From positions 1-53,694 of the IMG/VR virus record IMGVR_UViG_3300027736_000062: a DNA stretch of 53,694 bases; one strand, given 5' to 3'. Positions 1-53,694 of this stretch are shown one piece after another (positions within the stretch are counted from its first letter, which is position 1; every line of letters starts with the position of its first letter). The notes under the pieces are model-generated. The model was given only the letters and a program-made list of their open reading frames with translations. It was not told the origin of the DNA and made no database searches. The stretch is from a virus. Position numbers and translations under genes: made by a program.

Positions 1-474
1 CGCACCAGCCGTGGTGATCACCATCAGGCCGTTGGCGCTCAGGTTGGCCAGATTCAGGACTTGGCCAGCTAGAGTGATTGTAGGGTCGCCAGAAACGCCG
101 CTTCCATTGGAAATTGACAGGCCCACGCCAGAAACGGCGATGGAACGGCCTGTAATGGCCGTAGAAGACGTTTTTACCTGAAACCCAGTACCAGAGTTCA
201 CCAGCGACAAAAGAGCGCCTGTGGTCGTTATATTGAAGACGCCCTGAGCGCCGCCGTCAGTGATTGTCAAGCCATTGGTCGCGCCAACGTAGCGGCTGTT
301 AGCTAACTGAGGCGTCTGGGTGACGGTCAGGTAGGTGTAGGGCTGCGACGGAGATGCGGAGATCGCCGCCGTGGTCGTCTGCACCGTGACGCCATTTTGG
401 ACAATAGGAACCGCCTCAGTGCCTGTGATAGCACCAGCGGCTGGCAGTTGGAGTATGGTTACTTGTGCGGACAT
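1..474 (-). CDS. Tail fibre protein, N-terminal part (continues at 53694)
   Basis: This is the first 158 codons of a 760-residue fibre whose remainder lies at 53694-51733. The frame runs off the left edge and is continued exactly by the frame entering at 53694, because the window ends are redundant. The ATG at 474 shares bases with the TAA stop of the upstream gene. The N-terminus (MSAQVTILQLPAAGAITGTE) followed by Thr/Ser/Gly-rich beta sequence resembles the virion-proximal region of many phage fibres. No enzymatic motif is visible. The fibre role is inferred from composition, neighbouring fibre genes and shared modules. Confidence 0.8.
   Translation of the reverse strand, partial: MSAQVTILQLPAAGAITGTEAVPIVQNGVTVQTTTAAISASPSQPYTYLTVTQTPQLANSRYVGATNGLTITDGGAQGVFNITTTGALLSLVNSGTGFQVKTSSTAITGRSIAVSGVGLSISNGSGVSGDPTITLAGQVLNLANLSANGLMVITTAGA
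2..153. repeat. Left copy of the terminal redundancy (matches 53543-53694)
   Basis: Bases 2-153 match 53543-53694 with a constant offset of 53541 and one difference (g at 27, a at 53568). Base 1 also differs from 53542. The reading frame is continuous across the join, which shows that the sequence closes into a circle. The overlap looks like an assembly overlap of a circular or circularly permuted genome rather than a biological direct terminal repeat, because it lies inside a fibre gene. Confidence 0.9.
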
Positions 475-836
475 TATGTGCTCGTATTGTCTGGTGGGTT
501 CGGTGCAATAGTGTCCTTGTTTCCAGTCGAGGTTGGCGTCTGGGTATTACCCTCGGTCGAGATCTGGAACACGTTGGTTTCACCACCCGTGACCAAATAG
601 TTGTCGCCAGCGTTGAGTGGGAGGTCAGGACGTGGAAACCGAATCGTTATCCTTTCGGTTTTACGAGCAGGCAAACGATAGGGGTCGAGCTGATCTGCAC
701 AGCCTTCGTTGCACACGCGGAGGCCGGGGAAGTTTGGATCATTGCGCATCACGGCGTGCGGGCGCTTCATCTTGCAGCGGTCGCATATCGCAATTGCAAT
801 GTCAGAGTAGCCTTCAGTGTCCAGAAAGATGGCCAT
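474..836 (-). CDS. Small virion-region protein with a Cys4 zinc-binding motif
   Basis: 120 residues. Two cysteine pairs, C18-x2-C21 and C42-x3-C46, suggest a small zinc ribbon in the N-terminal half. The C-terminal half is Thr/Asn/Pro-rich and probably unstructured. A GAGGTG ribosome-binding site overlaps the stop codon of the upstream adaptor gene, and the stop codon overlaps the start of the fibre gene, so translation is tightly coupled. The location between the head-tail adaptor and a fibre suggests a minor structural or assembly role, but the function is not recognised. Confidence 0.7.
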   Translation of the reverse strand: MAIFLDTEGYSDIAIAICDRCKMKRPHAVMRNDPNFPGLRVCNEGCADQLDPYRLPARKTERITIRFPRPDLPLNAGDNYLVTGGETNVFQISTEGNTQTPTSTGNKDTIAPNPPDNTST

Positions 837-839
837 CGG

Positions 840-1901
840 TCACCTCGTGTAGACGGAAATGTTGGGCGCAAAGTAGATGGGCGACTTGTCGCGCTCTTCC
901 TCTTCAGCCATGGCAAGGTACTTGTCAGCTTGGCCCTCGAGGTACTGAATACGCGTGGCGTCCACCCCGGGCAGCTCCATGGCCATCCTGTGGGACAGCA
1001 TCATCACCACCGCCTCGTACCAGCGCTGTGGGACCTCCAGCTCTCCGTACAGGTCACCCACGTCCATGATCTGGCGTGAGTACCAAATGGTCATCTGGTA
1101 GAAGGCATTCTGGGGCGTTGGCCAAAGCACGATCTCACTCTGGGGAATCGTGCGATTGAACCAAAACTGGAAAGGCTGGTTGGCCGTGAAGTTCTTGTTA
1201 GGCAGGTTGGTGTAGTCGTCGCGGTTCAGGCGCGACATGGTGATCTCTGTGCTGTTGTTACCGAAATACAACTCGCGCAGGCTCAGGGTGGTCCCGCTGT
1301 AGGCCCGAATGCGGTAGTACGGCACGGTCTGGCCGTTGGCAATGTCGGTCCAGATCCACTCGTTATCAACCACCGTGATAGCCCCAAGATCGACCAAGGT
1401 TGCCCAAGTTACGTTGTCAAGCGAGTATTCGAGGATGAATGATTTAGTGCCGCTGGAGGCAGGCAGGAACCCAATTGAGCCAATAAAAATGGGGTTGGAT
1501 GGGCCAAAGTTGATGGCAAAATTTCCATTTGCAGAGGTTTGAGTGCATACCGTGTCTACATCACCATCGTACAAATTGGCCACTGTGCCGCCCGCGGATG
1601 ATGTGTAGCTGCCGTCAGGGCGGTTCATCCAGCGGTACAGGGCATTGAGCACGTCGTTGCCGCCAAGGGGCAGCAGGTACGTTGCTTTGTCTGCTGTGAA
1701 GCCGTAGACTTTTTTGCTGATAGCCCAATACTGAATGCCAATGTTGATCAAATTGGACAACAGGAAAAACAAAGACTCGCGGGCGCTCAGGACCTGCTCA
1801 GAGGTCAGCTCTTCGGCCAACTTCCCACAGCGACGTGCGCCGTGGTCAATTAACGTTTGCACCGTTACAACGGTCGTACCTGTAGTGCCAGAATATGCCA
1901 T
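840..1901 (-). CDS. Head-to-tail adaptor with an inserted discoidin-like (F5/8 type C) domain
   Basis: 353 residues. The N-terminal ~85 residues are helical and the C-terminal ~135 residues (from about 218) contain the W-P-x-P and E-x-P-x-x-(W/Y)-x-E-A pattern of podovirus gp4/tail-tubular-A-like adaptors, which form a ring under the portal. Between them, residues ~95-217 read as a beta jelly-roll: a VANLYDGDVDTVCTQT segment, then an ILEYSLDNVTWATL segment and a YYRIRAYSG segment, the hallmark layout of F5/8 type C carbohydrate-binding domains. The SD AAGGA lies 6 nt before the ATG. The adaptor role is fairly sure; sugar binding by the insert is inference. Confidence 0.75.
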   Translation of the reverse strand: MAYSGTTGTTVVTVQTLIDHGARRCGKLAEELTSEQVLSARESLFFLLSNLINIGIQYWAISKKVYGFTADKATYLLPLGGNDVLNALYRWMNRPDGSYTSSAGGTVANLYDGDVDTVCTQTSANGNFAINFGPSNPIFIGSIGFLPASSGTKSFILEYSLDNVTWATLVDLGAITVVDNEWIWTDIANGQTVPYYRIRAYSGTTLSLRELYFGNNSTEITMSRLNRDDYTNLPNKNFTANQPFQFWFNRTIPQSEIVLWPTPQNAFYQMTIWYSRQIMDVGDLYGELEVPQRWYEAVVMMLSHRMAMELPGVDATRIQYLEGQADKYLAMAEEEERDKSPIYFAPNISVYTR

Positions 1902-1910
1902 CGTTGTTCC

Positions 1911-2165
1911 TTACCAGCCGGGGCAATCCCACCGCTTCAGCGATGCTTTTGCGCGTGGTGCGTCCCCTTTAGAATGCTCGACCACACCAGACATCCGAGC
2001 GCAAAACGAGTCCTTGCGGGGACCCCCTTTGGGTTGGGGCGCTTTTAGGTGCGAACCAGTCTCTCGATTGTACTTGTCGCGACCCTTTTGGGTAAGCCCC
2101 GCGCCTTTGGCAACGGACAATTTTTCACCGCGACCAACAGCAAGATTGACTTTTTTTTTGCTCAT
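1911..2165 (-). CDS. Small basic phage protein (DUF6321-like)
   Basis: 84 residues, strongly basic, with Lys/Gly/Arg-rich sequence (MSKKKVNLAVGRGEKLSVAK) and two cysteines. It resembles the short DUF6321-type proteins found beside structural genes in many environmental phages; the family assignment is from memory. Its start overlaps the stop of the upstream gene (ATGA, 2162-2165) and its stop lies 9 bp before the adaptor start. The high charge suggests nucleic-acid contact, but no function is established. Confidence 0.7.
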   Translation of the reverse strand: MSKKKVNLAVGRGEKLSVAKGAGLTQKGRDKYNRETGSHLKAPQPKGGPRKDSFCARMSGVVEHSKGDAPRAKASLKRWDCPGW

Positions 2166-2440
2166 TTTACTTTGGCGGTCTTTGCAGACTGCTTAAAGTC
2201 TTGAGCCGTTGGAGCACCCTTGCTGCCAACTCGGCGCATCTTTTCGCCAGATCCTTCAGCGATTCTTTCACGTTTTGCATTGATATTTTCATACAAGCCG
2301 CCGCCTTTCATTTTCTTTGCCTCATCAGCTTTGGTAAATTCCTTACCAACCTTTTGAGAGATGCCAACCTTCTTAGCGAACGCAGGGTTATGTGCGACCG
2401 CCGTCATCAATTTGTGTTGAGCTGGTGACTTGCTTGGCAT
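2162..2440 (-). CDS. Small basic protein conserved in phage structural clusters
   Basis: 92 residues, lysine-rich. The N-terminal segment (MPSKSPAQHKLMTAVAHNPA) is a pattern I have seen in short proteins of environmental podoviruses and siphoviruses, next to capsid or adaptor genes. It contains a KGGGLYEN segment that fits the Gly-Gly motif shared by several other virion proteins here. It lies 2 bp downstream of the preceding gene and overlaps the next by ATGA. A virion or packaging-accessory role is inferred from context only. Confidence 0.7.
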   Translation of the reverse strand: MPSKSPAQHKLMTAVAHNPAFAKKVGISQKVGKEFTKADEAKKMKGGGLYENINAKRERIAEGSGEKMRRVGSKGAPTAQDFKQSAKTAKVK

Positions 2441-2442
2441 GA

Positions 2443-2859
2443 TCAGCCTAAAGGGTTGACGTAGTGTTTGACCATCTCTAGCACCACCGTGTAGGTGTCG
2501 CCAGCGCTTGCATCAAGCGTGGTGAACGTGATAGCCCCGTCAACGCCAGTGCTGGCGTTGTTGGTCAATCCGCCAATTTTGCTGTAGTCTTGCGTGTACG
2601 AGTTGTTCTGTGGGATCGTTTCAATAACCACAGGCGTAGTTGCCTTCCACTTCAACTGCACTTCCATGCCGTGCGTCAACGCAGTGACTTTTGTAATCGT
2701 GACGCGGTCGCAAGCACCGCCAGAACCCGAAGGGGTCAGCGACGCAGGGTTAACCTTGACAACATTGGTCTCACCAGTGCCATCACTGGTGTTTGTAAAT
2801 TTCATAATTGCAACGCGCTCACCATCAAAGAGCGTTTGACTTCCAACTGCATCAGCCAT
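2443..2859 (-). CDS. Putative virion structural protein, beta-rich, 138 aa
   Basis: The protein is Thr/Val/Gly-rich, with alternating hydrophobic pattern and no signal peptide or membrane segment. Its segment MEVQLKWKATTP and its overall size look like a single beta-sandwich domain. It is placed between the Gly-Gly-rich protein gene (with an intervening terminator) and the small basic proteins, within the head region. Capsid decoration or a head-tail joining role is possible. The start codon follows GGAG at a suitable distance. The function is not recognised. Confidence 0.65.
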   Translation of the reverse strand: MADAVGSQTLFDGERVAIMKFTNTSDGTGETNVVKVNPASLTPSGSGGACDRVTITKVTALTHGMEVQLKWKATTPVVIETIPQNNSYTQDYSKIGGLTNNASTGVDGAITFTTLDASAGDTYTVVLEMVKHYVNPLG

Positions 2860-2872
2860 AATTTATCTCCAA

Positions 2873-2896
2873 TTAAAAGCAGGGGCCGAAGCCCCT
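2873..2896 (-). terminator. Rho-independent terminator with a TTCG tetraloop
   Basis: On the minus strand a 6-bp stem AGGGGC / GCCCCT closes a TTCG tetraloop (2881-2896) and is followed by GCTTTTAATT. The UUCG loop closed by C-G is exceptionally stable. It lies between the stop of the Gly-Gly-rich gene (2905) and the start of the next gene (2859). The U tract is short (four), so partial attenuation is more likely than full termination. Confidence 0.65.
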
Positions 2897-2904
2897 ACCT
2901 TGTT

Positions 2905-4173
2905 TTAGCAATTCACAGCTCCACCACGCTTTTTAGCGGGTGACACTGTGACTGACTCTTTGGTCTTTGTGACGCTGTCAGTTTTGGGCATCGAGGAGAA
3001 CAGGTCTTTGGCCACGCTCTTCACTTTACCCATCACCTTGCCGGGGAAGCCACGGATCGACTTGGCCATGGCCATATCGTCCTCGTCAGGCCCCATTGCC
3101 TTGTCGTAAGCACCTTTTGAGAGGTCGACAGTGCCGCCCTCCGCAAGCTTCATACGGCTGGCTGGACCATACTTCTCGTTCGTGTCCATTTTGGCGGCAC
3201 GGAACGCAGGAGCATTCTCAGAGGTAGACATTTTCTGCAAGCGACCTTGTGCGGGCGTTACTTTGCCACCAGCCTTGTAAGTACCAGCGAGTTCGTTGAT
3301 TCTTACGGGCTTGGAGGCGGGCTTGCGACCTTGAGGCATCGCGACGGGACGACCTGAATTAACAGTTCCGCCCGCCGCGTAGGCTTTTTTTGTGGAACCG
3401 CCTTTTTTGTACATGGCGTCACCCATCATGCCTTCGCCCATCATGCCGCCGTCCATCATGCCTTTGACCTTGCCGCCTTTTTTGTAGCCGCCGCCGTTTG
3501 ACTTGGCAACACCACCAGTAGCAAAGCCACCGCCATTGCCCAGCTTCACTCCACCAGTTTTGGCGGGTGAATGGTCAGGCTTGGCCGTGTCCATCTTGGT
3601 GTTGCGATATTCGCCGCCTTGGTCTTCGGTGTTGATGATGCCGTCGCCAGCAACCCCACCTTTGGCCATCTTGACGTCACCGCCTTTTTTGTAGCCGCCT
3701 TGGCCATTGACAACGCCGCCAGTGGCCATCTTGCCGCCCTTTTTGAGCTTCAATGAAGTGCCTTTGCCGCCTTTGTGCTCTTGCATGTCGTGCTGCTTGA
3801 AAGCCTTTTTGATCATGGCCTTGTCTTGCGCCATGTCCATCTTGCCGCCTTCAGCCTTGCCGCCTTTTTTCATTGCAGGCATACCCATAGGGGCCTGCAT
3901 TTGAGCAGCGCCGCCGATTGGGCCAGCAGGGCCAGCACCAGCGGGCATGCCCTTCATGGCGCGGCGACGCATAGCCAGCGAAGGCTTCATGGGAGCGCCA
4001 GCCATCGGCATGCCGCCACGGGCAGGCATCGCAGGAGGGATGTCAGCAGCGCTCATGGGCGAACCCATCATGCCACCGTCAGCCTTCTTGGCCACCTTGC
4101 CGCCTTTTTTGAGCTTCAGTTCAACTGAAGGCTCAGTGGTCTCCATTTTGACCATTGGTTTAAATTGACCCAT
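2905..4173 (-). CDS. Gly-Gly/Lys/Met-rich low-complexity virion-region protein
   Basis: 422 residues from the ATG at 4173, chosen because AAGGAG lies 6 nt upstream; a longer frame exists but has no such site. About 25 Gly-Gly pairs occur, mostly in the form hydrophobic-(A/K)-x-GG-x-(V/M), for example YKKGGDV, MAKGGVA, YAAGGTV, LAEGGTV and the C-terminal KKRGGAVNC. The sequence is also rich in Lys and Met, with long stretches unlikely to fold. It sits two genes below the major capsid gene. The same short motif recurs in at least three other proteins here. Candidate roles are a scaffold-like, processing or nucleic-acid-associated protein; none is proven. Confidence 0.75.
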   Translation of the reverse strand: MGQFKPMVKMETTEPSVELKLKKGGKVAKKADGGMMGSPMSAADIPPAMPARGGMPMAGAPMKPSLAMRRRAMKGMPAGAGPAGPIGGAAQMQAPMGMPAMKKGGKAEGGKMDMAQDKAMIKKAFKQHDMQEHKGGKGTSLKLKKGGKMATGGVVNGQGGYKKGGDVKMAKGGVAGDGIINTEDQGGEYRNTKMDTAKPDHSPAKTGGVKLGNGGGFATGGVAKSNGGGYKKGGKVKGMMDGGMMGEGMMGDAMYKKGGSTKKAYAAGGTVNSGRPVAMPQGRKPASKPVRINELAGTYKAGGKVTPAQGRLQKMSTSENAPAFRAAKMDTNEKYGPASRMKLAEGGTVDLSKGAYDKAMGPDEDDMAMAKSIRGFPGKVMGKVKSVAKDLFSSMPKTDSVTKTKESVTVSPAKKRGGAVNC

Positions 4174-4183
4174 GTCGTTCTCC

Positions 4184-5161
4184 TTATGCTTGTGTGACGC
4201 CGAGAGCGCCAACACGGGTTGCATTTGGGCCTACCGCAATTGCAGGCAGGGCGATTCCCATTACGAGACGTTTGATACCGTCACAGGCCGATGAGGGCAG
4301 GTAAGTGCCCCTTACGTCACCAGTTGTGGTGGTTGCTGTAGCAGTGGCGGCAACAGTCATAGTGCCAGCATCTTCAGCCAAAGTATTGTCCCAACCAGCG
4401 CGGGTAACGTAACCTCGATCAGTGATGCGCAATGGTGCACCCAAGATGTCGGTTGTACCTACCGCAACAGTTACCACACTTCCGCCAGAAGCAGTGACAC
4501 TAGAGATCTGGTAGAAGGCTTTTTTACCGTTGACAGTTGTTGATGCCACTGTTCCTGTTGCAATTACTTCGCTCATGGCTTGACCGTAGTAGTCGTAGCC
4601 AGAAACAGTAATGTTGACAGAAGTCGGAGTACCAGCACCTGTGGTTGTAGAAACCGCACGAGGGCAGTCAAGCTGCAAGCCTGTTGCGCCGCCTTGAATT
4701 GTGGCGGATGTAACACCAGCACCTGCGGCCAGCGTGAGCGTGGTGGCAGTTGTGATAACAGCGGCAACAATGTTGGTTGTCAACTTAGCCTGTGGTACGG
4801 CGTCCCAAATATAAACACGACCTAAAGGGCCAACACCTACGCTCATTGGGGACGGGTTTTGCAACAAAGCATTACCAGAACCAACGATGGTGGCGCTTGC
4901 TACGGTTTGCGAGGCGCTTACGGTGTAAGTTCCTACACCACCTGTGCCTGTACCAAAAGCGGTAATGTAAGTTCCATTGGTAAGGGACGTTGAGCTGTCA
5001 ATAAACATACCCACAGCAATTGGGTCACCAGAAAGCAAGGCGGTGACGGTCAATGTGGTGGTAGCGATTGAGCCAGTGAAAGTTGAAACAGCAGGGTACT
5101 GGTCCATACCTTGAACGGTAAGGGCGGAACCCAGAAAAAGATCATCTGAAAATTGAGGCAT
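4184..5161 (-). CDS. Putative capsid decoration or head-fibre protein with an inserted beta module
   Basis: 325 residues from the ATG at 5161, which has AAGGAG 6 nt upstream; an upstream in-frame ATG at 5188 lacks one. The protein is Thr/Val/Ala/Gly-rich. Residues ~25-95 form a self-contained module ([16 protein letters not shown], then [20 protein letters not shown]) of a kind that occurs as a mobile insertion in many environmental phage structural proteins. The remainder contains [17 protein letters not shown] and a C-terminal [12 protein letters not shown] segment. It is the first gene below the major capsid gene, separated by a strong terminator. A virion surface role is inferred. Confidence 0.7.
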
Positions 5162-5193
5162 GGTCTGCTCCTTGAAAAGTTTGACCAAACATT

Positions 5194-5225
5194 AAAAAAA
5201 GGGGCGGGTTTTTTACTCCCGCCCC
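5194..5225 (-). terminator. Strong rho-independent terminator after the major capsid gene
   Basis: On the minus strand a perfect 8-bp GC stem (GGGGCGGG at 5225-5218 pairing with CCCGCCCC at 5208-5201) closes a 9-nt A-rich loop and is followed by seven T residues (5200-5194). It starts 8 bp beyond the major capsid stop codon and ends 32 bp before the next start. Placing such a terminator after the capsid gene would raise capsid mRNA relative to downstream genes by limiting readthrough and stabilising the 3' end. Confidence 0.9.
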
Positions 5226-5233
5226 GCTTGGCT

Positions 5234-6148
5234 TTACATGCCGGGTGTACCGTACATTGCACGCGGGTCGGTGAACCCGGGGATGTAACGCTCGGTAGCC
5301 TTGTAGCGCATGGAGTCGGTTTCAAAATCGCCTTCCATGGTCTTTTCCAGCTTGCGACGCATCAAGAGCTTCATGCCCTCGGGAGCGTCGGTTTGTACCC
5401 AGAATGCTGTAGGGCTGGTTAAGCGGCTGATAACAGCAGCGCCTTCATCCAACAAGCCAATTGACTTGACAGGGTTCAGGTCGTTGTTTGCTGTACCAGA
5501 GCGCAGGACGCTCTTTAGCAGAACTTCGGCTTGGAAGACGTTGCCGGGGGCCACCACCAATTGGCGGGGCACAAGGCGGATCTTCTTGCCGTTGTTGTCA
5601 ACAGCTTGACGGATCTGGATCAACATCTGTTCCAAAGAAGTCTGGGACAGGTTGGCCGCAGTGGTCAACTGGTTGCTGAAAGTACCGTTCACGATGGGGT
5701 GGGCAGTGTTAATCAAAGACACGCCGTCGCCACCGGGGTAGCTGCTGTTGAACGCACGATTCAAGATGTTCGCGCACAGGGTCTCTTTTGTCTCGATCAG
5801 AGACTGAGCCAAGTGACGAGCATAAACCTGACCGATACGGATGTGGTCGCCGTCTTCAACCAACACTTTGGTCAACGCGAAGGCCAAGCCATACACGTTG
5901 TACACATAGCGTTGCAAGAAGAGCACGCCGCCCTGTTGATAGCTGACAGGAGTACCGTCAGGCAACTGGGGAGCCGCGCCAAAACCGTACAGGACGGGTT
6001 CTTCGTGGTAGTTACGGGGAATACCGTCTTGCTCGCGGAACACACGGCTCCACTCGTCGGTACGTTGGTCATAGACTCCGTCGAAGCATTCGTTGAGGAT
6101 AGGTTCAACAATACTTCTAAAGTCCGTACTGCGCATTGGTGCTGCCAT
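5234..6148 (-). CDS. Major capsid protein (HK97-like fold)
   Basis: 304 residues. The N-terminus MAAPMRSTDFRSIVEPILNE, the central VPRQLVVAPGNVFQAEVLL segment and the C-terminal TDAPEGMKLLMRRKLEKTME plus MRYKATERYIPGFTDPRAMY are characteristic of Mu-gpT-like/HK97-fold major head proteins of environmental phages. The length is normal for this group. There is no N-terminal delta domain, so scaffolding is presumably separate (see the acidic protein at 7303-8241). Position downstream of portal and scaffold and upstream of a strong terminator fits the most abundant virion protein. Confidence 0.9.
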   Translation of the reverse strand: MAAPMRSTDFRSIVEPILNECFDGVYDQRTDEWSRVFREQDGIPRNYHEEPVLYGFGAAPQLPDGTPVSYQQGGVLFLQRYVYNVYGLAFALTKVLVEDGDHIRIGQVYARHLAQSLIETKETLCANILNRAFNSSYPGGDGVSLINTAHPIVNGTFSNQLTTAANLSQTSLEQMLIQIRQAVDNNGKKIRLVPRQLVVAPGNVFQAEVLLKSVLRSGTANNDLNPVKSIGLLDEGAAVISRLTSPTAFWVQTDAPEGMKLLMRRKLEKTMEGDFETDSMRYKATERYIPGFTDPRAMYGTPGM

Positions 6149-6159
6149 TTTATTGCTCC

Positions 6160-6732
6160 TTAGATAGCGTTAATGGTAGCAACGTACTGGCTACGGGCGA
6201 CTTGCACCTGAACCACTGTATACGCATCGCCCCAAGCGTTGTCAACGCCGTTATACAAACCAATGATCCGCAGATCACCGACGTTACCCGAACCCACCAG
6301 TGAGGTTGAGATCATGCACTGTGACAAGCCTGTGGTCGTGGAACCAGCAGTAATGCTTGCAAAGTTGGCTTGATCGCCGATTGAGGTTTGCGCTAGGCTA
6401 CCGTTAGCCTGAATGTCGTACACGATATTCGGGTCAGAGTAGTAGTAGGTCACTTCAGAGCCAGTTTGGTAGGCGGTGTTGGCCACCCACTGATTGCTGA
6501 CCAGACGACGGCCCGTAGTATCAGTATACTCATGACCAGCAAAAGCACCTTGGAAGGCGCTGCCAGCAGTAGCAGCAATGATGTTTCCAGACGTATCAAG
6601 GGCCACAGGTTGGCCCTTCAAAATTCCGGTTGAATAACCGGAGGCAATACCGCCAGCGAGCGCCACAGCGCGATCCAGACCCGATGGGTGGAACGAAGGA
6701 CGCAGGCCGAACGGAGCAGAGGTTGCACTCAT
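6160..6732 (-). CDS. Virion structural protein, probable capsid decoration protein
   Basis: 190 residues. The N-terminus (MSATSAPFGLRPSFHPSG) and the segment GILKGQPVALDTSGNIIAAT, followed by AFAGHEYTDTTGRR, are typical of a protein found immediately upstream of the major capsid gene in environmental phages. It is Gly/Thr/Ser-rich and beta-predicted, with no membrane segment. The start has the SD AAGGAG 6 nt upstream. It is 11 bp from the capsid gene and is probably co-translated with it. Decoration of the capsid lattice is the likeliest role, by analogy and position. Confidence 0.75.
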   Translation of the reverse strand: MSATSAPFGLRPSFHPSGLDRAVALAGGIASGYSTGILKGQPVALDTSGNIIAATAGSAFQGAFAGHEYTDTTGRRLVSNQWVANTAYQTGSEVTYYYSDPNIVYDIQANGSLAQTSIGDQANFASITAGSTTTGLSQCMISTSLVGSGNVGDLRIIGLYNGVDNAWGDAYTVVQVQVARSQYVATINAI

Positions 6733-6754
6733 AATTAACTCCTTTGTTAAGTCC

Positions 6755-7297
6755 TCACCCGTGGAATACGGGAGTTTGGACGTTTCGGTTCAAATTGCCA
6801 AAGCCTTCGCCTTCAACACTTCCCAGACTTCTGCCTGAGCTATCGCGGTTTCCTTGAAGCTGCTCAACTTGGACCTGAACTTTGTCAGACTCCTCATTGG
6901 GCGCGTCATGGTGCATTTGAGTCATGACCTCCTGATAAACCTCCATTGGAAGCTTGTACAGGCGCATCTCATTGCACGCGATAAAACCAATGTCTTCGCC
7001 AGCCTTTACGCGGTAATTGTCGAACCCGGGTAACTCATCCGCTCTCACGGGAACATACCCCAGTCGCATCCGCTTATCAATACTGTCGTAGCCGTTGGTG
7101 GTTGATAACCAGCAAAGATGCCATCCCGGAATTTCCGGAACCTTCGGCAGCGCACTTTGTGTCCATTCATCGCTCCACATCTTGCGACGTTCCTGCTTTG
7201 AAATGAACGCCTCTTCTGGGGCAGCGCGTGACAAATCTTGTGAAGATCGGCTTTCACGGCCACCTGCGTTGAGGGTTTTTTTGAGACGAGAATCCAT
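6755..7297 (-). CDS. Conserved head-region protein of unknown function
   Basis: 180 residues. It has a charged N-terminus, a central folded part with WHLCWLSTTNGYDSIDKRMR and LGYVPVRADELPGF, and an acidic, Gln/Gly-rich C-terminal tail. It lies between the scaffold candidate (5 bp downstream of it) and the decoration protein. This order suggests an assembly or minor head protein. No catalytic motif was seen. Confidence 0.7.
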   Translation of the reverse strand: MDSRLKKTLNAGGRESRSSQDLSRAAPEEAFISKQERRKMWSDEWTQSALPKVPEIPGWHLCWLSTTNGYDSIDKRMRLGYVPVRADELPGFDNYRVKAGEDIGFIACNEMRLYKLPMEVYQEVMTQMHHDAPNEESDKVQVQVEQLQGNRDSSGRSLGSVEGEGFGNLNRNVQTPVFHG

Positions 7298-7302
7298 AAT
7301 GT

Positions 7303-8241
7303 TTAGCTCCTTCTGTTGCGTGCTTCAATAGCGTATCGTTTGATCATCTTGTTGCGTTTTTCTGGGTCATCCCAAAAACCTGCATCCTTCATTGCTCGGA
7401 CCTGTTCAGGTTCCAAAACAAATTGGTTGCCATTAACGCGACCAGACGATTCACGACTCGATCCTGTAACCACACTTCGGGGACTCCTTCTGGAAGGCTC
7501 GTCAGTGTTTCTAGTATAACGGTGTGGTAGCCGTTTTTGCAAGCGGTTGTCAAGCTCGTCCCAATAATCTTGGGTGGCAGGGTCCCAGCCCTCGGCAACC
7601 AGACGGTTGTCAATGACCTTGGCGATCTGAGTATCCTCATCTCCAGCCTCTGGGTCATACCAAGAGTTGCGCTCCATCCAGCCGTTGGCCAAGCGAACAA
7701 GCTTTGGATTGGCTGGCGCTGACTCCTGCGAGCTGGCGCGGGAGACCTGCTCCTTGTAGCTGTGCATGGCCTCCAGCTTGCGTCGGCTGTCGTACCAAAG
7801 CTCTTGGGCCTTGGTGAACGCCGAGCCGTCAGAGTTGTCCGTCGCCTCCTGCATTTTCTGCTGGGCGTACCGCAGACGGTACTCCTCGTCCTCCATGGCC
7901 TTGTCGTAACGGGCCATGTCCGCGCCCTGCGTCTTGCGCTCCAAAACGGCAAGGCGGTCCTGCATTTCCTGATTCTGACGACGCAGCAAGATCAGGTTTT
8001 GGTCCTTCTCCTCGTTGGTGCGCTTGATGTAGTCCTTCTTGGCGCGGCGGCGGTTGCGCCTTGCCTCTCGGACTGCATCAGTGTCGTCAGGGTGGTCGAC
8101 ATCACCGTCGTTGTCCTGATGAGTTTCAGACCCGTCACTTGCGTGGTCAGACATATGGTCTGGCAAATCCACCGTGACGGAGCCGTCTTTTTCCTCAACG
8201 ACGTTGAGATCTTCAATCTTTTCTTTGGCTTCAGTGCTCAT
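7303..8241 (-). CDS. Acidic coiled-coil protein, scaffolding candidate
   Basis: 312 residues. The first ~60 residues are very acidic (repeated DD/ED/DHPDD), followed by a basic patch (REARRNRRRAKKDYIKR) and long heptad-like helices (ILLRRQNQEMQDRLAVLERK). The C-terminal part is charged and ends in a basic helix. This charge distribution, together with its location between portal and major capsid genes, matches phage scaffolding proteins, which direct prohead assembly and then leave. The start overlaps the co-chaperonin stop by ATGA. There is no sequence-level identification beyond that. Confidence 0.7.
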   Translation of the reverse strand: MSTEAKEKIEDLNVVEEKDGSVTVDLPDHMSDHASDGSETHQDNDGDVDHPDDTDAVREARRNRRRAKKDYIKRTNEEKDQNLILLRRQNQEMQDRLAVLERKTQGADMARYDKAMEDEEYRLRYAQQKMQEATDNSDGSAFTKAQELWYDSRRKLEAMHSYKEQVSRASSQESAPANPKLVRLANGWMERNSWYDPEAGDEDTQIAKVIDNRLVAEGWDPATQDYWDELDNRLQKRLPHRYTRNTDEPSRRSPRSVVTGSSRESSGRVNGNQFVLEPEQVRAMKDAGFWDDPEKRNKMIKRYAIEARNRRS

Positions 8242-8672
8242 AGGAATGCCCTCACAGCAAGTGGATCACCAGTCAACTTCGCAATCACTTCGTGATCGTT
8301 CAGGACCATAAACAAGGCGCGTTCTTCGTTTTCATCCTCGCCGGGGACGTGAACCTCCCAACGATCGCCACCCCACTTGGGCACGCGGATGTAATCGCCC
8401 TCTGTACACCAAGAGCCTTCAGGCCAGCCCAACATCGTGTCACGATGCTTAAATGCCAGCGGTCCGATCTCGATGACCTTGGCCACCATGTTTTGCCACT
8501 TTTCGGTTTCCTTGGTTTCTTCGACCAAAATAATTCCAGATGCAGTTGTTGTCTTTTTTGTGCGGCGAAGCTGAACTAACAGTCTTCCACCAAGAGGTTT
8601 TGCACCGGGATCTACGCTCGGAAATGCCCAAGCCATCTCAGCTTCGTTAGAAGCTACCGGGTTGTTACTCAT
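8238..8672 (-). CDS. GroES-like (Cpn10) co-chaperonin
   Basis: 144 residues from the ATG at 8672, which has AAGGAAG at a good distance; the ATG two codons earlier is too close to it. Residues ~25-125 follow the Cpn10 pattern: KPLGGRLLVQLRRTKKTTTA, SGIILVEETKE (mobile-loop region), then MVAKVIEIGP, an EGDYIRVPKWGG segment and a terminal FMVLNDHEVIAKL strand. Phage Cpn10 proteins such as T4 gp31 replace host GroES so that the host GroEL can fold the major capsid protein. The gene sits in the capsid assembly block. It is longer than host GroES (~97 aa) by an N-terminal extension and a loop insertion. Confidence 0.85.
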   Translation of the reverse strand: MSNNPVASNEAEMAWAFPSVDPGAKPLGGRLLVQLRRTKKTTTASGIILVEETKETEKWQNMVAKVIEIGPLAFKHRDTMLGWPEGSWCTEGDYIRVPKWGGDRWEVHVPGEDENEERALFMVLNDHEVIAKLTGDPLAVRAFL

Positions 8673-8847
8673 TCTCATCTTCCTTCATCAGGTTGTTTAG
8701 GATTTCGAGGGCCTCTTGCAGGCCCGCGTTGTGACCGACCAGTCGAACGTAAGACTCCCAGTTCGTCGCATTACCAGCAACGAGGGACGCGGCTATTTCA
8801 GCCTGCCTAGCCTTAATTCCACCAATCAGATCCGAGAGGGTTCTCAT
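8665..8847 (-). CDS. Small helical protein, 60 aa
   Basis: The protein is predicted all-alpha (MRTLSDLIGGIKARQAEIAA), ends in an acidic tail and has no cysteine or membrane segment. Its start overlaps the stop of the preceding gene by ATGA, and its end overlaps the co-chaperonin start, so it belongs to the portal-scaffold operon. The function is unknown. Confidence 0.65.
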   Translation of the reverse strand: MRTLSDLIGGIKARQAEIAASLVAGNATNWESYVRLVGHNAGLQEALEILNNLMKEDENE

Positions 8848-8996
8848 TTTTTCTTAGCCTGTGATAAGCCTCCTGACTGTTTGGTTGGGGTTGTGCTGCC
8901 ACCCTTCATGCTCTGGCCGTCGAGCTTTTCGCCCATAGCCATGCGTTTGTGCTGAGGCACATTGATGCTCTTTTGCTCTTGATCACTCGTTGCCAT
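8844..8996 (-). CDS. Small polar protein downstream of the portal, 50 aa
   Basis: The start at 8996 was chosen because AAGGAG lies 8 nt upstream, inside the portal reading frame. A longer in-frame version exists but lacks a site. The sequence is hydrophilic, with MAMGEKLDGQSMKGGSTTPT and a basic C-terminus (KKK). It overlaps the portal gene by 14 bp. The function is unknown, but the KGG element recalls the Gly-Gly motif of other virion proteins here. Confidence 0.65.
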   Translation of the reverse strand: MATSDQEQKSINVPQHKRMAMGEKLDGQSMKGGSTTPTKQSGGLSQAKKK

Positions 8997-11535
8997 AGTT
9001 TTCTCCTTGGGTTGGTACAGCCTTGCTTTGCTCGAAATTGAGCTTTGCCGCATCGCGTGTTAGGCGGGCTGTTTCGATGCGTTCTTTCATCTCTTGGTCG
9101 CTGGTTGCGATGGCCAACTTCATTTGCAAGTCTTCCATTGCTTCCTGCTGGTCCTGTTGCAGTTTGGCCATGTCCATTTCGATCTTGGCGGCCAAAGCTT
9201 TGTCCTTGAGGCCCATCTCTGCCTCGTCGCGTTTGGCGCGGCGCTGGGTCTCGGCCATGCTGGTGTCCAGCAGCACCTTGGTGTCTGGCGTCATCTGTGG
9301 CTGCGGCTTGAACTGCTGGAGACCCTGCACCAATTGCTGGATCACAGGCATGATGCCCTTGAGCGTTTGGTCCGCATCCAGCTCGACGTGCTGCGAAGCC
9401 AAGGCAAACAGTTTGTCCACCGCCTTGGGGTCTTTTTGCAAGTCGTAGTCCTCGAGCTTCTCGCCCATGGCCTTCTGGACGTAACCCGTCATGCGGTTCA
9501 AGTACCACAAAACAATGTGCTGCTTGATGTGCTCGACCGACTTGGGCAGGTAGGCTGGCGCAATGATGGGGTTGCCACCAAAGATCGGACTCTTTGCAAA
9601 GTCCAAGTGCGCTTGAATGTGGCCAAGGTGGTCCTGCTCGGGGTAGGCGTAGGCGGCTTGGCCAATTGCCATGGCCACGTTCTCGTTGGCCGCGTCCATC
9701 TTGACTGGCGCTGGAACGTCAACCATGATTTCGTTGATGCCGGGCACTTTGATCTGCTTTAGGAAGCGCTGAATCACCACTTTCTTGTTAAACAGCTCAG
9801 GATTTTTGTCCATGATGGCCATGACCGCTTGGGTCTGTGCCATTCGCTGGGTTTCGCTGAAAATGTGCGGGTCGGAGACCGGAATCACGTCGGTAACGCG
9901 GGCAAAGTCCTCGCGCTTGACCTCCAGATCCTCCACAACCTCGCCGCGCTGCATGTCATCCAAGTACCAACGGTTGATTCGGCTCAAAACCTTGAGCACA
10001 CGGCCCTGAGACTCGTGCAAACGGGCGTGAATGGAGCTGAATACGGCCGCACCCTGCTCAATCAGCGCCTGAGTCGTGCCAACCGGGGTGTTGGAGTTGA
10101 CGTCAGCAATTTTTTCCTCTGCGGTGGTCACCACGCCTTTGGCGGCGTTGGTCAACCAGCCCAAAAGCTCGAAAAGCACAGGCGATGGTGGGTTAAACGG
10201 CATGGGCATGGCCATTTTGCGCACGTCATCCACGCCGGGAGCGCCTTCGATCTCCACAACTTGCGTGACTTCAATTTCTTGGGACTGGCCAGAGATCTTG
10301 CCGCCCTTGAGCTTCAGGAGCGTCGCAGCGTTGTTGATGTGGGCAGAGTCCAACAGAGCACGCAAAGCGCCTGTAAGGGCCGCCGAGAGGCCGCCAATGA
10401 GCTGTGGCAGGCCAACTGCGTATGCACCGCGCCATGGAATGAATTTGAACTCAATCACCCAGTCCAATTTGGTGTAGGTGTCGTCGCCTTCTTCCCAGTT
10501 TCGGTACAGGCCGATCACCTCGGTCGACAGATCGTCGATCATCAGGATGTACGGGGCCATCTCGCCTTTGGTTTCGGGGTCGTCTTCCAGCTCCAGCCAT
10601 GTGTAGATGTGGTAGACCCGGCGCACGGCATCTTCGTTGTCGTTTTGCGACTTTCCTTCGACCTTGTTCGTGGCTTTTTGTGCCCCGGTCATCTCTGGGT
10701 CCATCGTTGCGCGGGTCATTGAGGTCTCGCGGTACAGGCCAGACTGCACGCGGCGCTTGTAATCCCAGTCGGAGATGTCGTCCACCTCGGTAAAGCGCTC
10801 GGCCGTGTAGAAGTTGCCTGATGCGTAGGGCAAAAGCACGTTGTCGATGGGCAAAAACTGGGCACAAGGGCGGCGTTTCTTCTCGTCGTACCAGAGCTTC
10901 ATGTATTGCGAGCCACCAAGCGGGAGCTGCGTCAGCATTTGCTCTTGCTCGTCGCGGAATTCCTCGATCTGCTCGGTCAATTGCCAGTTCATGTAGTCGC
11001 GTTTGCGCTCTGCAATGCTGGTTTTCTCTTCGGTGACGTCGCCCAAGATCTTGGTTTTGGTCGGGCCGTCAGGCGGGAACATCTCTTTGATGGCGCGGGC
11101 TGCAAAATCGATGCAGGTCTCGGCCATTACGGGGTGAACTACCTTGGATGCACCGTTGAAGTTGGCTCCGCCGGGCGCGTCATTGCCCATACCCGTGCGC
11201 TTGATGCCCTCTTCGTACTGCTTGTCGCGCTGCTTGCGTGCGTCCTTGTCCTTCTCGACCAGCTCGATGTACCGCAGGGCCATGGCGCTCAGGTCGTAGT
11301 CCTGAATCAGGTCGCTGTCAGCCAAGTTTTGGTAGAAGTCCTCGTCCTCCATCGGCCCCTTGGTGTCCATGGTGACCACCACGCTCCCGTCAGGCAGCTC
11401 TTCCAGCTCAGAGTTGGCTAGGTCAGGCATGTCAACAACCTGCGCCTCCTCTTCGCCCCCAGCTTCAGTGTCTTGGTCAGGGTTGCCGCCAACAAAGCGG
11501 TTAAATTCTGGGTCTATTGGGAATTGGGTTGCCAT
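8983..11535 (-). CDS. Portal protein (P22-like head-to-tail connector)
   Basis: 850 residues, the size of P22-type portals, which form a dodecameric ring for DNA entry and exit at one capsid vertex. An acidic N-terminal extension (~60 residues) precedes the wing region, with FNGASKVVHPVMAETCIDFA and IKEMFPPDGPTKT, a common signature of this family. The stem/clip region contains MPMPFNPPSPVLFELLGWL. A long C-terminal helical segment (~690-830: MAETQRRAKRDEAEMGLKDK) resembles the barrel helices of podovirus portals. SD AAGGA precedes the ATG. It lies upstream of the scaffold and capsid genes, as expected. Confidence 0.9.
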   Translation of the reverse strand: MATQFPIDPEFNRFVGGNPDQDTEAGGEEEAQVVDMPDLANSELEELPDGSVVVTMDTKGPMEDEDFYQNLADSDLIQDYDLSAMALRYIELVEKDKDARKQRDKQYEEGIKRTGMGNDAPGGANFNGASKVVHPVMAETCIDFAARAIKEMFPPDGPTKTKILGDVTEEKTSIAERKRDYMNWQLTEQIEEFRDEQEQMLTQLPLGGSQYMKLWYDEKKRRPCAQFLPIDNVLLPYASGNFYTAERFTEVDDISDWDYKRRVQSGLYRETSMTRATMDPEMTGAQKATNKVEGKSQNDNEDAVRRVYHIYTWLELEDDPETKGEMAPYILMIDDLSTEVIGLYRNWEEGDDTYTKLDWVIEFKFIPWRGAYAVGLPQLIGGLSAALTGALRALLDSAHINNAATLLKLKGGKISGQSQEIEVTQVVEIEGAPGVDDVRKMAMPMPFNPPSPVLFELLGWLTNAAKGVVTTAEEKIADVNSNTPVGTTQALIEQGAAVFSSIHARLHESQGRVLKVLSRINRWYLDDMQRGEVVEDLEVKREDFARVTDVIPVSDPHIFSETQRMAQTQAVMAIMDKNPELFNKKVVIQRFLKQIKVPGINEIMVDVPAPVKMDAANENVAMAIGQAAYAYPEQDHLGHIQAHLDFAKSPIFGGNPIIAPAYLPKSVEHIKQHIVLWYLNRMTGYVQKAMGEKLEDYDLQKDPKAVDKLFALASQHVELDADQTLKGIMPVIQQLVQGLQQFKPQPQMTPDTKVLLDTSMAETQRRAKRDEAEMGLKDKALAAKIEMDMAKLQQDQQEAMEDLQMKLAIATSDQEMKERIETARLTRDAAKLNFEQSKAVPTQGENYGNE

Positions 11536-11558
11536 GGGTTATTTCCTTGTGCTATGAT
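11529..11558 (+). promoter_or_regulatory. Putative sigma70 promoter for the plus-strand gene at 11591
   Basis: TTGCCA (11529-11534) and TATGAT (11553-11558) are separated by 18 bp, close to the sigma70 optimum. The predicted start is near 11565, giving a short leader with GGAGAG (11580-11585) before the ATG at 11591. The -35 box lies in the first codons of the oppositely oriented portal gene, so transcription from here runs against the late transcript. Confidence 0.6.
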
Positions 11559-11590
11559 TTAAGTTCACATTACACGCATGGAGAGTGCAG

Positions 11591-11800
11591 ATGGATAAAT
11601 ACGATCAAGCAATTGAGTTTCTGAAGGGTGTGGACCCCGGTAGTTACTTTGACGAATGTGCAGAGCTGATGGAGGAGCTTCTGGCTCAGGCTGAGGCACG
11701 CAAGCCCAAGCCTGCGCGGTTCTCGACAGAAGAGCAAGCGTGGCTAAAGCAGTCAAGTGCTGGCGCTCGGTACTACGCAAAGGCTCGTGGGATTCTGTAA
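11591..11800 (+). CDS. Small plus-strand protein inside the late region
   Basis: 69 residues from the ATG at 11591, which has GGAGAG 5 nt upstream. Helical sequence (MDKYDQAIEFLKGVDPGSYF, ECAELMEELLAQAEARK) is followed by a basic C-terminal ARFSTEEQAWLKQSSAGARY segment. It is the only credible plus-strand gene between 29.9 kb and 27.2 kb through the circle. Its stop codon abuts that of the convergent 1308-residue gene with no spacer, and it has its own promoter. Separately controlled expression, perhaps early, is inferred. The function is unknown. Confidence 0.7.
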   Translation: MDKYDQAIEFLKGVDPGSYFDECAELMEELLAQAEARKPKPARFSTEEQAWLKQSSAGARYYAKARGIL

Positions 11801-14800
11801 TCATCGCTCGTCCGCCGCCATGGCGTTGATGTTGTAGCCAAGTGCAGCAAGTGCAGCGGCGGGCGTCATGCCTTGGCGGATCAAAGCCACGGCCTTTGGC
11901 CAATCAGCCTCACTGAAGAACCTGCGGGTCTCTTGGATGTCGCCGCGTGTGCCACCCATCTTGGAGTCGCGCAGGGCCTTCGCTCGAATTGCTGAACGCA
12001 CATTTTCAGACTCACCAAGGTTCTGTGACACGGTGGGGGGCAGGTCCGCGAATGCGTTGAGCATGTCGGTGGTTGCCTCACCACTGTAGGGCGCGGTGGA
12101 CAGCGGGCCTTCGGGGCTGCGCTTACCAACACCGGGGACATACCCCATGGTACTCAAGCTCTTCTCTTGCGACGACGGGAAGATCTCCTCCAGCCCCTTG
12201 CTGCTCTTGCGCATCGCCTTTGACGCATCCTTGGGGTTCATAGTGGCGTCGTATGGGAACATCACAGCACCACGGTTGCTTGCCGTCACGCCAAAGCCTT
12301 GAGGGCCTACTAGCTCATTCATCTTGGCCAACTGCTCAGACGTAGGCAGCATGCCTGCGCTTGGGTCGCTCAGTGCTTCTGGGTTGAGGTCACGAGTGTC
12401 AAGCACCATTGAGTTCTTGCCCTTGGTGCTTTTCATGGTGTTGGGCAGGTTGTACGCGCCAGCCTCCTGCGCATCCATTAGGGCGCGAAACTGCTCGGCT
12501 GCGTCCATCATCCTGCGTGAGTCTGGAGCCATCAAGCCGCCACCACCCGTTGGGAAGTCCATCAAGGGGCGAGAAATTGTCATGGGGTTGGTCTCAGTAC
12601 CACCAAGGCTGTTTTGGTAATACCCCTCTGCTTGGCGCGTTGGGAGCTGGCGGTAACCTAGCGCACTGTAAATGGCGTCGCGGTTGCCTGCGCCCACCTC
12701 TGGGAATTCGTTTAGTGCAGCCTCGGGCGCAGGCATGTCAAAACGACCTTCGAGGCTGTAGGCAAGCTTCTCTTCGGGCGTCATGTTCAGGGCTTGTGGG
12801 ACGTGGTTCAAACGCGCCCCGGGGATCTGCTCCGCCGTGGACGACGCCGCGTGCTTGTACATGTAGTCGCGGGCGGTGTTGTTGGCGTCTTGCAGGGACA
12901 TCTTGATGCCCTCTAGCTCGTCGCCTTTGTACTGGCCTTTCTTGCCCCTGCTATACAGGTCCTGCGCCTTGCCATAGACCCATGGAACTTCTTGAATGTG
13001 CGGGCCTTGCCAGTCCGTGCGGCCACCAGTGCCTGCGGTGTTGGCGCGGTCCACTTGCAGCGCGGTCTCGGCGTCCATGAACGGGTGCATGGTGTCTGAC
13101 ACGCCAGCCTTCCACGGGTTGCCCTGTGGGTCGGTGTAGCCCATGCCTTGGGCACGGCGGAAGTCGTTCACACCGAACAGGCCTTCGTTGGGAATGCGTG
13201 GGTCGTTCTTGTTGGCGTATTCGCCGATCTTGAAGCCCATGTTGGCTGGGCGATCTTCGGCCACGGCGCTGTCAAGATTGCGCATGCCAGCACCACGGTA
13301 AGCCATCTGGGGGTCACCAGCGTTGCGGCTATTCAGGTGCTTGAGCGCAAAGGTCAACTCTGACTCAGGGCTTACGCCTGCGGAGTAGACGCCATGCTGC
13401 TCAAGCGTGCGGGGTAACTGGTAAGGCTCGCTGCTCTCGGCGATGCCCTGCTTGGCTCGGTCGTACCATGTGCCAAGGCGCTCAGGGTCTGCAAGTCGCA
13501 CGGCCTCGACAGAGTCAGCGAAGTCGGTGTCCATGGCGCGGCGCATAGCACCAAGGCCTTGGCCACTTGTCACCGTGCGGGGTGCGCCGATGTAGCCTTC
13601 TGCTGTGGGCTTGAGGTGCTTGCCTGCTCGGGCTGCTTTGAGCACTGCCTCGTCGCCTTGGTCTTCGGCCATCTTGCGGTAGACGTCAGGGGGCACAGCC
13701 ACGCGCTTGCCCGTTGACTTGGCTGGCTTGGCTGCTTGGTCCTCGGGGCTTTGGCTTGCGCTTTCCTTGGCGGCCTTCTCGACCTTCTTCTGGCGCACGG
13801 CCTCTTGCTCTTGCTTCTGGCCAAACTTGTCGATCACGGCCCGCTCTTCAGGCGTGCGGACCACGATAGGCTCAACGCCCTTGGGCGCTTTGCCCATGAG
13901 CTTCTCGAGGCCTTCCTTAACGATGTTCTTGACCTTGCCACCCTTGGCCATCTCGACGTCGCCCTTGATGGCTGACTCGGGCAGGATCATCTCGCCGATC
14001 TCACCACGCACGCGGTAGCCGGGTTCGTAGGGTGTGCGCTTGGCCTTGCCCGTCTCAGGGTCGATGATCTTCTTGCTGTTCCATGGCTCGCCTTCCCACA
14101 TGAGCTGGTTGCCATGACGTGATCGCTCGATGACCTCATAGGGCGCTCTGTTCTTCTTGGCGCTGTCCTCGGTGAACACTCGCTGGCCCTTGTCGTATTT
14201 GTAATCGAAGGCGTCCATCTGCTTCTTGGCTTCAGTGGCGCGGCGTCGCACCTCGTCGCCTAGCGATGTGTGGAAGTCTTGCAGGTTCGTCAGGTCCTTG
14301 GCTGCGGTGACTGGGGCCTTCATGCCAGCGGCCTCGGCTGCGCTCTCAATTGCATTTTTGGCCATGCGCTTGATTGCGCCACCACCTGCGTACTTGTAGT
14401 CCTTCTTGTTGCCATACTGAGGCTTGCGTGCCAATACCAGCGGGCCGATCTGGATGGCCTCTTCGGCTGCCGTGATGGGCTTCATGCTGCGGCGGTCGTA
14501 GAAGTAGCCATGGCGCTCTGGGTCCATACCGACCTGTGCCCACTCTGGGTGGTCGAGGTACTCTTGAGCGCGGGCCATTGCGGTCGCCTCATCCATCGGG
14601 TTCCAGTTGCCCTTGATGGTGGCGATCGTGCCCTTGGGCTTGCCTGCTGCAATGCTGAGGGCTGCCTTCTCGGACATGCCGAACGTGGGGTTCATCACGC
14701 CAGCGACGCTTTCATATCCAACGCGGTCGCCAGCTCCGAAGCCAGCGGCTTGGCGGTGAACTGCTGGAACCCACACGCCATGATCGCTGTAGGCAGGGAT

Positions 14801-15727
14801 GTCAAGGCGCAGGCCCACTGGGTCACCAGCTTCGAGAATGCCCGAGGGTGTGCCGTACAAGTCGCGCTTGTCTGCCGTCAGTGCGTTGACTGCGTCATCT
14901 CTGCTGGCAGGCTTGGGCACAAACTCGTAGGGCTTGACGGGCTTGTATTTCTTGACGAGCTTCTCGTATTCGGCGCGGGTCATCTCGTCGCCCTGAATCT
15001 TTTGTGCGCCCTCTTGCAGCTCGGGCACGCGCTTGGTCACGTCCTTGAAGTGCATGTTGATGCGGTCGACCATGGGCTTCAAGCCATCGACCACGCCCTC
15101 GACTGCGTCCTTCACAGCCTTCTTGACTGCGCCGCCCTTGGCGTAGGCTGGGCCTTCAATGATATGGCCACCGTCGGCCATGTCAGGCACGGTGCTGAAC
15201 ACCTCACCACCAGAGGCAAACTTCTGCACCTTGCCGTGCCAGACGTGCTCACGGCCCCTGTGAGAGGATGGAACGCCACCACCAGCCATGGCCCACTCTT
15301 TGAGGGACTGGCTCTTCTTGGGAACCGAATCGGTTTCGATTAGCTTTAGCTTCGGTAAGTCAATGGTCTTGAGTTTCTTGAGCATGTTCTTGCCTGCCTT
15401 AAATGTGCTGTAGCCGCCGGGGATCAGGCCTGCTGCCGCGCCAGCGGTCTCGGCGGCTGCGTCAATGTAGTCACCGCGCTTGACCGAATCGCCTGCGTGG
15501 CCAAGGTCGCGAGCGCCTTCCTCAAGTCCCATGGTGGTCCCGACGAACGGCACGAAGTCAGCAATGCCCATACCCATGGGCAGGTTGCTGCTGTCGCCGC
15601 CTGTGATGGTCTGTGCGTGCTTGCGGGCTTTGTAGCGGTTGACACCTAAGCCCTCCATGCCGCCTTGGAGTGCTGAGGCCATACGCTCTCGTATGGTTGG
15701 GTCGTATGCCCGCATTTCGTCAGCCAT
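11801..15727 (-). CDS. Very large multidomain protein between terminase and portal (1308 aa)
   Basis: The start at 15727 was chosen for its AAAGG site 8 nt upstream. The N-terminal ~130 residues include a hydrophobic, Gly-rich stretch (MGMGIADFVPFVGTTMGLEE). The middle contains several Gly-Gly motifs (FASGGEV, YAKGGAV, YAGGGAI, MAKGGKV) alternating with basic linkers, and a segment with GILEAGDPVGLRLDIPAYSD. The C-terminal ~600 residues are mixed alpha/beta with no recognised catalytic motif, ending in RQGMTPAAALAALGYNINA. Similar giants in environmental phages are called polyvalent or internal virion proteins. Ejection with DNA is plausible, unproven. Confidence 0.8.
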   Translation of the reverse strand: MADEMRAYDPTIRERMASALQGGMEGLGVNRYKARKHAQTITGGDSSNLPMGMGIADFVPFVGTTMGLEEGARDLGHAGDSVKRGDYIDAAAETAGAAAGLIPGGYSTFKAGKNMLKKLKTIDLPKLKLIETDSVPKKSQSLKEWAMAGGGVPSSHRGREHVWHGKVQKFASGGEVFSTVPDMADGGHIIEGPAYAKGGAVKKAVKDAVEGVVDGLKPMVDRINMHFKDVTKRVPELQEGAQKIQGDEMTRAEYEKLVKKYKPVKPYEFVPKPASRDDAVNALTADKRDLYGTPSGILEAGDPVGLRLDIPAYSDHGVWVPAVHRQAAGFGAGDRVGYESVAGVMNPTFGMSEKAALSIAAGKPKGTIATIKGNWNPMDEATAMARAQEYLDHPEWAQVGMDPERHGYFYDRRSMKPITAAEEAIQIGPLVLARKPQYGNKKDYKYAGGGAIKRMAKNAIESAAEAAGMKAPVTAAKDLTNLQDFHTSLGDEVRRRATEAKKQMDAFDYKYDKGQRVFTEDSAKKNRAPYEVIERSRHGNQLMWEGEPWNSKKIIDPETGKAKRTPYEPGYRVRGEIGEMILPESAIKGDVEMAKGGKVKNIVKEGLEKLMGKAPKGVEPIVVRTPEERAVIDKFGQKQEQEAVRQKKVEKAAKESASQSPEDQAAKPAKSTGKRVAVPPDVYRKMAEDQGDEAVLKAARAGKHLKPTAEGYIGAPRTVTSGQGLGAMRRAMDTDFADSVEAVRLADPERLGTWYDRAKQGIAESSEPYQLPRTLEQHGVYSAGVSPESELTFALKHLNSRNAGDPQMAYRGAGMRNLDSAVAEDRPANMGFKIGEYANKNDPRIPNEGLFGVNDFRRAQGMGYTDPQGNPWKAGVSDTMHPFMDAETALQVDRANTAGTGGRTDWQGPHIQEVPWVYGKAQDLYSRGKKGQYKGDELEGIKMSLQDANNTARDYMYKHAASSTAEQIPGARLNHVPQALNMTPEEKLAYSLEGRFDMPAPEAALNEFPEVGAGNRDAIYSALGYRQLPTRQAEGYYQNSLGGTETNPMTISRPLMDFPTGGGGLMAPDSRRMMDAAEQFRALMDAQEAGAYNLPNTMKSTKGKNSMVLDTRDLNPEALSDPSAGMLPTSEQLAKMNELVGPQGFGVTASNRGAVMFPYDATMNPKDASKAMRKSSKGLEEIFPSSQEKSLSTMGYVPGVGKRSPEGPLSTAPYSGEATTDMLNAFADLPPTVSQNLGESENVRSAIRAKALRDSKMGGTRGDIQETRRFFSEADWPKAVALIRQGMTPAAALAALGYNINAMAADER

Positions 15728-15911
15728 GATCAGTGCCTTTCGCTTGTACCCCTGAATCATAAACGGTGGCATCTGTCAAGTCCACCCTCTGATTCAGCCA
15801 GCGCTCGAACATGTCACGCGCCCAGTCCTTGTCGACAGGCTCATTCCATGAGCTTATCAACTCAAAGCGATTGGCGCACATTTCGACGCGGGCAGTTTGG
15901 TTAGATTGCAT
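15720..15911 (-). CDS. Small protein overlapping the terminase large subunit end, 63 aa
   Basis: The ATG at 15911 lies within the last codons of the terminase gene and the stop lies within the start of the 1308-residue gene, a tightly coupled arrangement. The sequence is mixed (MCANRFELISSWNEPVDKDW, MFERWLNQRVDLTD) with two tryptophan-rich helices and looks folded. No family was recognised. It is probably a virion or packaging accessory by position. Confidence 0.65.
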   Translation of the reverse strand: MQSNQTARVEMCANRFELISSWNEPVDKDWARDMFERWLNQRVDLTDATVYDSGVQAKGTDHG

Positions 15912-17319
15912 ATGGGTTCACCCTTCGTACTCGGCCAGTGTCGGCGTAATCGTCTTCGTCCCATGTGTCGTCGGGCAGCGGGTCGATGTCCAGCCAGCCA
16001 GCGTCGCGCAGGTAGCGCAGGGCTTGGGTGCAGGCGTCCACGAGGTCGTCGTGCGTGGTCTCAGGGAATGAGCAGATCTGGCTCACGAAGCCCTCGGCCC
16101 AGTCCTTGACGTAGCCCTTGCGGTTGTCGCTCTCAGGAATCCACACCCGGCCTCGGGCGATGACGTTGGACACAATGTTCAGGCGCTGGAGCTTGTCCGC
16201 CCTGCCGGGGTTGTAGGCGCGGACGGGCAGGTGGGCACGTTGCAGGTCTTGGATCAACGAGATGCCCGCCGACTTGTCCTCGATCAACAGCAGGTCAACG
16301 CGCTTGCGGTCCTTGCCCTCACCGAAGACGGTCTCGTACTCCTCGATCACCTTGGGCCTCAAGTCAGGGTACATCATGCGCTCCTGCCAGCAGTCGATGA
16401 TCATGGCCGACATGGGGCCGTCCTGCGGCTTAAACACCCCGAAAGTAATGCAAGCGGTCGGGTCGTTCTGCGCCTTCTCTGATGTGGCCACATCGTAAGA
16501 CTGCAAAATGTACTCGAACTTGGGGAAAGCACGTCCTGCGGGCCAGAGCTTGAACATGTCGCGCTTGACGATGCCGCCCTCCTCGGGGTCGATGATCTCG
16601 GCGTAGATTTCCTGCCGCCCGAGCTTCGTGCCCTCATAAGCAAGGATCTGCTTTCTGAAGTTGTCGGACAGGTTGCCAAGGTTGGCGTAGGTCGAGGCGG
16701 TGGTCACCACCACGTCGTCACCCTCGCGGCCCATCAGCTCGATGATCAGGTCCTTGGGGCGGGGCGTCGTCGTGCAAATCATGCGGGTGCGCTTGCCCAG
16801 TCGCATTCCGAACTGGATCTGCGCCCATGCCTCGTCGATATAGTCCCACGCGGCCAGCTCGTCGCACCATCCCCCATGGAACTGAGGACCCCGGAAGCGC
16901 TCAGGCTCGCTGGCCGGGATGCCCTTGATCAGCGACCCGTTGGTCAACCTCAACTCGTGCGCGGTCTTGTTGTAGTCGGCCACCAGAGACTTGGGGATGA
17001 CGGTGATCAGGCCTGAGTCACCCTCAAAGCATGTGGCTCGGACGTCAGCGCTCGTGGGGGCGGCCACCAGCCAGCGCGTGCCGGGGTTCTCATATGCCCA
17101 CCACGCGATCTGCTCGGCTGCCGTGCGGGTCTTGCCTGCTCCACGGCCAGCCAGCATGAGCCAGATGGACCACCACTCGCCCGGGGGCAGCGTCTGGTGC
17201 TTGTGCTGGGTCTTGAACCATGACATGCGCCATGCCCATGCAAGCCGATACTCGGGGCTGGCCAACGCAAGGTACTTCTGCGTCTCCGGGGCAGCCACGA
17301 TCTCGGCTATGTCACTCAT
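15901..17319 (-). CDS. terL: Terminase large subunit (packaging ATPase and nuclease)
   Basis: 472 residues, normal for the family. ATPase domain: Walker A GRGAGKT at 58-64, Walker B ending in D153-E154 (HGGWCDELAAW), and the coupling segment ICTTTPRPK at ~181-189. RNase-H-like nuclease: D276 in SYDVATS, E347-D348 in LLIEDKS, and D424/D425/D428 in THDDLVDA, the expected acidic set. It docks on the portal, translocates DNA into the prohead and cuts the concatemer. It overlaps the small subunit gene by 8 bp. The packaging mode cannot be read from sequence, but closure of the contig is compatible with headful packaging. Confidence 0.93.
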   Translation of the reverse strand: MSDIAEIVAAPETQKYLALASPEYRLAWAWRMSWFKTQHKHQTLPPGEWWSIWLMLAGRGAGKTRTAAEQIAWWAYENPGTRWLVAAPTSADVRATCFEGDSGLITVIPKSLVADYNKTAHELRLTNGSLIKGIPASEPERFRGPQFHGGWCDELAAWDYIDEAWAQIQFGMRLGKRTRMICTTTPRPKDLIIELMGREGDDVVVTTASTYANLGNLSDNFRKQILAYEGTKLGRQEIYAEIIDPEEGGIVKRDMFKLWPAGRAFPKFEYILQSYDVATSEKAQNDPTACITFGVFKPQDGPMSAMIIDCWQERMMYPDLRPKVIEEYETVFGEGKDRKRVDLLLIEDKSAGISLIQDLQRAHLPVRAYNPGRADKLQRLNIVSNVIARGRVWIPESDNRKGYVKDWAEGFVSQICSFPETTHDDLVDACTQALRYLRDAGWLDIDPLPDDTWDEDDYADTGRVRRVNPYAI

Positions 17320-17902
17320 TGGCGTCGACCTGCTTGTTCAGCTCCACGTTCATGAGCAGGGCCGCAAGGTAGGTGTCGGCCTCGGACTGGACCTCGACCT
17401 TCACCGGGTTGCCGGGGTCGCCGCCCACCGCCACTTTGTTGCCGTACTTCTTGGGGTTCCAGCAGGCCAGCAGCTTCAGGCGGTGCTCGGCGCGGTTCTT
17501 GTTCCACGCGATCGATCCAGAGTCGTAGCGCTTGTTCCCCCCCTCGTCAAACACAGCCAGCGGCTCACCGTCCATGATGGCCAGTGACTCCTCGGCCAAT
17601 GCGTCGTAGCCAGCCTCGCGTGCGTGCGCGACCCGTAGGGAAAGACTGTCGTCGCGTGCCAACCACTCGTAGACCTGAGTCCAGTGCGGCATGTGCTCGT
17701 CCCTGCATATCTGCCTCATGGTCTCGCCCTTACCTAGACGTTCGCAAATCTCTGCTGCAAGCTCTGGTGTGTGCTTGCTTGGTCTGCCTGTCTTCTTTGG
17801 GGCTGTGGAGGTCTTTGCGGGCTGCGGGGCTACCTTACCCTTAGCTTTAGGCTTTGGGGCTGCTGTAGCTCGTTTTGATGGCTTTGCGGCGGTTTCTGGC
17901 AT
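17312..17902 (-). CDS. terS: Terminase small subunit
   Basis: 196 residues. A Lys/Ala/Pro-rich basic N-terminus (~40 residues) precedes a helix-turn-helix region (GRPSKHTPELAAEICERLGK, then MRQICRDEHMPHWTQVYEWL) typical of small terminases that recognise the packaging site. The following region contains the HREAGYDALAEE-like helix and WNPKKYGNKVAVGG, which is also common in the family. The stop overlaps the large subunit start. A site with GAGG/AAGG lies upstream of the ATG. Confidence 0.85.
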   Translation of the reverse strand: MPETAAKPSKRATAAPKPKAKGKVAPQPAKTSTAPKKTGRPSKHTPELAAEICERLGKGETMRQICRDEHMPHWTQVYEWLARDDSLSLRVAHAREAGYDALAEESLAIMDGEPLAVFDEGGNKRYDSGSIAWNKNRAEHRLKLLACWNPKKYGNKVAVGGDPGNPVKVEVQSEADTYLAALLMNVELNKQVDANE

Positions 17903-17950
17903 GACCTTAGTCCTCGTCCGTTGATCTTGCCGTTATCGTAACCGATTCGC

Positions 17951-18175
17951 TTAATTTGCGGGTGATTCGCTGTCGTCGATCAGCTCGAGCTGCTCAGGTG
18001 CGCGGTACTGCTCGATCTTGGTCCCTGCCTTGATCTGTTCGACCAAGTCGTCCTGCGATGCGACGCGCACGGTGTACTCGCTGCTTGCAACGTGGCTCAG
18101 GGCCTGTTGGCGTAGGTTAGCTTTGACTAGGCGTGCGCCGTGGTCGTTGCGGACGATGTAAATGCGTTCTGCCAT
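17951..18175 (-). CDS. Small protein upstream of the terminase genes, 74 aa
   Basis: The start at 18175 was chosen because GGAGAG lies 6 nt upstream; the longer frame to 18307 runs through a structured noncoding region. The protein begins MAERIYIVRNDHGARLVKAN and looks like a small alpha/beta fold (beta strand, helix LRQQALSHVASS, strand YTVRVAS, helix), ending in an acidic tail. This pattern recurs as a short hypothetical gene near phage terminases. The function is unknown. Confidence 0.65.
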   Translation of the reverse strand: MAERIYIVRNDHGARLVKANLRQQALSHVASSEYTVRVASQDDLVEQIKAGTKIEQYRAPEQLELIDDSESPAN

Positions 18176-18480
18176 GGTGGCTCTCCGATTTGTTTGGTGG
18201 TCCCAGCCGCTTGTGCTGGTCGAAACCGATTCGGTTTCTCTTCGCTTTCGGATCGCTTGCAGTTCGCTAAATGTTGCTGGTGTGTGCATCGCAGGGTGTA
18301 TCTGCACACGGCGACCCTTTCAGCTTTCGCTTACTCGCCCCCAACCCATAACCAACACGGCTACAAGCTGAACGGCAATATCGTTTGCTCGTCCATAGCC
18401 ACGATCCGTTACGTCGGGCATCCAGCTTGTATGCGTGTTGGTCCCAGCTTTCGCCGGGAACCGATTCGGTTTTGATTCGC
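18176..18480. promoter_or_regulatory. 305-bp structured noncoding region before the terminase block
   Basis: No convincing gene lies here. It holds two copies of the ACCGATTCGGT palindrome, at 18225-18235 (inside a perfect 17-bp inverted repeat, 18222-18238) and 18462-18472, each near a GGTCCCAGC sequence (18199-18207 and 18442-18450). Between them are a 19-bp inverted repeat (18352-18370 with 18425-18443, 17 of 19 paired) and a 7-bp hairpin (18282-18288 with 18303-18309). It could be a control region for late transcription, a structured RNA or a packaging signal. Confidence 0.6.
18352..18443. repeat. Long imperfect inverted repeat (19-bp arms)
   Basis: Bases 18352-18370 are complementary to 18425-18443 at 17 of 19 positions. 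An inner pair AACGG (18371-18375) and CCGTT (18406-18410) extends the outer arm with an asymmetric bulge. Such a 92-base element would fold in RNA of either strand. No T tract follows, so it is not a simple terminator. Confidence 0.7.
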
Positions 18481-18624
18481 TTATTGCATGATGTCTGGCA
18501 GCATGCACATGACGATCAAAAACACAGTAAACATTGTACCAATAATCCAGCGACTGAGCAACGACTCTTCAGGTTGCTGGCTGGGTAATTGGCTCATCAT
18601 TTCGTCGATCTCTTGGCGGTTCAT
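18481..18624 (-). CDS. Small single-pass membrane protein, 47 aa
   Basis: The polar N-terminus (MNRQEIDEMMSQLPSQQPEE) is followed by a hydrophobic segment, RWIIGTMFTVFLIVMCMLP, long enough for one transmembrane helix, so the protein probably inserts in the inner membrane. Its ATG overlaps the stop of the preceding gene by ATGA. It is the last gene of the early small-gene stack before the noncoding region. The function is unknown; a membrane-acting host-takeover protein is one possibility. Confidence 0.65.
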   Translation of the reverse strand: MNRQEIDEMMSQLPSQQPEESLLSRWIIGTMFTVFLIVMCMLPDIMQ

Positions 18625-18848
18625 GTCAGCTCCAATACGGTGGCACGCTCTGCGCCTTTGTGTTCTTTGTGCGAGAACTCGTCGATCTGCTCATGCTCGC
18701 CGTAGTACCACTCCTCGTTGACGTTCAGGGCCACCGTGATGATGGTAACGTGGCCAACCTCGGTGACACCGCCCTCGTACCCGGGGCGCACCACCATAAG
18801 CTCAGGGTCCAACGCCTTGAGCTGCTCGATCAGGTCTTTGACTTTCAT
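18621..18848 (-). CDS. Small conserved protein, 75 aa
   Basis: From the ATG at 18848, which overlaps the preceding stop by ATGA. The N-terminus MKVKDLIEQLKALDPELMVV is a pattern common to short phage and bacterial hypothetical proteins: a helix, then a strand that reads like a value or parameter domain. It is followed by GVTEVGHVTIITVAL and a charged C-terminus (HKEHKGAERATV). No catalytic residues are recognised. Confidence 0.7.
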   Translation of the reverse strand: MKVKDLIEQLKALDPELMVVRPGYEGGVTEVGHVTIITVALNVNEEWYYGEHEQIDEFSHKEHKGAERATVLELT

Positions 18849-19048
18849 GCCGCCACCTTTGCCAGCTTCTGCTGGCGCTCGCGCAGGGCGTCGATCTCGG
18901 CCCACAGCTTGACGGCGTAGTCCTCAGCGATGTCCTGCCCTTGCGCCTCCAACGTGTCGTGGCAGTCAATCAGGGCACGGCGGCAGGTGTAGAAGTCGTA
19001 CCCTGCCACCTTGCGGGTGAACACTGCGTGGTGGTTGCTGTAGTTCAT
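18845..19048 (-). CDS. Small protein of unknown function, 67 aa
   Basis: It begins MNYSNHHAVFTRKVAGYDFY and continues into a long charged helix (AVKLWAEIDALRERQQKLAK). Two cysteines (C23, C30) occur in TCRRALIDCHD. It overlaps neighbours on both sides by ATGA, so it is translated with the stack. The function is unknown. Confidence 0.65.
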   Translation of the reverse strand: MNYSNHHAVFTRKVAGYDFYTCRRALIDCHDTLEAQGQDIAEDYAVKLWAEIDALRERQQKLAKVAA

Positions 19049-19338
19049 TGTGCTGCCGTCTCGATCTCGCCGATGGCGCTGTCGATGCTGTCAATCGCGC
19101 TGTCTAGCTCGCTTACGGCGTTGTCCAGTGCGCTTGCGGCCTCTTCCATAGCCTGACCTTTGTCGCCGTTCTGAAGGCCCTCTGGCATGTTGTCGAACTT
19201 CTCGCGCTCCTCTTCGGCCAAGGACTGAATCTCGTCCTTGATCGCTTCGTACTCAGAGCGGATGTCGTCGAGCTGGCCCCTAAGCAACTCGAGGGCATCT
19301 GTAAAACTAGCAAGAGTCTTGCGGGTTGCGTTGTTCAT
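19045..19338 (-). CDS. Acidic coiled-coil protein, 97 aa
   Basis: The protein is almost entirely helical and acidic. The N-terminal part (FTDALELLRGQLDDIRSEYE) and a repetitive C-terminal part (LDNAVSELDSAIDSIDSAIG) show heptad periodicity, which suggests an oligomeric coiled coil. A high negative charge is also seen in phage DNA-mimic inhibitors, but that is speculation. ATGA overlaps join it to both neighbours. Confidence 0.7.
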   Translation of the reverse strand: MNNATRKTLASFTDALELLRGQLDDIRSEYEAIKDEIQSLAEEEREKFDNMPEGLQNGDKGQAMEEAASALDNAVSELDSAIDSIDSAIGEIETAAQ

Positions 19339-19463
19339 TTTGCTGCCTCACCGTCTTCTGCTGCTTCCTCGGCGGCCACTTGGGCCTCGTACTCTGCTTG
19401 AGCCTTGGCCACCAAGCGCTGGATGTCCAAAGTGACCAATCGGTTGAATTCTTGCTGTGTCAT
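19335..19463 (-). CDS. Very small acidic helical protein, 42 aa
   Basis: It starts MTQQEFNRLVTLDIQRLVAK and ends in an Ala/Glu-rich helix (AAEEAAEDGEAAK). It has the conserved leader cassette (promoter, hairpin, GCAACAC) immediately upstream, with GAAAAGG as the ribosome-binding site, which supports real expression. Its stop overlaps the next start by ATGA. The function is unknown. Confidence 0.65.
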   Translation of the reverse strand: MTQQEFNRLVTLDIQRLVAKAQAEYEAQVAAEEAAEDGEAAK

Positions 19464-19486
19464 GTCGCTGTCCTTTTCTGTGTTGC

Positions 19487-19519
19487 CTGCGGGATGCAGT
19501 GGTGTAATTCTATATTAAA
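19487..19519 (-). promoter_or_regulatory. Promoter-hairpin leader cassette, copy D
   Basis: On the minus strand: TTTAAT (19519-19514), a -10-like TAGAAT (19512-19507), 7 nt ending in CA, then a hairpin CTGC / GCAG (19499-19496 with 19490-19487) followed at once by GCAACAC. The layout matches copies A-C at 22.2, 20.7 and 19.8 kb, apart from a shorter distance between TTTAAT and the -10. It precedes the gene starting at 19463. Confidence 0.55.
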
Positions 19520-19537
19520 TTTCAAGGCTGTGCCAGT

Positions 19538-19783
19538 TCACTGAAAATATTCTGCAATCTCTTGCTCAATGGCCGCTTCAATCTTGCTGGTCAACTTCTT
19601 GGCCAACCATGGTGCAGGGCGGCCACGGCGGTCACAGACCTCCCACTCGCTCTCGGTGTAGCCGTAGTAGTCCCAATCGCTGTCTGCGCGGCTGTCGCCT
19701 GCGACGCTCTCGAAGTGGGTGACGCCGACGATGCATGGGATGCCTGCTACGCGGGTCTCAATTTCTGCGATGTAGTTTGTCAT
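19538..19783 (-). CDS. Conserved small protein, 81 aa
   Basis: An N-terminal beta segment (MTNYIAEIETRVAGIPCIVG) is followed by a tyrosine/tryptophan-rich part (DWDYYGYTESEWEVCDRRGR) and a C-terminal helix (LTSKIEAAIEQEIAEYF). The WDYYGYTE-type segment recurs in small hypothetical phage proteins that I recognise only as conserved. The gene is preceded by leader cassette C and stands alone between two cassettes. The function is unknown. Confidence 0.7.
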   Translation of the reverse strand: MTNYIAEIETRVAGIPCIVGVTHFESVAGDSRADSDWDYYGYTESEWEVCDRRGRPAPWLAKKLTSKIEAAIEQEIAEYFQ

Positions 19784-19807
19784 TTCGCTGTTCCTTTTCG
19801 CTGTTAC

Positions 19808-19848
19808 CGATCTTGCTGACCGTGTTGTTAGTATAACACCAGATTAAA
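19808..19848 (-). promoter_or_regulatory. Promoter-hairpin leader cassette, copy C
   Basis: On the minus strand: TTTAAT (19848-19843), N7, an extended -10 TGTTATACT (TATACT at 19835-19830), 7 nt (AACAACA), then a hairpin CGGTC / GATCG (19822-19818 with 19812-19808) followed by GTAACAG. The stem sequence differs from copies B and D but the pairing is kept, with one G-U. It precedes the gene starting at 19783. Confidence 0.65.
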
Positions 19849-19890
19849 CTAAAATACGGCCAATGCAAAATATTTTCTAAGTAGTTTCCC

Positions 19891-20655
19891 TTATGCCGCC
19901 TTGCCTGCTTCGAGGATCTTGTTGGCTGCGCTGAAGATGCGCTGGGCCGACTTATCGGTGATGTCTGCGCCTTGCAGCCAGTTCTGGATGTAGCCGCGTG
20001 ACTCGTGCAAGCCGGGCAGGTCCAGCACCGAGCACAGGATGTAGGCCACGCCCTCTGCCTCGACTTCGCGGATGTCGCGGGGTGTCACCTCGCTGTCGGC
20101 CATCACCTCGTCGGTGGTGTGGCCAAGGACGACGTGGGCCAGCTCATGGAAGCGTGTCTTGTGGGGCAGCACGGCCACTGGGTTGATGGCGATGGTGCGA
20201 CCGCTGGCGTAGCCTTGGCAGTTACCGTTGGGGTAGTCAAAGGCCACCTCGCTGATGTCCAACTTAACCAACGCGGCTGCCTTGTCCCATGCTGGGGTGA
20301 CCACCTCGTTGACATACTCGTCGCCCTCAGTCTGACCGAGCACGAACCAGTTATTGCGAAGGCTGAACATGCTGAACGACTCGCCAGTCTTTTCGCCTGC
20401 TGCGTCTTTTTTGTTGATGGTGAGGGGCATCACCAGTGCGATGGCCTTCTGGCCCTTGCTGACTTGGCGGCCCAGCTCGGACCACTTCTTGTAGGTGGCG
20501 ATGGGGCCGATGGGGATCTCGCGCTCCATGCACTGTGACCAAGCCAGCAGTTGGTTGCCGATGCTGTAGCCGTGAAAGGTGCTGTAGCACTTGCTGATGA
20601 TGCCGGGCTGGTTGACGGCGTCTTGAAGCAGTTGGCTGAAGTTTGCTTTTTCCAT
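19891..20655 (-). CDS. ArdC-type antirestriction protein (ssDNA-binding plus zincin metallopeptidase-like)
   Basis: 254 residues. The N-terminal ~110 residues (MEKANFSQLLQDAVNQPGII, STFHGYSIGNQLLAWSQ, then YKKWSELGRQVSKGQKAIAL) match the ArdC N-terminal domain, which binds single-stranded DNA. The C-terminal half has the zinc-protease signature H170-E-L-A-H174 (RFHELAHVVLGH) and a downstream E199/E201 in REVEAEGVAY. ArdC proteins of plasmids and phages protect incoming DNA from restriction or cleave host proteins. It has its own promoter cassette (copy B), as expected for an early defence-countering gene. Confidence 0.85.
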   Translation of the reverse strand: MEKANFSQLLQDAVNQPGIISKCYSTFHGYSIGNQLLAWSQCMEREIPIGPIATYKKWSELGRQVSKGQKAIALVMPLTINKKDAAGEKTGESFSMFSLRNNWFVLGQTEGDEYVNEVVTPAWDKAAALVKLDISEVAFDYPNGNCQGYASGRTIAINPVAVLPHKTRFHELAHVVLGHTTDEVMADSEVTPRDIREVEAEGVAYILCSVLDLPGLHESRGYIQNWLQGADITDKSAQRIFSAANKILEAGKAA

Positions 20656-20683
20656 GATGATCTCGCTTTCAATTCTGTGTTAC

Positions 20684-20734
20684 CTGCGAAAGTGCAGTGG
20701 AGTTAGTATAACCTGGAATTAAACAATACAACAA
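20684..20734 (-). promoter_or_regulatory. Promoter-hairpin leader cassette, copy B
   Basis: On the minus strand: -35 TTGTTG (20734-20729), an 18-bp spacer containing TTTAAT (20723-20718), -10 TATACT (20710-20705), 7 nt (AACTCCA), then a hairpin CTGC / GCAG (20697-20694 with 20687-20684) followed by GTAACAC. It drives the ArdC-type gene. Spacing of the -10 to the hairpin is identical to the other copies. Confidence 0.7.
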
Positions 20735-20751
20735 CCAACCCAAATTATTTT

Positions 20752-20919
20752 CTAGGTATTTTCCCTAACCTCTTTAGCCTCCATGCGGAGGTGCGCCAGC
20801 AGCACGCCAAGGTCTTGGCCAACCTCCGCCTGCCACAGCTCGATCTCTCGCAGGATGTAGTCGCACCCGGCGTCAAAGCCTTTGATGTAGTCCGACATCA
20901 CGGTCTCTGGCGCGTTCAT
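20752..20919 (-). CDS. Small protein, 55 aa
   Basis: It starts MNAPETVMSDYIKGFDAGCD, then continues as one long amphipathic helix (ILREIELWQAEVGQDLGVLL). The YIKGFDAGCDYI segment is a pattern common in short phage proteins. Its ATG overlaps the preceding stop by ATGA. Its TAG stop lies at the start of an AT-rich stretch that leads into cassette B. The function is unknown. Confidence 0.65.
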   Translation of the reverse strand: MNAPETVMSDYIKGFDAGCDYILREIELWQAEVGQDLGVLLAHLRMEAKEVRENT

Positions 20920-21107
20920 GCTGCAACCCCTTGGCGGGCCTCTTGACGGCCTCGTTCGACCAAGTAGCGGGCCTCGGTCCTATCCTCGATCGTTTCGGCC
21001 TCCAAGAGCGTTCTGATGGCCTGCGCGGCTGCTTGGCCAGCAGCAGGGGACTGCGCACGCTCGTACTTGAACCCGAGCGAGATGTATTGGACTTCTGCGT
21101 GCTTCAT
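20916..21107 (-). CDS. Small helical protein, 63 aa
   Basis: It begins MKHAEVQYISLGFKYERAQS, then two charged helices (AAAQAIRTLLEAETIEDRTE, ARYLVERGRQEARQGVAA). ATGA overlaps join it to both neighbours. No family is recognised. Confidence 0.65.
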   Translation of the reverse strand: MKHAEVQYISLGFKYERAQSPAAGQAAAQAIRTLLEAETIEDRTEARYLVERGRQEARQGVAA

Positions 21108-21385
21108 GCTGTGTACTCCAGTGCCTGCAAATTGCTGATGCGATTGTTGATCTCGGTGACCGTTTTTTGGTACTCGGCCATGACCTTTTGCTTTTGCTGT
21201 TCCAACGCGGCAATTTGCTGTGCGCGTGGATCAAATTTGTCAGGCACTTCGATCTCGATTTCTTGAGGACCAACGTAAACGCGATGGTCGCAGTCTTCAA
21301 GCTTGAACGAGAAGACTTGAAACTCGCCCTTCTCATCGAAGGAATATTTTTGGTAGTGAACGTGGACTGTGGTTTTAACTTGCAT
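21104..21385 (-). CDS. Small protein with a beta N-terminus and coiled-coil C-terminus, 93 aa
   Basis: The first ~55 residues alternate polar and hydrophobic (TTVHVHYQKYSFDEKGEFQV, then RVYVGPQEIEIEVP), suggesting a small beta sheet. The last ~35 residues form a coiled coil (AQQIAALEQQKQKVMAEYQK). The stop overlaps the next start by ATGA. The function is unknown. Confidence 0.65.
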   Translation of the reverse strand: MQVKTTVHVHYQKYSFDEKGEFQVFSFKLEDCDHRVYVGPQEIEIEVPDKFDPRAQQIAALEQQKQKVMAEYQKTVTEINNRISNLQALEYTA

Positions 21386-21403
21386 GATTCGCTTTCGTTT
21401 CGG

Positions 21404-21577
21404 TTATGCGGTGATGACGCCTTGGTTGATAAGCTGCTGGGCCGTGCGACCGAACCAGCCTTGAAGTTGCCACGCGAGGCCAGTGTCCACAAGGGTCTGC
21501 CATGCCTCGATGACTTGCTCTTCGCTGTCGGCCTCAATAAAGCCCTCTGCGATGCCTGTTGCTGTGTAGTTATCCAT
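21404..21577 (-). CDS. Small conserved protein (DUF7417-like), 57 aa
   Basis: The sequence MDNYTATGIAEGFIEADSEE and VIEAWQTLVDTGLAWQLQGW, then FGRTAQQLINQGVI, is a pattern of very short proteins common in many phage early regions. The family name is from memory. A GAAAGGAAAG site lies upstream of the ATG. The function is unknown; small size and early position suggest a host- or replication-modulating protein. Confidence 0.7.
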   Translation of the reverse strand: MDNYTATGIAEGFIEADSEEQVIEAWQTLVDTGLAWQLQGWFGRTAQQLINQGVITA

Positions 21578-21624
21578 TTCGCTTTCCTTTCGCTTTTGAT
21601 GGGGGCCGAAGCCCCGTGGGTTGA

Positions 21625-21888
21625 TTAGATGTAACTGTCTTCTTTGCGCTTGTCTTTGCCATTGTTGAACTGGCGTAAAGCTTCGCTCTTGTGATAGTCG
21701 GAGCCGTGCTTACTGATGAAATTCAGCAGGTCACGGCGCACTTTGATTGGATGCCAGTATTCGCCCTCTGCATGCAAGTCCAACTCGTGCAGGCAAACAA
21801 AACTCATGTCATCTACGGTGCTGTGAACCAATGGGTCAAAGTAAGTGTGGTGTGACACTTTGGAGAAATCTTTTTTTGCGTCAGTCAT
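21625..21888 (-). CDS. Small His/Asp-rich protein, 87 aa
   Basis: The protein is polar with many histidines and aspartates (KVSHHTYFDPLVHSTVDDMS, HELDLHAEGEYWHP). Its C-terminus is basic (FNNGKDKRKEDSYI). A GGGGGGCAAC stretch lies just upstream of the ATG. The stop is followed by a GC hairpin with a TTCG loop (21602-21615) but no T tract. The function is unknown; metal binding is conceivable from the histidines. Confidence 0.65.
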   Translation of the reverse strand: MTDAKKDFSKVSHHTYFDPLVHSTVDDMSFVCLHELDLHAEGEYWHPIKVRRDLLNFISKHGSDYHKSEALRQFNNGKDKRKEDSYI

Positions 21889-21901
21889 GTTGCCCCCCTG
21901 A

Positions 21902-22201
21902 TTAACGTGAAGTTACTTTGACGCTGAACACTGCGGTCACTTTGGTGTGACGTGCGATCTGCTCAGGTGTTGCGCCCAGCTCGGCGAAGAGGGCCTTGCT
22001 GTCAACCACAGAGCGGTTGGTCTCGATGTAGGTGGCTTTGAACAGCTCACCCTCAAAGGACTTGTCGCCTGTCAGGCTGGCGTCGTTCTTAATGCCGTCC
22101 TTGATGGCGTCGGCTTGCTTGGTCAGTGCTGCAATCTGTGCGAGCAATGCACCCAAGGTGTCAACGTCGTGGGCGGCTGGGGTAGTGATGGTAGTAGTCA
22201 T
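21902..22201 (-). CDS. Conserved small phage protein, 99 aa
   Basis: The protein has a Thr/Ala-rich start, a coiled helix (LGALLAQIAALTKQADAIKD), a beta hairpin (FEGELFKATYIETNRSVVDS) and a C-terminal ARHTKVTAVFSVKV strand. This helix-then-FxAtxxxxxRxxvD architecture is widespread among short phage proteins that lie near recombination genes. It is directly driven by leader cassette A. No function is assigned. Confidence 0.7.
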   Translation of the reverse strand: MTTTITTPAAHDVDTLGALLAQIAALTKQADAIKDGIKNDASLTGDKSFEGELFKATYIETNRSVVDSKALFAELGATPEQIARHTKVTAVFSVKVTSR

Positions 22202-22223
22202 GTCGCTGGTCTTTCTCTGTTAC

Positions 22224-22286
22224 CTGACTGTGCGGATTTGCTGTGTCAGTGCATGTAGTGTAACACCAAATTAAACGAGTCAACAA
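22224..22286 (-). promoter_or_regulatory. Promoter-hairpin leader cassette, copy A
   Basis: On the minus strand: -35 TTGTTG (22286-22281), an 18-bp spacer containing TTTAAT (22275-22270), an extended -10 TGTTACACT (TACACT at 22262-22257), 7 nt (ACATGCA), then a stem CTGAC / GTCAG (22249-22245 with 22228-22224, 16-nt loop) followed by GTAACAG. It precedes the gene starting at 22201. Confidence 0.65.
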
Positions 22287-22296
22287 TTTTTTCAAA

Positions 22297-22593
22297 TTAT
22301 TTTGTAGGGACAAACCCTAATAGGGTCCGGACATCTTCCAGCAGGTCCAGCTCGCCGTAGCCGTAGTGCTTGGGGAAGCCCTTCGTGCCAAGGCCGTGGA
22401 GGCCCGTCTTGCCCCTGTGGTGCTCTGGGCATAGCGGTATGACGTCCATGTGCTTTGAGCGCCCCCAGCCCCCCGCCAAGGCCCTTGGATGATGCAGCTC
22501 GGCGGGGGTTCCCTCGTACCCCATGCGCCTGCACACGATGCAGCCCAGCTCGGCTACGCGGCTCATGTGCTTGCGCTCGGCGATGGTGGTCAT
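22297..22593 (-). CDS. Ref-type HNH nuclease (RecA-dependent nuclease-like)
   Basis: 98 residues. Zinc/active-site pattern: C18-x2-C21, H34-H35, then C55-x2-H58-H59, with the family signature GWGRSKHMDVIPLCPEHHRG and TGLHGLGTKGFPKHYG. This matches phage P1 Ref, an HNH endonuclease that cuts at RecA-made D-loops, and the related DUF968 proteins. P1 Ref has an extra N-terminal DNA-binding arm that is absent here. It lies in the recombination/replication block beside RusA. The nuclease family is secure; RecA dependence is inferred. Confidence 0.85.
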   Translation of the reverse strand: MTTIAERKHMSRVAELGCIVCRRMGYEGTPAELHHPRALAGGWGRSKHMDVIPLCPEHHRGKTGLHGLGTKGFPKHYGYGELDLLEDVRTLLGFVPTK

Positions 22594-22739
22594 TGCTTGC
22601 CCTTTGTAAAGCCTGCACGGTTCTTCAGCTCATGGCACGCCATGCACCGCCACATGACGCGGCCATCGCTGGTGCGACTTTGCTTCTCTGCTGGGCGCAG
22701 GCGGCACACTGAACACGTCCTCTTGATGGGTTCAGTCAT
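22590..22739 (-). CDS. Small zinc-ribbon protein, 49 aa
   Basis: The ATG at 22739 overlaps the upstream gene's end. Two cysteine pairs, CSVCRLRP and CMACHELK, spaced by ~20 residues, form a treble-clef or ribbon-like zinc site with a basic C-terminus. The stop overlaps the nuclease start by ATGA, so the two are probably made together. A nucleic-acid-binding partner is likely but unproven. Confidence 0.65.
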   Translation of the reverse strand: MTEPIKRTCSVCRLRPAEKQSRTSDGRVMWRCMACHELKNRAGFTKGKQ

Positions 22740-22983
22740 TTGCTTCGTCGTCCTTTGGCCAAGCCCTGTCGCACGTTGGGCAGCGTCGCTCTCGCTCATC
22801 TTCAATCTGTCGCTTTCGCCAACCATTTGCCCGCGCCTGCTGGCGCTCAATACGCTCAAACTCTTCGTCCTCTTCTGTTTTTCTGAGCCTGTCAATTTCA
22901 CCATGCAGCCTTGCGTTGGTGATCAACAAAGAATCCCTTGCGATCTTTAAACGCTCAAATTCGATTTCGTCGTCGTCGGTCAT
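22732..22983 (-). CDS. Small coiled-coil protein with a C-terminal CxxC, 83 aa
   Basis: An acidic N-terminus leads into a charged helix (IEFERLKIARDSLLITNARL, HGEIDRLRKTEEDEEFER), then RRCPTCDRAWPKDD with a single CxxC. Two such proteins might share a metal between subunits. Overlaps on both sides show coupling with neighbours. The function is unknown. Confidence 0.6.
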   Translation of the reverse strand: MTDDDEIEFERLKIARDSLLITNARLHGEIDRLRKTEEDEEFERIERQQARANGWRKRQIEDERERRCPTCDRAWPKDDEAND

Positions 22984-23324
22984 ATTGTGGCCTTCCCTTC
23001 AGCTCGATTGCTGGCCTCTTGTGAGCGCCACACCTCGATGCGGGCCTGTGCCGCGATGAGCATCCAGCGCAGCTCTTCGCGAACCTCCACGGCCTGCTGC
23101 AAGGCCTTCAGGTGCTCTTTGTACTTGGGTGATGCGTAGGCCTCGCGCTCTTGCATGGCCGCAGTCTTGTGGCCCATCTCTTCGGCCTCGATCATTTGCT
23201 CGGCCTTGATAGTCTTGCGTAGCTCTTCCATGTAAGTCTTGTTGCCCTCGGCCATTGCATACGCCTTGGACTTTGCAATCATGAAATCGACTGCGGCTTG
23301 TGGGTCAATAAGTTTTTCAGTCAT
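22980..23324 (-). CDS. Charged helical protein, 114 aa
   Basis: The protein is all-alpha and rich in Lys, Glu and Ala (PQAAVDFMIAKSKAYAMAEG, then MEELRKTIKAEQMIEAEEMG). The segment EREAYASPKYKEHLKALQQA followed by LRWMLIAAQARIEVWRSQ is a recurring pattern in short phage proteins near recombination functions. It overlaps both neighbours. The function is unknown. Confidence 0.7.
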   Translation of the reverse strand: MTEKLIDPQAAVDFMIAKSKAYAMAEGNKTYMEELRKTIKAEQMIEAEEMGHKTAAMQEREAYASPKYKEHLKALQQAVEVREELRWMLIAAQARIEVWRSQEASNRAEGKATI

Positions 23325-23481
23325 TTAATTCTCCAATCCAATGTTTGCGCTCTTCCATCATTTCATTTGCAAGCACATAGACGTATTCGGCAAAATCTTT
23401 TGGTCTGTCTATTCCTTCGGGAGCAAGGCCTGCTGCCACAAACATTGCAAAAAAATCAATCAATTCTGGCTCTTGCTTCAT
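23317..23481 (-). CDS. Small protein, 53 aa
   Basis: From the ATG at 23481, overlapping the preceding stop by ATGA. It reads MKQEPELIDFFAMFVAAGLA, then a FAEYVYVLANEMMEERKHWI helix. The stop overlaps the next gene. It is helical and amphipathic with no recognised family. Confidence 0.6.
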   Translation of the reverse strand: MKQEPELIDFFAMFVAAGLAPEGIDRPKDFAEYVYVLANEMMEERKHWIGELND

Positions 23482-23687
23482 GTCGCACTCCCAAACAATG
23501 CTTCGCCTGCGGCCACCGGAAAGTGTCCACCCCACGCCACGATCTGCTGCACGTCCATGTGTTCGAGAAACCCATCCACCGGGCTGATGCGGTACTCGAT
23601 CTGCCCCTCATAAGTCTTGACCTTGGCAATGCCCACGCAGCCCTTGGACCCGTTAAACCACTTCACCTTCAACGCTTCTTCGTTCAT
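23478..23687 (-). CDS. Small beta-rich protein, 69 aa
   Basis: From the ATG at 23687, overlapping the RusA stop by ATGA. The KVKWFNGSKGCVGIAKVKTY segment followed by a second beta pair and VQQIVAWGGHFPVA suggests a small barrel-like fold. The KWFNGSKG opening is reminiscent of cold-shock proteins (KWFN), but the RNP motifs expected of that family are not present. Translation coupling with RusA is clear. The function is unknown. Confidence 0.6.
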   Translation of the reverse strand: MNEEALKVKWFNGSKGCVGIAKVKTYEGQIEYRISPVDGFLEHMDVQQIVAWGGHFPVAAGEALFGSAT

Positions 23688-24085
23688 ATTTCGCTCACTT
23701 TCACTTTTAACATTCCACCGATTGACTCGGCCCAATAAATTCGCAGGTCGACAATGTTGCTGTCGTCCTCCCAAACACCTGCGTGAGTGCAGCCGTCAAG
23801 GACCGCCTTCAGCAAATTGTCAAGGTCGCGCCGTCTGTTGTCTGGCCTAAACGCCTCGATGTTCACGCGCAACTTCCCAGCATAGTGCTTGGCCCCGCGC
23901 TGAATCAACACTTGGTCGGCCACGGCCTTGCGGTAGGACCTACCCTCTGCGCTGATGATCATGCGACCTTGGAACGTGCGCCAATATTTGTTCACGCTTG
24001 GCGGCCACGGCAACGTGAGGGTGATCGCATTTTCGTTTTTGCTGATCACGTCCTCGAGCTGCTTTTGCAATTCTTCTAAGGTCAT
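23684..24085 (-). CDS. rusA: RusA-type Holliday junction resolvase
   Basis: 133 residues. Residues ~22-40 (LTLPWPPSVNKYWRTFQGR) and the catalytic stretch FRPDNRRRDLDNLLKAVLDG (D87, D89, D97), followed by GVWEDDSNIVDLRI (D107/D108), are diagnostic of RusA. The enzyme is a homodimer that cuts four-way junctions symmetrically; in phages it resolves replication and recombination intermediates before packaging. The length is slightly greater than E. coli RusA (120). An N-terminal helix precedes the domain. Confidence 0.9.
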   Translation of the reverse strand: MTLEELQKQLEDVISKNENAITLTLPWPPSVNKYWRTFQGRMIISAEGRSYRKAVADQVLIQRGAKHYAGKLRVNIEAFRPDNRRRDLDNLLKAVLDGCTHAGVWEDDSNIVDLRIYWAESIGGMLKVKVSEI

Positions 24086-24342
24086 TGGTTCTGCGCAGGT
24101 ATGCGGTTGAACATGTGCTCGGCTGCATTGCGCAAGGCTGTGCAGACTGCGCCCTCGTCCTCCATGTCGGCCATGTCCAGCAGCATCTGGGCGCAGGCCC
24201 TCCGCTCAAGGAACATTGCCTGCTTTGTGGTCTGAATCGCTATGGCCATGATCTCGGCCTTGGCCTCGCTCAGTGCTTTGTCAAACTCGTTCTGCGTGAA
24301 CAAAGTCTGACCCTGCGAAAAAATGTTTTTGTCAAAGTTCAT
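24082..24342 (-). CDS. Small helical protein, 86 aa
   Basis: The ATG at 24342 was chosen because AAGGAG lies 7 nt upstream; the ATG two codons earlier is too close. The sequence is helical (FDKALSEAKAEIMAIAIQTT) with RRACAQMLLDMADMEDEGAV. The ERRAC-x-x-(M/L)-L pattern recurs in the 73-aa protein at 26006-26227 (EREACADMV). The stop overlaps the RusA start by ATGA. The function is unknown. Confidence 0.65.
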   Translation of the reverse strand: MNFDKNIFSQGQTLFTQNEFDKALSEAKAEIMAIAIQTTKQAMFLERRACAQMLLDMADMEDEGAVCTALRNAAEHMFNRIPAQNQ

Positions 24343-24571
24343 TTCCATTCTCCTTCGTTACCTCGGTTACCTTTAATCCATTGATCCCGAACATCTTGTT
24401 CAAGTCGAGAGCCTGCATGTAAGTCATTCCAGCCCTTGTGACGACGGCCAGTGTGGTCAGTGTGACCGTTAAGCCAGCGGTGCGCCGCATCGCGATCTTG
24501 TATGCGTCGTTTGATGACCCATCGAACGAGACAACGGTGACGATGCTCGTCTGGTCCTTCTCCCTCGCCAT
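24332..24571 (-). CDS. Small protein following the helicase, 79 aa
   Basis: It begins MAREKDQTSIVTVVSFDGSS and continues with an unusually Thr/Val-rich part (TAGLTVTLTTLAVVTRAGMT), then LDLNKMFGINGLKVTEV. It starts directly after the helicase stop codon and overlaps the next gene. It may be a helicase accessory protein by position only. Confidence 0.6.
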   Translation of the reverse strand: MAREKDQTSIVTVVSFDGSSNDAYKIAMRRTAGLTVTLTTLAVVTRAGMTYMQALDLNKMFGINGLKVTEVTKENGNEL

Positions 24572-25582
24572 TCAAAATGCACCTCGGTCGTCAAACGACA
24601 TCGGCAGCCCGCCGCTCTCGTCCACAAACTGCTGGGACTCGCGGTTGAACCAGAGGGAGTACCACTCCTCAGCTTCACCGTTGCGCTGCTTCTCGCACAT
24701 CAGCAAAGCGTCTGGCTTTTTGTGGTCAGGGATCTGGCCGTTCTGAATGTCGTGCTCCTTCTTTTTGTTGCGCCACATGAGCAACACGTTGTCCACTTGG
24801 TCGGCGATCGCGCCCGAGCCTTTGATGTCGGTCTTACTTGGCTGCATCTCTTCGTTGCCCAGCTTGCGGATATGGTGGACCAAGTGAATGTGAATGTGAT
24901 GGTCACGCGCCAGCGCGGTCAGCTCGTCGACGAAAGTCTTCTGAGCGTTGTAGTCATCCTCGCCCGTCACGCACTTCATCAGGCTGTCGATGAAGACATG
25001 CTGCACACCCAGCTCGACCGCGCAGTAGCGTGCCATGGCAATCACCTGCTGGCTCGATGTTGTCCCCTGCTGGTCGTACAGCCACAGACCCATCTCCGAG
25101 TAGTCGATGAAGCGAGTCAGCAGACGGCCAATGTAGGTGGCTTTGTCGGTGTAGCGAGGGAAGTCAATGTTTTCGCCAGCAAACTGACGCAGCATGCGGT
25201 ACAGCGTGCGCTTGGGCTTCATCTCAAACGAGGCAATGCACACGCGCTGCTTTTGCTTGATCAACCCCAACGCAACTTGGCCAGTCACCAAAGACTTGCC
25301 ACCGCCGTTGCTGCCAGCGTACAAAGTCACCTCGCCGGGTCGGAACTGAAACGTCGAATGCGTCTTCGCCCAAGGCATCGTGGTGCTCGAGTCCTTCTCA
25401 GGCGGGCTGACCAAATCCTTTTGCAACTCCTCCAGCCACACCGATGCCTCATGAACCTTGTGGGTCACGTCATGAGCCTTCAAGTATTTTTCCGTGTCGA
25501 TCTCTTGCGACTTGACCAAACGCACTTTACGGGCCTCGTCAAGGGCGCGTGCTCTTTTTTCAATTGCAGCCACTTCAGACAT
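24572..25582 (-). CDS. DnaB-like replicative helicase (RecA-fold ATPase)
   Basis: 336 residues from the ATG at 25582 (GAGG 7 nt upstream). Walker A GSNGGGKS at 90-97, Walker B VFID at 196-199, followed by the ARDHHIHIHLVHHIRK sensor strand and a DIKGSGAIADQVDNVLLMWR segment with the DNA-loop and finger-like region. This places it in the DnaB/T7 gp4-type hexameric helicases, but without a primase domain or the DnaB N-terminal collar. The zinc-domain gene upstream overlaps it by 8 bp, so the two are likely one primase-helicase function on two chains. It unwinds duplex DNA at the phage fork. Confidence 0.85.
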   Translation of the reverse strand: MSEVAAIEKRARALDEARKVRLVKSQEIDTEKYLKAHDVTHKVHEASVWLEELQKDLVSPPEKDSSTTMPWAKTHSTFQFRPGEVTLYAGSNGGGKSLVTGQVALGLIKQKQRVCIASFEMKPKRTLYRMLRQFAGENIDFPRYTDKATYIGRLLTRFIDYSEMGLWLYDQQGTTSSQQVIAMARYCAVELGVQHVFIDSLMKCVTGEDDYNAQKTFVDELTALARDHHIHIHLVHHIRKLGNEEMQPSKTDIKGSGAIADQVDNVLLMWRNKKKEHDIQNGQIPDHKKPDALLMCEKQRNGEAEEWYSLWFNRESQQFVDESGGLPMSFDDRGAF

Positions 25583-26009
25583 TTGCATACCTCACTGCTT
25601 CGTCAATCCGTTGGTAGGCCGTGAGCATGCGCTCTCGGGTCTCCTCGTTTGGCATCTTGTTGTTAGCAATGTCAAAGGCCACGATCTGGACCACCAGCGC
25701 CTCAAAGTGAATGATGCGCATCAGGTCGCTTGCAAAGAACGCGGGCTTCATGCTGGGCTTGCCAGTCACAGGGTAATCTCGGCGCTTCTCGTCGGATGGA
25801 AAAAGGTCAGTCATGTCCATGCCAATTGCACCCAGCACGCTGGCCGTCTCGCAGCCTGCAAAGCAGTGCAGCAGCACCCTGCCATCCTCACCCTCACGAA
25901 CGGCCAGAGAAGGCCCCTTGTCGGCGTGAGCTGGGCAGCGGGCAGTCCATGAACCGTTGCGGCCCTTGACCTTGTCCAAACGCGAGATCAGATTCTCGAC
26001 GGGTGTCAT
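25575..26009 (-). CDS. Primase-type zinc-binding protein, no catalytic domain
   Basis: 144 residues. The first ~65 residues match the CHC2-like zinc domain of phage primases: C25-x2-H28 (WTARCPAHADKGPSL) and C49-x3-C53 (VLLHCFAGC), a DNA-template recognition ribbon. The remainder is helical and has no TOPRIM, archaeo-eukaryotic primase or helicase motif, so the polymerising part is missing. It may recruit host DnaG or license priming with the adjacent helicase. A stand-alone origin-recognition or regulatory role is the alternative. Confidence 0.8.
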   Translation of the reverse strand: MTPVENLISRLDKVKGRNGSWTARCPAHADKGPSLAVREGEDGRVLLHCFAGCETASVLGAIGMDMTDLFPSDEKRRDYPVTGKPSMKPAFFASDLMRIIHFEALVVQIVAFDIANNKMPNEETRERMLTAYQRIDEAVRYANV

Positions 26010-26227
26010 GATTCACCTCTTGCTCGGATGTCATGAGCCACGGATGCCAAACAGCCACGCGCCTCCATGTTGCCTGTTTGTGCAATGTAACGAAAAACCA
26101 TATCAGCACACGCCTCACGCTCGGCCAGTACAGCTTTCTCAATCAGATCTTTGTACTCAGCCTCGACAGCCTCACGCCACATCTTTGCAACGTCATCTTG
26201 AAATTCTTTGCGGGTAAGGACTCTCAT
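26006..26227 (-). CDS. Small helical protein, 73 aa
   Basis: It starts MRVLTRKEFQDDVAKMWREA and continues with IEKAVLAEREACADMVFRYI and a C-terminal ARGCLASVAHDIRARGE segment. The AEREACADMV pattern is common in short phage proteins near primase genes and resembles the 86-aa protein at 24082-24342. ATGA overlaps join it to both neighbours. The function is unknown. Confidence 0.7.
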   Translation of the reverse strand: MRVLTRKEFQDDVAKMWREAVEAEYKDLIEKAVLAEREACADMVFRYIAQTGNMEARGCLASVAHDIRARGES

Positions 26228-26889
26228 ATCACTCTCCTGTTGAAAACCGAACCGTTAACCGAATCGCTTTGAGAGTCATCTTCCCAACGCTTTTGATTGA
26301 TGAACGTAAGTGGGGCTGGCTCAAACCCCGAAACCCACTGCTCAGAGGCCCGCAAACGGGTCACGCAGGCGATAATTTTGTCAGCTAAGGGGTCTAGTGC
26401 TTGACGCCTCCATTTCGCCTCACAGGCCGATTTAGCGACTTTGCGTTTTGATGATGGCCATGCCGACCAAAACTCGTCAAAACGTGATGTTGTCGGTGAA
26501 ACCGACGTAATGGTATTTATCTTATTCTGTATCTTCTTAGGGTTAACTTTCGGTTCCGTTTCGGTTACCGATTCGGTTTTCTTCGGCCTGCCGCCTAGCT
26601 TCCCGAGCTGTCGATTATTTGCGACCTGCGCTTGATACTTCGCTATTTCGACATGACAACGATGGTTAAAATAGCCGTTTTCGGTATGTTCAAAGAACTC
26701 ACCCAAAACCGATTCGGTTATGTCCAAATCAATACGAATTTTTCTCGAAACCGATTCGGTATTGAGTGGGATTGGCTTCTCGCTCATGTAGTACAAATCC
26801 AACAGACGGCGGTAAGCCAAGTCTTCTGCATCGCTCAGATGCGTGGTGTGGGTGATGTAGTCACCAAGGTGGAATTTGTACCAGATCAC
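26224..26889 (-). CDS. DUF1376 replication protein (replisome organiser type)
   Basis: 221 residues. The N-terminal ~85 residues match DUF1376 (MIWYKFHLGDYITHTTHLSD, AYRRLLDLYYMSEKPIPLN), found in phage and prophage replication proteins such as YdaU. A low-complexity Lys/Thr-rich linker (GGRPKKTESVTETEPKVNPK) separates a C-terminal domain with RFDEFWSAWPSSKRKVAKSA, a DnaT/DnaC-like replication signature used to load helicase. The gene itself carries three perfect ACCGATTCGGT palindromes (26567, 26708, 26750), recalling the lambda origin inside gene O. Confidence 0.85.
   Translation of the reverse strand: MIWYKFHLGDYITHTTHLSDAEDLAYRRLLDLYYMSEKPIPLNTESVSRKIRIDLDITESVLGEFFEHTENGYFNHRCHVEIAKYQAQVANNRQLGKLGGRPKKTESVTETEPKVNPKKIQNKINTITSVSPTTSRFDEFWSAWPSSKRKVAKSACEAKWRRQALDPLADKIIACVTRLRASEQWVSGFEPAPLTFINQKRWEDDSQSDSVNGSVFNRRVI
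26566..26761. repeat. Three ACCGATTCGGT palindromes inside the replication gene
   Basis: Perfect copies lie at 26567-26577, 26708-26718 and 26750-26760, all in the same orientation. Degenerate half-sites (TTTCGGTT at 26548-26555 and 26559-26566; CCGTTTTCGGT near 26675-26685; AACCGAATCG at 26257-26266) surround them. They are candidate iterons of a replication origin or operator sites for a phage regulator. Confidence 0.6.
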
Positions 26890-27095
26890 TTTAATGCTCC
26901 GAAGATGTCGGGCCGTAAAAATGTGCGCTTAACTTGCCCCCTCGTGTAGCGCTCAATGGCCACACTCAACTCAGGACTAGGCAGCGCCCGCCCAGAGATG
27001 ACGAGGCTCATCCACGTCTTGCTCACGCCTAGCTTGGTGGCCATGGCCAGCTTTGCTCCTCGTGGCTTTGTTTCAAAAAATTCAGTCAGTGTCAT
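26886..27095 (-). CDS. Cro/YdaS-like helix-turn-helix regulator, 69 aa
   Basis: The sequence MTLTEFFETKPRGAKLAMAT, then KLGVSKTWMSLVISGRALPS and LSVAIERYTRGQVKR, is the YdaS/Cro-like pattern: helix, turn, recognition helix, then a third helix. Such short proteins act as dimers repressing early phage promoters. It is the first gene of the leftward unit, next to the divergent promoter region, so autoregulation and control of the rightward unit are likely. No C-terminal cleavage domain is present, so it is not a LexA/CI-type repressor. Confidence 0.8.
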   Translation of the reverse strand: MTLTEFFETKPRGAKLAMATKLGVSKTWMSLVISGRALPSPELSVAIERYTRGQVKRTFLRPDIFGALK

Positions 27096-27126
27096 TCAGT
27101 CATTCTCCAGTGGTTGGTTTAAGCGC

Positions 27127-27154
27127 ATCATACACTAAAAAAATATTTGCGCAA
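27127..27154 (-). promoter_or_regulatory. Putative leftward early promoter
   Basis: On the minus strand TTGCGC (27154-27149) and TATGAT (27132-27127) are 16 bp apart, upstream of the helix-turn-helix regulator. A run of A/T lies in the spacer. The predicted leader is ~27 nt and carries GGAG. Back-to-back with the rightward promoter at 27160-27188. Confidence 0.55.
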
Positions 27155-27159
27155 CGGGG

Positions 27160-27188
27160 TTGTATCTTCAAGTTAAATTTGGTACAGT
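27160..27188 (+). promoter_or_regulatory. Putative rightward early promoter
   Basis: TTGTAT (27160-27165) and TACAGT (27183-27188) are separated by 17 bp. Its spacer contains TTAAATTTGG, which resembles the TTTAATTTGG stretch of leader cassette A on the other strand. Immediately downstream, TGCGAAACTTT occurs twice (27189-27199 and 27217-27227), 28 bp apart, a possible operator. Confidence 0.55.
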
Positions 27189-27215
27189 TGCGAAACTTTA
27201 ACTCGAAAGCGAATT

Positions 27216-27320
27216 ATGCGAAACTTTTTTACAGCGGTTGTGCGTTTTTTTCTTGGCCCCGGTAGCGGCATCATGCTGTTTATTTTGGTTGGCTTGGCTT
27301 ACTACTTGGCCAAGGACTGA
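27216..27320 (+). CDS. Tiny membrane protein, 34 aa
   Basis: It starts MRNFFTAVVRFFLGPGSG, then has a hydrophobic segment IMLFILVGLAYYLAKD that would span the inner membrane, with a basic N-terminus. It is the first frame of the rightward unit and ends 1 bp before the next ATG. The ribosome-binding site is weak (GAAAGCG). Its position suggests an early membrane-acting peptide. Because it is so short, it is less certain than its neighbours. Confidence 0.5.
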   Translation: MRNFFTAVVRFFLGPGSGIMLFILVGLAYYLAKD

Positions 27321-27321
27321 C

Positions 27322-27495
27322 ATGGGCGACGAGTCTGAATTTCACCAGCTCATGCTGGAACGAGTGCAAATGCTTGAGGAGGCCCTTCGCAGGGCCATCG
27401 CAGGCGTTGCCACCCCAGACGACTGGGCAATGATTCGCATGGAATGCGGTCTGCCAAGGGCGTCTATTTTTAAACCTGATAGGAGCGAAAAATGA
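27322..27495 (+). CDS. Small protein ahead of the SSB-like gene, 57 aa
   Basis: From the ATG at 27322. Helical: MGDESEFHQLMLERVQMLEE, LRRAIAGVATPDDWAMIRME, then a basic tail. It overlaps the SSB-like start by ATGA, so it is part of the same operon. The pattern of an acidic helix followed by a DDW-type loop is seen in short conserved phage proteins. The function is unknown. Confidence 0.65.
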   Translation: MGDESEFHQLMLERVQMLEEALRRAIAGVATPDDWAMIRMECGLPRASIFKPDRSEK

Positions 27496-28145
27496 GTTTG
27501 ACAGCGAAAGACAGCGGCGGCAGCTTTACCCCCGTAGCCCCCGGCATGCACCTTGCACGGTGCTACCGCATCATAGATCTGGGCACACAGAAGACCGAGT
27601 ACCAAGGACAGACAAAACACCTTCAAAAGGTAATGTTGCAGTTTGAAGTCCACGGCGAAGACGACGACGGCAACGCGTTGGTGACAGCCAAAGGCGAGCC
27701 AATGTCTATCAGCAAGAACTTTACCTTGTCGTTGGCTGAGAAGGCCACGCTGCGCAAGGACCTGCAAGCTTGGCGTGGCCGTGACTTCACTGCTGACGAG
27801 CTGCGTGGCTTTGAGCTGAAGAACGTGCTCGGTGCGTGGGCCATGATCACTGCGGCCAAGTCTGTTGGCAACAACGGCAAAGAGTACACCAACGTGATCT
27901 CGATCAACCCAGTGCCTGTGGCCATCAAAAAGGCTGGCCTGCCTGAAGGCTTCAACAAGTTGGCGATGTTTGTGATTGAAAACCCCGACATGGAGCTGTT
28001 CGAGACCTTTGGCAACGGCCTGAAAGAGAAGATCCAAGGTTCGCCTGAGTGGCGTGCCCGTAACGGTGGTCAAGAGCAGCCTGCCAGAAAAGCTACGAAC
28101 ACAGGGTCGGGCTTTGATGACATGGATGATGACATCCCTTTTTAA
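27492..28145 (+). CDS. Single-stranded DNA-binding protein analogue with SSB-type acidic tip
   Basis: 217 residues. The core (FTPVAPGMHLARCYRIIDLG, then YQGQTKHLQKVMLQFEV and YTNVISINPVPVAIKK) is beta-rich and OB-like, of a type found in phage recombination modules. The C-terminus is GFDDMDDDIPF; E. coli SSB also ends DDDIPF, the peptide that recruits replication and repair proteins, so this tail is a strong functional clue. It lies two genes upstream of the exonuclease, as in phage recombination cassettes. The family is not identified by name. Confidence 0.8.
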   Translation: MSLTAKDSGGSFTPVAPGMHLARCYRIIDLGTQKTEYQGQTKHLQKVMLQFEVHGEDDDGNALVTAKGEPMSISKNFTLSLAEKATLRKDLQAWRGRDFTADELRGFELKNVLGAWAMITAAKSVGNNGKEYTNVISINPVPVAIKKAGLPEGFNKLAMFVIENPDMELFETFGNGLKEKIQGSPEWRARNGGQEQPARKATNTGSGFDDMDDDIPF

Positions 28146-28163
28146 TTAGAACGGGCAATTGGC

Positions 28164-28487
28164 ATGAACACCACAATGAACTTGTTTGATCAAGACTTTG
28201 GGTCTGACCCAAAAACACTGGTCCGAAGTCAAGATCCGGACACAAGCCACAAGGCGGCAAATGCTGTTGACACTTCAAAACTTGAGCGCATGGTTTTTGA
28301 AGCCATTGGAACTTTTCCAAACGGTTGCATTAGCGACCAAATTCTTTCCATGTTTCCAAACTACCCGTACTCCTCAATCACCGCCAGATATCGGGCTTTG
28401 CTCGATAAAGGTTTTATTGAGGACACCGGGGAGCGAAGAGCTGGAGCTTCTGGTAAAGGTCAACGCGTTATGAGGATTTTAAAATGA
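28164..28487 (+). CDS. Small winged-helix DNA-binding protein candidate, 107 aa
   Basis: The sequence RSQDPDTSHKAANAV, then LERMVFEAIGTFPNGCISDQ and YPYSSITARYRALLDKGFIE followed by DTGERRAGASGKGQR, reads as a winged helix-turn-helix: three helices and a basic wing. A second in-frame ATG at 28176 is a possible start. The DTSHKAA motif is common in short phage proteins near recombination genes. The stop overlaps the next start by ATGA. Role inferred as a DNA-binding accessory or regulator. Confidence 0.75.
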   Translation: MNTTMNLFDQDFGSDPKTLVRSQDPDTSHKAANAVDTSKLERMVFEAIGTFPNGCISDQILSMFPNYPYSSITARYRALLDKGFIEDTGERRAGASGKGQRVMRILK

Positions 28488-28666
28488 GAGTTTTATCTGT
28501 TAGCTGGAACCCTGACCGCGACATCACAAAGCTAAAATTTAATGAACATTTTTTGGCTTCTGATTGGGTTGTACGGGCGGACGTTTTGCAAGACCTTATT
28601 CACGACCTGACAGTCATGTATGAGGGAATGCTCACAAAACCAAAAAACGAAGAAGAAAACACATGA
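28484..28666 (+). CDS. Small protein, 60 aa
   Basis: It begins MRVLSVSWNPDRDITKLKFN and contains a DVLQDLIHDLTVMYEGML helix with an acidic tail. ATGA overlaps join it to both neighbours. No family is recognised; context is the recombination operon. Confidence 0.65.
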   Translation: MRVLSVSWNPDRDITKLKFNEHFLASDWVVRADVLQDLIHDLTVMYEGMLTKPKNEEENT

Positions 28667-29433
28667 CCATCACAGCAAAAGAACCACGCGCCAGCGAAAG
28701 CAATCACTGGTACACCCGCGACGGCGTGCCGCGCTACACGGTGATCGGCAAGAACGGCAAGGAGCGCAACACCACGCTGCGCGACGCCCGTACCGAGAAC
28801 CTTGTGCCCAGCGTGACCACCGTCTTGAACGTGATGGCCAAGCCTGCGCTCATCCAGTGGTTGCAAAAGCAGGTGTTGCTGGCCGCTCTAACTTTGCCGC
28901 GCATCGACGGCGAGCCAGAGGACGACTACATTGCCCGCATCATGAGCGACAGCAAGGAGCAGGGGCGCAAGGCCGCAGACGACGGCACTGACATTCACGC
29001 ATCGATCCAAGGCTTCTACGAGGGTGAGGTCATCACGCGCCACGAAGAGCACGTCAAAGGCACTGTGGCCAAGCTCGAAGAAGCTTTTGGCCAACAGCCT
29101 TGGATCGCCGAGCGACCGTTTGGCCACAGCCATGGTTTTGGTGGCAAGTGCGACCTGCACTGCGTCACTGGTGATGGCATCGTGGCCGACGTTAAGACCA
29201 AGGAATTTACCGACGCCACCAAGATCGATGCGTATGATGACCACCTCATGCAATTGGCAGCGTACCGTGTGGGCCTTGGCATCCCCAAGGCTCGCTGTGC
29301 CAACGTGTTTGTCTCGCGCAGTGTCCCGGGCCTCGTGGTCGTGAAGGAATGGTCCGAAGAGGACCTCCAACGCGGCTGGGAGATGTTCTGCTCACTGCTT
29401 AAATTCTGGCAACTCAAGAATCAACACTCATGA
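28663..29433 (+). CDS. PD-(D/E)XK exonuclease (RecB/Cas4-like phage nuclease)
   Basis: 256 residues. A helical N-terminal half includes VPSVTTVLNVMAKPALIQWL and GTDIHASIQGFYEG, the H-containing motif I. The catalytic core is HGFGGKCDLHC (D164) followed by GIVADVKTKEF (D176-x-K178), then a Gln-containing helix (LMQLAAYRVGLG) that is typical of the family. Such enzymes resect dsDNA ends to make 3' single strands for annealing. Co-location with an SSB analogue supports a recombination cassette, although no single-strand annealing protein was recognised. Confidence 0.85.
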   Translation: MTITAKEPRASESNHWYTRDGVPRYTVIGKNGKERNTTLRDARTENLVPSVTTVLNVMAKPALIQWLQKQVLLAALTLPRIDGEPEDDYIARIMSDSKEQGRKAADDGTDIHASIQGFYEGEVITRHEEHVKGTVAKLEEAFGQQPWIAERPFGHSHGFGGKCDLHCVTGDGIVADVKTKEFTDATKIDAYDDHLMQLAAYRVGLGIPKARCANVFVSRSVPGLVVVKEWSEEDLQRGWEMFCSLLKFWQLKNQHS

Positions 29434-29651
29434 AACCTGTAGAAGCCTTTCAAACCTCAGACGGCATGCTGTTCTCCACAGCGCAGTCTGCCGAGAAGCA
29501 CGAAATGATGTTGTCTAAAGAGAGCGTCGTCGACGAATTCTTAGACAGCGATCTAAACCCCTACACGGGCCACGCTCACCGCTCAATGGCTCGTAACACT
29601 GTTGTCAACTGGGAACTATGGAAGTCTAAAAATGAAATCCTTGCTAAATGA
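29430..29651 (+). CDS. Conserved small protein, 73 aa
   Basis: The sequence MKPVEAFQTSDGMLFSTAQS followed by AEKHEMMLSKESVVDEFLDS and ARNTVVNWELWKSK is a pattern I recognise as a widely distributed short phage protein without known role; the N-terminal part (FQTSDG-x-x-F) is its hallmark. Its start overlaps the exonuclease stop. The function is unknown. Confidence 0.7.
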   Translation: MKPVEAFQTSDGMLFSTAQSAEKHEMMLSKESVVDEFLDSDLNPYTGHAHRSMARNTVVNWELWKSKNEILAK

Positions 29652-29859
29652 AGAACTCGTCAAACAAGTCTTTTTCTACAGCGACGAAAAGCGGCCAGAT
29701 CCGCTGATCGCTGACGAGGTAGACATCGTGCAATTTGCCGAGAAGCTGGAGGCCGTACTGCGCCCCTTGATTGCGGCTGAAGAGCACAAGCGCTGCGTCA
29801 CGATCGTGGCACACATGAACCGCGAAGTGGCCAGCGCCCTATCAAACCAGAAGCCTTAA
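29632..29859 (+). CDS. Small protein, last gene of the rightward operon, 75 aa
   Basis: From the ATG at 29632, chosen because GGAAG lies 7 nt upstream inside the preceding gene. It reads MKSLLNEELVKQVFFYSDEK, then DIVQFAEKLEAVLRPLIAAE and HKRCVTIVAHMNREVASALS. Mostly helical. Its stop is followed closely by the bidirectional hairpin at 29865-29886. The function is unknown. Confidence 0.65.
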   Translation: MKSLLNEELVKQVFFYSDEKRPDPLIADEVDIVQFAEKLEAVLRPLIAAEEHKRCVTIVAHMNREVASALSNQKP

Positions 29860-29886
29860 AAAGACCCCCTCCCGCGAAGGAGGGGG
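29858..29886 (-). terminator. Terminator between convergent operons
   Basis: An 8-bp stem, CCCCCTCC (29865-29872) and GGAGGGGG (29879-29886), closes a 6-nt loop. On the minus strand it is followed by TCTTTTT, so it ends the leftward late transcript. On the plus strand no T tract follows, although the same hairpin may stabilise the 3' end of the rightward mRNA. Confidence 0.8.
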
Positions 29887-29926
29887 CATAAGAATGCCGC
29901 AGGCAACTGGCAAAGCCACGGCAATC

Positions 29927-29946
29927 CAAGCGGGGAGAGCCGCTTG
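29927..29946. repeat. Second hairpin in the convergent intergenic region
   Basis: CAAGCGG (29927-29933) pairs perfectly with CCGCTTG (29940-29946) around a GGAGAG loop. It lies just past the stop of the glucosaminidase gene and has no T tract on either side. It may protect mRNA ends. Confidence 0.5.
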
Positions 29947-29948
29947 AA

Positions 29949-31532
29949 TTAGGGTAGGGGTCCCGTCATCTCGTCAAGCAACGGCGCGTTGGCCAACCCC
30001 TGCATTTTTCTTTTAACGTACTCTTGAAAATCTGGGTTGTCGCGGTAGGCTTGCGCAGCGCCAGTCCCAATCGCCAACGGTATGCCAACGGGCGCGGTGG
30101 GCGGGAACATTGACAAACCAGATCCCAAAATATTTCCACCACTTAGCATCATGCTTGTGGTGTCTCGCTGACCTTCTGGCTTGCGTGCCTGCTGTGCAAT
30201 GTTGACGCCCTCGCCCGCAGCGCTGGCCAAGGCCAACGGCGGCAAAACGTACTTGCCAACGGCTGCGGCGGCAGCGGCCACGGGCCTCATCATGCCCTTG
30301 AACATGTCGGTGACAACGTCCAACCCAGAAGGTCCTTTGGGGGGAATAGGAGCCGTTGAAACAGGCTGCCTTGGGGGTAGCTGAACCAAGGTTCCTTGAG
30401 GCGGTGGCGCTGCGGGTCCGGGCATAAAGTTTGGCGGCAAGTCAGCGGCTGGAAGCGGTCCCTGAACCCTGAACGACTGTTTAGGCCCACTTCCAGCGCC
30501 TTGGTCTAACGTCAGTAATCCGCCGTAACGTGGGTTCTCAACGTACTTTTCGCCGGGGAACATGCTCTGGACTTTGTTCAGTCCTTCGCGCCGCTGGGAG
30601 GTTAAGTCGTGAACACCACCAGTTTGTTTGGTCATGTCCAAGGCGCGGCCAGCTTCAATGTCGGTCAACCCTGCCGACTTGGCGTAGTTGTAGGGCATCG
30701 TGCCAGTCTGGCCAGCAGCAAGCCTTCCAGCGTCTGCACCGCCTGACGGGACTGGCAGGCGAACAACGCTTTGCGGTGGGCCGCCAGAAGGGCTAGGAAC
30801 GCCCGCAGAGGGCGCTGGAGGGGTTGGTGGCGTCCTACCCTGCATACCTGTTGCAAAACCCGTTCCTACGCGCTTTGCGCCAGCTTCCAGCAGTGCCCCC
30901 GCACCAGAGCCTGCTGCGCGGGTTGCGGAAACACCAGCGCCAGTCCCAGCACCAATCATTTGAGCCTGACGTTTTTCTTGAGCGTCCATTGCCGCCTGCA
31001 TGCGGGCATCACGCTCCTCATCGGTTTCCTCTGCTGGCGCGGGGGTTGCAGGGGCTGGGGCAGCCGCTCCCTCAGTAGGTTCAAAGGGCAGCGCCTTGTT
31101 TTCAGGTATTGAGGCCTGAGCGCTGGCCAATGAGCTTTCGTATTCTTCAACGGGAACACCAAAGTAGGAGCCGTTTTTTCCAGAGGCCAAGCCTCGAGTG
31201 AACGCACCGACGTCAGGGCCAGTGTTGACGGCCAGCGGAAAGTTGCGCTTGATCTGGTCGGCGTAGTACATGCCGAAGACCTCGGGGTCCTCGAACTGAA
31301 CGTACTTGTCCTTGGACCCCGTCTTGTTGTCTTTTGCTTCAAAGCCGTTGCCGCTGAAGTCTTTGATGCCGCCCAAGTTGTGATGCTTCTTGGCCATTTC
31401 GGTTTGACCCCAACGACTTTCAAGGCCCCACTGACTCAGCAGCACGTTTGGGTCAACCTTAATTTCTTTGCTGACTTGCTGCGCAATAGGGCCGTAGGTC
31501 TCAATGAACTGCTCAATGTTTTTGTTGGACAT
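29949..31532 (-). CDS. Virion-associated glucosaminidase (peptidoglycan hydrolase)
   Basis: 527 residues from the ATG at 31532, which has GAAGG 8 nt upstream. Residues ~5-130 form a glucosaminidase-type muramidase domain: IAQQVSKEIKVDPNVLLSQW, GLESRWGQTE with catalytic E38, then KKHHNLGGIK and FEDPEVFGMYYADQIKRNFP. The rest is Pro/Gly/Ala-rich linker and a C-terminal helical, partly hydrophobic region. It lies last in the ejection-protein block, so it probably travels in the virion and opens the cell wall for DNA entry rather than causing lysis. Confidence 0.8.
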   Translation of the reverse strand: MSNKNIEQFIETYGPIAQQVSKEIKVDPNVLLSQWGLESRWGQTEMAKKHHNLGGIKDFSGNGFEAKDNKTGSKDKYVQFEDPEVFGMYYADQIKRNFPLAVNTGPDVGAFTRGLASGKNGSYFGVPVEEYESSLASAQASIPENKALPFEPTEGAAAPAPATPAPAEETDEERDARMQAAMDAQEKRQAQMIGAGTGAGVSATRAAGSGAGALLEAGAKRVGTGFATGMQGRTPPTPPAPSAGVPSPSGGPPQSVVRLPVPSGGADAGRLAAGQTGTMPYNYAKSAGLTDIEAGRALDMTKQTGGVHDLTSQRREGLNKVQSMFPGEKYVENPRYGGLLTLDQGAGSGPKQSFRVQGPLPAADLPPNFMPGPAAPPPQGTLVQLPPRQPVSTAPIPPKGPSGLDVVTDMFKGMMRPVAAAAAAVGKYVLPPLALASAAGEGVNIAQQARKPEGQRDTTSMMLSGGNILGSGLSMFPPTAPVGIPLAIGTGAAQAYRDNPDFQEYVKRKMQGLANAPLLDEMTGPLP

Positions 31533-31533
31533 C

Positions 31534-33303
31534 TCACTCACCTTCTTTCTTGCGTCGGATCACGCCAGTCTTGGGATCTCGAATGAACCCAGTGCTTGGA
31601 GCGCCCGAAGCGGCAGGTGGAGCCTCTTGCTTGCGCTGGCTTGTAGGCACGGCTTTGATGCCGCCAAAGATCTTCTCGGTCTCCGCCTCAAAGCTTTTCT
31701 TGATGTCTTTGTACAGGTCCGACTTGCGCTCAAACTCAAGGTACGAGCGCCCGGGATTCTTGTCCTGCCACTGGCGGAATGCGTCAGCGGTGTCAATGTC
31801 AAACTGCGAACGTGACTTGAGCAAATCCATGCGAGTGCGAAGCACCTCGGGGCTGGTGCTGGTGGTCCCGGGGATGGCGCGAACGATCTTGCGCTCACCC
31901 TCAGTCACAGCACCTTGCTTGGCCAAATACAAACGAGTGAAGGCCAGCTCAATCTCAGCAAGCTCGGTCGCAGCCTTGGTGACGTTGTCGAGGTCCTTCT
32001 GCGTAACACCCGGCATCATCTTGCGCATGCTGTCCTCGAACCCAGCAAGGTTCAATGAACCGCTAGGCGTTTGAATGCCCTCTTTGATTAAATTGCCGAT
32101 TGCGGCAGTGACGCCGGGGCGGGCAAAAATACCAAAGTAGTTCGGGCTTTGTTTAAGGTAATCTGACACGCGAGTAACGCTGCCAAAAATACGACGTGCG
32201 GTGGCGTCCGTCTCTTCAACCGCCGCCTCTTTTTCAGCAGCTTTTTCACCAAGCTTGCCTGCGCGTGTTTCAGCTTCTTTTTGCTCGGTAGCCAACTGCT
32301 GCACCGATTTAAGGCCGCCACTTGGCTCGCCATCGGCGGGCTTGCCATCAGTAGGCGCAACGTCGGTTTTCTTGCGAGGACCTTTGACAACGCGCTCGGC
32401 CAAGTCGTGGTAGGCAGGGTCGTCGTTGGCCGCAAGCAAACTGAGCCTTGCAGCGGTGCGGGCGTCCACGGGGAAGGTCCCGGGGTAGCCGTAGATTTGG
32501 ATCTGCTCCACTTTCCCTGTTGGGAACTGATAAAACTTACCAGTGGCCAGATCCTGCACGCCGCTCTCTTTATCGCGGAAACGCTTCTGATTGATCTCCT
32601 GCGCCTCTTTGATGAGATCAGCAGCGGACTTACTTTTATCTGAACGATTCAACCGAATGTAATCGCGTGCCGTCATGAAATCTGGATTTGGCGGCATTAC
32701 TTGAATGCCCTCAATGTTTTCAAAACCGGGGGGCTTGTTTGACTCCAGAGAAGCCAAAGCGCCTTGAGGTGAGCCAACAACTTTAGGTGCTGTGGACTGT
32801 GAGCTTGCTTGAGACAAAGCACCAGCAGCGGGAGCGCCTTCGGTGGGGGCCTCTGCGGGGGCTGCGCCACCTGACAACGGTCCAGCCTGTGGGCCAGCAA
32901 TTGCGCCAGCCTGTGGGCCTGCTATGGGGCCTGTTGCAGGCTGTGGCCCGTTCAAGTATTTCAGCAGCTCTGCGTCGCGCTGTTTCATGCGCTGAAGTTC
33001 AATGCCTTGACCAGCAACCGCAACCTCGCGCTCACCTAATGCCAACTGACGCTTGTCTTCCATCTCTTGGGCTGCGCCGACCTTGCCAGCGGCCTTGCCA
33101 AGCGACTCGCCAAATCCACCAGTTTGCGTAGGCGACAGGAACCCCTCGGCCATAGCCAAAAGGGTTGGATCAAACAACATTTTTCGGTTGGTAAGAGAGT
33201 CCGAAAGTCGGGCAACCGCGTCCTGATAGCGTTTATTTGCCGCAGCAATTTCTGGATCTTCTCCAGCCAAATACTGCGCTGATGGGGTTTTGGCTTCAGC
33301 CAT
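31534..33303 (-). CDS. Putative internal virion (ejection) protein, 589 aa
   Basis: The protein is mostly helical and Ala/Lys/Glu-rich. The N-terminal ~110 residues contain IAAANKRYQDAVARLSDSLT and MAEGFLSPTQTGGFGESLGK, which I recognise from proteins of other environmental podoviruses. A Pro/Ala/Gly-rich linker (~115-180) follows, then a long coiled region (LATEQKEAETRAGKLGEKAA) and a compact helical C-terminus. It is placed between two other ejection-type genes. A channel- or DNA-translocation role by analogy with T7 gp15/gp16 is inferred, not shown. Confidence 0.7.
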   Translation of the reverse strand: MAEAKTPSAQYLAGEDPEIAAANKRYQDAVARLSDSLTNRKMLFDPTLLAMAEGFLSPTQTGGFGESLGKAAGKVGAAQEMEDKRQLALGEREVAVAGQGIELQRMKQRDAELLKYLNGPQPATGPIAGPQAGAIAGPQAGPLSGGAAPAEAPTEGAPAAGALSQASSQSTAPKVVGSPQGALASLESNKPPGFENIEGIQVMPPNPDFMTARDYIRLNRSDKSKSAADLIKEAQEINQKRFRDKESGVQDLATGKFYQFPTGKVEQIQIYGYPGTFPVDARTAARLSLLAANDDPAYHDLAERVVKGPRKKTDVAPTDGKPADGEPSGGLKSVQQLATEQKEAETRAGKLGEKAAEKEAAVEETDATARRIFGSVTRVSDYLKQSPNYFGIFARPGVTAAIGNLIKEGIQTPSGSLNLAGFEDSMRKMMPGVTQKDLDNVTKAATELAEIELAFTRLYLAKQGAVTEGERKIVRAIPGTTSTSPEVLRTRMDLLKSRSQFDIDTADAFRQWQDKNPGRSYLEFERKSDLYKDIKKSFEAETEKIFGGIKAVPTSQRKQEAPPAASGAPSTGFIRDPKTGVIRRKKEGE

Positions 33304-33315
33304 GTTTTTCTCCTT

Positions 33316-34293
33316 TTAACCCGGAAAGTCGTCAAGAGACTTTGCGTAATCAATTTCTTCTTGAGTTCGTTGGCCGGGTGTAAAGCCGTCACCTTTGAAA
33401 AAAGTGCTTGGATCAAAGCCTTTAAATTTATCTCCAATAAAGTCAAACAACTTGCCACCTGCGGAGCCTTCTTTTGTAGCGCCGAGCATAGACATGACGC
33501 CCAAAATGTTGGACAGATCTGACGTGCTGTACATACCAGCCTTTGGTCCCACAAACTTCTCGGTTTGACTTTGAGGAATGGTGTAGCCGCGCATGAGTCC
33601 AGAGGCGGTCGTTGCGGTCTTGAGGGGCGCGTCCAGCAAGCTCTGCTGGTACGCCTGACGCTCTGCACCAGCCTTGGTCAATGCACCAGCAGCGGTTAGG
33701 CCCGTGTCCAGCTCTTGCTGTGCAAGCTTGCCTTGAGTACCAGCGGCCAAGTTTTGCAATTGGGCTTCATCTAACGCGCCCTTTAAAGCCTCGCTGTAGC
33801 CTTTTGACAGTGCGCCGTACTGCTGGCCTGTCAAGCCCGCTTGAATGTCCGCCATGCCCTGTCCAAGAGCGCCAGCGTAGCGTTGGCTGCCAAGGCCACC
33901 AGTGCCAACAAAACCAGCCTTCATGGTGGGCAGCAAATTGCGCTGCACATTTTGCTGAGACAAGCGGCCCATCTCATCCACCACATTGCTGGTGTAGGGG
34001 TTCATCAAAGCCTGAATGCGCTCGGGCGTGATGCCTTTGGCTGCTTGAGCTGCGGTGTCTTGAGCGGCTTGGAGGTCGGGCTGGTACGAGGTTGTGGCCC
34101 CCGGCAAGTTGCTGTACCCCATAACCTGCAACGGGTCATAGCCAGCCACAGACTGTGTGGGCGATCGGCCCATGGCGGTCTGGCCAGCAGTCGAGACGTC
34201 GGTCAGGTACTTCGTGTAGTAATCGGGTGCATTGTCAGTCCGCGTCGTGGTCTGCGTAATGTCTGGTAACGGTGCGCCTTGGGTAAGTGCCAT
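33316..34293 (-). CDS. Putative internal virion (ejection) protein, 325 aa
   Basis: The protein is Ala/Gln/Gly-rich and helical with amphipathic stretches (DLQAAQDTAAQAAKGITPER, IQALMNPYTSNVVDEMGRLS). The segment QNVQRNLLPTMKAGFVGTGG followed by SQRYAGALGQGMADIQAGLT is a recurring pattern in proteins of phages with short tails, where it marks an ejection protein like T7 gp14. SD AGGAG lies 7 nt before the ATG. It lies directly below the 2100-residue gene. Confidence 0.75.
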   Translation of the reverse strand: MALTQGAPLPDITQTTTRTDNAPDYYTKYLTDVSTAGQTAMGRSPTQSVAGYDPLQVMGYSNLPGATTSYQPDLQAAQDTAAQAAKGITPERIQALMNPYTSNVVDEMGRLSQQNVQRNLLPTMKAGFVGTGGLGSQRYAGALGQGMADIQAGLTGQQYGALSKGYSEALKGALDEAQLQNLAAGTQGKLAQQELDTGLTAAGALTKAGAERQAYQQSLLDAPLKTATTASGLMRGYTIPQSQTEKFVGPKAGMYSTSDLSNILGVMSMLGATKEGSAGGKLFDFIGDKFKGFDPSTFFKGDGFTPGQRTQEEIDYAKSLDDFPG

Positions 34294-34295
34294 GA

Positions 34296-37200
34296 TTATC
34301 TCCTAGCTGTGCGAGCGGGTTTTTTAAGGTAATCCAAAGGTGATTTTTTCGCTGGTGGCGGTAAATCCTTTGGTTTTGCCGACCTGTGATACGCCCGAAT
34401 CGAGTGCATCATGTTGTAGAGTTTATCGCTTCCTGCCTTAGTTGAGCCATTTCCAAGCGCGGCAACCACGTCAGCAGGGAATACAAATTCGCCATCAGCC
34501 AACATGGCAGGGATATCGTCCGACTGCCCGTCCCCGGGTCCCGTGACGGCGTTTCCTGTGCGGAAGTCCAGCCGTGGCTTGCCAGAGTGGTGAACCACAT
34601 TTAGCCCACCCCCAGCGTAGTGGCCATAGCGGGTTGTGCCGCCACCCGCAAACAGAGGCGTTGCAAGGCCACCAGCTTTGAATGGAAGCGTCGGAGCTTG
34701 ACCGCCACCCAGAAAGTCATTGATGTCGGTCTGCTGCCCGTAGTTGAAATAGTTAGACCCTTGCTGGGGCTGAGGCTGTGGGGTTGAGAGTTCGTCTTGC
34801 ACTTGGGCCACCTGCTGGTTCTGTTGTTGAGTTTCTTGCTGTGTTGGGTTTGGCGAGTAATCATTTTCTTTGACCATCTTGAGATATTGCTCAAGAGGGC
34901 CTTCAAACTTTGCTTCACCTGTAGTTTTCAAACCAATTTGTCGATATGGCGTGTCGTCGGACACAGCGGCAGCAGCGGGGGCAATCATGGCCATTGCGGC
35001 GCTGAGGCCGCCTTGAGTCCTTGCTTTGTCCTCAGCGGCCTTTTTGGCTTTTGCTTCTTCTTCTTGCTGTTTTTTAATATCGGTGACGCTGGTCTGTAAA
35101 CCACTTATGCCAGTGCCAAGCTCTTTAAGAGCCTGTTGCGTGGCCTCTTGATATGTCTTGCCTTGCAACACCAGCTCGTCGACGCGAGTGTTGAACTGCG
35201 TCTGAACATCGGTGATGTTCTTGGTCAGATCCGTCTTGACATCGGTAATTTGCTGAGTCGTTGTCTTGACTGCGGTATCAATTGCCTTGTTGATATCCAC
35301 GCCCATTTGGATTTGGGCATTGACGATGTCCTTCTGGTTTTGAGTCAGCGTGTCAAACTTGGTCTTGACGTCACCACTCAATGTGTTGAGCTGGGTCTTG
35401 ACGTCAGTGATCTGCTGCGTGGTCAACTTGGACGCAGTATCAATCGCTTTGTTGATGTCAATACCCTGTTGCGTGTACGCAGAGACAATGTCTTTTTGAC
35501 CTTGCGTCAGCGCATCAAATTTTGTTTTGACGTCAGCAGTAACACCAGTCAGCGCTTTTGTCAGCGCGTCATTGGTGACAGTGTCATTTGTTGCGGTTGT
35601 GCCAGTTGTACCTGTAGTCCCGGTAGTTCCAGTTGTACCAGTTGTACCAGTTGTACCAGTCGTCCCGGTTGTCCCGGTTGTCCCGGTTGTCCCGGTTGTC
35701 CCAGTGGTTCCAGTGGTTCCAGTGGTTCCAGTGGTTCCAGTTGTACCTGTCGTACCAGTAGTTCCGGTCGTTCCCGTGGTTCCAGTTGTGCCTGTAGTTC
35801 CAGTGGTTCCGGTAGTGCCTGTGGTTCCGGTAGTGCCTGTGGTTCCGGTAGTGCCTGTGGTTCCGGTAGTGCCTGTGGTTCCGGTAGTGCCTGTGCCGCC
35901 CGTTACAAAAGTCGTTCCAGTCGTACCTGTTGTCCCAGTAGTTCCCGTTGTTCCTGTGGTCCCAGTCGTGCCAGTCGTACCTGTGGTTCCTGTGGTTCCT
36001 GTAGTACCAGTCGTTCCGGTAGTCCCAGTTGTACCCGTTGTACCCGTTGTACCTGTTGTTCCGGTGGTTCCTGCTGTTCCGGTAGTTCCTGTTGTTCCGG
36101 TAGTTCCCGTTGTTCCGGTAGTTCCAGTAGTTCCCGTCGTTCCTGTTGTGCCCGTAGTCCCAGTGGTTCCCGTAGTTCCCGTCGTTCCGGTCGTTCCGGT
36201 CGTTCCGGTCGTCCCAGTGGTTGTTGTGACCTTAGACGCTTCATAGGCTGCTTTGTCACCGTTGAATTTAGTGTAAGTACCGTAGTCAGGAAAACCTGCA
36301 TCAATAGCTTTTTTGGTGTTTGCAGCCTGCGTCAGAGCATTGTTGTAAACGCCCAAATCACCTTTGTATTGAGTGTAGGTTGCGTAGTCGGGAAATCCCG
36401 CTGCTTTTGCAGTGGCTAAATTTGCCGCACTTGCATTGGCCGTGTTAAATGCATTTATGTCACCCTTGTAAAGGGTGTAATTTGCGTAATCAGGAAATCC
36501 TGCCGCCTTAGCAGTTGCCAAATTTGTGGCGTTTGTTTTGGCTGTGTTGTACGCCTGAATGTCACCGCTATATTGCGTATAAGTCGCATAATCGGGAAAG
36601 CCTGCATCAGTGGCTTTTTTGGTATTTGATTCGTTTGTTTTGGCGGTATTGTAGGCAGCAACATCTCCGCCATATTTGGTGTAAGACGCAAAATCAGGGA
36701 ATCCTGCGGAGGTAGCCTTGAGTGTGTTTGCGGCGTCAGTTTTTGCGGTGTTGTAATCCGACAAATTGCCGTTGTACTTAGTGTAAGTCGCATAGTCAGG
36801 GAACCCAGCCGCAGTGGCCAAGTTGTTGTTCTGCGCGTTCTGATAAAGCGTTTTGTCGCCACCATATTGTTGGTACGCAGCGTAATTTGGAAAGCCTGCT
36901 GCTTGAGCTACGGCCTCATAATCCGTTGTAGTTTGCAATGGCGCAGTTCCATTCAAAACGCTTGGGCTAAATACAACTTTGAAATCAGCCGCTGGCGTTT
37001 TGTAAATGTCATCGAGCACCGTTGTGAAATTAAACGATGGGTTTTTCTTGACGATTGAGTCAATGTTGCCAAGCGTGATTGGTGTTCCATCAGCAGACCT
37101 GTAAACAACAGTGCTGTAATCAGTCACGCTAGAAGGCAACGTGTCTTTTATGTCGCTTGGCGGAATTCCTATGCTTGTTCCAACAGCAGTCAATGCGCCC

Positions 37201-40200
37201 AAAGTAACCGAGCCACCATTGTTTGATTTGCCAATTTCAGCAGAAGAATTGAGAGTGCTCAGATCAACGTCTTTTGTTCCGTTCATCAGCTCTTGGAACG
37301 TCACATTGTTGCCCGAGTAATCTTTTGCAACAACGGCCAAATTATTGATTGATGCCGGGGCAATGATTGTGGCAGCCGTACCCGCTCCAATAATGCCAGA
37401 GTAGAAAGATTCTGCGTTTAATTGTCTGGTATTGATTTCGCCAGTCGTTACATACTGCGTTGTTGCATTTTGAGCATAAGTTTCAAGGTACTCTTGAGCA
37501 AAGTTAGTTGCAAGGGTTGAGCCAAATTTGGCCGCCACCTCTTTGACACCTCCAGTAACGCCTTGAAAATAATGTGCAAACAACATCTTGTCCGCAATAA
37601 ATTCTGTTGGAATTGTCACTGCGGCGTGAATTGCTCCAACCATCAAAGCCTTGTCGCGAGCCACATCTTCTGACACGCCTTTTGCTTTTAAGGCGTCATA
37701 AGTTTCTTTGGCTCCAGCCCCAAGAGACTCCAAACCATCAAGGGACGCAGAAATAGCCGACCTGACTGCGATTGCTGCTGGTATGCCCATCGGCCCCATA
37801 AAGGCAGTTGCCACGGCTCCAAGGGCCAGCCCGGGGCCTTCCTGAACAACCTCTTTGCCAGTGGCGCTGATGAACCCAAGCGGGTTGTCGTATGCGGCCT
37901 TGCTTATGGTTTGAATAGCAGTGAAAAAATCTTCCTTGCCTGCTTTTGCAATTGCGTTTTCAATGTTCTTTGTTTCTTGCGCAACGCTTGCACCGTCCTT
38001 GTCTTTGCCCCACTGCTCAATGGTTTTACCCAAGTTGTAAGTTGCGTTGTCGTAAGATGTTCCTGTGAGCGCTGCAACGCCACTGGCGTAGTTTTGCATC
38101 AGCTCGCCAATACCCTGAGCGCCTGTAGCCGCTAATTGACCAAGAACCCCGGTCGCCCGCACATTGGTGGCAGTTCTGTCGTCAGCAAGGCTTAGAGAGC
38201 CTCCTGTGACGTTACCCATGGCGTCGAAGGTGCGAGTATCAACGTAGACGTTGTCGTCCTTCTTGCCGTAGTAAATGTTCTCAGCGCCAGCAGGTTTGCC
38301 GCCCAAGAAACCTCGACCTGCACCAGCCACGTCGTTGGCAGGCATGAGGTTGATTCGGTTCTGAGCGTCAGCTAAATATTTGTCATAACGCTTGGTCTGT
38401 TCTTCTTTGTTTTCAGTGGTGTACTGTTTACCGTTCCACTCAAAAACCGCCCCGTTGCCGTATGCAGATCGCGCTGCCGCATAAGCTTGGCCAAACGAAA
38501 CTTTTTGGTCAACGGAAGCGCCGGGCGACACATAACCGGACGGCAAATCCAAACCATTGATGGCCAAGTCGGTGGCGGTGCTTTGGACGTTGCCTGACTT
38601 GAGTGCAGCTTGAAGCTGATCGCTTGTGGGGTCCTTGCCGACTACAGCAAAGTAAGCATCGCGTGCTTTTTGACTGGCCAACAAATTGATTTCATTGGTA
38701 GGACTGACGGTGTAAGTTGCTCCAGCAAGCTTGGCAGCTTCTGCTTCGGTCGGCGTGAAACCGTAATCGCGCCTGCAAATATTTTGCACGTCAGTAGTTG
38801 ACAACACGCGCCCGGCATCATTGTTGAAATCAACCTTGGACCCGTCAGTCCCAGTAAAGTCCATGACTTTTTGGGGAATGCCAGCAGCGTTGGTGAACAC
38901 CTGCTGACCGTCTTGCATAAACTTACCTTGACTGGTCAAAATCATGCCGTTGGAAAGGGTCCAACTGCCATCATCATTTTTGCTTGTAACCTTGATGGCC
39001 CCGGTGTTCAGGGCGTCAATGGTCGCATCACGAGTGGCCACCTCAGCCAGCGCCTTGGTGTAATTCTCAGCGGTCCGATCTGCCGCGTCTTTGGTCTTAG
39101 CCCAAGCATCGTATTTTGTTTGATAAGCGTCAGCAGCAGCCTTCAATGCAGCAGCAGTTGAGCCAACAGCAGTTACATCTTCAACATCTTTTTTGATGAC
39201 GTTAAGGTCTGCAATCTTTTTGTCAATTACAGCTTTGCTATCGCTCAATCCATCAAGCATTGGCTTGTTGTCGTCATACAGCTTTTGCGCTGCTTCTTGC
39301 GTAGACTTAGCCGTTGTGGCCGCAGCGTTGGCGGCTGTGGCGGCAGCATTTGCTTTGTCTGCAAACGACTGTTGAGTTGGCGCATCTTGAACAACTCGAT
39401 AGGTTGGGTTTCCCTCATCATCTGTTACGGTCCCGTCTGATTTCCAATATTTGTAATAACCATCTTCTGAGTTCCAACCGTCAGTTAATGTTGCTCCAAC
39501 AACCCTGTAGTAATAAATACCGTTATCGTCGTCACCTATTAAATATCCAATATCACGCATTTTTGCTTCGTAATTGTCGTAAGCCGATTTACTGTCGTCA
39601 AAAATTTTCTTTTGATCGTTAAACGTGTTTACGGCAGCCTCATTGTCAGAGGCTAATTTGTCATACTCTGTTTTGAACGGGCTGTACTGCTCATCAAGAA
39701 TTTTTTGGTATGCAGCAGCATCAGTATTGATGGCATTGCGCAGCTCTTCGCCTTTTGTGACTTTGGTGTCGTACTCCGCTTTGGCAAGGGTGTACTTATC
39801 TTGAGCCGCTTGAGCCGCTACAGTGTCTGTCGTCAGCAACTTGTATGAGTCTTTGACAGACTGCGCAAGGGACGACGTACCCATGTTTATGGTTGCATAA
39901 GCAATGTAATTGCCAATGGCCTGAGCTGGGTCGCCTTTGCCAGAAATGATTGTGTTCAAAGCGGTGCTTGTTGCACCCTTCATCAGGTCCAAAGCTTTGG
40001 TGCTGAATCCCCAGTTGGGGTCCTTGTTCAATGCATCAAAATAGCTGTTGGTTGATGAATAGACAAGACCAGATGTAAAGCCTGAAGCAATCCCATCAGT
40101 GATTGATTTTCCACTGATTGCCGCATTCAAGCCACCAATGATTGATGAATTCAAACTTGCAGTCGCAGCCTTCGCAACAGACACGGCCATGTCTGCTGGG

Positions 40201-40598
40201 AGGTTGTAATTCTGCATCATCGAGTTTGTGAAATCTGTACCAGCGGTTTTGGTGTAGTCGCCAATTACCTTGCCAATTTCAGTGCCACTTAAAGCTTCAG
40301 AAGCAACGTAAGAAATTGCTGCCGACTTGGCAATGTCTTCAAGCTTCCCGCCTTTGGCGGCAGTAATTGCCGCAGCAGTTACATATGGCGGAATTCCAAA
40401 ATATGTACCCGCAACTTGCAACAGAGTCGGCAAAGGATCTTTGAGAATAGCCGTGACTGCTTTGCCTATGCCCTCAACAGCACCAACAATTGCTTTGCCT
40501 ATCCCAGAAATAACATTACCCACGGCGCTAACAACGCCAGAGATAGCGTCACCAATTCCACCAACGATTCCTGATACTGCATCAACAATTCCACTCAT
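34296..40598 (-). CDS. Giant repeat-containing virion protein (2100 aa) with a collagen-like tract
   Basis: Order of parts: a Gly/Val/Ile-rich hydrophobic N-terminus (1-60); a helical Ala-rich region; coiled coils (~265-500); a region with hydrophobic helices (~900-1100, including [20 protein letters not shown]); seven ~34-residue repeats with [10 protein letters not shown] (~1231-1455); about 69 Gly-x-y triplets, nearly all Gly-Thr-Thr (1462-1668); two duplicated coiled-coil repeats ([11 protein letters not shown] / [11 protein letters not shown]); and a C-terminus with [19 protein letters not shown] and [21 protein letters not shown] very long DNA-ejection or spike-stem protein is likely, but the role is unknown. 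Confidence 0.8.
35595..36215 (-). repeat. Collagen-like (Gly-Thr-Thr) repeat tract
   Basis: In frame with the 2100-residue protein, 621 bp encode 69 consecutive three-residue units. All are Gly-Thr-Thr except one Gly-Thr-Ala and an FVT-GGT interruption near 35900. Codons vary at third positions, so the tract is maintained at protein level rather than being a simple recent expansion. Gly-x-y repeats of this kind form collagen-like triple helices, and threonine-rich ones in bacteria are often glycosylated. Confidence 0.85.
36236..36903 (-). repeat. Seven tandem ~34-residue repeats (AGFPDY units)
   Basis: Each unit reads approximately [20 protein letters not shown], followed by a ~14-residue TAKT-rich linker. 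Six intervals are 34 residues; the first is 30. The AGFPDY, YT-x-Y and GD elements are nearly invariant. They precede the collagen-like tract and probably form a repeated small helical or solenoid rod. Confidence 0.8.
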
Positions 40599-40600
40599 GA

Positions 40601-41086
40601 TCAGGCCCTCTTTTCACCAGTGGAAACCGCAAAAAGCTGGTGCTCGCTGTCAAACTTTGTTTTGACTGCCGGGTCTTTCATTTTCCGAGCGGCCGCCTTC
40701 AAAGTTCTGACAAGCTCAGGCGTGTGAATTCTTGCGACAAGAGTGTCAAAACCAATCTTGCGAGCCGACTCTAAAAACTGATGCATGTTTTCAATGTAGT
40801 TGGGAACGGTGTCGCCGTTGTAAGCATGCACATATCCAACACGCCCCTCAAAGGCGGCGATCGTGAACAAAGTGTTGCCTGCGCGAATTCTGATCAACCC
40901 CTTGTCGCTATACAACTGAATCATCATTGAGTACAGCATTCTCTCGGGGCTGACGTGGGTTTTTTTGGCAGCCTGCTCAACCATTTTTTGACCGACCTTG
41001 TCCTCATGCGCGGCCACCACAAAAATGTCCGTGGGTTCGAGCATGTGCTCCTTGGAGCTGACAGGATGGATGCCTTCGAGTTTCAT
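40601..41086 (-). CDS. Virion-region protein, possible degenerate GNAT-fold, 161 aa
   Basis: A helix-strand pattern with [40 protein letters not shown], then [20 protein letters not shown] and [15 protein letters not shown], followed by a beta strand at the end, resembles the acetyltransferase-like fold seen in some podovirus internal virion proteins (T7 gp13/DUF2833-type). No acetyl-CoA-binding Q/R-x-x-G-x-G/A motif is visible, so catalysis is doubtful. It lies just above the 2100-residue gene, consistent with an ejection complex member. Confidence 0.6.
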
Positions 41087-41343
41087 GTTGATTGCGTTGC
41101 CGGGTTAACTGCTGCCACCATAGCCTCGGCCCAGTCATACCAATTGTTGTATTGGTCAGTGCGGGGCGTTGCTTCGTTTGAGAAGACGTCAATTGCGTTT
41201 AGGCCATTACCCCATTTTTTCCAATCTGTCAATGGGTTTGGAATTTCAAGGTTCTGTGCGCCGTAAAGCTCGCACATGAGGCAAGCCCACGACTCAAACG
41301 TGTGATATCGTGGGTCGTATATCTGTGCAGGATTAAGGGCCAT
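41083..41343 (-). CDS. Small virion-region protein, 86 aa
   Basis: An aromatic-rich sequence: MALNPAQIYDPRYHTFESWA, CLMCELYGAQNLEIPNPLTD, then WKKWGNGLNAIDVF and NNWYDWAEAMVAAV. It looks folded, and the arrangement beside the tail-hub gene is conserved in phages that I recall only generally. It overlaps the hub gene by 11 bp and the next gene by ATGA. Probably a minor tail or assembly protein. Confidence 0.65.
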   Translation of the reverse strand: MALNPAQIYDPRYHTFESWACLMCELYGAQNLEIPNPLTDWKKWGNGLNAIDVFSNEATPRTDQYNNWYDWAEAMVAAVNPATQST

Positions 41344-43546
41344 ATGGCCTCACGTCGCCGATCTCGGCGTTCAAAACCAATTTACCAAGCTGGTAGTTTC
41401 CCCCAGCCACGTCAGAGGTGAACCTCAGTCGCAACTCACGGCGCTGCTCACGCATGTCAATCTTGCCTGTGTTGGGTCCAAAAATGTAAGGGTCGGACTC
41501 CTTGTCTTCGCCCTGAGCAAACGGGCGGCCAGTCACAACCACGCTCATCTCGCCCTCTTGCACAAAATCAGGCTCGATACGCTCCACGCGAATCCAACGG
41601 TTGAGGCCTTCGGGCTGAGGCTGAGAAGGACCACCACCAAGCCAGCTCAGGTCATTGGTCTCAAATGAGCTGAGAATTGATCGCACGTTCTGGCCATTGA
41701 TGTCGTCCGTTCCAATCTCATGCTGGTAGATTTCGATCAAGTTTTCCGGGATCGAAAACGTCAAGGAGGCCGCGCCAGTTCCCGTGGCGGCCGCCGACAT
41801 TTGGATTGCTTGAGCATAAATTGCCGACACAGGAATTGAGAACCCCGCTCCCGTGCCACCCAAACTGGCCGCCGTGGCGCTTAGGACGTTGCCAACCAAA
41901 TAGGCAGCTCCACGGGCCGTGATGGTCACGGTGGTCACTATGCCCCCGGCAACGCCTATGGTTGCCTTAGCGCCCAATCCAGAGCCTCCTGTGAGGGTTA
42001 CGTTGGTGTAGGAGCCGTTGACGTAGCCTGCGCCTCCTGTAATCGCTCCCAGCGTCTTGATGTTGCTGGAGGTGATGGCCACCACAGTCGTGCTTGTTGG
42101 GATGTTGGAGCCAGAGATGACTTGATTCAAAGCCACCTGAGTGTTGTAGGTGTCGCTGTACAGGAAAACGCTGCCAGACACCTCGTTGAAAGTAGCCGTG
42201 AACACGGTCTCAGCAGTGCTGGCGTGCCAGTCTGCGGCCACGGGAAAAGCAAACACCTGCGAGAAGTACCCGGCAGAGCGCTGCGCACCACGGGCCTCGC
42301 CAGCGTCGTACCAAGTGTTCTCACGCACGTTGTAGATGATCGCGTCAGTGCATTCGGTGGCATCGCCTCGGGGATAGAACCACCAGATCTCGCCGTAGCG
42401 AGGAACCTTTGTTGCCCAAACCTTTTGACGCTGGTCATAGTTCAAGTTGTCAAAAAAGTAGTTCTGGTTCATGGTGTTGGGGATCTCTTTGACCACACCG
42501 TTGTACAGCAGGAATCGATCAACACCGCACCAGTAATAGACACCGTCGTACTCAATGGCCGACTGCGAAGACAAAATTGATGACTGGCTGCTGATGATGT
42601 CATAGCGCCAGTATTGGGCAGGCGTTCCCGTGCCGCCGATGAACGACACGCGGACAAGGCTGTCAAGGCTCCAAAACAGCCCAGAGGGCGCGTTTGAGCC
42701 GCCCCTGACGGGTAGCCCTTGCACGATCTTTCCAGAGGCCACATTGACCGCGTTGGCGTCCGCAGAAACCCAGTCGTTGGTGTTGCCAGCCGAGCAGTTC
42801 TGGATCAGGCCATTGTTGCCGTACACAAACAGGTAAGGGTGCAGCGACACAACCCCGCCAGACACCGAGATGTTGTTGTTGAAGGTCAGCGTCACAGTGC
42901 CAGAGGCCGTGGCGGCGTTGGAGAGCACCAGCGTGGTCGTGACGATGGACACCACCGTGGTGTTGGCGGGTATGCCCGTGCCAGTCACCGTTTGGCCAGC
43001 GCCAATCAATGTGTTTGACGCCGCCAAAGTCACCGTGGCGCTTAAATTTGTTGTCGTGCCAGAGGCAGTAAACACACCAATTTGACTCATGGTCAAGGCG
43101 GTGATGTCGCCAATCAACACAGGGGTGTTGTTGTTGTTTCCGATGGAGGCAAGGTTTTGCCCCGGGTGAGCAATTAAGGATTGCAAACCCGTTCCCGCTA
43201 CGTCGTAGAAGCCGTCCATCTGCCACAGGTTCAAATTAGACTGCGTGAAGTTAGACAGGGTAAAGTTACCCACCCCAGCGCCCACGCCATTGTTGTCAAT
43301 GGTCAGGACCTGAAGGCCGTTGTTGTAGCCGCTGAAGATAGACGTAAAGGCGTTCTGAGCGTTGACCCAGATCCCGCGTGAGGGGCCTGTGAGCTGATCA
43401 GAAATGACCCGATAGCCACCGATCTTGCGAGGACGGCCACGCTGAAAACGGACCCACTCGCCGTCGTTGTAGAACTGCTTGTCAAAGACCGTGCCGTCGC
43501 GCTGGATACCCGGCTGCGTGTCGAGGGAGAAAACCTTGGCAGCCAT
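41333..43546 (-). CDS. Tail hub / head-closure-type structural protein, 737 aa
   Basis: The N-terminus with GIQRDGTVFDKQFYNDGEWV followed by RFQRGRPRKIGGYR is a hallmark of podovirus tail hub proteins that function like P22 gp10 or T7 gp12. The middle has repeated beta blades (SIFSGYNNGLQVLTIDNNG, LWQMDGFYDVAGTGL, GVYYWCGVDRFLLYNG), interrupted by inserted Thr/Val-rich beta modules at ~180-240 and ~465-590. The C-terminal part (QHEIGTDDINGQNVRSILSS, then ELRLRFTSDVAGGNYQLGKL) is also family-like. The start overlaps the upstream stop (TAATG). It would form the ring below the adaptors. Confidence 0.8.
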   Translation of the reverse strand: MAAKVFSLDTQPGIQRDGTVFDKQFYNDGEWVRFQRGRPRKIGGYRVISDQLTGPSRGIWVNAQNAFTSIFSGYNNGLQVLTIDNNGVGAGVGNFTLSNFTQSNLNLWQMDGFYDVAGTGLQSLIAHPGQNLASIGNNNNTPVLIGDITALTMSQIGVFTASGTTTNLSATVTLAASNTLIGAGQTVTGTGIPANTTVVSIVTTTLVLSNAATASGTVTLTFNNNISVSGGVVSLHPYLFVYGNNGLIQNCSAGNTNDWVSADANAVNVASGKIVQGLPVRGGSNAPSGLFWSLDSLVRVSFIGGTGTPAQYWRYDIISSQSSILSSQSAIEYDGVYYWCGVDRFLLYNGVVKEIPNTMNQNYFFDNLNYDQRQKVWATKVPRYGEIWWFYPRGDATECTDAIIYNVRENTWYDAGEARGAQRSAGYFSQVFAFPVAADWHASTAETVFTATFNEVSGSVFLYSDTYNTQVALNQVISGSNIPTSTTVVAITSSNIKTLGAITGGAGYVNGSYTNVTLTGGSGLGAKATIGVAGGIVTTVTITARGAAYLVGNVLSATAASLGGTGAGFSIPVSAIYAQAIQMSAAATGTGAASLTFSIPENLIEIYQHEIGTDDINGQNVRSILSSFETNDLSWLGGGPSQPQPEGLNRWIRVERIEPDFVQEGEMSVVVTGRPFAQGEDKESDPYIFGPNTGKIDMREQRRELRLRFTSDVAGGNYQLGKLVLNAEIGDVRPYGP

Positions 43547-45042
43547 TAGAAGGTCCCGCCCTGAACACCCCCAGTAAAGTTCCCCGTGCCCGGGATGTTT
43601 AGCCCTGTCGCGGTCAGCCCAAACAGCTTGACGCCCAAGATTGCAATACCAAACTCGCCCGAGCCGGGGCGGTAAATGCCTGTTGACGTCTCGGTCGCAA
43701 AGTTAAGCGATGGAGCGCCCACCGTGCCATCCACCAAAGACACGTTCACCGCACCAGCGGCAATCGTTGAGGCGTTCAGCAAGTTGACCGAGTCGCACAG
43801 CAAGATCACCTGCTGGCTTGCTGGGACGGTAGCCGTGGCTCCTCCTCCGCTTGTCGTAAAGGTAATCTGGTAGCCGGGTCCGCCGCCGTTGGTCTGATTG
43901 GTGATGTAGTACACCTGAATTGTTTGTGGCAGCACTATGGTGACGTTGCCAGTCAGGGTCCCGGTGTACTTCTGAATTGTGTTGGCCGCCTCTGAGGCGG
44001 TCAGGGTGTAGCTGCCAGTCACCACAGCCTTGGTGAGCTGGGTAAAGTTGAACTCAGTGCTGCGGCCTAAACCGACGGTGAAGAAGGCAGAGCCAGAGCA
44101 GCAGATCACGCAAGAGTCAGCAGGCTGCAAGGAGATGGTTGATGCGCCGTTGATCAGAATGCCGCCAGCAGGAGCAATGGTCAAAGTACCAGTGCCGCCG
44201 TTGCGGACCATCATGTACCAGTCATTGCCCAACGTTACAGCAGAGGTGAGCGTCAGTGTTCCAGAGCCGCCAGACCAGACGTAGGTTGATGCTCGGTCAG
44301 TGGTCAGCGCGGTGTAGCTGGACGCAAAGGTGTTGACCTCGTTTGCTGAATTTAGCGTGTTGGAAATGGCCTTGAGGCCAAAACCAGCAAGGGTGGCGGC
44401 ATCTACGTTGGATGTGCCAACTCCAAAGGCTATGAGTCCCCATGTGCCCGCCGTGGTGGCGTTGGTGGTGAGGTAGATGTACTTGGCTTCGCCCGGGGCA
44501 ATCGTGACAATCGTGCCGCCAGTGTAAGTTCTGACGGTAAAGGTGTAGGAGCCTACGTTGCGGAACAGCGCATCAATGCCAACAGAGGCCTGATTGGCGG
44601 GCGGCATGTCCAAGGTGAATGAGTCAAGCGTGAACGTCAGGCCAGTCGTTGTACCAGCCGTGGTGGCCACCGCAGCGCCTCCCAAGGTGGCCGACAGTGT
44701 GAAGGTTGTTGTGCCGTTGGTAACAATGATGTAGTAGGTGTTGCCAGTGGTGATGCCGCCTGAAGTGCCCGTGGAAACTCCAGTGACAACAACTGCTTGG
44801 CCAACAAACAAGCTCGGGGTGGCGGTGCAGGAGCATTGGCCTGCCGTGCCTGTAACGGTGACGCCAGAAAGCACCAAGCCGCTTGACAGCGACGTGACGT
44901 CCATGACCCGTGCGGCGGCGTTGTCGGTATCGCTGCCGTTGATTGGCCAAGAAAGGGTCGTGTCGGCTGAGAGCGTTATATCGCGATAAGAGACGTCGGT
45001 CGGTTGAATGACCTGACCTGTAAATGGACTGGTAAAGCTCAT
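43546..45042 (-). CDS. Tail fibre-like or structural protein, 498 aa
   Basis: The N-terminus MSFTSPFTGQVIQPTDVSYR, then ITLSADTTLSWPINGSDTDN, is typical of phage proteins that attach near the tail hub. An inserted module with two nearby cysteines (GQCSCTATPSLFVGQAVV) and several Thr/Gly-rich beta repeats follow, including GVGTSNVDAATLAGFGLKAI and NEVNTFASSYTALTTDRAST. It ends NIPGTGNFTGGVQGGTF; the same -GGTF ending occurs in the 760-aa fibre. It overlaps both neighbours (TAATG and ATGA). Fibre or baseplate role inferred. Confidence 0.75.
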   Translation of the reverse strand: MSFTSPFTGQVIQPTDVSYRDITLSADTTLSWPINGSDTDNAAARVMDVTSLSSGLVLSGVTVTGTAGQCSCTATPSLFVGQAVVVTGVSTGTSGGITTGNTYYIIVTNGTTTFTLSATLGGAAVATTAGTTTGLTFTLDSFTLDMPPANQASVGIDALFRNVGSYTFTVRTYTGGTIVTIAPGEAKYIYLTTNATTAGTWGLIAFGVGTSNVDAATLAGFGLKAISNTLNSANEVNTFASSYTALTTDRASTYVWSGGSGTLTLTSAVTLGNDWYMMVRNGGTGTLTIAPAGGILINGASTISLQPADSCVICCSGSAFFTVGLGRSTEFNFTQLTKAVVTGSYTLTASEAANTIQKYTGTLTGNVTIVLPQTIQVYYITNQTNGGGPGYQITFTTSGGGATATVPASQQVILLCDSVNLLNASTIAAGAVNVSLVDGTVGAPSLNFATETSTGIYRPGSGEFGIAILGVKLFGLTATGLNIPGTGNFTGGVQGGTF

Positions 45043-45674
45043 GAATCCCTCACAATCGCCTGACGATCAGCGGCACGAGTGACGTTCTCCGTCTTCAGGA
45101 CTTCAATGATTCTGTCGTAGTTGCTTTGCCACATAGGCATGCGCTCGTCGTTCTTGAGGAACGGCATGGCTTGCAGCAAAGTGCCATACAGCAGCGCTTG
45201 TGGCGCGTACTGGGTGAACCAGTTGGACTGGTTCGATGAGTCCAAGGGCTGCACTCGCTCGTAGTACAGCACCTCGTAGTTATAGCCCAGCGTGGGCGTT
45301 GGGCCTATCAGCCAATGCTCATAGTCGTAGTCGCAAAAGAACAGCGGCACGTCCGTTGACGTTGGGTTTGGCCAATACTCGCGGATGTACTCGTAGGTGC
45401 GCAGCAGCACAGGCTGGCGCTTGCCTGACACGGTCACGTTCATAGACACCGTCTTGCGCCAGCGTGCGGGTTTTGGAATGACATTGGCAGATGCCACCAT
45501 GGTGCTTGTGACCACAGTCAGGTTGCCAAGAAATTTGATCTCAGCCGCAATGATTTGCTCCGCCAGCATAATGAACTGCGGAATCTTGTCCAATGTCTGC
45601 TGGTCGGTACGCTCCAGATAGGTCTGGATGTCGTCGACCAGCGAGTCATACGTCATTACGGCTGCGACTGTCAT
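45039..45674 (-). CDS. Head-to-tail adaptor / tail tubular protein A-like, 211 aa
   Basis: A helical N-terminus (MTYDSLVDDIQTYLERTDQQ, IPQFIMLAEQIIAAEIKFLG) is followed by a beta-rich middle (KPARWRKTVSMNVTVSGKRQ, FFCDYDYEHWLIGPTPTLGY) and a helical end (QALLYGTLLQAMPFLKNDER). This is the layout of phage adaptor proteins (T7 gp11/P22 gp4-like), and resembles the 353-aa protein at 840-1901 without the insert. It lies next to the hub and lysis genes. Two adaptor-type proteins suggest stacked rings. Confidence 0.75.
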   Translation of the reverse strand: MTVAAVMTYDSLVDDIQTYLERTDQQTLDKIPQFIMLAEQIIAAEIKFLGNLTVVTSTMVASANVIPKPARWRKTVSMNVTVSGKRQPVLLRTYEYIREYWPNPTSTDVPLFFCDYDYEHWLIGPTPTLGYNYEVLYYERVQPLDSSNQSNWFTQYAPQALLYGTLLQAMPFLKNDERMPMWQSNYDRIIEVLKTENVTRAADRQAIVRDS

Positions 45675-45685
45675 TTTGTTCTCCG

Positions 45686-46027
45686 TTATCCGACGTTGCG
45701 CTCAAAGTGCGGGCAATCGACCAGAGATTTAAAATTGCCACCCCAGCGGTTTTTAGGGTGCAAAGACTCCCAATATGCGCCAAGCGGAGCGATCTGCTCC
45801 TTGTCCCAGATTATCTTCCCGTCCTTGAAAAAATTCAAGTCGATAGCGCAGCGCTTTAAATGAATGCTGTTCAGGGTCTTGGAGCGGCCCGTCTTGACGT
45901 AAATGGCCTGCTGCTCAGGGGTACGGGCCAACTCGCCTCCAGTGACCATCCAGCCCTGTTCTGTGGCGTATTGGACCAGTTTGCAGGCGTCCAGCAGGAA
46001 CGCGGCTTGTTCTTGGCTAAGGCTCAT
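45686..46027 (-). CDS. M15-family endolysin (L-alanyl-D-glutamate or D,D-peptidase)
   Basis: 113 residues. Zinc ligands fit the M15/VanY pattern: H56 and D63 in SIHLKRCAIDL and H107 in DCPHFE, with the ELARTPEQQAIYVKTGRSKT region before the first ligand. The length is typical of single-domain Gram-negative phage endolysins such as T5 Lys. No signal peptide is present, so holin-mediated release is needed. It overlaps the holin gene by ATGA. Cleavage of peptidoglycan stem peptides is the expected reaction. Confidence 0.88.
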   Translation of the reverse strand: MSLSQEQAAFLLDACKLVQYATEQGWMVTGGELARTPEQQAIYVKTGRSKTLNSIHLKRCAIDLNFFKDGKIIWDKEQIAPLGAYWESLHPKNRWGGNFKSLVDCPHFERNVG

Positions 46028-46536
46028 TTTTTGCTCCTCATGTCCGCCAGTTTCTCTACTGTCCTACCACCAAAATACGCGAGGAAGATTATTTGGCCCC
46101 ACTGGCCCAGCAAATTTACATAGCTTTCTTGTGCGTTAAACCCGAAGGCTGACATCATGGTGAACAAAAAGAACGCCACAAAAATGGCAATTAGGGCCAT
46201 TGGACGGATGTTCTTGGACAGCCAAGAGTCGGAAGACATATCAGCCTTCCAGCGATCAGTGACGTTGTTGTCTTGGCTGGCTTGAGCCGCCAACAGGGCT
46301 TTGAGTTCCTCTTGCTCCAACCGAGCCTTTTCGATGCCTAGCTCAAGCAGGCGCTCTTCGTGATCGTACTGAAGCTGGCGCAGCTTGCTGACCTCTTCGG
46401 GACTTGGGTTGTCAGAGATCTTGACTCCAAGGGCGTTCTCGACAACCTCTTTGCCCTTTGCTTGGATTGCAGATGACAAAAGACCCAAGCCGTTTTGAGC
46501 AAGGGTCCCGAGTAGTGATGCAACGATTGGAATCAT
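46024..46536 (-). CDS. Holin of the GTA/3TM type, 170 aa
   Basis: An N-terminal amphipathic hydrophobic segment (MIPIVASLLGTLAQNGLGLL), a long charged coiled coil (~45-95), a transmembrane helix at ~112-133 (PMALIAIFVAFFLFTMMSAF) and a second hydrophobic segment at ~142-157 (LLGQWGQIIFLAYFGG) followed by a basic tail. The order amphipathic helix, coiled coil, SWLSKNIRP, two TM helices matches holins related to the gene-transfer-agent holin. It releases the M15 endolysin to the periplasm. Confidence 0.8.
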   Translation of the reverse strand: MIPIVASLLGTLAQNGLGLLSSAIQAKGKEVVENALGVKISDNPSPEEVSKLRQLQYDHEERLLELGIEKARLEQEELKALLAAQASQDNNVTDRWKADMSSDSWLSKNIRPMALIAIFVAFFLFTMMSAFGFNAQESYVNLLGQWGQIIFLAYFGGRTVEKLADMRSKK

Positions 46537-46537
46537 G

Positions 46538-46891
46538 TCAGTCCTTTCCAGTCAAAGTTTTGATTGCCTTGTTCACTGGAACCTTTTCTTCCAAAATGGC
46601 AATGTGCATTCGGTTTTCAGCAATCTGGTCGCGGTTGCGTTGAATCTCTTTTTCAAGGTCTTGGCGCAGTTTTTCACGGGCCAGTTCGGCTCCGGTGTTT
46701 GACGCCTGCTTGTTGTCCGATGTGACAACGAGCGAAATTTTGCTGTTGAGGATGGTGACCTCGTGCGCCAAATTGGACAAGGCACTCATGAGGTAAACAA
46801 CGCAAGAAAAAAGCAGAGGCAAAAGAGCAAAAGTGATCTTCTCAATGAGTTGACCCTTGGCCTCCATGTTCTGAATTTTCTCCTCGCTCAT
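46538..46891 (-). CDS. Single-pass membrane protein with periplasmic coiled coil, spanin-like, 117 aa
   Basis: One TM helix at ~19-39 (ITFALLPLLFSCVVYLMSAL) is followed by a long coiled coil (LAREKLRQDLEKEIQRNRDQ) to the end. This resembles inner-membrane spanins (Rz-like), which help disrupt the outer membrane; no outer-membrane lipoprotein partner was found overlapping it. It sits 1 bp after the holin gene in order and directly next to the 71-aa gene. A spanin role is inferred from architecture and position. Confidence 0.6.
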   Translation of the reverse strand: MSEEKIQNMEAKGQLIEKITFALLPLLFSCVVYLMSALSNLAHEVTILNSKISLVVTSDNKQASNTGAELAREKLRQDLEKEIQRNRDQIAENRMHIAILEEKVPVNKAIKTLTGKD

Positions 46892-47107
46892 TTAAATTCC
46901 CAGTAATTTTTTGACAAAGTCTGCGGCTACCCCGGGGCCAAGCAGCACGGCAAGAATGACTACATACAAGAGGTATTCAATCCTGTTCATGCGCTTGGAA
47001 CCATCATCAAATCGGGCTTGTATGCCCTCATATCGTTGAGCGCAAATTGCCTCGTGAACACTTAAACGCTTGTCGGTTTCAGTGGCAAGCTCTTCAATTT
47101 GTTCCAT
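46892..47107 (-). CDS. Small membrane protein in the lysis cassette, 71 aa
   Basis: A helical N-terminal ~40 residues (MEQIEELATETDKRLSVHEA) then a C-terminal TM segment at ~44-61 (EYLLYVVILAVLLGPGVAAD) and a short basic tail. This resembles small XhlA/holin-accessory proteins. The stop is immediately before the next start. It could be a second holin or antiholin. Confidence 0.65.
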   Translation of the reverse strand: MEQIEELATETDKRLSVHEAICAQRYEGIQARFDDGSKRMNRIEYLLYVVILAVLLGPGVAADFVKKLLGI

Positions 47108-47122
47108 GAGGCAATTCCCGCT

Positions 47123-47284
47123 TTACTCTACTACTGTCACGTCAGCAGGGGCTGCGGGTGCAGCTTGGGCTTGCGCCTCTTGCTGGATGCCATTGATCAA
47201 TTGCTGCACCTGAATAAAAGGCTGATTGCCCAAATATTGCAGGATTGCGTTGACCAGCTCAGTTGAAAGTGCAATTTTTTGCAT
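47123..47284 (-). CDS. Small Gln/Ala-rich protein, 53 aa
   Basis: It begins MQKIALSTELVNAILQYLGN, continues with QPFIQVQQLINGIQQEAQAQ and ends in an Ala/Pro/Val tail. GGAGAG lies 6 nt before the ATG at 47284, which supports expression. It lies between the lysis cassette and fibre-adjacent genes. Such Gln-rich helical proteins commonly follow phage fibre genes; the role is unknown. Confidence 0.65.
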   Translation of the reverse strand: MQKIALSTELVNAILQYLGNQPFIQVQQLINGIQQEAQAQAAPAAPADVTVVE

Positions 47285-47339
47285 GAAATACTCTCCGTGT
47301 AATTGCCGCTGTTAGGGCCAGCGGTTTGCCCGTTTGAGA

Positions 47340-47564
47340 TTATGCCGCAGCAGCCTGCAAAGGACCAAGATCTTCAGTTGTCCAAAAGTCTTTGGCCAGC
47401 ATGATCTTGAGGTGCTCTTTGTTGCGCGACACAGTGTCGGCCCAGTCAGCATCTTCCATGCGCTCAGGCTTGCCGCCGTTGATCAGGTTCACTGAGTCCA
47501 TTGCGGCGCTGTAGTGGCGTGCAATCTCTTCGGCGGTGGGCTTGTTTTGAACAATGTCAGTCAT
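47340..47564 (-). CDS. Small protein, 74 aa
   Basis: From the ATG at 47564, which has AAGGAG 8 nt upstream. It reads MTDIVQNKPTAEEIARHYSA, then MDSVNLINGGKPERMEDADW and SRNKEHLKIMLAKDFWTTED. Helical and charged. Such short proteins occur beside fibre genes in aquatic phages, sometimes as fibre-assembly helpers, but the role is unknown. Confidence 0.7.
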   Translation of the reverse strand: MTDIVQNKPTAEEIARHYSAAMDSVNLINGGKPERMEDADWADTVSRNKEHLKIMLAKDFWTTEDLGPLQAAAA

Positions 47565-47566
47565 GT

Positions 47567-47890
47567 TTAGGCTCCTTGTTGCCACGGTAGGGTTTGGTTA
47601 ATAACGGGTGGGTTGTTGCTTGCATCAATTTGCGCTTGCAAGTCTGCCTCAATTGCGGTGCGGTCAATTTGTGGGTTAACCCAACCCCACACTTGCTCTT
47701 GCGTGAGTTGGTTGTACGGCGTAAACGGAGAGCCAGTTGCGTATGTCACATCAACCGAACCAAAAGCATTTGCGGCTCCATTGTCGGCGATTGCTTGGCA
47801 TTTCCAATTAACCTGAAACACCACATCCGTTTGACCGTCCTGCTGTGGGTAAGCAGGAAGTCCAAGAATAATCCAATTAAATTGTGTCAT
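47567..47890 (-). CDS. Fibre-adjacent protein (DUF7936-like), 107 aa
   Basis: The sequence MTQFNWIILGLPAYPQQDGQ followed by VVFQVNWKCQAIADNGAANA, GSVDVTYATGSPFTPYNQLT and WGWVNPQIDRTAIEADLQAQ is a beta domain with a C-terminal helix. It is a recurrent companion of phage tail fibre genes (DUF7936, from memory). It starts 9 bp after the 1274-residue fibre stop. It may cap the fibre tip or act in fibre assembly. Confidence 0.75.
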   Translation of the reverse strand: MTQFNWIILGLPAYPQQDGQTDVVFQVNWKCQAIADNGAANAFGSVDVTYATGSPFTPYNQLTQEQVWGWVNPQIDRTAIEADLQAQIDASNNPPVINQTLPWQQGA

Positions 47891-47898
47891 TTTTTTCC

Positions 47899-50800
47899 TT
47901 ACAAGAGGTAGGTGACTGTTGCGCCGTCCATTGAAACGGTATCAATGAAAAATATGGCTTTGTAGTACTGACCGGCGAAGCCGGGTGTCCAAATTAAAGT
48001 GCCGCCGCTGGTCGATACTGTCCCAGTGTATGAATACCCGTTAACAGCATATGTGACAACTGGAGTTCCAAGCGTCCAAGTTGGCGAAGCGCTTCCTTGT
48101 CGACCATAGTTGGCAACAAATTCAATTTCAGCCGCGTCAGACGCAACCGCGTGAACAACCATTATGCGAACTTTAATGAATGTCCAATTGTTTGTTCCCA
48201 GATTGGAAACCGTAAGTAAATTGACAGCGGCTGAACTAGCCCATGAAGTCAACATACGAATAGCAGATGTAGCATTACTTCCCGTTGAGTTATATTCAGT
48301 AGCACATCCGTTTGACCCGTCAATCACTGTTATAGGCGCACCATCCCCGTCAGACAAAACAATGCGGTTGCTTGCTGTGCGGAAGTCAAAGCCGTAAGAA
48401 TTGCCAGTAAATCCACCAATGATGACATTTTTTGAACCTGTGGTCATAGCATAACCACAGCCGTTTGTTGTGTCGTTTGTACCAACAAAAGTATTGCCAG
48501 TACCAGTTGTCATGAAGTAGCCAGAGGCTGTTCCAATAACTGTATTGTTGCCCCCAGTGGTTTTGCTAAACCCGGCTTGAGCGCCAATAAACACGTTTGA
48601 ATTTGATGTGTTGTTATAACCAGCCTGAAATCCCAGAGCCACAATGTTTACACCAGTGGTATTTGCAGAAGCCGCTTGATAACCGACGGCAGTGCTGTTG
48701 CCGCCTGTGGTGTTGGAGTAGAGGGCAAAGCGGCCAATGGCGGTATTAAAACTTCCAGTGTTGACTGCAAAGATTGCGCCGTCACCGATTGCTACGTTAC
48801 TGCCACCAGTTGTACTTTGCACCAGAGCGTACGAGCCAATTGCGACGTTATTGCCGCCAGTAGTGTTATCCCTGCCAGCGCTATCACCCATGTAGGTGTT
48901 TGAAGAGCCTGTGGTGTTGTAGTAACCAGCCAAGCTACCGACAAAAGTGTCTGAGGTTGCAGTGGTTGTAAATTTACCAGCTTGATAGCCAATTGCAGTT
49001 AATTGAGATGCGGTGGTTGCATTATTGCCAGCTTGAAAACCTAATGCTGTGTTGCTTCCTGTGGTTGAATAAAACAGCGCTTGATAACCGACAGCCGTGT
49101 TGTTGGCTGATGTTGTGTTGGTTTGAAGTGCGCCGCTGCCGACTGCAACGTTAAAGTTTCCGGTCGTGTTGTAGTAGAGCGATGAGTCGCCAAGGGCAAC
49201 GTTGTTTGCGCCTGTTGTATTGGAATACAACGCAGGGGAACCCATAGCGACGTTGTAAGAGGCTGTTGTCGTTGCATAACCAGTAAGGCGACCAATAAAA
49301 ACGTTTAAGCCACCAGTTGTAGCGGAGTAACCTGCCTGATAACCTACAGCAGTGTTGTTAGATGCTGTGGTGTTGGCATTAAGAGCCTGTACTCCTAAAG
49401 CGGTGTTGCTTCCGCCTGTTGTGTTGGCTCGAAGTGCGCCAAGACCTATAGCTGTATTATTTGAACCTGTTGTTGTAAACTGCAGCGCAACATATCCAAG
49501 TGAAGTGTTGTAGTCACCCGTTGTGTTGCTGTCACTTGCTGAACGACCTATAGCGGTATTTTGAGTACCCGTAGTGTTATTTGCCAAAGCCTGTAAACCG
49601 AAAGCTGAATTATCGCTTGCAGTGGTGTTTGATAAAAGTGCGGCAAAACCTACAGCAGTATTATTGCTACCAGTTGTGTTTGAACCAAGCGCCCCATTAG
49701 TACCACCATAAGTACCATTTCCAACTGCGGTGTTTAAAGTACCAGTAGTGTTGCTATTTAGTGCATTATCACCAAACGCAGTATTGTTGGATGCCGTGTT
49801 AGAGCGCAAAGCACCACGACCCACGGCGGTCACACCATTACCAGTTGAATTTGAATACAAGGCTTGGTAACCAATAGCCGTATTTTCTTGTCCAGTTGTA
49901 TTTGTGTATCCAGCTTGGTAACCAACAGCGGTGTTGTAAGATGCTGTGGTGTTGGCTTGGAGGGCCGCCGCACCAAGTGCTGTATTGTAGCTACCAGTGG
50001 TGTTGCTATCTAATGTTTGATAACCAAAAGCGGCATTTGCAGTGCCAGTGGTGTTTGCATATAAAGCCTGATAACCCATTGCAGTAGCATCACCAGAGGT
50101 ATTGCTGTACATGGCTTGAGTACCAACGGCAACAACTCCATTACCACTATTTGACGTATACCCAGCTTGATAACCTACAGCAGTGTTGTTAGATGCTGTG
50201 GTGTTGGAGTAAAGGGCTTGTGAGCCAAAAGCCGTATTTGACGCACCCGTTGTATTGGAGTACATGGCAATGTAGCCTAAAGCAGAATTATCTGCCCCAG
50301 TATTTAAATACAAAGCAGAACGCCCAACAGAAGTGTTTTGAATTCCAGTGGTTACGGAGCCTAAAGAATTTAAACCAAACGCCGTATTTCCAGAGCCTGT
50401 GCTGTTGCTTTGTAAGGCCCCCGAACCCACCGCAGTGTTGGTAGACACAGCACCCGCACCACGGCCTACTGTGATGCCGTAAACAGTCAGGTCAGTGCCG
50501 CTGTACAGCAAGTTAGCAGAGTCAGTCAGCAAACCGCCAGTTGTTGCGTAAGTCACGCGGCCAGAAGTGAGGCCAGAGTCGGTCAAAGACGTAACCGTTA
50601 CACCTGCCAATGAAAGCGATCCAGCAACCGTTACAGCGCCGCCAAAGTAGGCAGCGCCAGCAGCAACATACAGCGAGTACGGGTTGGTCAGCGTGACGTT
50701 TGTCCCAGCGCTTGGAGCGCCTGCAATGTACAGGGTTGCTGCGTTGGTATAGGTGACGCTGGTGTTGGTCGCGGCAATTGGCGTGATGCCCAAGGAGGCG

Positions 50801-51723
50801 ATTGCACCAATTGCGTTGGTTGCGCTGATTGCCGAAGTGACATCGGTCACAGTACCCGTGCCCATGTACAGCTTGGCAGGCGTAGCAGCAGCAAACACAG
50901 CAGAGCCATTGAAACTGCTATTGCCGATCGTGACGGTTTTGACTAAGGTGCTCAGGCCAGTTGTCGAGTAGCCAGTTGACGATAAAGTTGTGCCGTCAAA
51001 AGTCAAGTTTGCAGAGTCAGCCTCAAGGCCAGCAGTGCTGGCAATAACTACCCGACCAGAGGTCAGGCTGGTGTTGGTGATGCTAGAGCTAGAAACGCCT
51101 GTAAGGCCCGTCAGGGACGTCACCCACTGCGGAGCAGTACCAGAGGAGGTCATGACCCTGTTCGCGGCTCCAATGGCCAAGAAGGTGGTCGTGGCCACGC
51201 CAGACTGGTAAGGGACCGATCCAGCAGCGCCGCCAGCAAGGTTGGTCGCTGTGTTGACCGTAACGCTGGTAGGCGCAACCCACTGCGGAACCGTTCCAGT
51301 CGATGTCAAGATGTAGTTGACAGTGCCAATGCCCAGTTTGGACAGCGTGTTGGTGGCTGATGCGTACAGCACGTCACCTTGGGTATAGGCAGACTGCGCA
51401 GTACCGCCATAGGTCGCTCCGAGGGCGTTGGTGAGGTTCAGCGTGGTCAGCGTGGTTGTGCTTGTTCCGCTGTTGAACGTCATCGCAGCATTACCAGCCA
51501 ACGCCCCTGCGTTGTTGTACTGGATCTGCGTGGTTGAGCCGCCAATCGTGCCAGCACCCTTGGTTGCAATTACCTGCACAACGCCTGCGTTGTCCTCGTA
51601 ATACAGCTTGCCGTCGGTGATGTTAATTGCCAATTCACCTTGCGCAAGATTTGCCGCCAAAGGCACGGCAGATGCAGTTGTCGAAAAGTAAAGTTGAATT
51701 GGTGTGTAGTTCGTTGCAGCCAT
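47899..51723 (-). CDS. Giant tail fibre with YadA-like head repeats, 1274 aa
   Basis: The N-terminus (MAATNYTPIQLYFSTTASAV, LAQGELAINITDGKLYYEDN) is a common attachment or capping segment of phage fibres. Residues ~100-190 carry the module GDVLYASATNTLSKLGIGTV, also found at the end of the 760-aa fibre. Residues ~425-1110 form about 40 copies of a 17-residue unit, roughly NTAVGYQALYSNTTGSN, like the beta-roll head repeats of trimeric autotransporters. The C-terminus has an IVLSDGDGAP segment and a terminal beta domain. It probably binds the host surface as a trimer. Confidence 0.85.
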   Translation of the reverse strand: MAATNYTPIQLYFSTTASAVPLAANLAQGELAINITDGKLYYEDNAGVVQVIATKGAGTIGGSTTQIQYNNAGALAGNAAMTFNSGTSTTTLTTLNLTNALGATYGGTAQSAYTQGDVLYASATNTLSKLGIGTVNYILTSTGTVPQWVAPTSVTVNTATNLAGGAAGSVPYQSGVATTTFLAIGAANRVMTSSGTAPQWVTSLTGLTGVSSSSITNTSLTSGRVVIASTAGLEADSANLTFDGTTLSSTGYSTTGLSTLVKTVTIGNSSFNGSAVFAAATPAKLYMGTGTVTDVTSAISATNAIGAIASLGITPIAATNTSVTYTNAATLYIAGAPSAGTNVTLTNPYSLYVAAGAAYFGGAVTVAGSLSLAGVTVTSLTDSGLTSGRVTYATTGGLLTDSANLLYSGTDLTVYGITVGRGAGAVSTNTAVGSGALQSNSTGSGNTAFGLNSLGSVTTGIQNTSVGRSALYLNTGADNSALGYIAMYSNTTGASNTAFGSQALYSNTTASNNTAVGYQAGYTSNSGNGVVAVGTQAMYSNTSGDATAMGYQALYANTTGTANAAFGYQTLDSNTTGSYNTALGAAALQANTTASYNTAVGYQAGYTNTTGQENTAIGYQALYSNSTGNGVTAVGRGALRSNTASNNTAFGDNALNSNTTGTLNTAVGNGTYGGTNGALGSNTTGSNNTAVGFAALLSNTTASDNSAFGLQALANNTTGTQNTAIGRSASDSNTTGDYNTSLGYVALQFTTTGSNNTAIGLGALRANTTGGSNTALGVQALNANTTASNNTAVGYQAGYSATTGGLNVFIGRLTGYATTTASYNVAMGSPALYSNTTGANNVALGDSSLYYNTTGNFNVAVGSGALQTNTTSANNTAVGYQALFYSTTGSNTALGFQAGNNATTASQLTAIGYQAGKFTTTATSDTFVGSLAGYYNTTGSSNTYMGDSAGRDNTTGGNNVAIGSYALVQSTTGGSNVAIGDGAIFAVNTGSFNTAIGRFALYSNTTGGNSTAVGYQAASANTTGVNIVALGFQAGYNNTSNSNVFIGAQAGFSKTTGGNNTVIGTASGYFMTTGTGNTFVGTNDTTNGCGYAMTTGSKNVIIGGFTGNSYGFDFRTASNRIVLSDGDGAPITVIDGSNGCATEYNSTGSNATSAIRMLTSWASSAAVNLLTVSNLGTNNWTFIKVRIMVVHAVASDAAEIEFVANYGRQGSASPTWTLGTPVVTYAVNGYSYTGTVSTSGGTLIWTPGFAGQYYKAIFFIDTVSMDGATVTYLL
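48400..50440 (-). repeat. About 40 tandem 17-residue (51-bp) repeats in the fibre
   Basis: Units follow N-(S/T)-A-(V/F/I)-G-(Y/x)-x-A-L-x-S-N-T-T-(G/A)-x-x with a period of 17 residues; a few units are longer or shorter. Third-position divergence between units indicates old duplication under protein-level selection. Limits are approximate. Such repeats fold as a left-handed beta roll in YadA-like heads. Confidence 0.8.
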
Positions 51724-51732
51724 AATTTTTCC

Positions 51733-53694
51733 TTAGAAAGTCCCGCCCGAGATGCCAGACCAAACGGGTCCAGTTGCACCCGCTGTCAGCACATAACCCT
51801 GCGTGCCAAGCGCTAGTTTAGACAATGTTGTTGCGCCACTTGCGTAGAGCGTATCGCCAACCGTGTAACTTGTCAGATTTGTTCCGCCAAGATTAACAGG
51901 AACAGTGGTCAAAGAGATGACCGAACCAGTAATCACAATTGGTGATGTCCCTGTGTAAACCTGCGACGAGCTGAATTCAGCAAACGTGATTGCCGTCGTG
52001 CCAAAGGTGATGGTCCCAACAGTGGTTACAACAAAAGAAGTGTTCTTGTTGACGGTCCCGTTTTGGGTGAAGAAGTAATCGTTCTGGCTAAGTTGGTTGG
52101 CCCCAGTGCCGTAGGTGTCTGCGTCAGTTGCACGAGTCAACACCGTACCGCCCGTGGCCCATGTGTAGACGCCGTTGTAAGCTTGGTTGGCCTCGTCCTT
52201 GATCAGAACTCGGTTTGTGTTAGCCAGTGTATAGCCATCAAGAACAGTCAATGCCACGGATAATGTGAGGGTCGCTCCAACACCAGCCGTGCCGTTGTTG
52301 TAAGTGACCGTGCCACCTGTCGTCGTAGCAAGGGTCGTGGTTGTTGCCGCCTGCACAGGCTGGTGAAAAGTCAAGCCAACCGCAGCGGTGGTGTCCACAT
52401 ACTGTTTAGTTGCAAGCTGGAGGGCTGTTGTTGGGTCCTGAGTGACTGCAACAGAGGTCAAGCCACCAAGCGTCAATGAGCTGCTGCCAAGCGAGATTGC
52501 AGTCGTACCAACAGTCACAGAGCTGTTTGTCAGCGAGGCGTTACCAATATTGGAAAGCGTGTTGCTTGCGCCGCTGATGGTTTTGTTTGTCAGCGTTTGC
52601 GTGCCTGTCAAGGTCGCCACAGTCGAATCAATTGCAACAGTCACCGCAGCAGAGCCGTTGTAGCTCGTGCCAGTAAGGCCAGTGCCAATGGTCAGGCTAA
52701 ACAGGTTTGACCCAAGTGAGACGCCAGAGATCGTGCTGTTGGTCAGCGACGCATTGCCAATGTTGGTCAGCGTGTTACCTGTGCCACTGATTGACTTGTT
52801 GGTCAACGTGTCGGTGGTAGTACGAGCTACCAAGGTGTCTGTGATTGTCGGCAGGGTCAGTGTGCCAGTGTTGACGATGGTCGCAATGACTGGAGCCGTC
52901 AAAGTCTTATTGGTCAACGTCTGTGATGCGGACAATGTCACTACATCTATACCACCAACGGTTACCGCAGTTGCGTTGAACGTACCACCCGTCACCGTCT
53001 TGCCAGTGAAGGTCAGCGCGGCAGGCAGCGAAAGCACAACAACAGACGTTCCCGTTGCGGTTATTTCGTTTGCGGTTCCAGATACAGACGCCACCGCTCC
53101 GATGCCGCTTGGAGTGATTGTCAAATTAGCTGCGGCAGTCAGTTGACCTTGGGCGTTGACGGTGAAAGTTCCCACCTGAGTCGAAGACCCGTAGGACCCA
53201 GCGGTCACGGCGGTGTTGGCAAGTGAAATAGTGCCTGAGCCTGTGATAGGACCGCCCGTAAGCCCAGTCCCTGTATTGATCAAGGTCACGCCACCAGAGA
53301 GCGAGAATTGACGCCATGCGCCCGTGGAATAGCCCTCGTAGGCCCCGTCGGTGCTGTTATAGCGGATCTTCCCGTCTGCGCCAGAAGGCCTTTGGCCAGT
53401 GGTTCCCACGGGGATGAAGATTGACCCAGTGCCGGGGATGATAGGGTTGGACGCCAAACCAATGGTGGGGTTGCCAGCCGTGCCGTCCGCGTTGAACACG
53501 GCAGTCTGGTCAACCACGTTCAAGATTGACGTCGCCGACAGAGCACCAGCCGTGGTGATCACCATCAAGCCGTTGGCGCTCAGGTTGGCCAGATTCAGGA
53601 CTTGGCCAGCTAGAGTGATTGTAGGGTCGCCAGAAACGCCGCTTCCATTGGAAATTGACAGGCCCACGCCAGAAACGGCGATGGAACGGCCTGT
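51733..53694 (-). CDS. Tail fibre protein, residues 108-760 (continues at 153)
   Basis: This is the larger part of the fibre that begins at 474. It contains duplicated Thr/Asn-rich beta repeats (TLTNKTISG, NTLSNIGNASLTNSSVTVG) typical of beta-helix or beta-spiral fibres, a segment QDPTTALQLATKQYVDTTAA known from phage fibre stalks, and a receptor-region module ending in YTVGDTLYASGATTLSKLAL and VWSGISGGTF. The final module resembles part of the adjacent 1274-residue fibre. Complete length is 760 residues on the closed circle. Confidence 0.85.
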   Translation of the reverse strand, partial: TGRSIAVSGVGLSISNGSGVSGDPTITLAGQVLNLANLSANGLMVITTAGALSATSILNVVDQTAVFNADGTAGNPTIGLASNPIIPGTGSIFIPVGTTGQRPSGADGKIRYNSTDGAYEGYSTGAWRQFSLSGGVTLINTGTGLTGGPITGSGTISLANTAVTAGSYGSSTQVGTFTVNAQGQLTAAANLTITPSGIGAVASVSGTANEITATGTSVVVLSLPAALTFTGKTVTGGTFNATAVTVGGIDVVTLSASQTLTNKTLTAPVIATIVNTGTLTLPTITDTLVARTTTDTLTNKSISGTGNTLTNIGNASLTNSTISGVSLGSNLFSLTIGTGLTGTSYNGSAAVTVAIDSTVATLTGTQTLTNKTISGASNTLSNIGNASLTNSSVTVGTTAISLGSSSLTLGGLTSVAVTQDPTTALQLATKQYVDTTAAVGLTFHQPVQAATTTTLATTTGGTVTYNNGTAGVGATLTLSVALTVLDGYTLANTNRVLIKDEANQAYNGVYTWATGGTVLTRATDADTYGTGANQLSQNDYFFTQNGTVNKNTSFVVTTVGTITFGTTAITFAEFSSSQVYTGTSPIVITGSVISLTTVPVNLGGTNLTSYTVGDTLYASGATTLSKLALGTQGYVLTAGATGPVWSGISGGTF
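53543..53694. repeat. Right copy of the terminal redundancy (matches 2-153)
   Basis: It matches 2-153 except at 53568 (a here, g at 27). See the left copy. Both ends fall inside the 760-residue fibre gene, and the frame is unbroken when one copy is removed. The unit length of the closed genome is about 53541 bp. Confidence 0.9.

Follow-up and report, generated by a model that had tools for sequence, protein, structure and literature searches.

The window examined here is the whole of a 53,694-nucleotide record of a freshwater phage (IMG/VR IMGVR_UViG_3300027736_000062), and its minus strand carries four leaders in which a promoter is followed by a small hairpin. Leader 1 precedes a gene for a 99-aa protein of PHROG 6244, function unknown (21902..22201). 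Its promoter (22257..22275) consists of TTTAAT (22275-22270) and the -10 hexamer TACACT (22262-22257), which is preceded by TG, and its predicted +1 A is at 22250. The hairpin that follows (22224..22249) reads CUGAC ACAGCAAAUCCGCACA GUCAG and belongs to a long class with inner GC/GC pairs; its match to the R1 model (46.6 bits, E 2.2e-13) is obtained by construction, as the sequence is part of the model's alignment. Leader 2 lies before the gene of a 254-aa, anti-restriction-like protein with an ArdC N-terminal domain and a weak M78 peptidase match (19891..20655), and contains TTTAAT with the -10 hexamer TATACT at 20710-20705 (promoter 20705..20723), a predicted +1 A at 20698 and the hairpin CUGC ACUUUC GCAG (20684..20697). 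Leader 3, upstream of a gene for an 81-aa member of the YuA gp49 family (19538..19783), is composed of TTTAAT and TATACT at 19835-19830 (promoter 19830..19848), a predicted +1 A at 19823 and the hairpin CGGUC AGCAA GAUCG, with one G-U pair (19808..19822). Leader 4 represents a second promoter type (19507..19519; TTTAAT 19519-19514, TAGAAT 19512-19507), with a predicted +1 A at 19500 and the hairpin CUGC AUCCC GCAG (19487..19499), and it is devoid of the upstream palindrome found in the others. Leaders 1 to 3 align without gaps over 70 nt and carry this palindrome, TAGGGN6CCTA, whose centre lies some 62 nt 5' of the predicted +1 A: it is formed by TAGGGTTTGTCCCTA and CAAAATAATTT in leader 1 (22294..22319) and by TAGGGAAAATACCTA and GAAAATAATTT in leader 2 (20742..20767), while in leader 3 alignment with the other leaders reveals a diverged copy, AAGGGAAACTACTTAGAAAATATTTT (19867..19892).

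The original prediction described these leaders as a -10 hexamer, 7 nt ending in CA, a stem and G(T/C)AACA, and all of these elements were confirmed, each leader running from the -10 hexamer through six bases and an A into a 4-5 bp stem (4/4). The position of the stem relative to the -10 hexamer is fixed, as proposed, but that of TTTAAT is not: the gap between them is 7 nt in three copies but only 1 nt in the copy with TAGAAT. The window has exactly four instances of TTTAATN6TTAYAC, all of them at these leaders. When the four RNAs are folded, each begins its stem at +2, with energies of -5.0 to -7.9 kcal/mol, and the stem bases pair with probabilities of about 0.8 to 0.99. The background rate of such a stem right after an A is 4.3%, which gives about 4e-6 for four of four if the leaders are treated as independent. 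An intrinsic terminator or attenuator was rejected, since no U-run follows the class-1 stems and GUAACA or GCAACA stands there instead in 4/4 leaders; none of the four hairpins was listed by a terminator scan.

The same geometry is found in relatives. Among 115 distinct promoters gathered from IMG/VR by the upstream motif alone, and thus without bias toward hairpins, stems are concentrated 7-11 nt past the -10 hexamer; in 12 of 45 non-redundant leaders the stem starts exactly 8 nt after it, against 0.8 expected. The mean pairing probability reaches 0.70 at +3 and 0.75 at +4, compared with 0.27 and 0.32 in shuffles. The bases around the presumed start are strongly conserved in the distinct leaders, with C at -1 in 133/139, A at +1 in 138/139 and a pyrimidine at +2 in 127/139, and transcription likely starts at this CA initiator. 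The proposal that the stem begins at +2 is backed by both the tight -10 spacing and the CA initiator, the start itself being predicted. In a looser promoter set an apparent stem peak at 2-3 nt was dismissed as the product of miscalled -10 boxes in TACAATTACACC-type leaders, whose true -10 is probably TACAAT. A second leader class, in which the stem starts two nucleotides in, might still be accessible to RppH. The fixed distance from the -10 hexamer and the conserved first bases (CA, then a pyrimidine) would also suit an element acting on transcription initiation or promoter escape, either by way of its initially transcribed sequence or as a nascent hairpin of the pause type; this is quite unlikely, given that the arms change freely without loss of pairing and that no pairing is possible before about 25-40 nt have been made.

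The pairing itself is what evolution has preserved. In 101/139 distinct leaders, the four bases that follow the A find their complement further downstream, as opposed to 7.7% when arms are swapped. In the long class, the outer helix is paired in 100% of cells, with 38 double-changed against 11.2 in shuffles (0/500), slid controls are paired in at most 38% of cells, and the wider long class again shows 100% of cells paired. In the long class three pair positions show double compensatory changes, as do four of five pairs in the short class (score 0.61 vs 0.17). A covarying hairpin in relatives, which the original prediction had proposed to look for, was thus found, and its suggestion of selection on structure is strongly supported, as retention of pairing while the stem letters change points to such selection. 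Chance origin of the stems is ruled out by stem position, the arm-swap test and the background rate. Inverted repeats overlapping +1 are common as repressor sites. A DNA operator was nonetheless rejected as highly improbable, as the arms differ between leaders of the same genome with pairing conserved, G-U pairs are present (CGGUC/GAUCG), and arm spacing ranges from 2 to about 17 nt.

The hairpin could also be a recognition site in the manner of HK022 put RNA or lambda nut: a phage RNA-binding protein, or RNA polymerase itself, would bind it on the nascent transcript and so control translation or keep transcription from terminating within the long leftward operon. Repetition of the hairpin at several promoters of one genome is in keeping with this, as are the AGCAA..GC tip kept in nearly all long-class members, the frequent occurrence of GUAACAGCGAA after the stem, and intergenic hairpins within the operon (for example 21615-21602). 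On the other hand, the window loops are unlike each other (ACAGCAAAUCCGCACA, ACUUUC, AGCAA and AUCCC), a GCCCC-type class of other phages is flanked differently on its 3' side, by UCUUUUA, and the leaders have no boxA-like site and a single hairpin instead of the two in put. The RNA-binding regulator that the original prediction had also envisaged, if taken to bind the loop, is less supported than a block to 5'-end decay because the window loops differ, although the long class of relatives retains its apical GCAA..GC; we regard a recognition site as rather unlikely overall.

A role in translation is less probable still. The hairpin might insulate the ribosome-binding site from upstream pairing or offer a stable single-stranded landing site, regardless of the 5' end, and a Shine-Dalgarno-like site does lie a short way 3' of the stem; moreover, promoter-less orthologues of the gene starting at 19783 often have a GGGGG..CCCCC hairpin immediately 5' of the ribosome-binding site. 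Such a role, however, leaves unexplained why the stem start is set by the -10 hexamer and the A and not by the start codon, which lies at no constant distance from it (about 22 to 28 nt for the window leaders). Promoters retained without a stem, which the original prediction named as evidence against it, were met in one case: in relatives, the orthologues of the 19783 gene are preceded by a promoter with the hairpin-free leader ATCAACAGCGAAAGG. The hairpin is not obligatory, therefore, as one orthologous promoter group does without it. In a few promoters (L081, L098, L178 and L136) the upstream motif is likewise followed by a start without a stem.

We slightly favour, at a little better than even, a 5'-terminal RNA stem that leaves one unpaired base and would shield the messages of the phage from decay that depends on the 5' end. 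RppH requires two unpaired nucleotides at the 5' end, works better with three, and favours a purine at +2 (PMC7144940), and 5' structure stabilises mRNA (PMC3997798). Blocking of 5'-end decay, also put forward in the original prediction, is plausible and is the preferred reading because these leaders present one unpaired base and a pyrimidine, at odds with what RppH requires and prefers. In the mechanism that may be envisaged, a promoter is fused to a 5'-terminal RNA stem-loop: a host sigma-70-type RNA polymerase would initiate at the A, probably with the aid of a factor on the palindrome some 62 nt upstream, and make a transcript of the form A-[stem-loop]-G(U/C)AACA followed by a ribosome-binding site. 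In this phage and many uncultured relatives, almost all messages from such promoters would then carry a hairpin one base from the tip. With one unpaired nucleotide and a +2 that is usually an in-stem pyrimidine, the triphosphate would not be easily stripped by RppH, the 5' sensor of RNase E would meet no single-stranded monophosphate end, and phage messages, including that of the anti-restriction-like gene, would live longer during takeover of the cell. The stems, however, have a length of 4-5 bp, with an outer helix of about -3 to -5 kcal/mol in class 1, which is short enough that they may breathe, and the conserved inner GCAA..GC of the long class exceeds the need of a plain blocking stem. 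A bolder version, which we consider doubtful, is that many uncultured freshwater phages share a regulon in which an upstream-palindrome promoter with a built-in 5' hairpin protects each early or middle mRNA, while the long-class GCAA..GC tip is recognised by a phage factor, switching protection or antitermination during infection.

The likely host genus is that of the sole bacterial match, an assignment based on one MAG contig; in this genus RNase E was found in 15/15 genomes and RppH above the cut-off in 12/15. Host leaders were considered as the source of the module and set aside: no excess of 5' hairpins appeared in them at 18 promoter-like sites, a small number, in 800 kb of one genome of this genus, and two other host promoter screens gave too few sites for use. 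The hairpin model matched 3/201 genomes of the family: one phage-like contig, one chromosomal-looking leader of the same layout (L196) and one weak match. Among 50,697 isolate phage records there was no credible match to leader 1 and there were only distant relatives of the ArdC-like protein. Rfam yielded no window match above the curated cut-off, and for six relatives only an unrelated, sub-threshold int-alpA match. No description of this promoter-hairpin module was found in the literature searched, and these uncultured phages have in common a promoter class that appears undescribed.

Several known phage elements resemble this module in part. HK022 put and lambda nut also place RNA hairpins close to where early phage transcripts begin, but here a single hairpin sits at the predicted +2 of several promoters, the loops are not common to them, and no site resembling the boxA that accompanies the boxB hairpin in lambda-type nut was found in the leaders. 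Cluster K mycobacteriophages carry start-associated and extended start-associated sequences (SAS/ESAS), inverted repeats repeated, as here, in short leaders of some non-structural genes and rare or absent in the host (PMC3203893). The ESAS arms are 17 bp and conserved in sequence, with little support for mRNA hairpins according to its authors (PMC3203893), whereas here pairing is conserved, sequence is not, and stems are about 4-9 bp; the 13-bp SAS GGGATAGGAGCCC, which in cluster K adjoins start codons, gave 8 matches when as many as 3 mismatches were allowed (9.6 expected), and the leaders contain none of them. The 5' leader hairpin of T4 gene 32 (CUUCGG), likewise a phage mRNA leader hairpin, is reported to confer stability, as cited in PMC8948821; it concerns one gene and a CUUCGG loop, while here several leaders per genome have a stem at the predicted +2 and no common window loop.

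The closest likeness is to the ompA and papA mRNAs of E. coli, in which a stem-loop at the very 5' end denies RppH and RNase E the unpaired 5' nucleotides that they use (PMC3997798, PMC7144940). The swap test and the compensatory pairs show that pairing rather than sequence matters here too, the stem is 5'-terminal, at +2, provided that transcription starts at the conserved CA, and the likely host genus, known from one MAG contig, has both enzymes of 5'-end-dependent decay. Decay-slowing 5' stem-loops have so far been known from single genes. In contrast, the present element is a promoter module repeated several times per phage genome and common to many uncultured phages, and its more than 100 promoters, with the place of the stem fixed relative to the -10 hexamer and its sequence free, amount to a repeated natural experiment. 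They provide a ready set of natural variants for testing phage evasion of 5'-end-dependent decay via promoter architecture, and possibly a portable 5' element for stabilising messages when genes are expressed in Burkholderiales. The hairpin-promoter module is a real structure and probably represents a phage-wide form of the 5' stem-loops known to stabilise mRNA.

In each of the four minus-strand leaders, which precede the genes starting at 22201, 20655, 19783 and 19463, a -10 hexamer is followed by six bases, an A (at 22250, 20698, 19823 and 19500), a stem-loop and G(U/C)AACA, as the original prediction had described; the ribosome-binding site that comes next is rich in purines. In their minimum-energy folds (-5.0 to -7.9 kcal/mol), all four predicted transcripts open with one unpaired A, followed by the stem. 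Upstream, 70 nt align without gaps across three of the leaders and include the palindrome TAGGGN6CCTA together with an A/T stretch; their centre lies about 62 nt upstream of the A, at the distance where class I activators have their sites. On the minus strand, the palindrome followed by AAAATAATTT occupies 22294-22319, 20742-20767 and 19867-19892, the third copy being diverged. The palindrome element is found in more than 110 IMG/VR promoters, and 59 other genomes of Limnohabitans, the likely host genus, lack the upstream motif. A separate intergenic hairpin, GGGGCUUCGGCCCC (21602-21615, minus strand), lies directly ahead of a ribosome-binding site, that of the gene whose start is near 21576, and is of the CUUCGG type known from T4; hairpins like it also stand between genes ahead of the 19783 orthologues in several relatives.

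The 53.7 kb virus record, whose genes almost all run leftward, carries a 152-bp direct repeat at its two ends (2-153 and 53543-53694, 99% identical), which suggests a complete genome. The leaders are located between a replication block (about 22.6-26.9 kb), encoding a DnaB-like helicase, primase-like and primosomal-like proteins and a RusA-like resolvase, and the terminase genes (15.9-17.9 kb). Elsewhere, nine-base repeats (35491-36186) occur within a 2100-aa ORF (34296-40598), and 51-base repeats (48481-50439) within a 1274-aa ORF (47899-51723).

The ArdC-like gene behind the second leader has 72 related loci in IMG/VR, and a like leader is present in most of the closer ones. Since examples must not be picked for their hairpin, IMG/VR was scanned with the upstream motif alone. 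Among the matches listed, at least 115 distinct promoters were obtained, in which the -10 mostly lies 57-60 nt past the start of the motif and, in most, a stem comes directly after the -10 region. When these were reduced to 45 leaders of less than 70% identity, stems of at least 4 bp began exactly 8, 9 and 10 nt past the -10 in 12, 8 and 9 leaders, respectively, against 0.8 expected at each position. Across 44 non-redundant leaders, mean pairing probability is highest at +3 (0.70) and +4 (0.75), compared with 0.27 and 0.32 after shuffling.

Pairing is kept while sequence changes. Two hairpin-independent anchors, the promoter and, ahead of the ribosome-binding site, a ACAGCGAA-type box, delimit 139 distinct leaders; in 101 of them the tetranucleotide that follows the A is perfectly complementary to a site downstream, and most of the others pair anyway, by way of G-U pairs, a shift in register or a bulge, as in CUGACC..GGCAG. 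Placing the arm of one leader on another with a different arm lowers the complement rate to 7.7%. The stems include CUGAC/GUCAG, UCGAC/GUCGA, CCGAC/GUCGG, ACGAC/GUCGU, ACAAC/GUUGU, CUGC/GCAG, CCGC/GCGG, CGGUC/GAUCG, CUGAG/CUCAG, AGAGC/GCUCU and CCAAA/UUUGG. Among the stem types, the long class has every outer-helix cell paired and double changes at three pair positions; double-changed cells number 38, compared with 11.2 after shuffling. Shuffle tests of this kind are inflated by kinship among leaders; for this reason, the main weight is placed on the swap test and on how many different arms occur. A wider long-class set gives the same covariation picture, the short class has double changes in four of five pairs, and sliding the partner by 1-3 columns abolishes the signal in every case. 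The claim that differing stems keep pairing is borne out by the swap test and by the double changes in relatives. A second hairpin class, AU-GCCCC..GGGGUCUUUUAAGGA (stem AU-GCCCC/GGGGU; L082, L118, L150 and other loci), has the same upstream motif before different genes; its stem begins at +3, and the predicted transcript would open with AUG.

Exceptions exist. Several relatives have orthologues of the 19783 gene (YuA gp49 family) with a TACAAT-type promoter and the leader ATCAACAGCGAAAGG, which has no hairpin, and other relatives have no own promoter there, often with a GGGGG..CCCCC hairpin directly before the ribosome-binding site. Orthologues of the 22201 gene (PHROG 6244) pass a strict automatic hairpin test in 18 of 28 distinct leaders, and inspection by eye shows missed hairpins in several of those that fail it. 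The original prediction held that stems should persist where related promoters do; most promoters keep theirs, and the ATCAACAGCGAAAGG leaders and a few upstream-motif promoters among the matches listed do not. Hence the hairpin, though common, is not obligatory. In three relatives (L009 about 2115-2175, L013 about 3005-3065, L040 about 3735-3795), the -35 TTGACA sits in the loop of a terminator-like stem, GGGGG(TTGACAG)CCCC, where the upstream gene ends.

Across the 139 leaders, the A is conserved in 138, preceded by C in 133 and followed by a pyrimidine in 127. Its distance from the -10 is 7 nt in 117 leaders, 8 nt in another 20 and 6 nt in the remaining 2. Such a pattern would be expected of a transcription start at the A. 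Where the A shifts one base downstream in the class with CUGC/GCAG stems, the stem start shifts likewise, so the stem position seems to be measured from this predicted start. A role of the hairpin in translation only would leave its fixed distance from the -10 unexplained. The main alternative is that a bound factor recognises the hairpin, as the GCAA..GC tip conserved in the long class would allow, but the loops of the four leaders have nothing in common. Protection of the 5' end would fit better: RppH requires two unpaired nucleotides at the 5' end (preferably three) and favours a purine at +2 (PMC7144940), and 5' structure stabilises mRNA because both RNase E and RppH depend on single-stranded 5' ends (PMC3997798). 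With a single unpaired A and an in-stem pyrimidine at +2, a leader would be a poor substrate, which would explain why position and pairing are kept while stem and loop letters drift.

Limnohabitans genomes encode RNase E in 15 of 15 cases and RppH above the cut-off in 12 of 15. The sole bacterial contig with a long-class leader, from a Limnohabitans MAG, appears to be a related phage. The layout recurs at L196:1490-1525, in a genome from the family to which Limnohabitans belongs: CATACT, six bases, an A and a UCGAC..GUCGA hairpin precede a gene that looks chromosomal and encodes a small secreted-like protein, so the promoter-hairpin device may not be viral only.

The nearest repeated phage leaders are the ESAS of cluster K, in which the sequence itself is conserved and whose authors doubted mRNA hairpins (PMC3203893); the cluster K SAS was looked for here and is absent. 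By analogy, the leaders may work like the 5' stem-loops of the ompA and papA mRNAs and the leader of T4 gene 32, with stabilisation being putative here.
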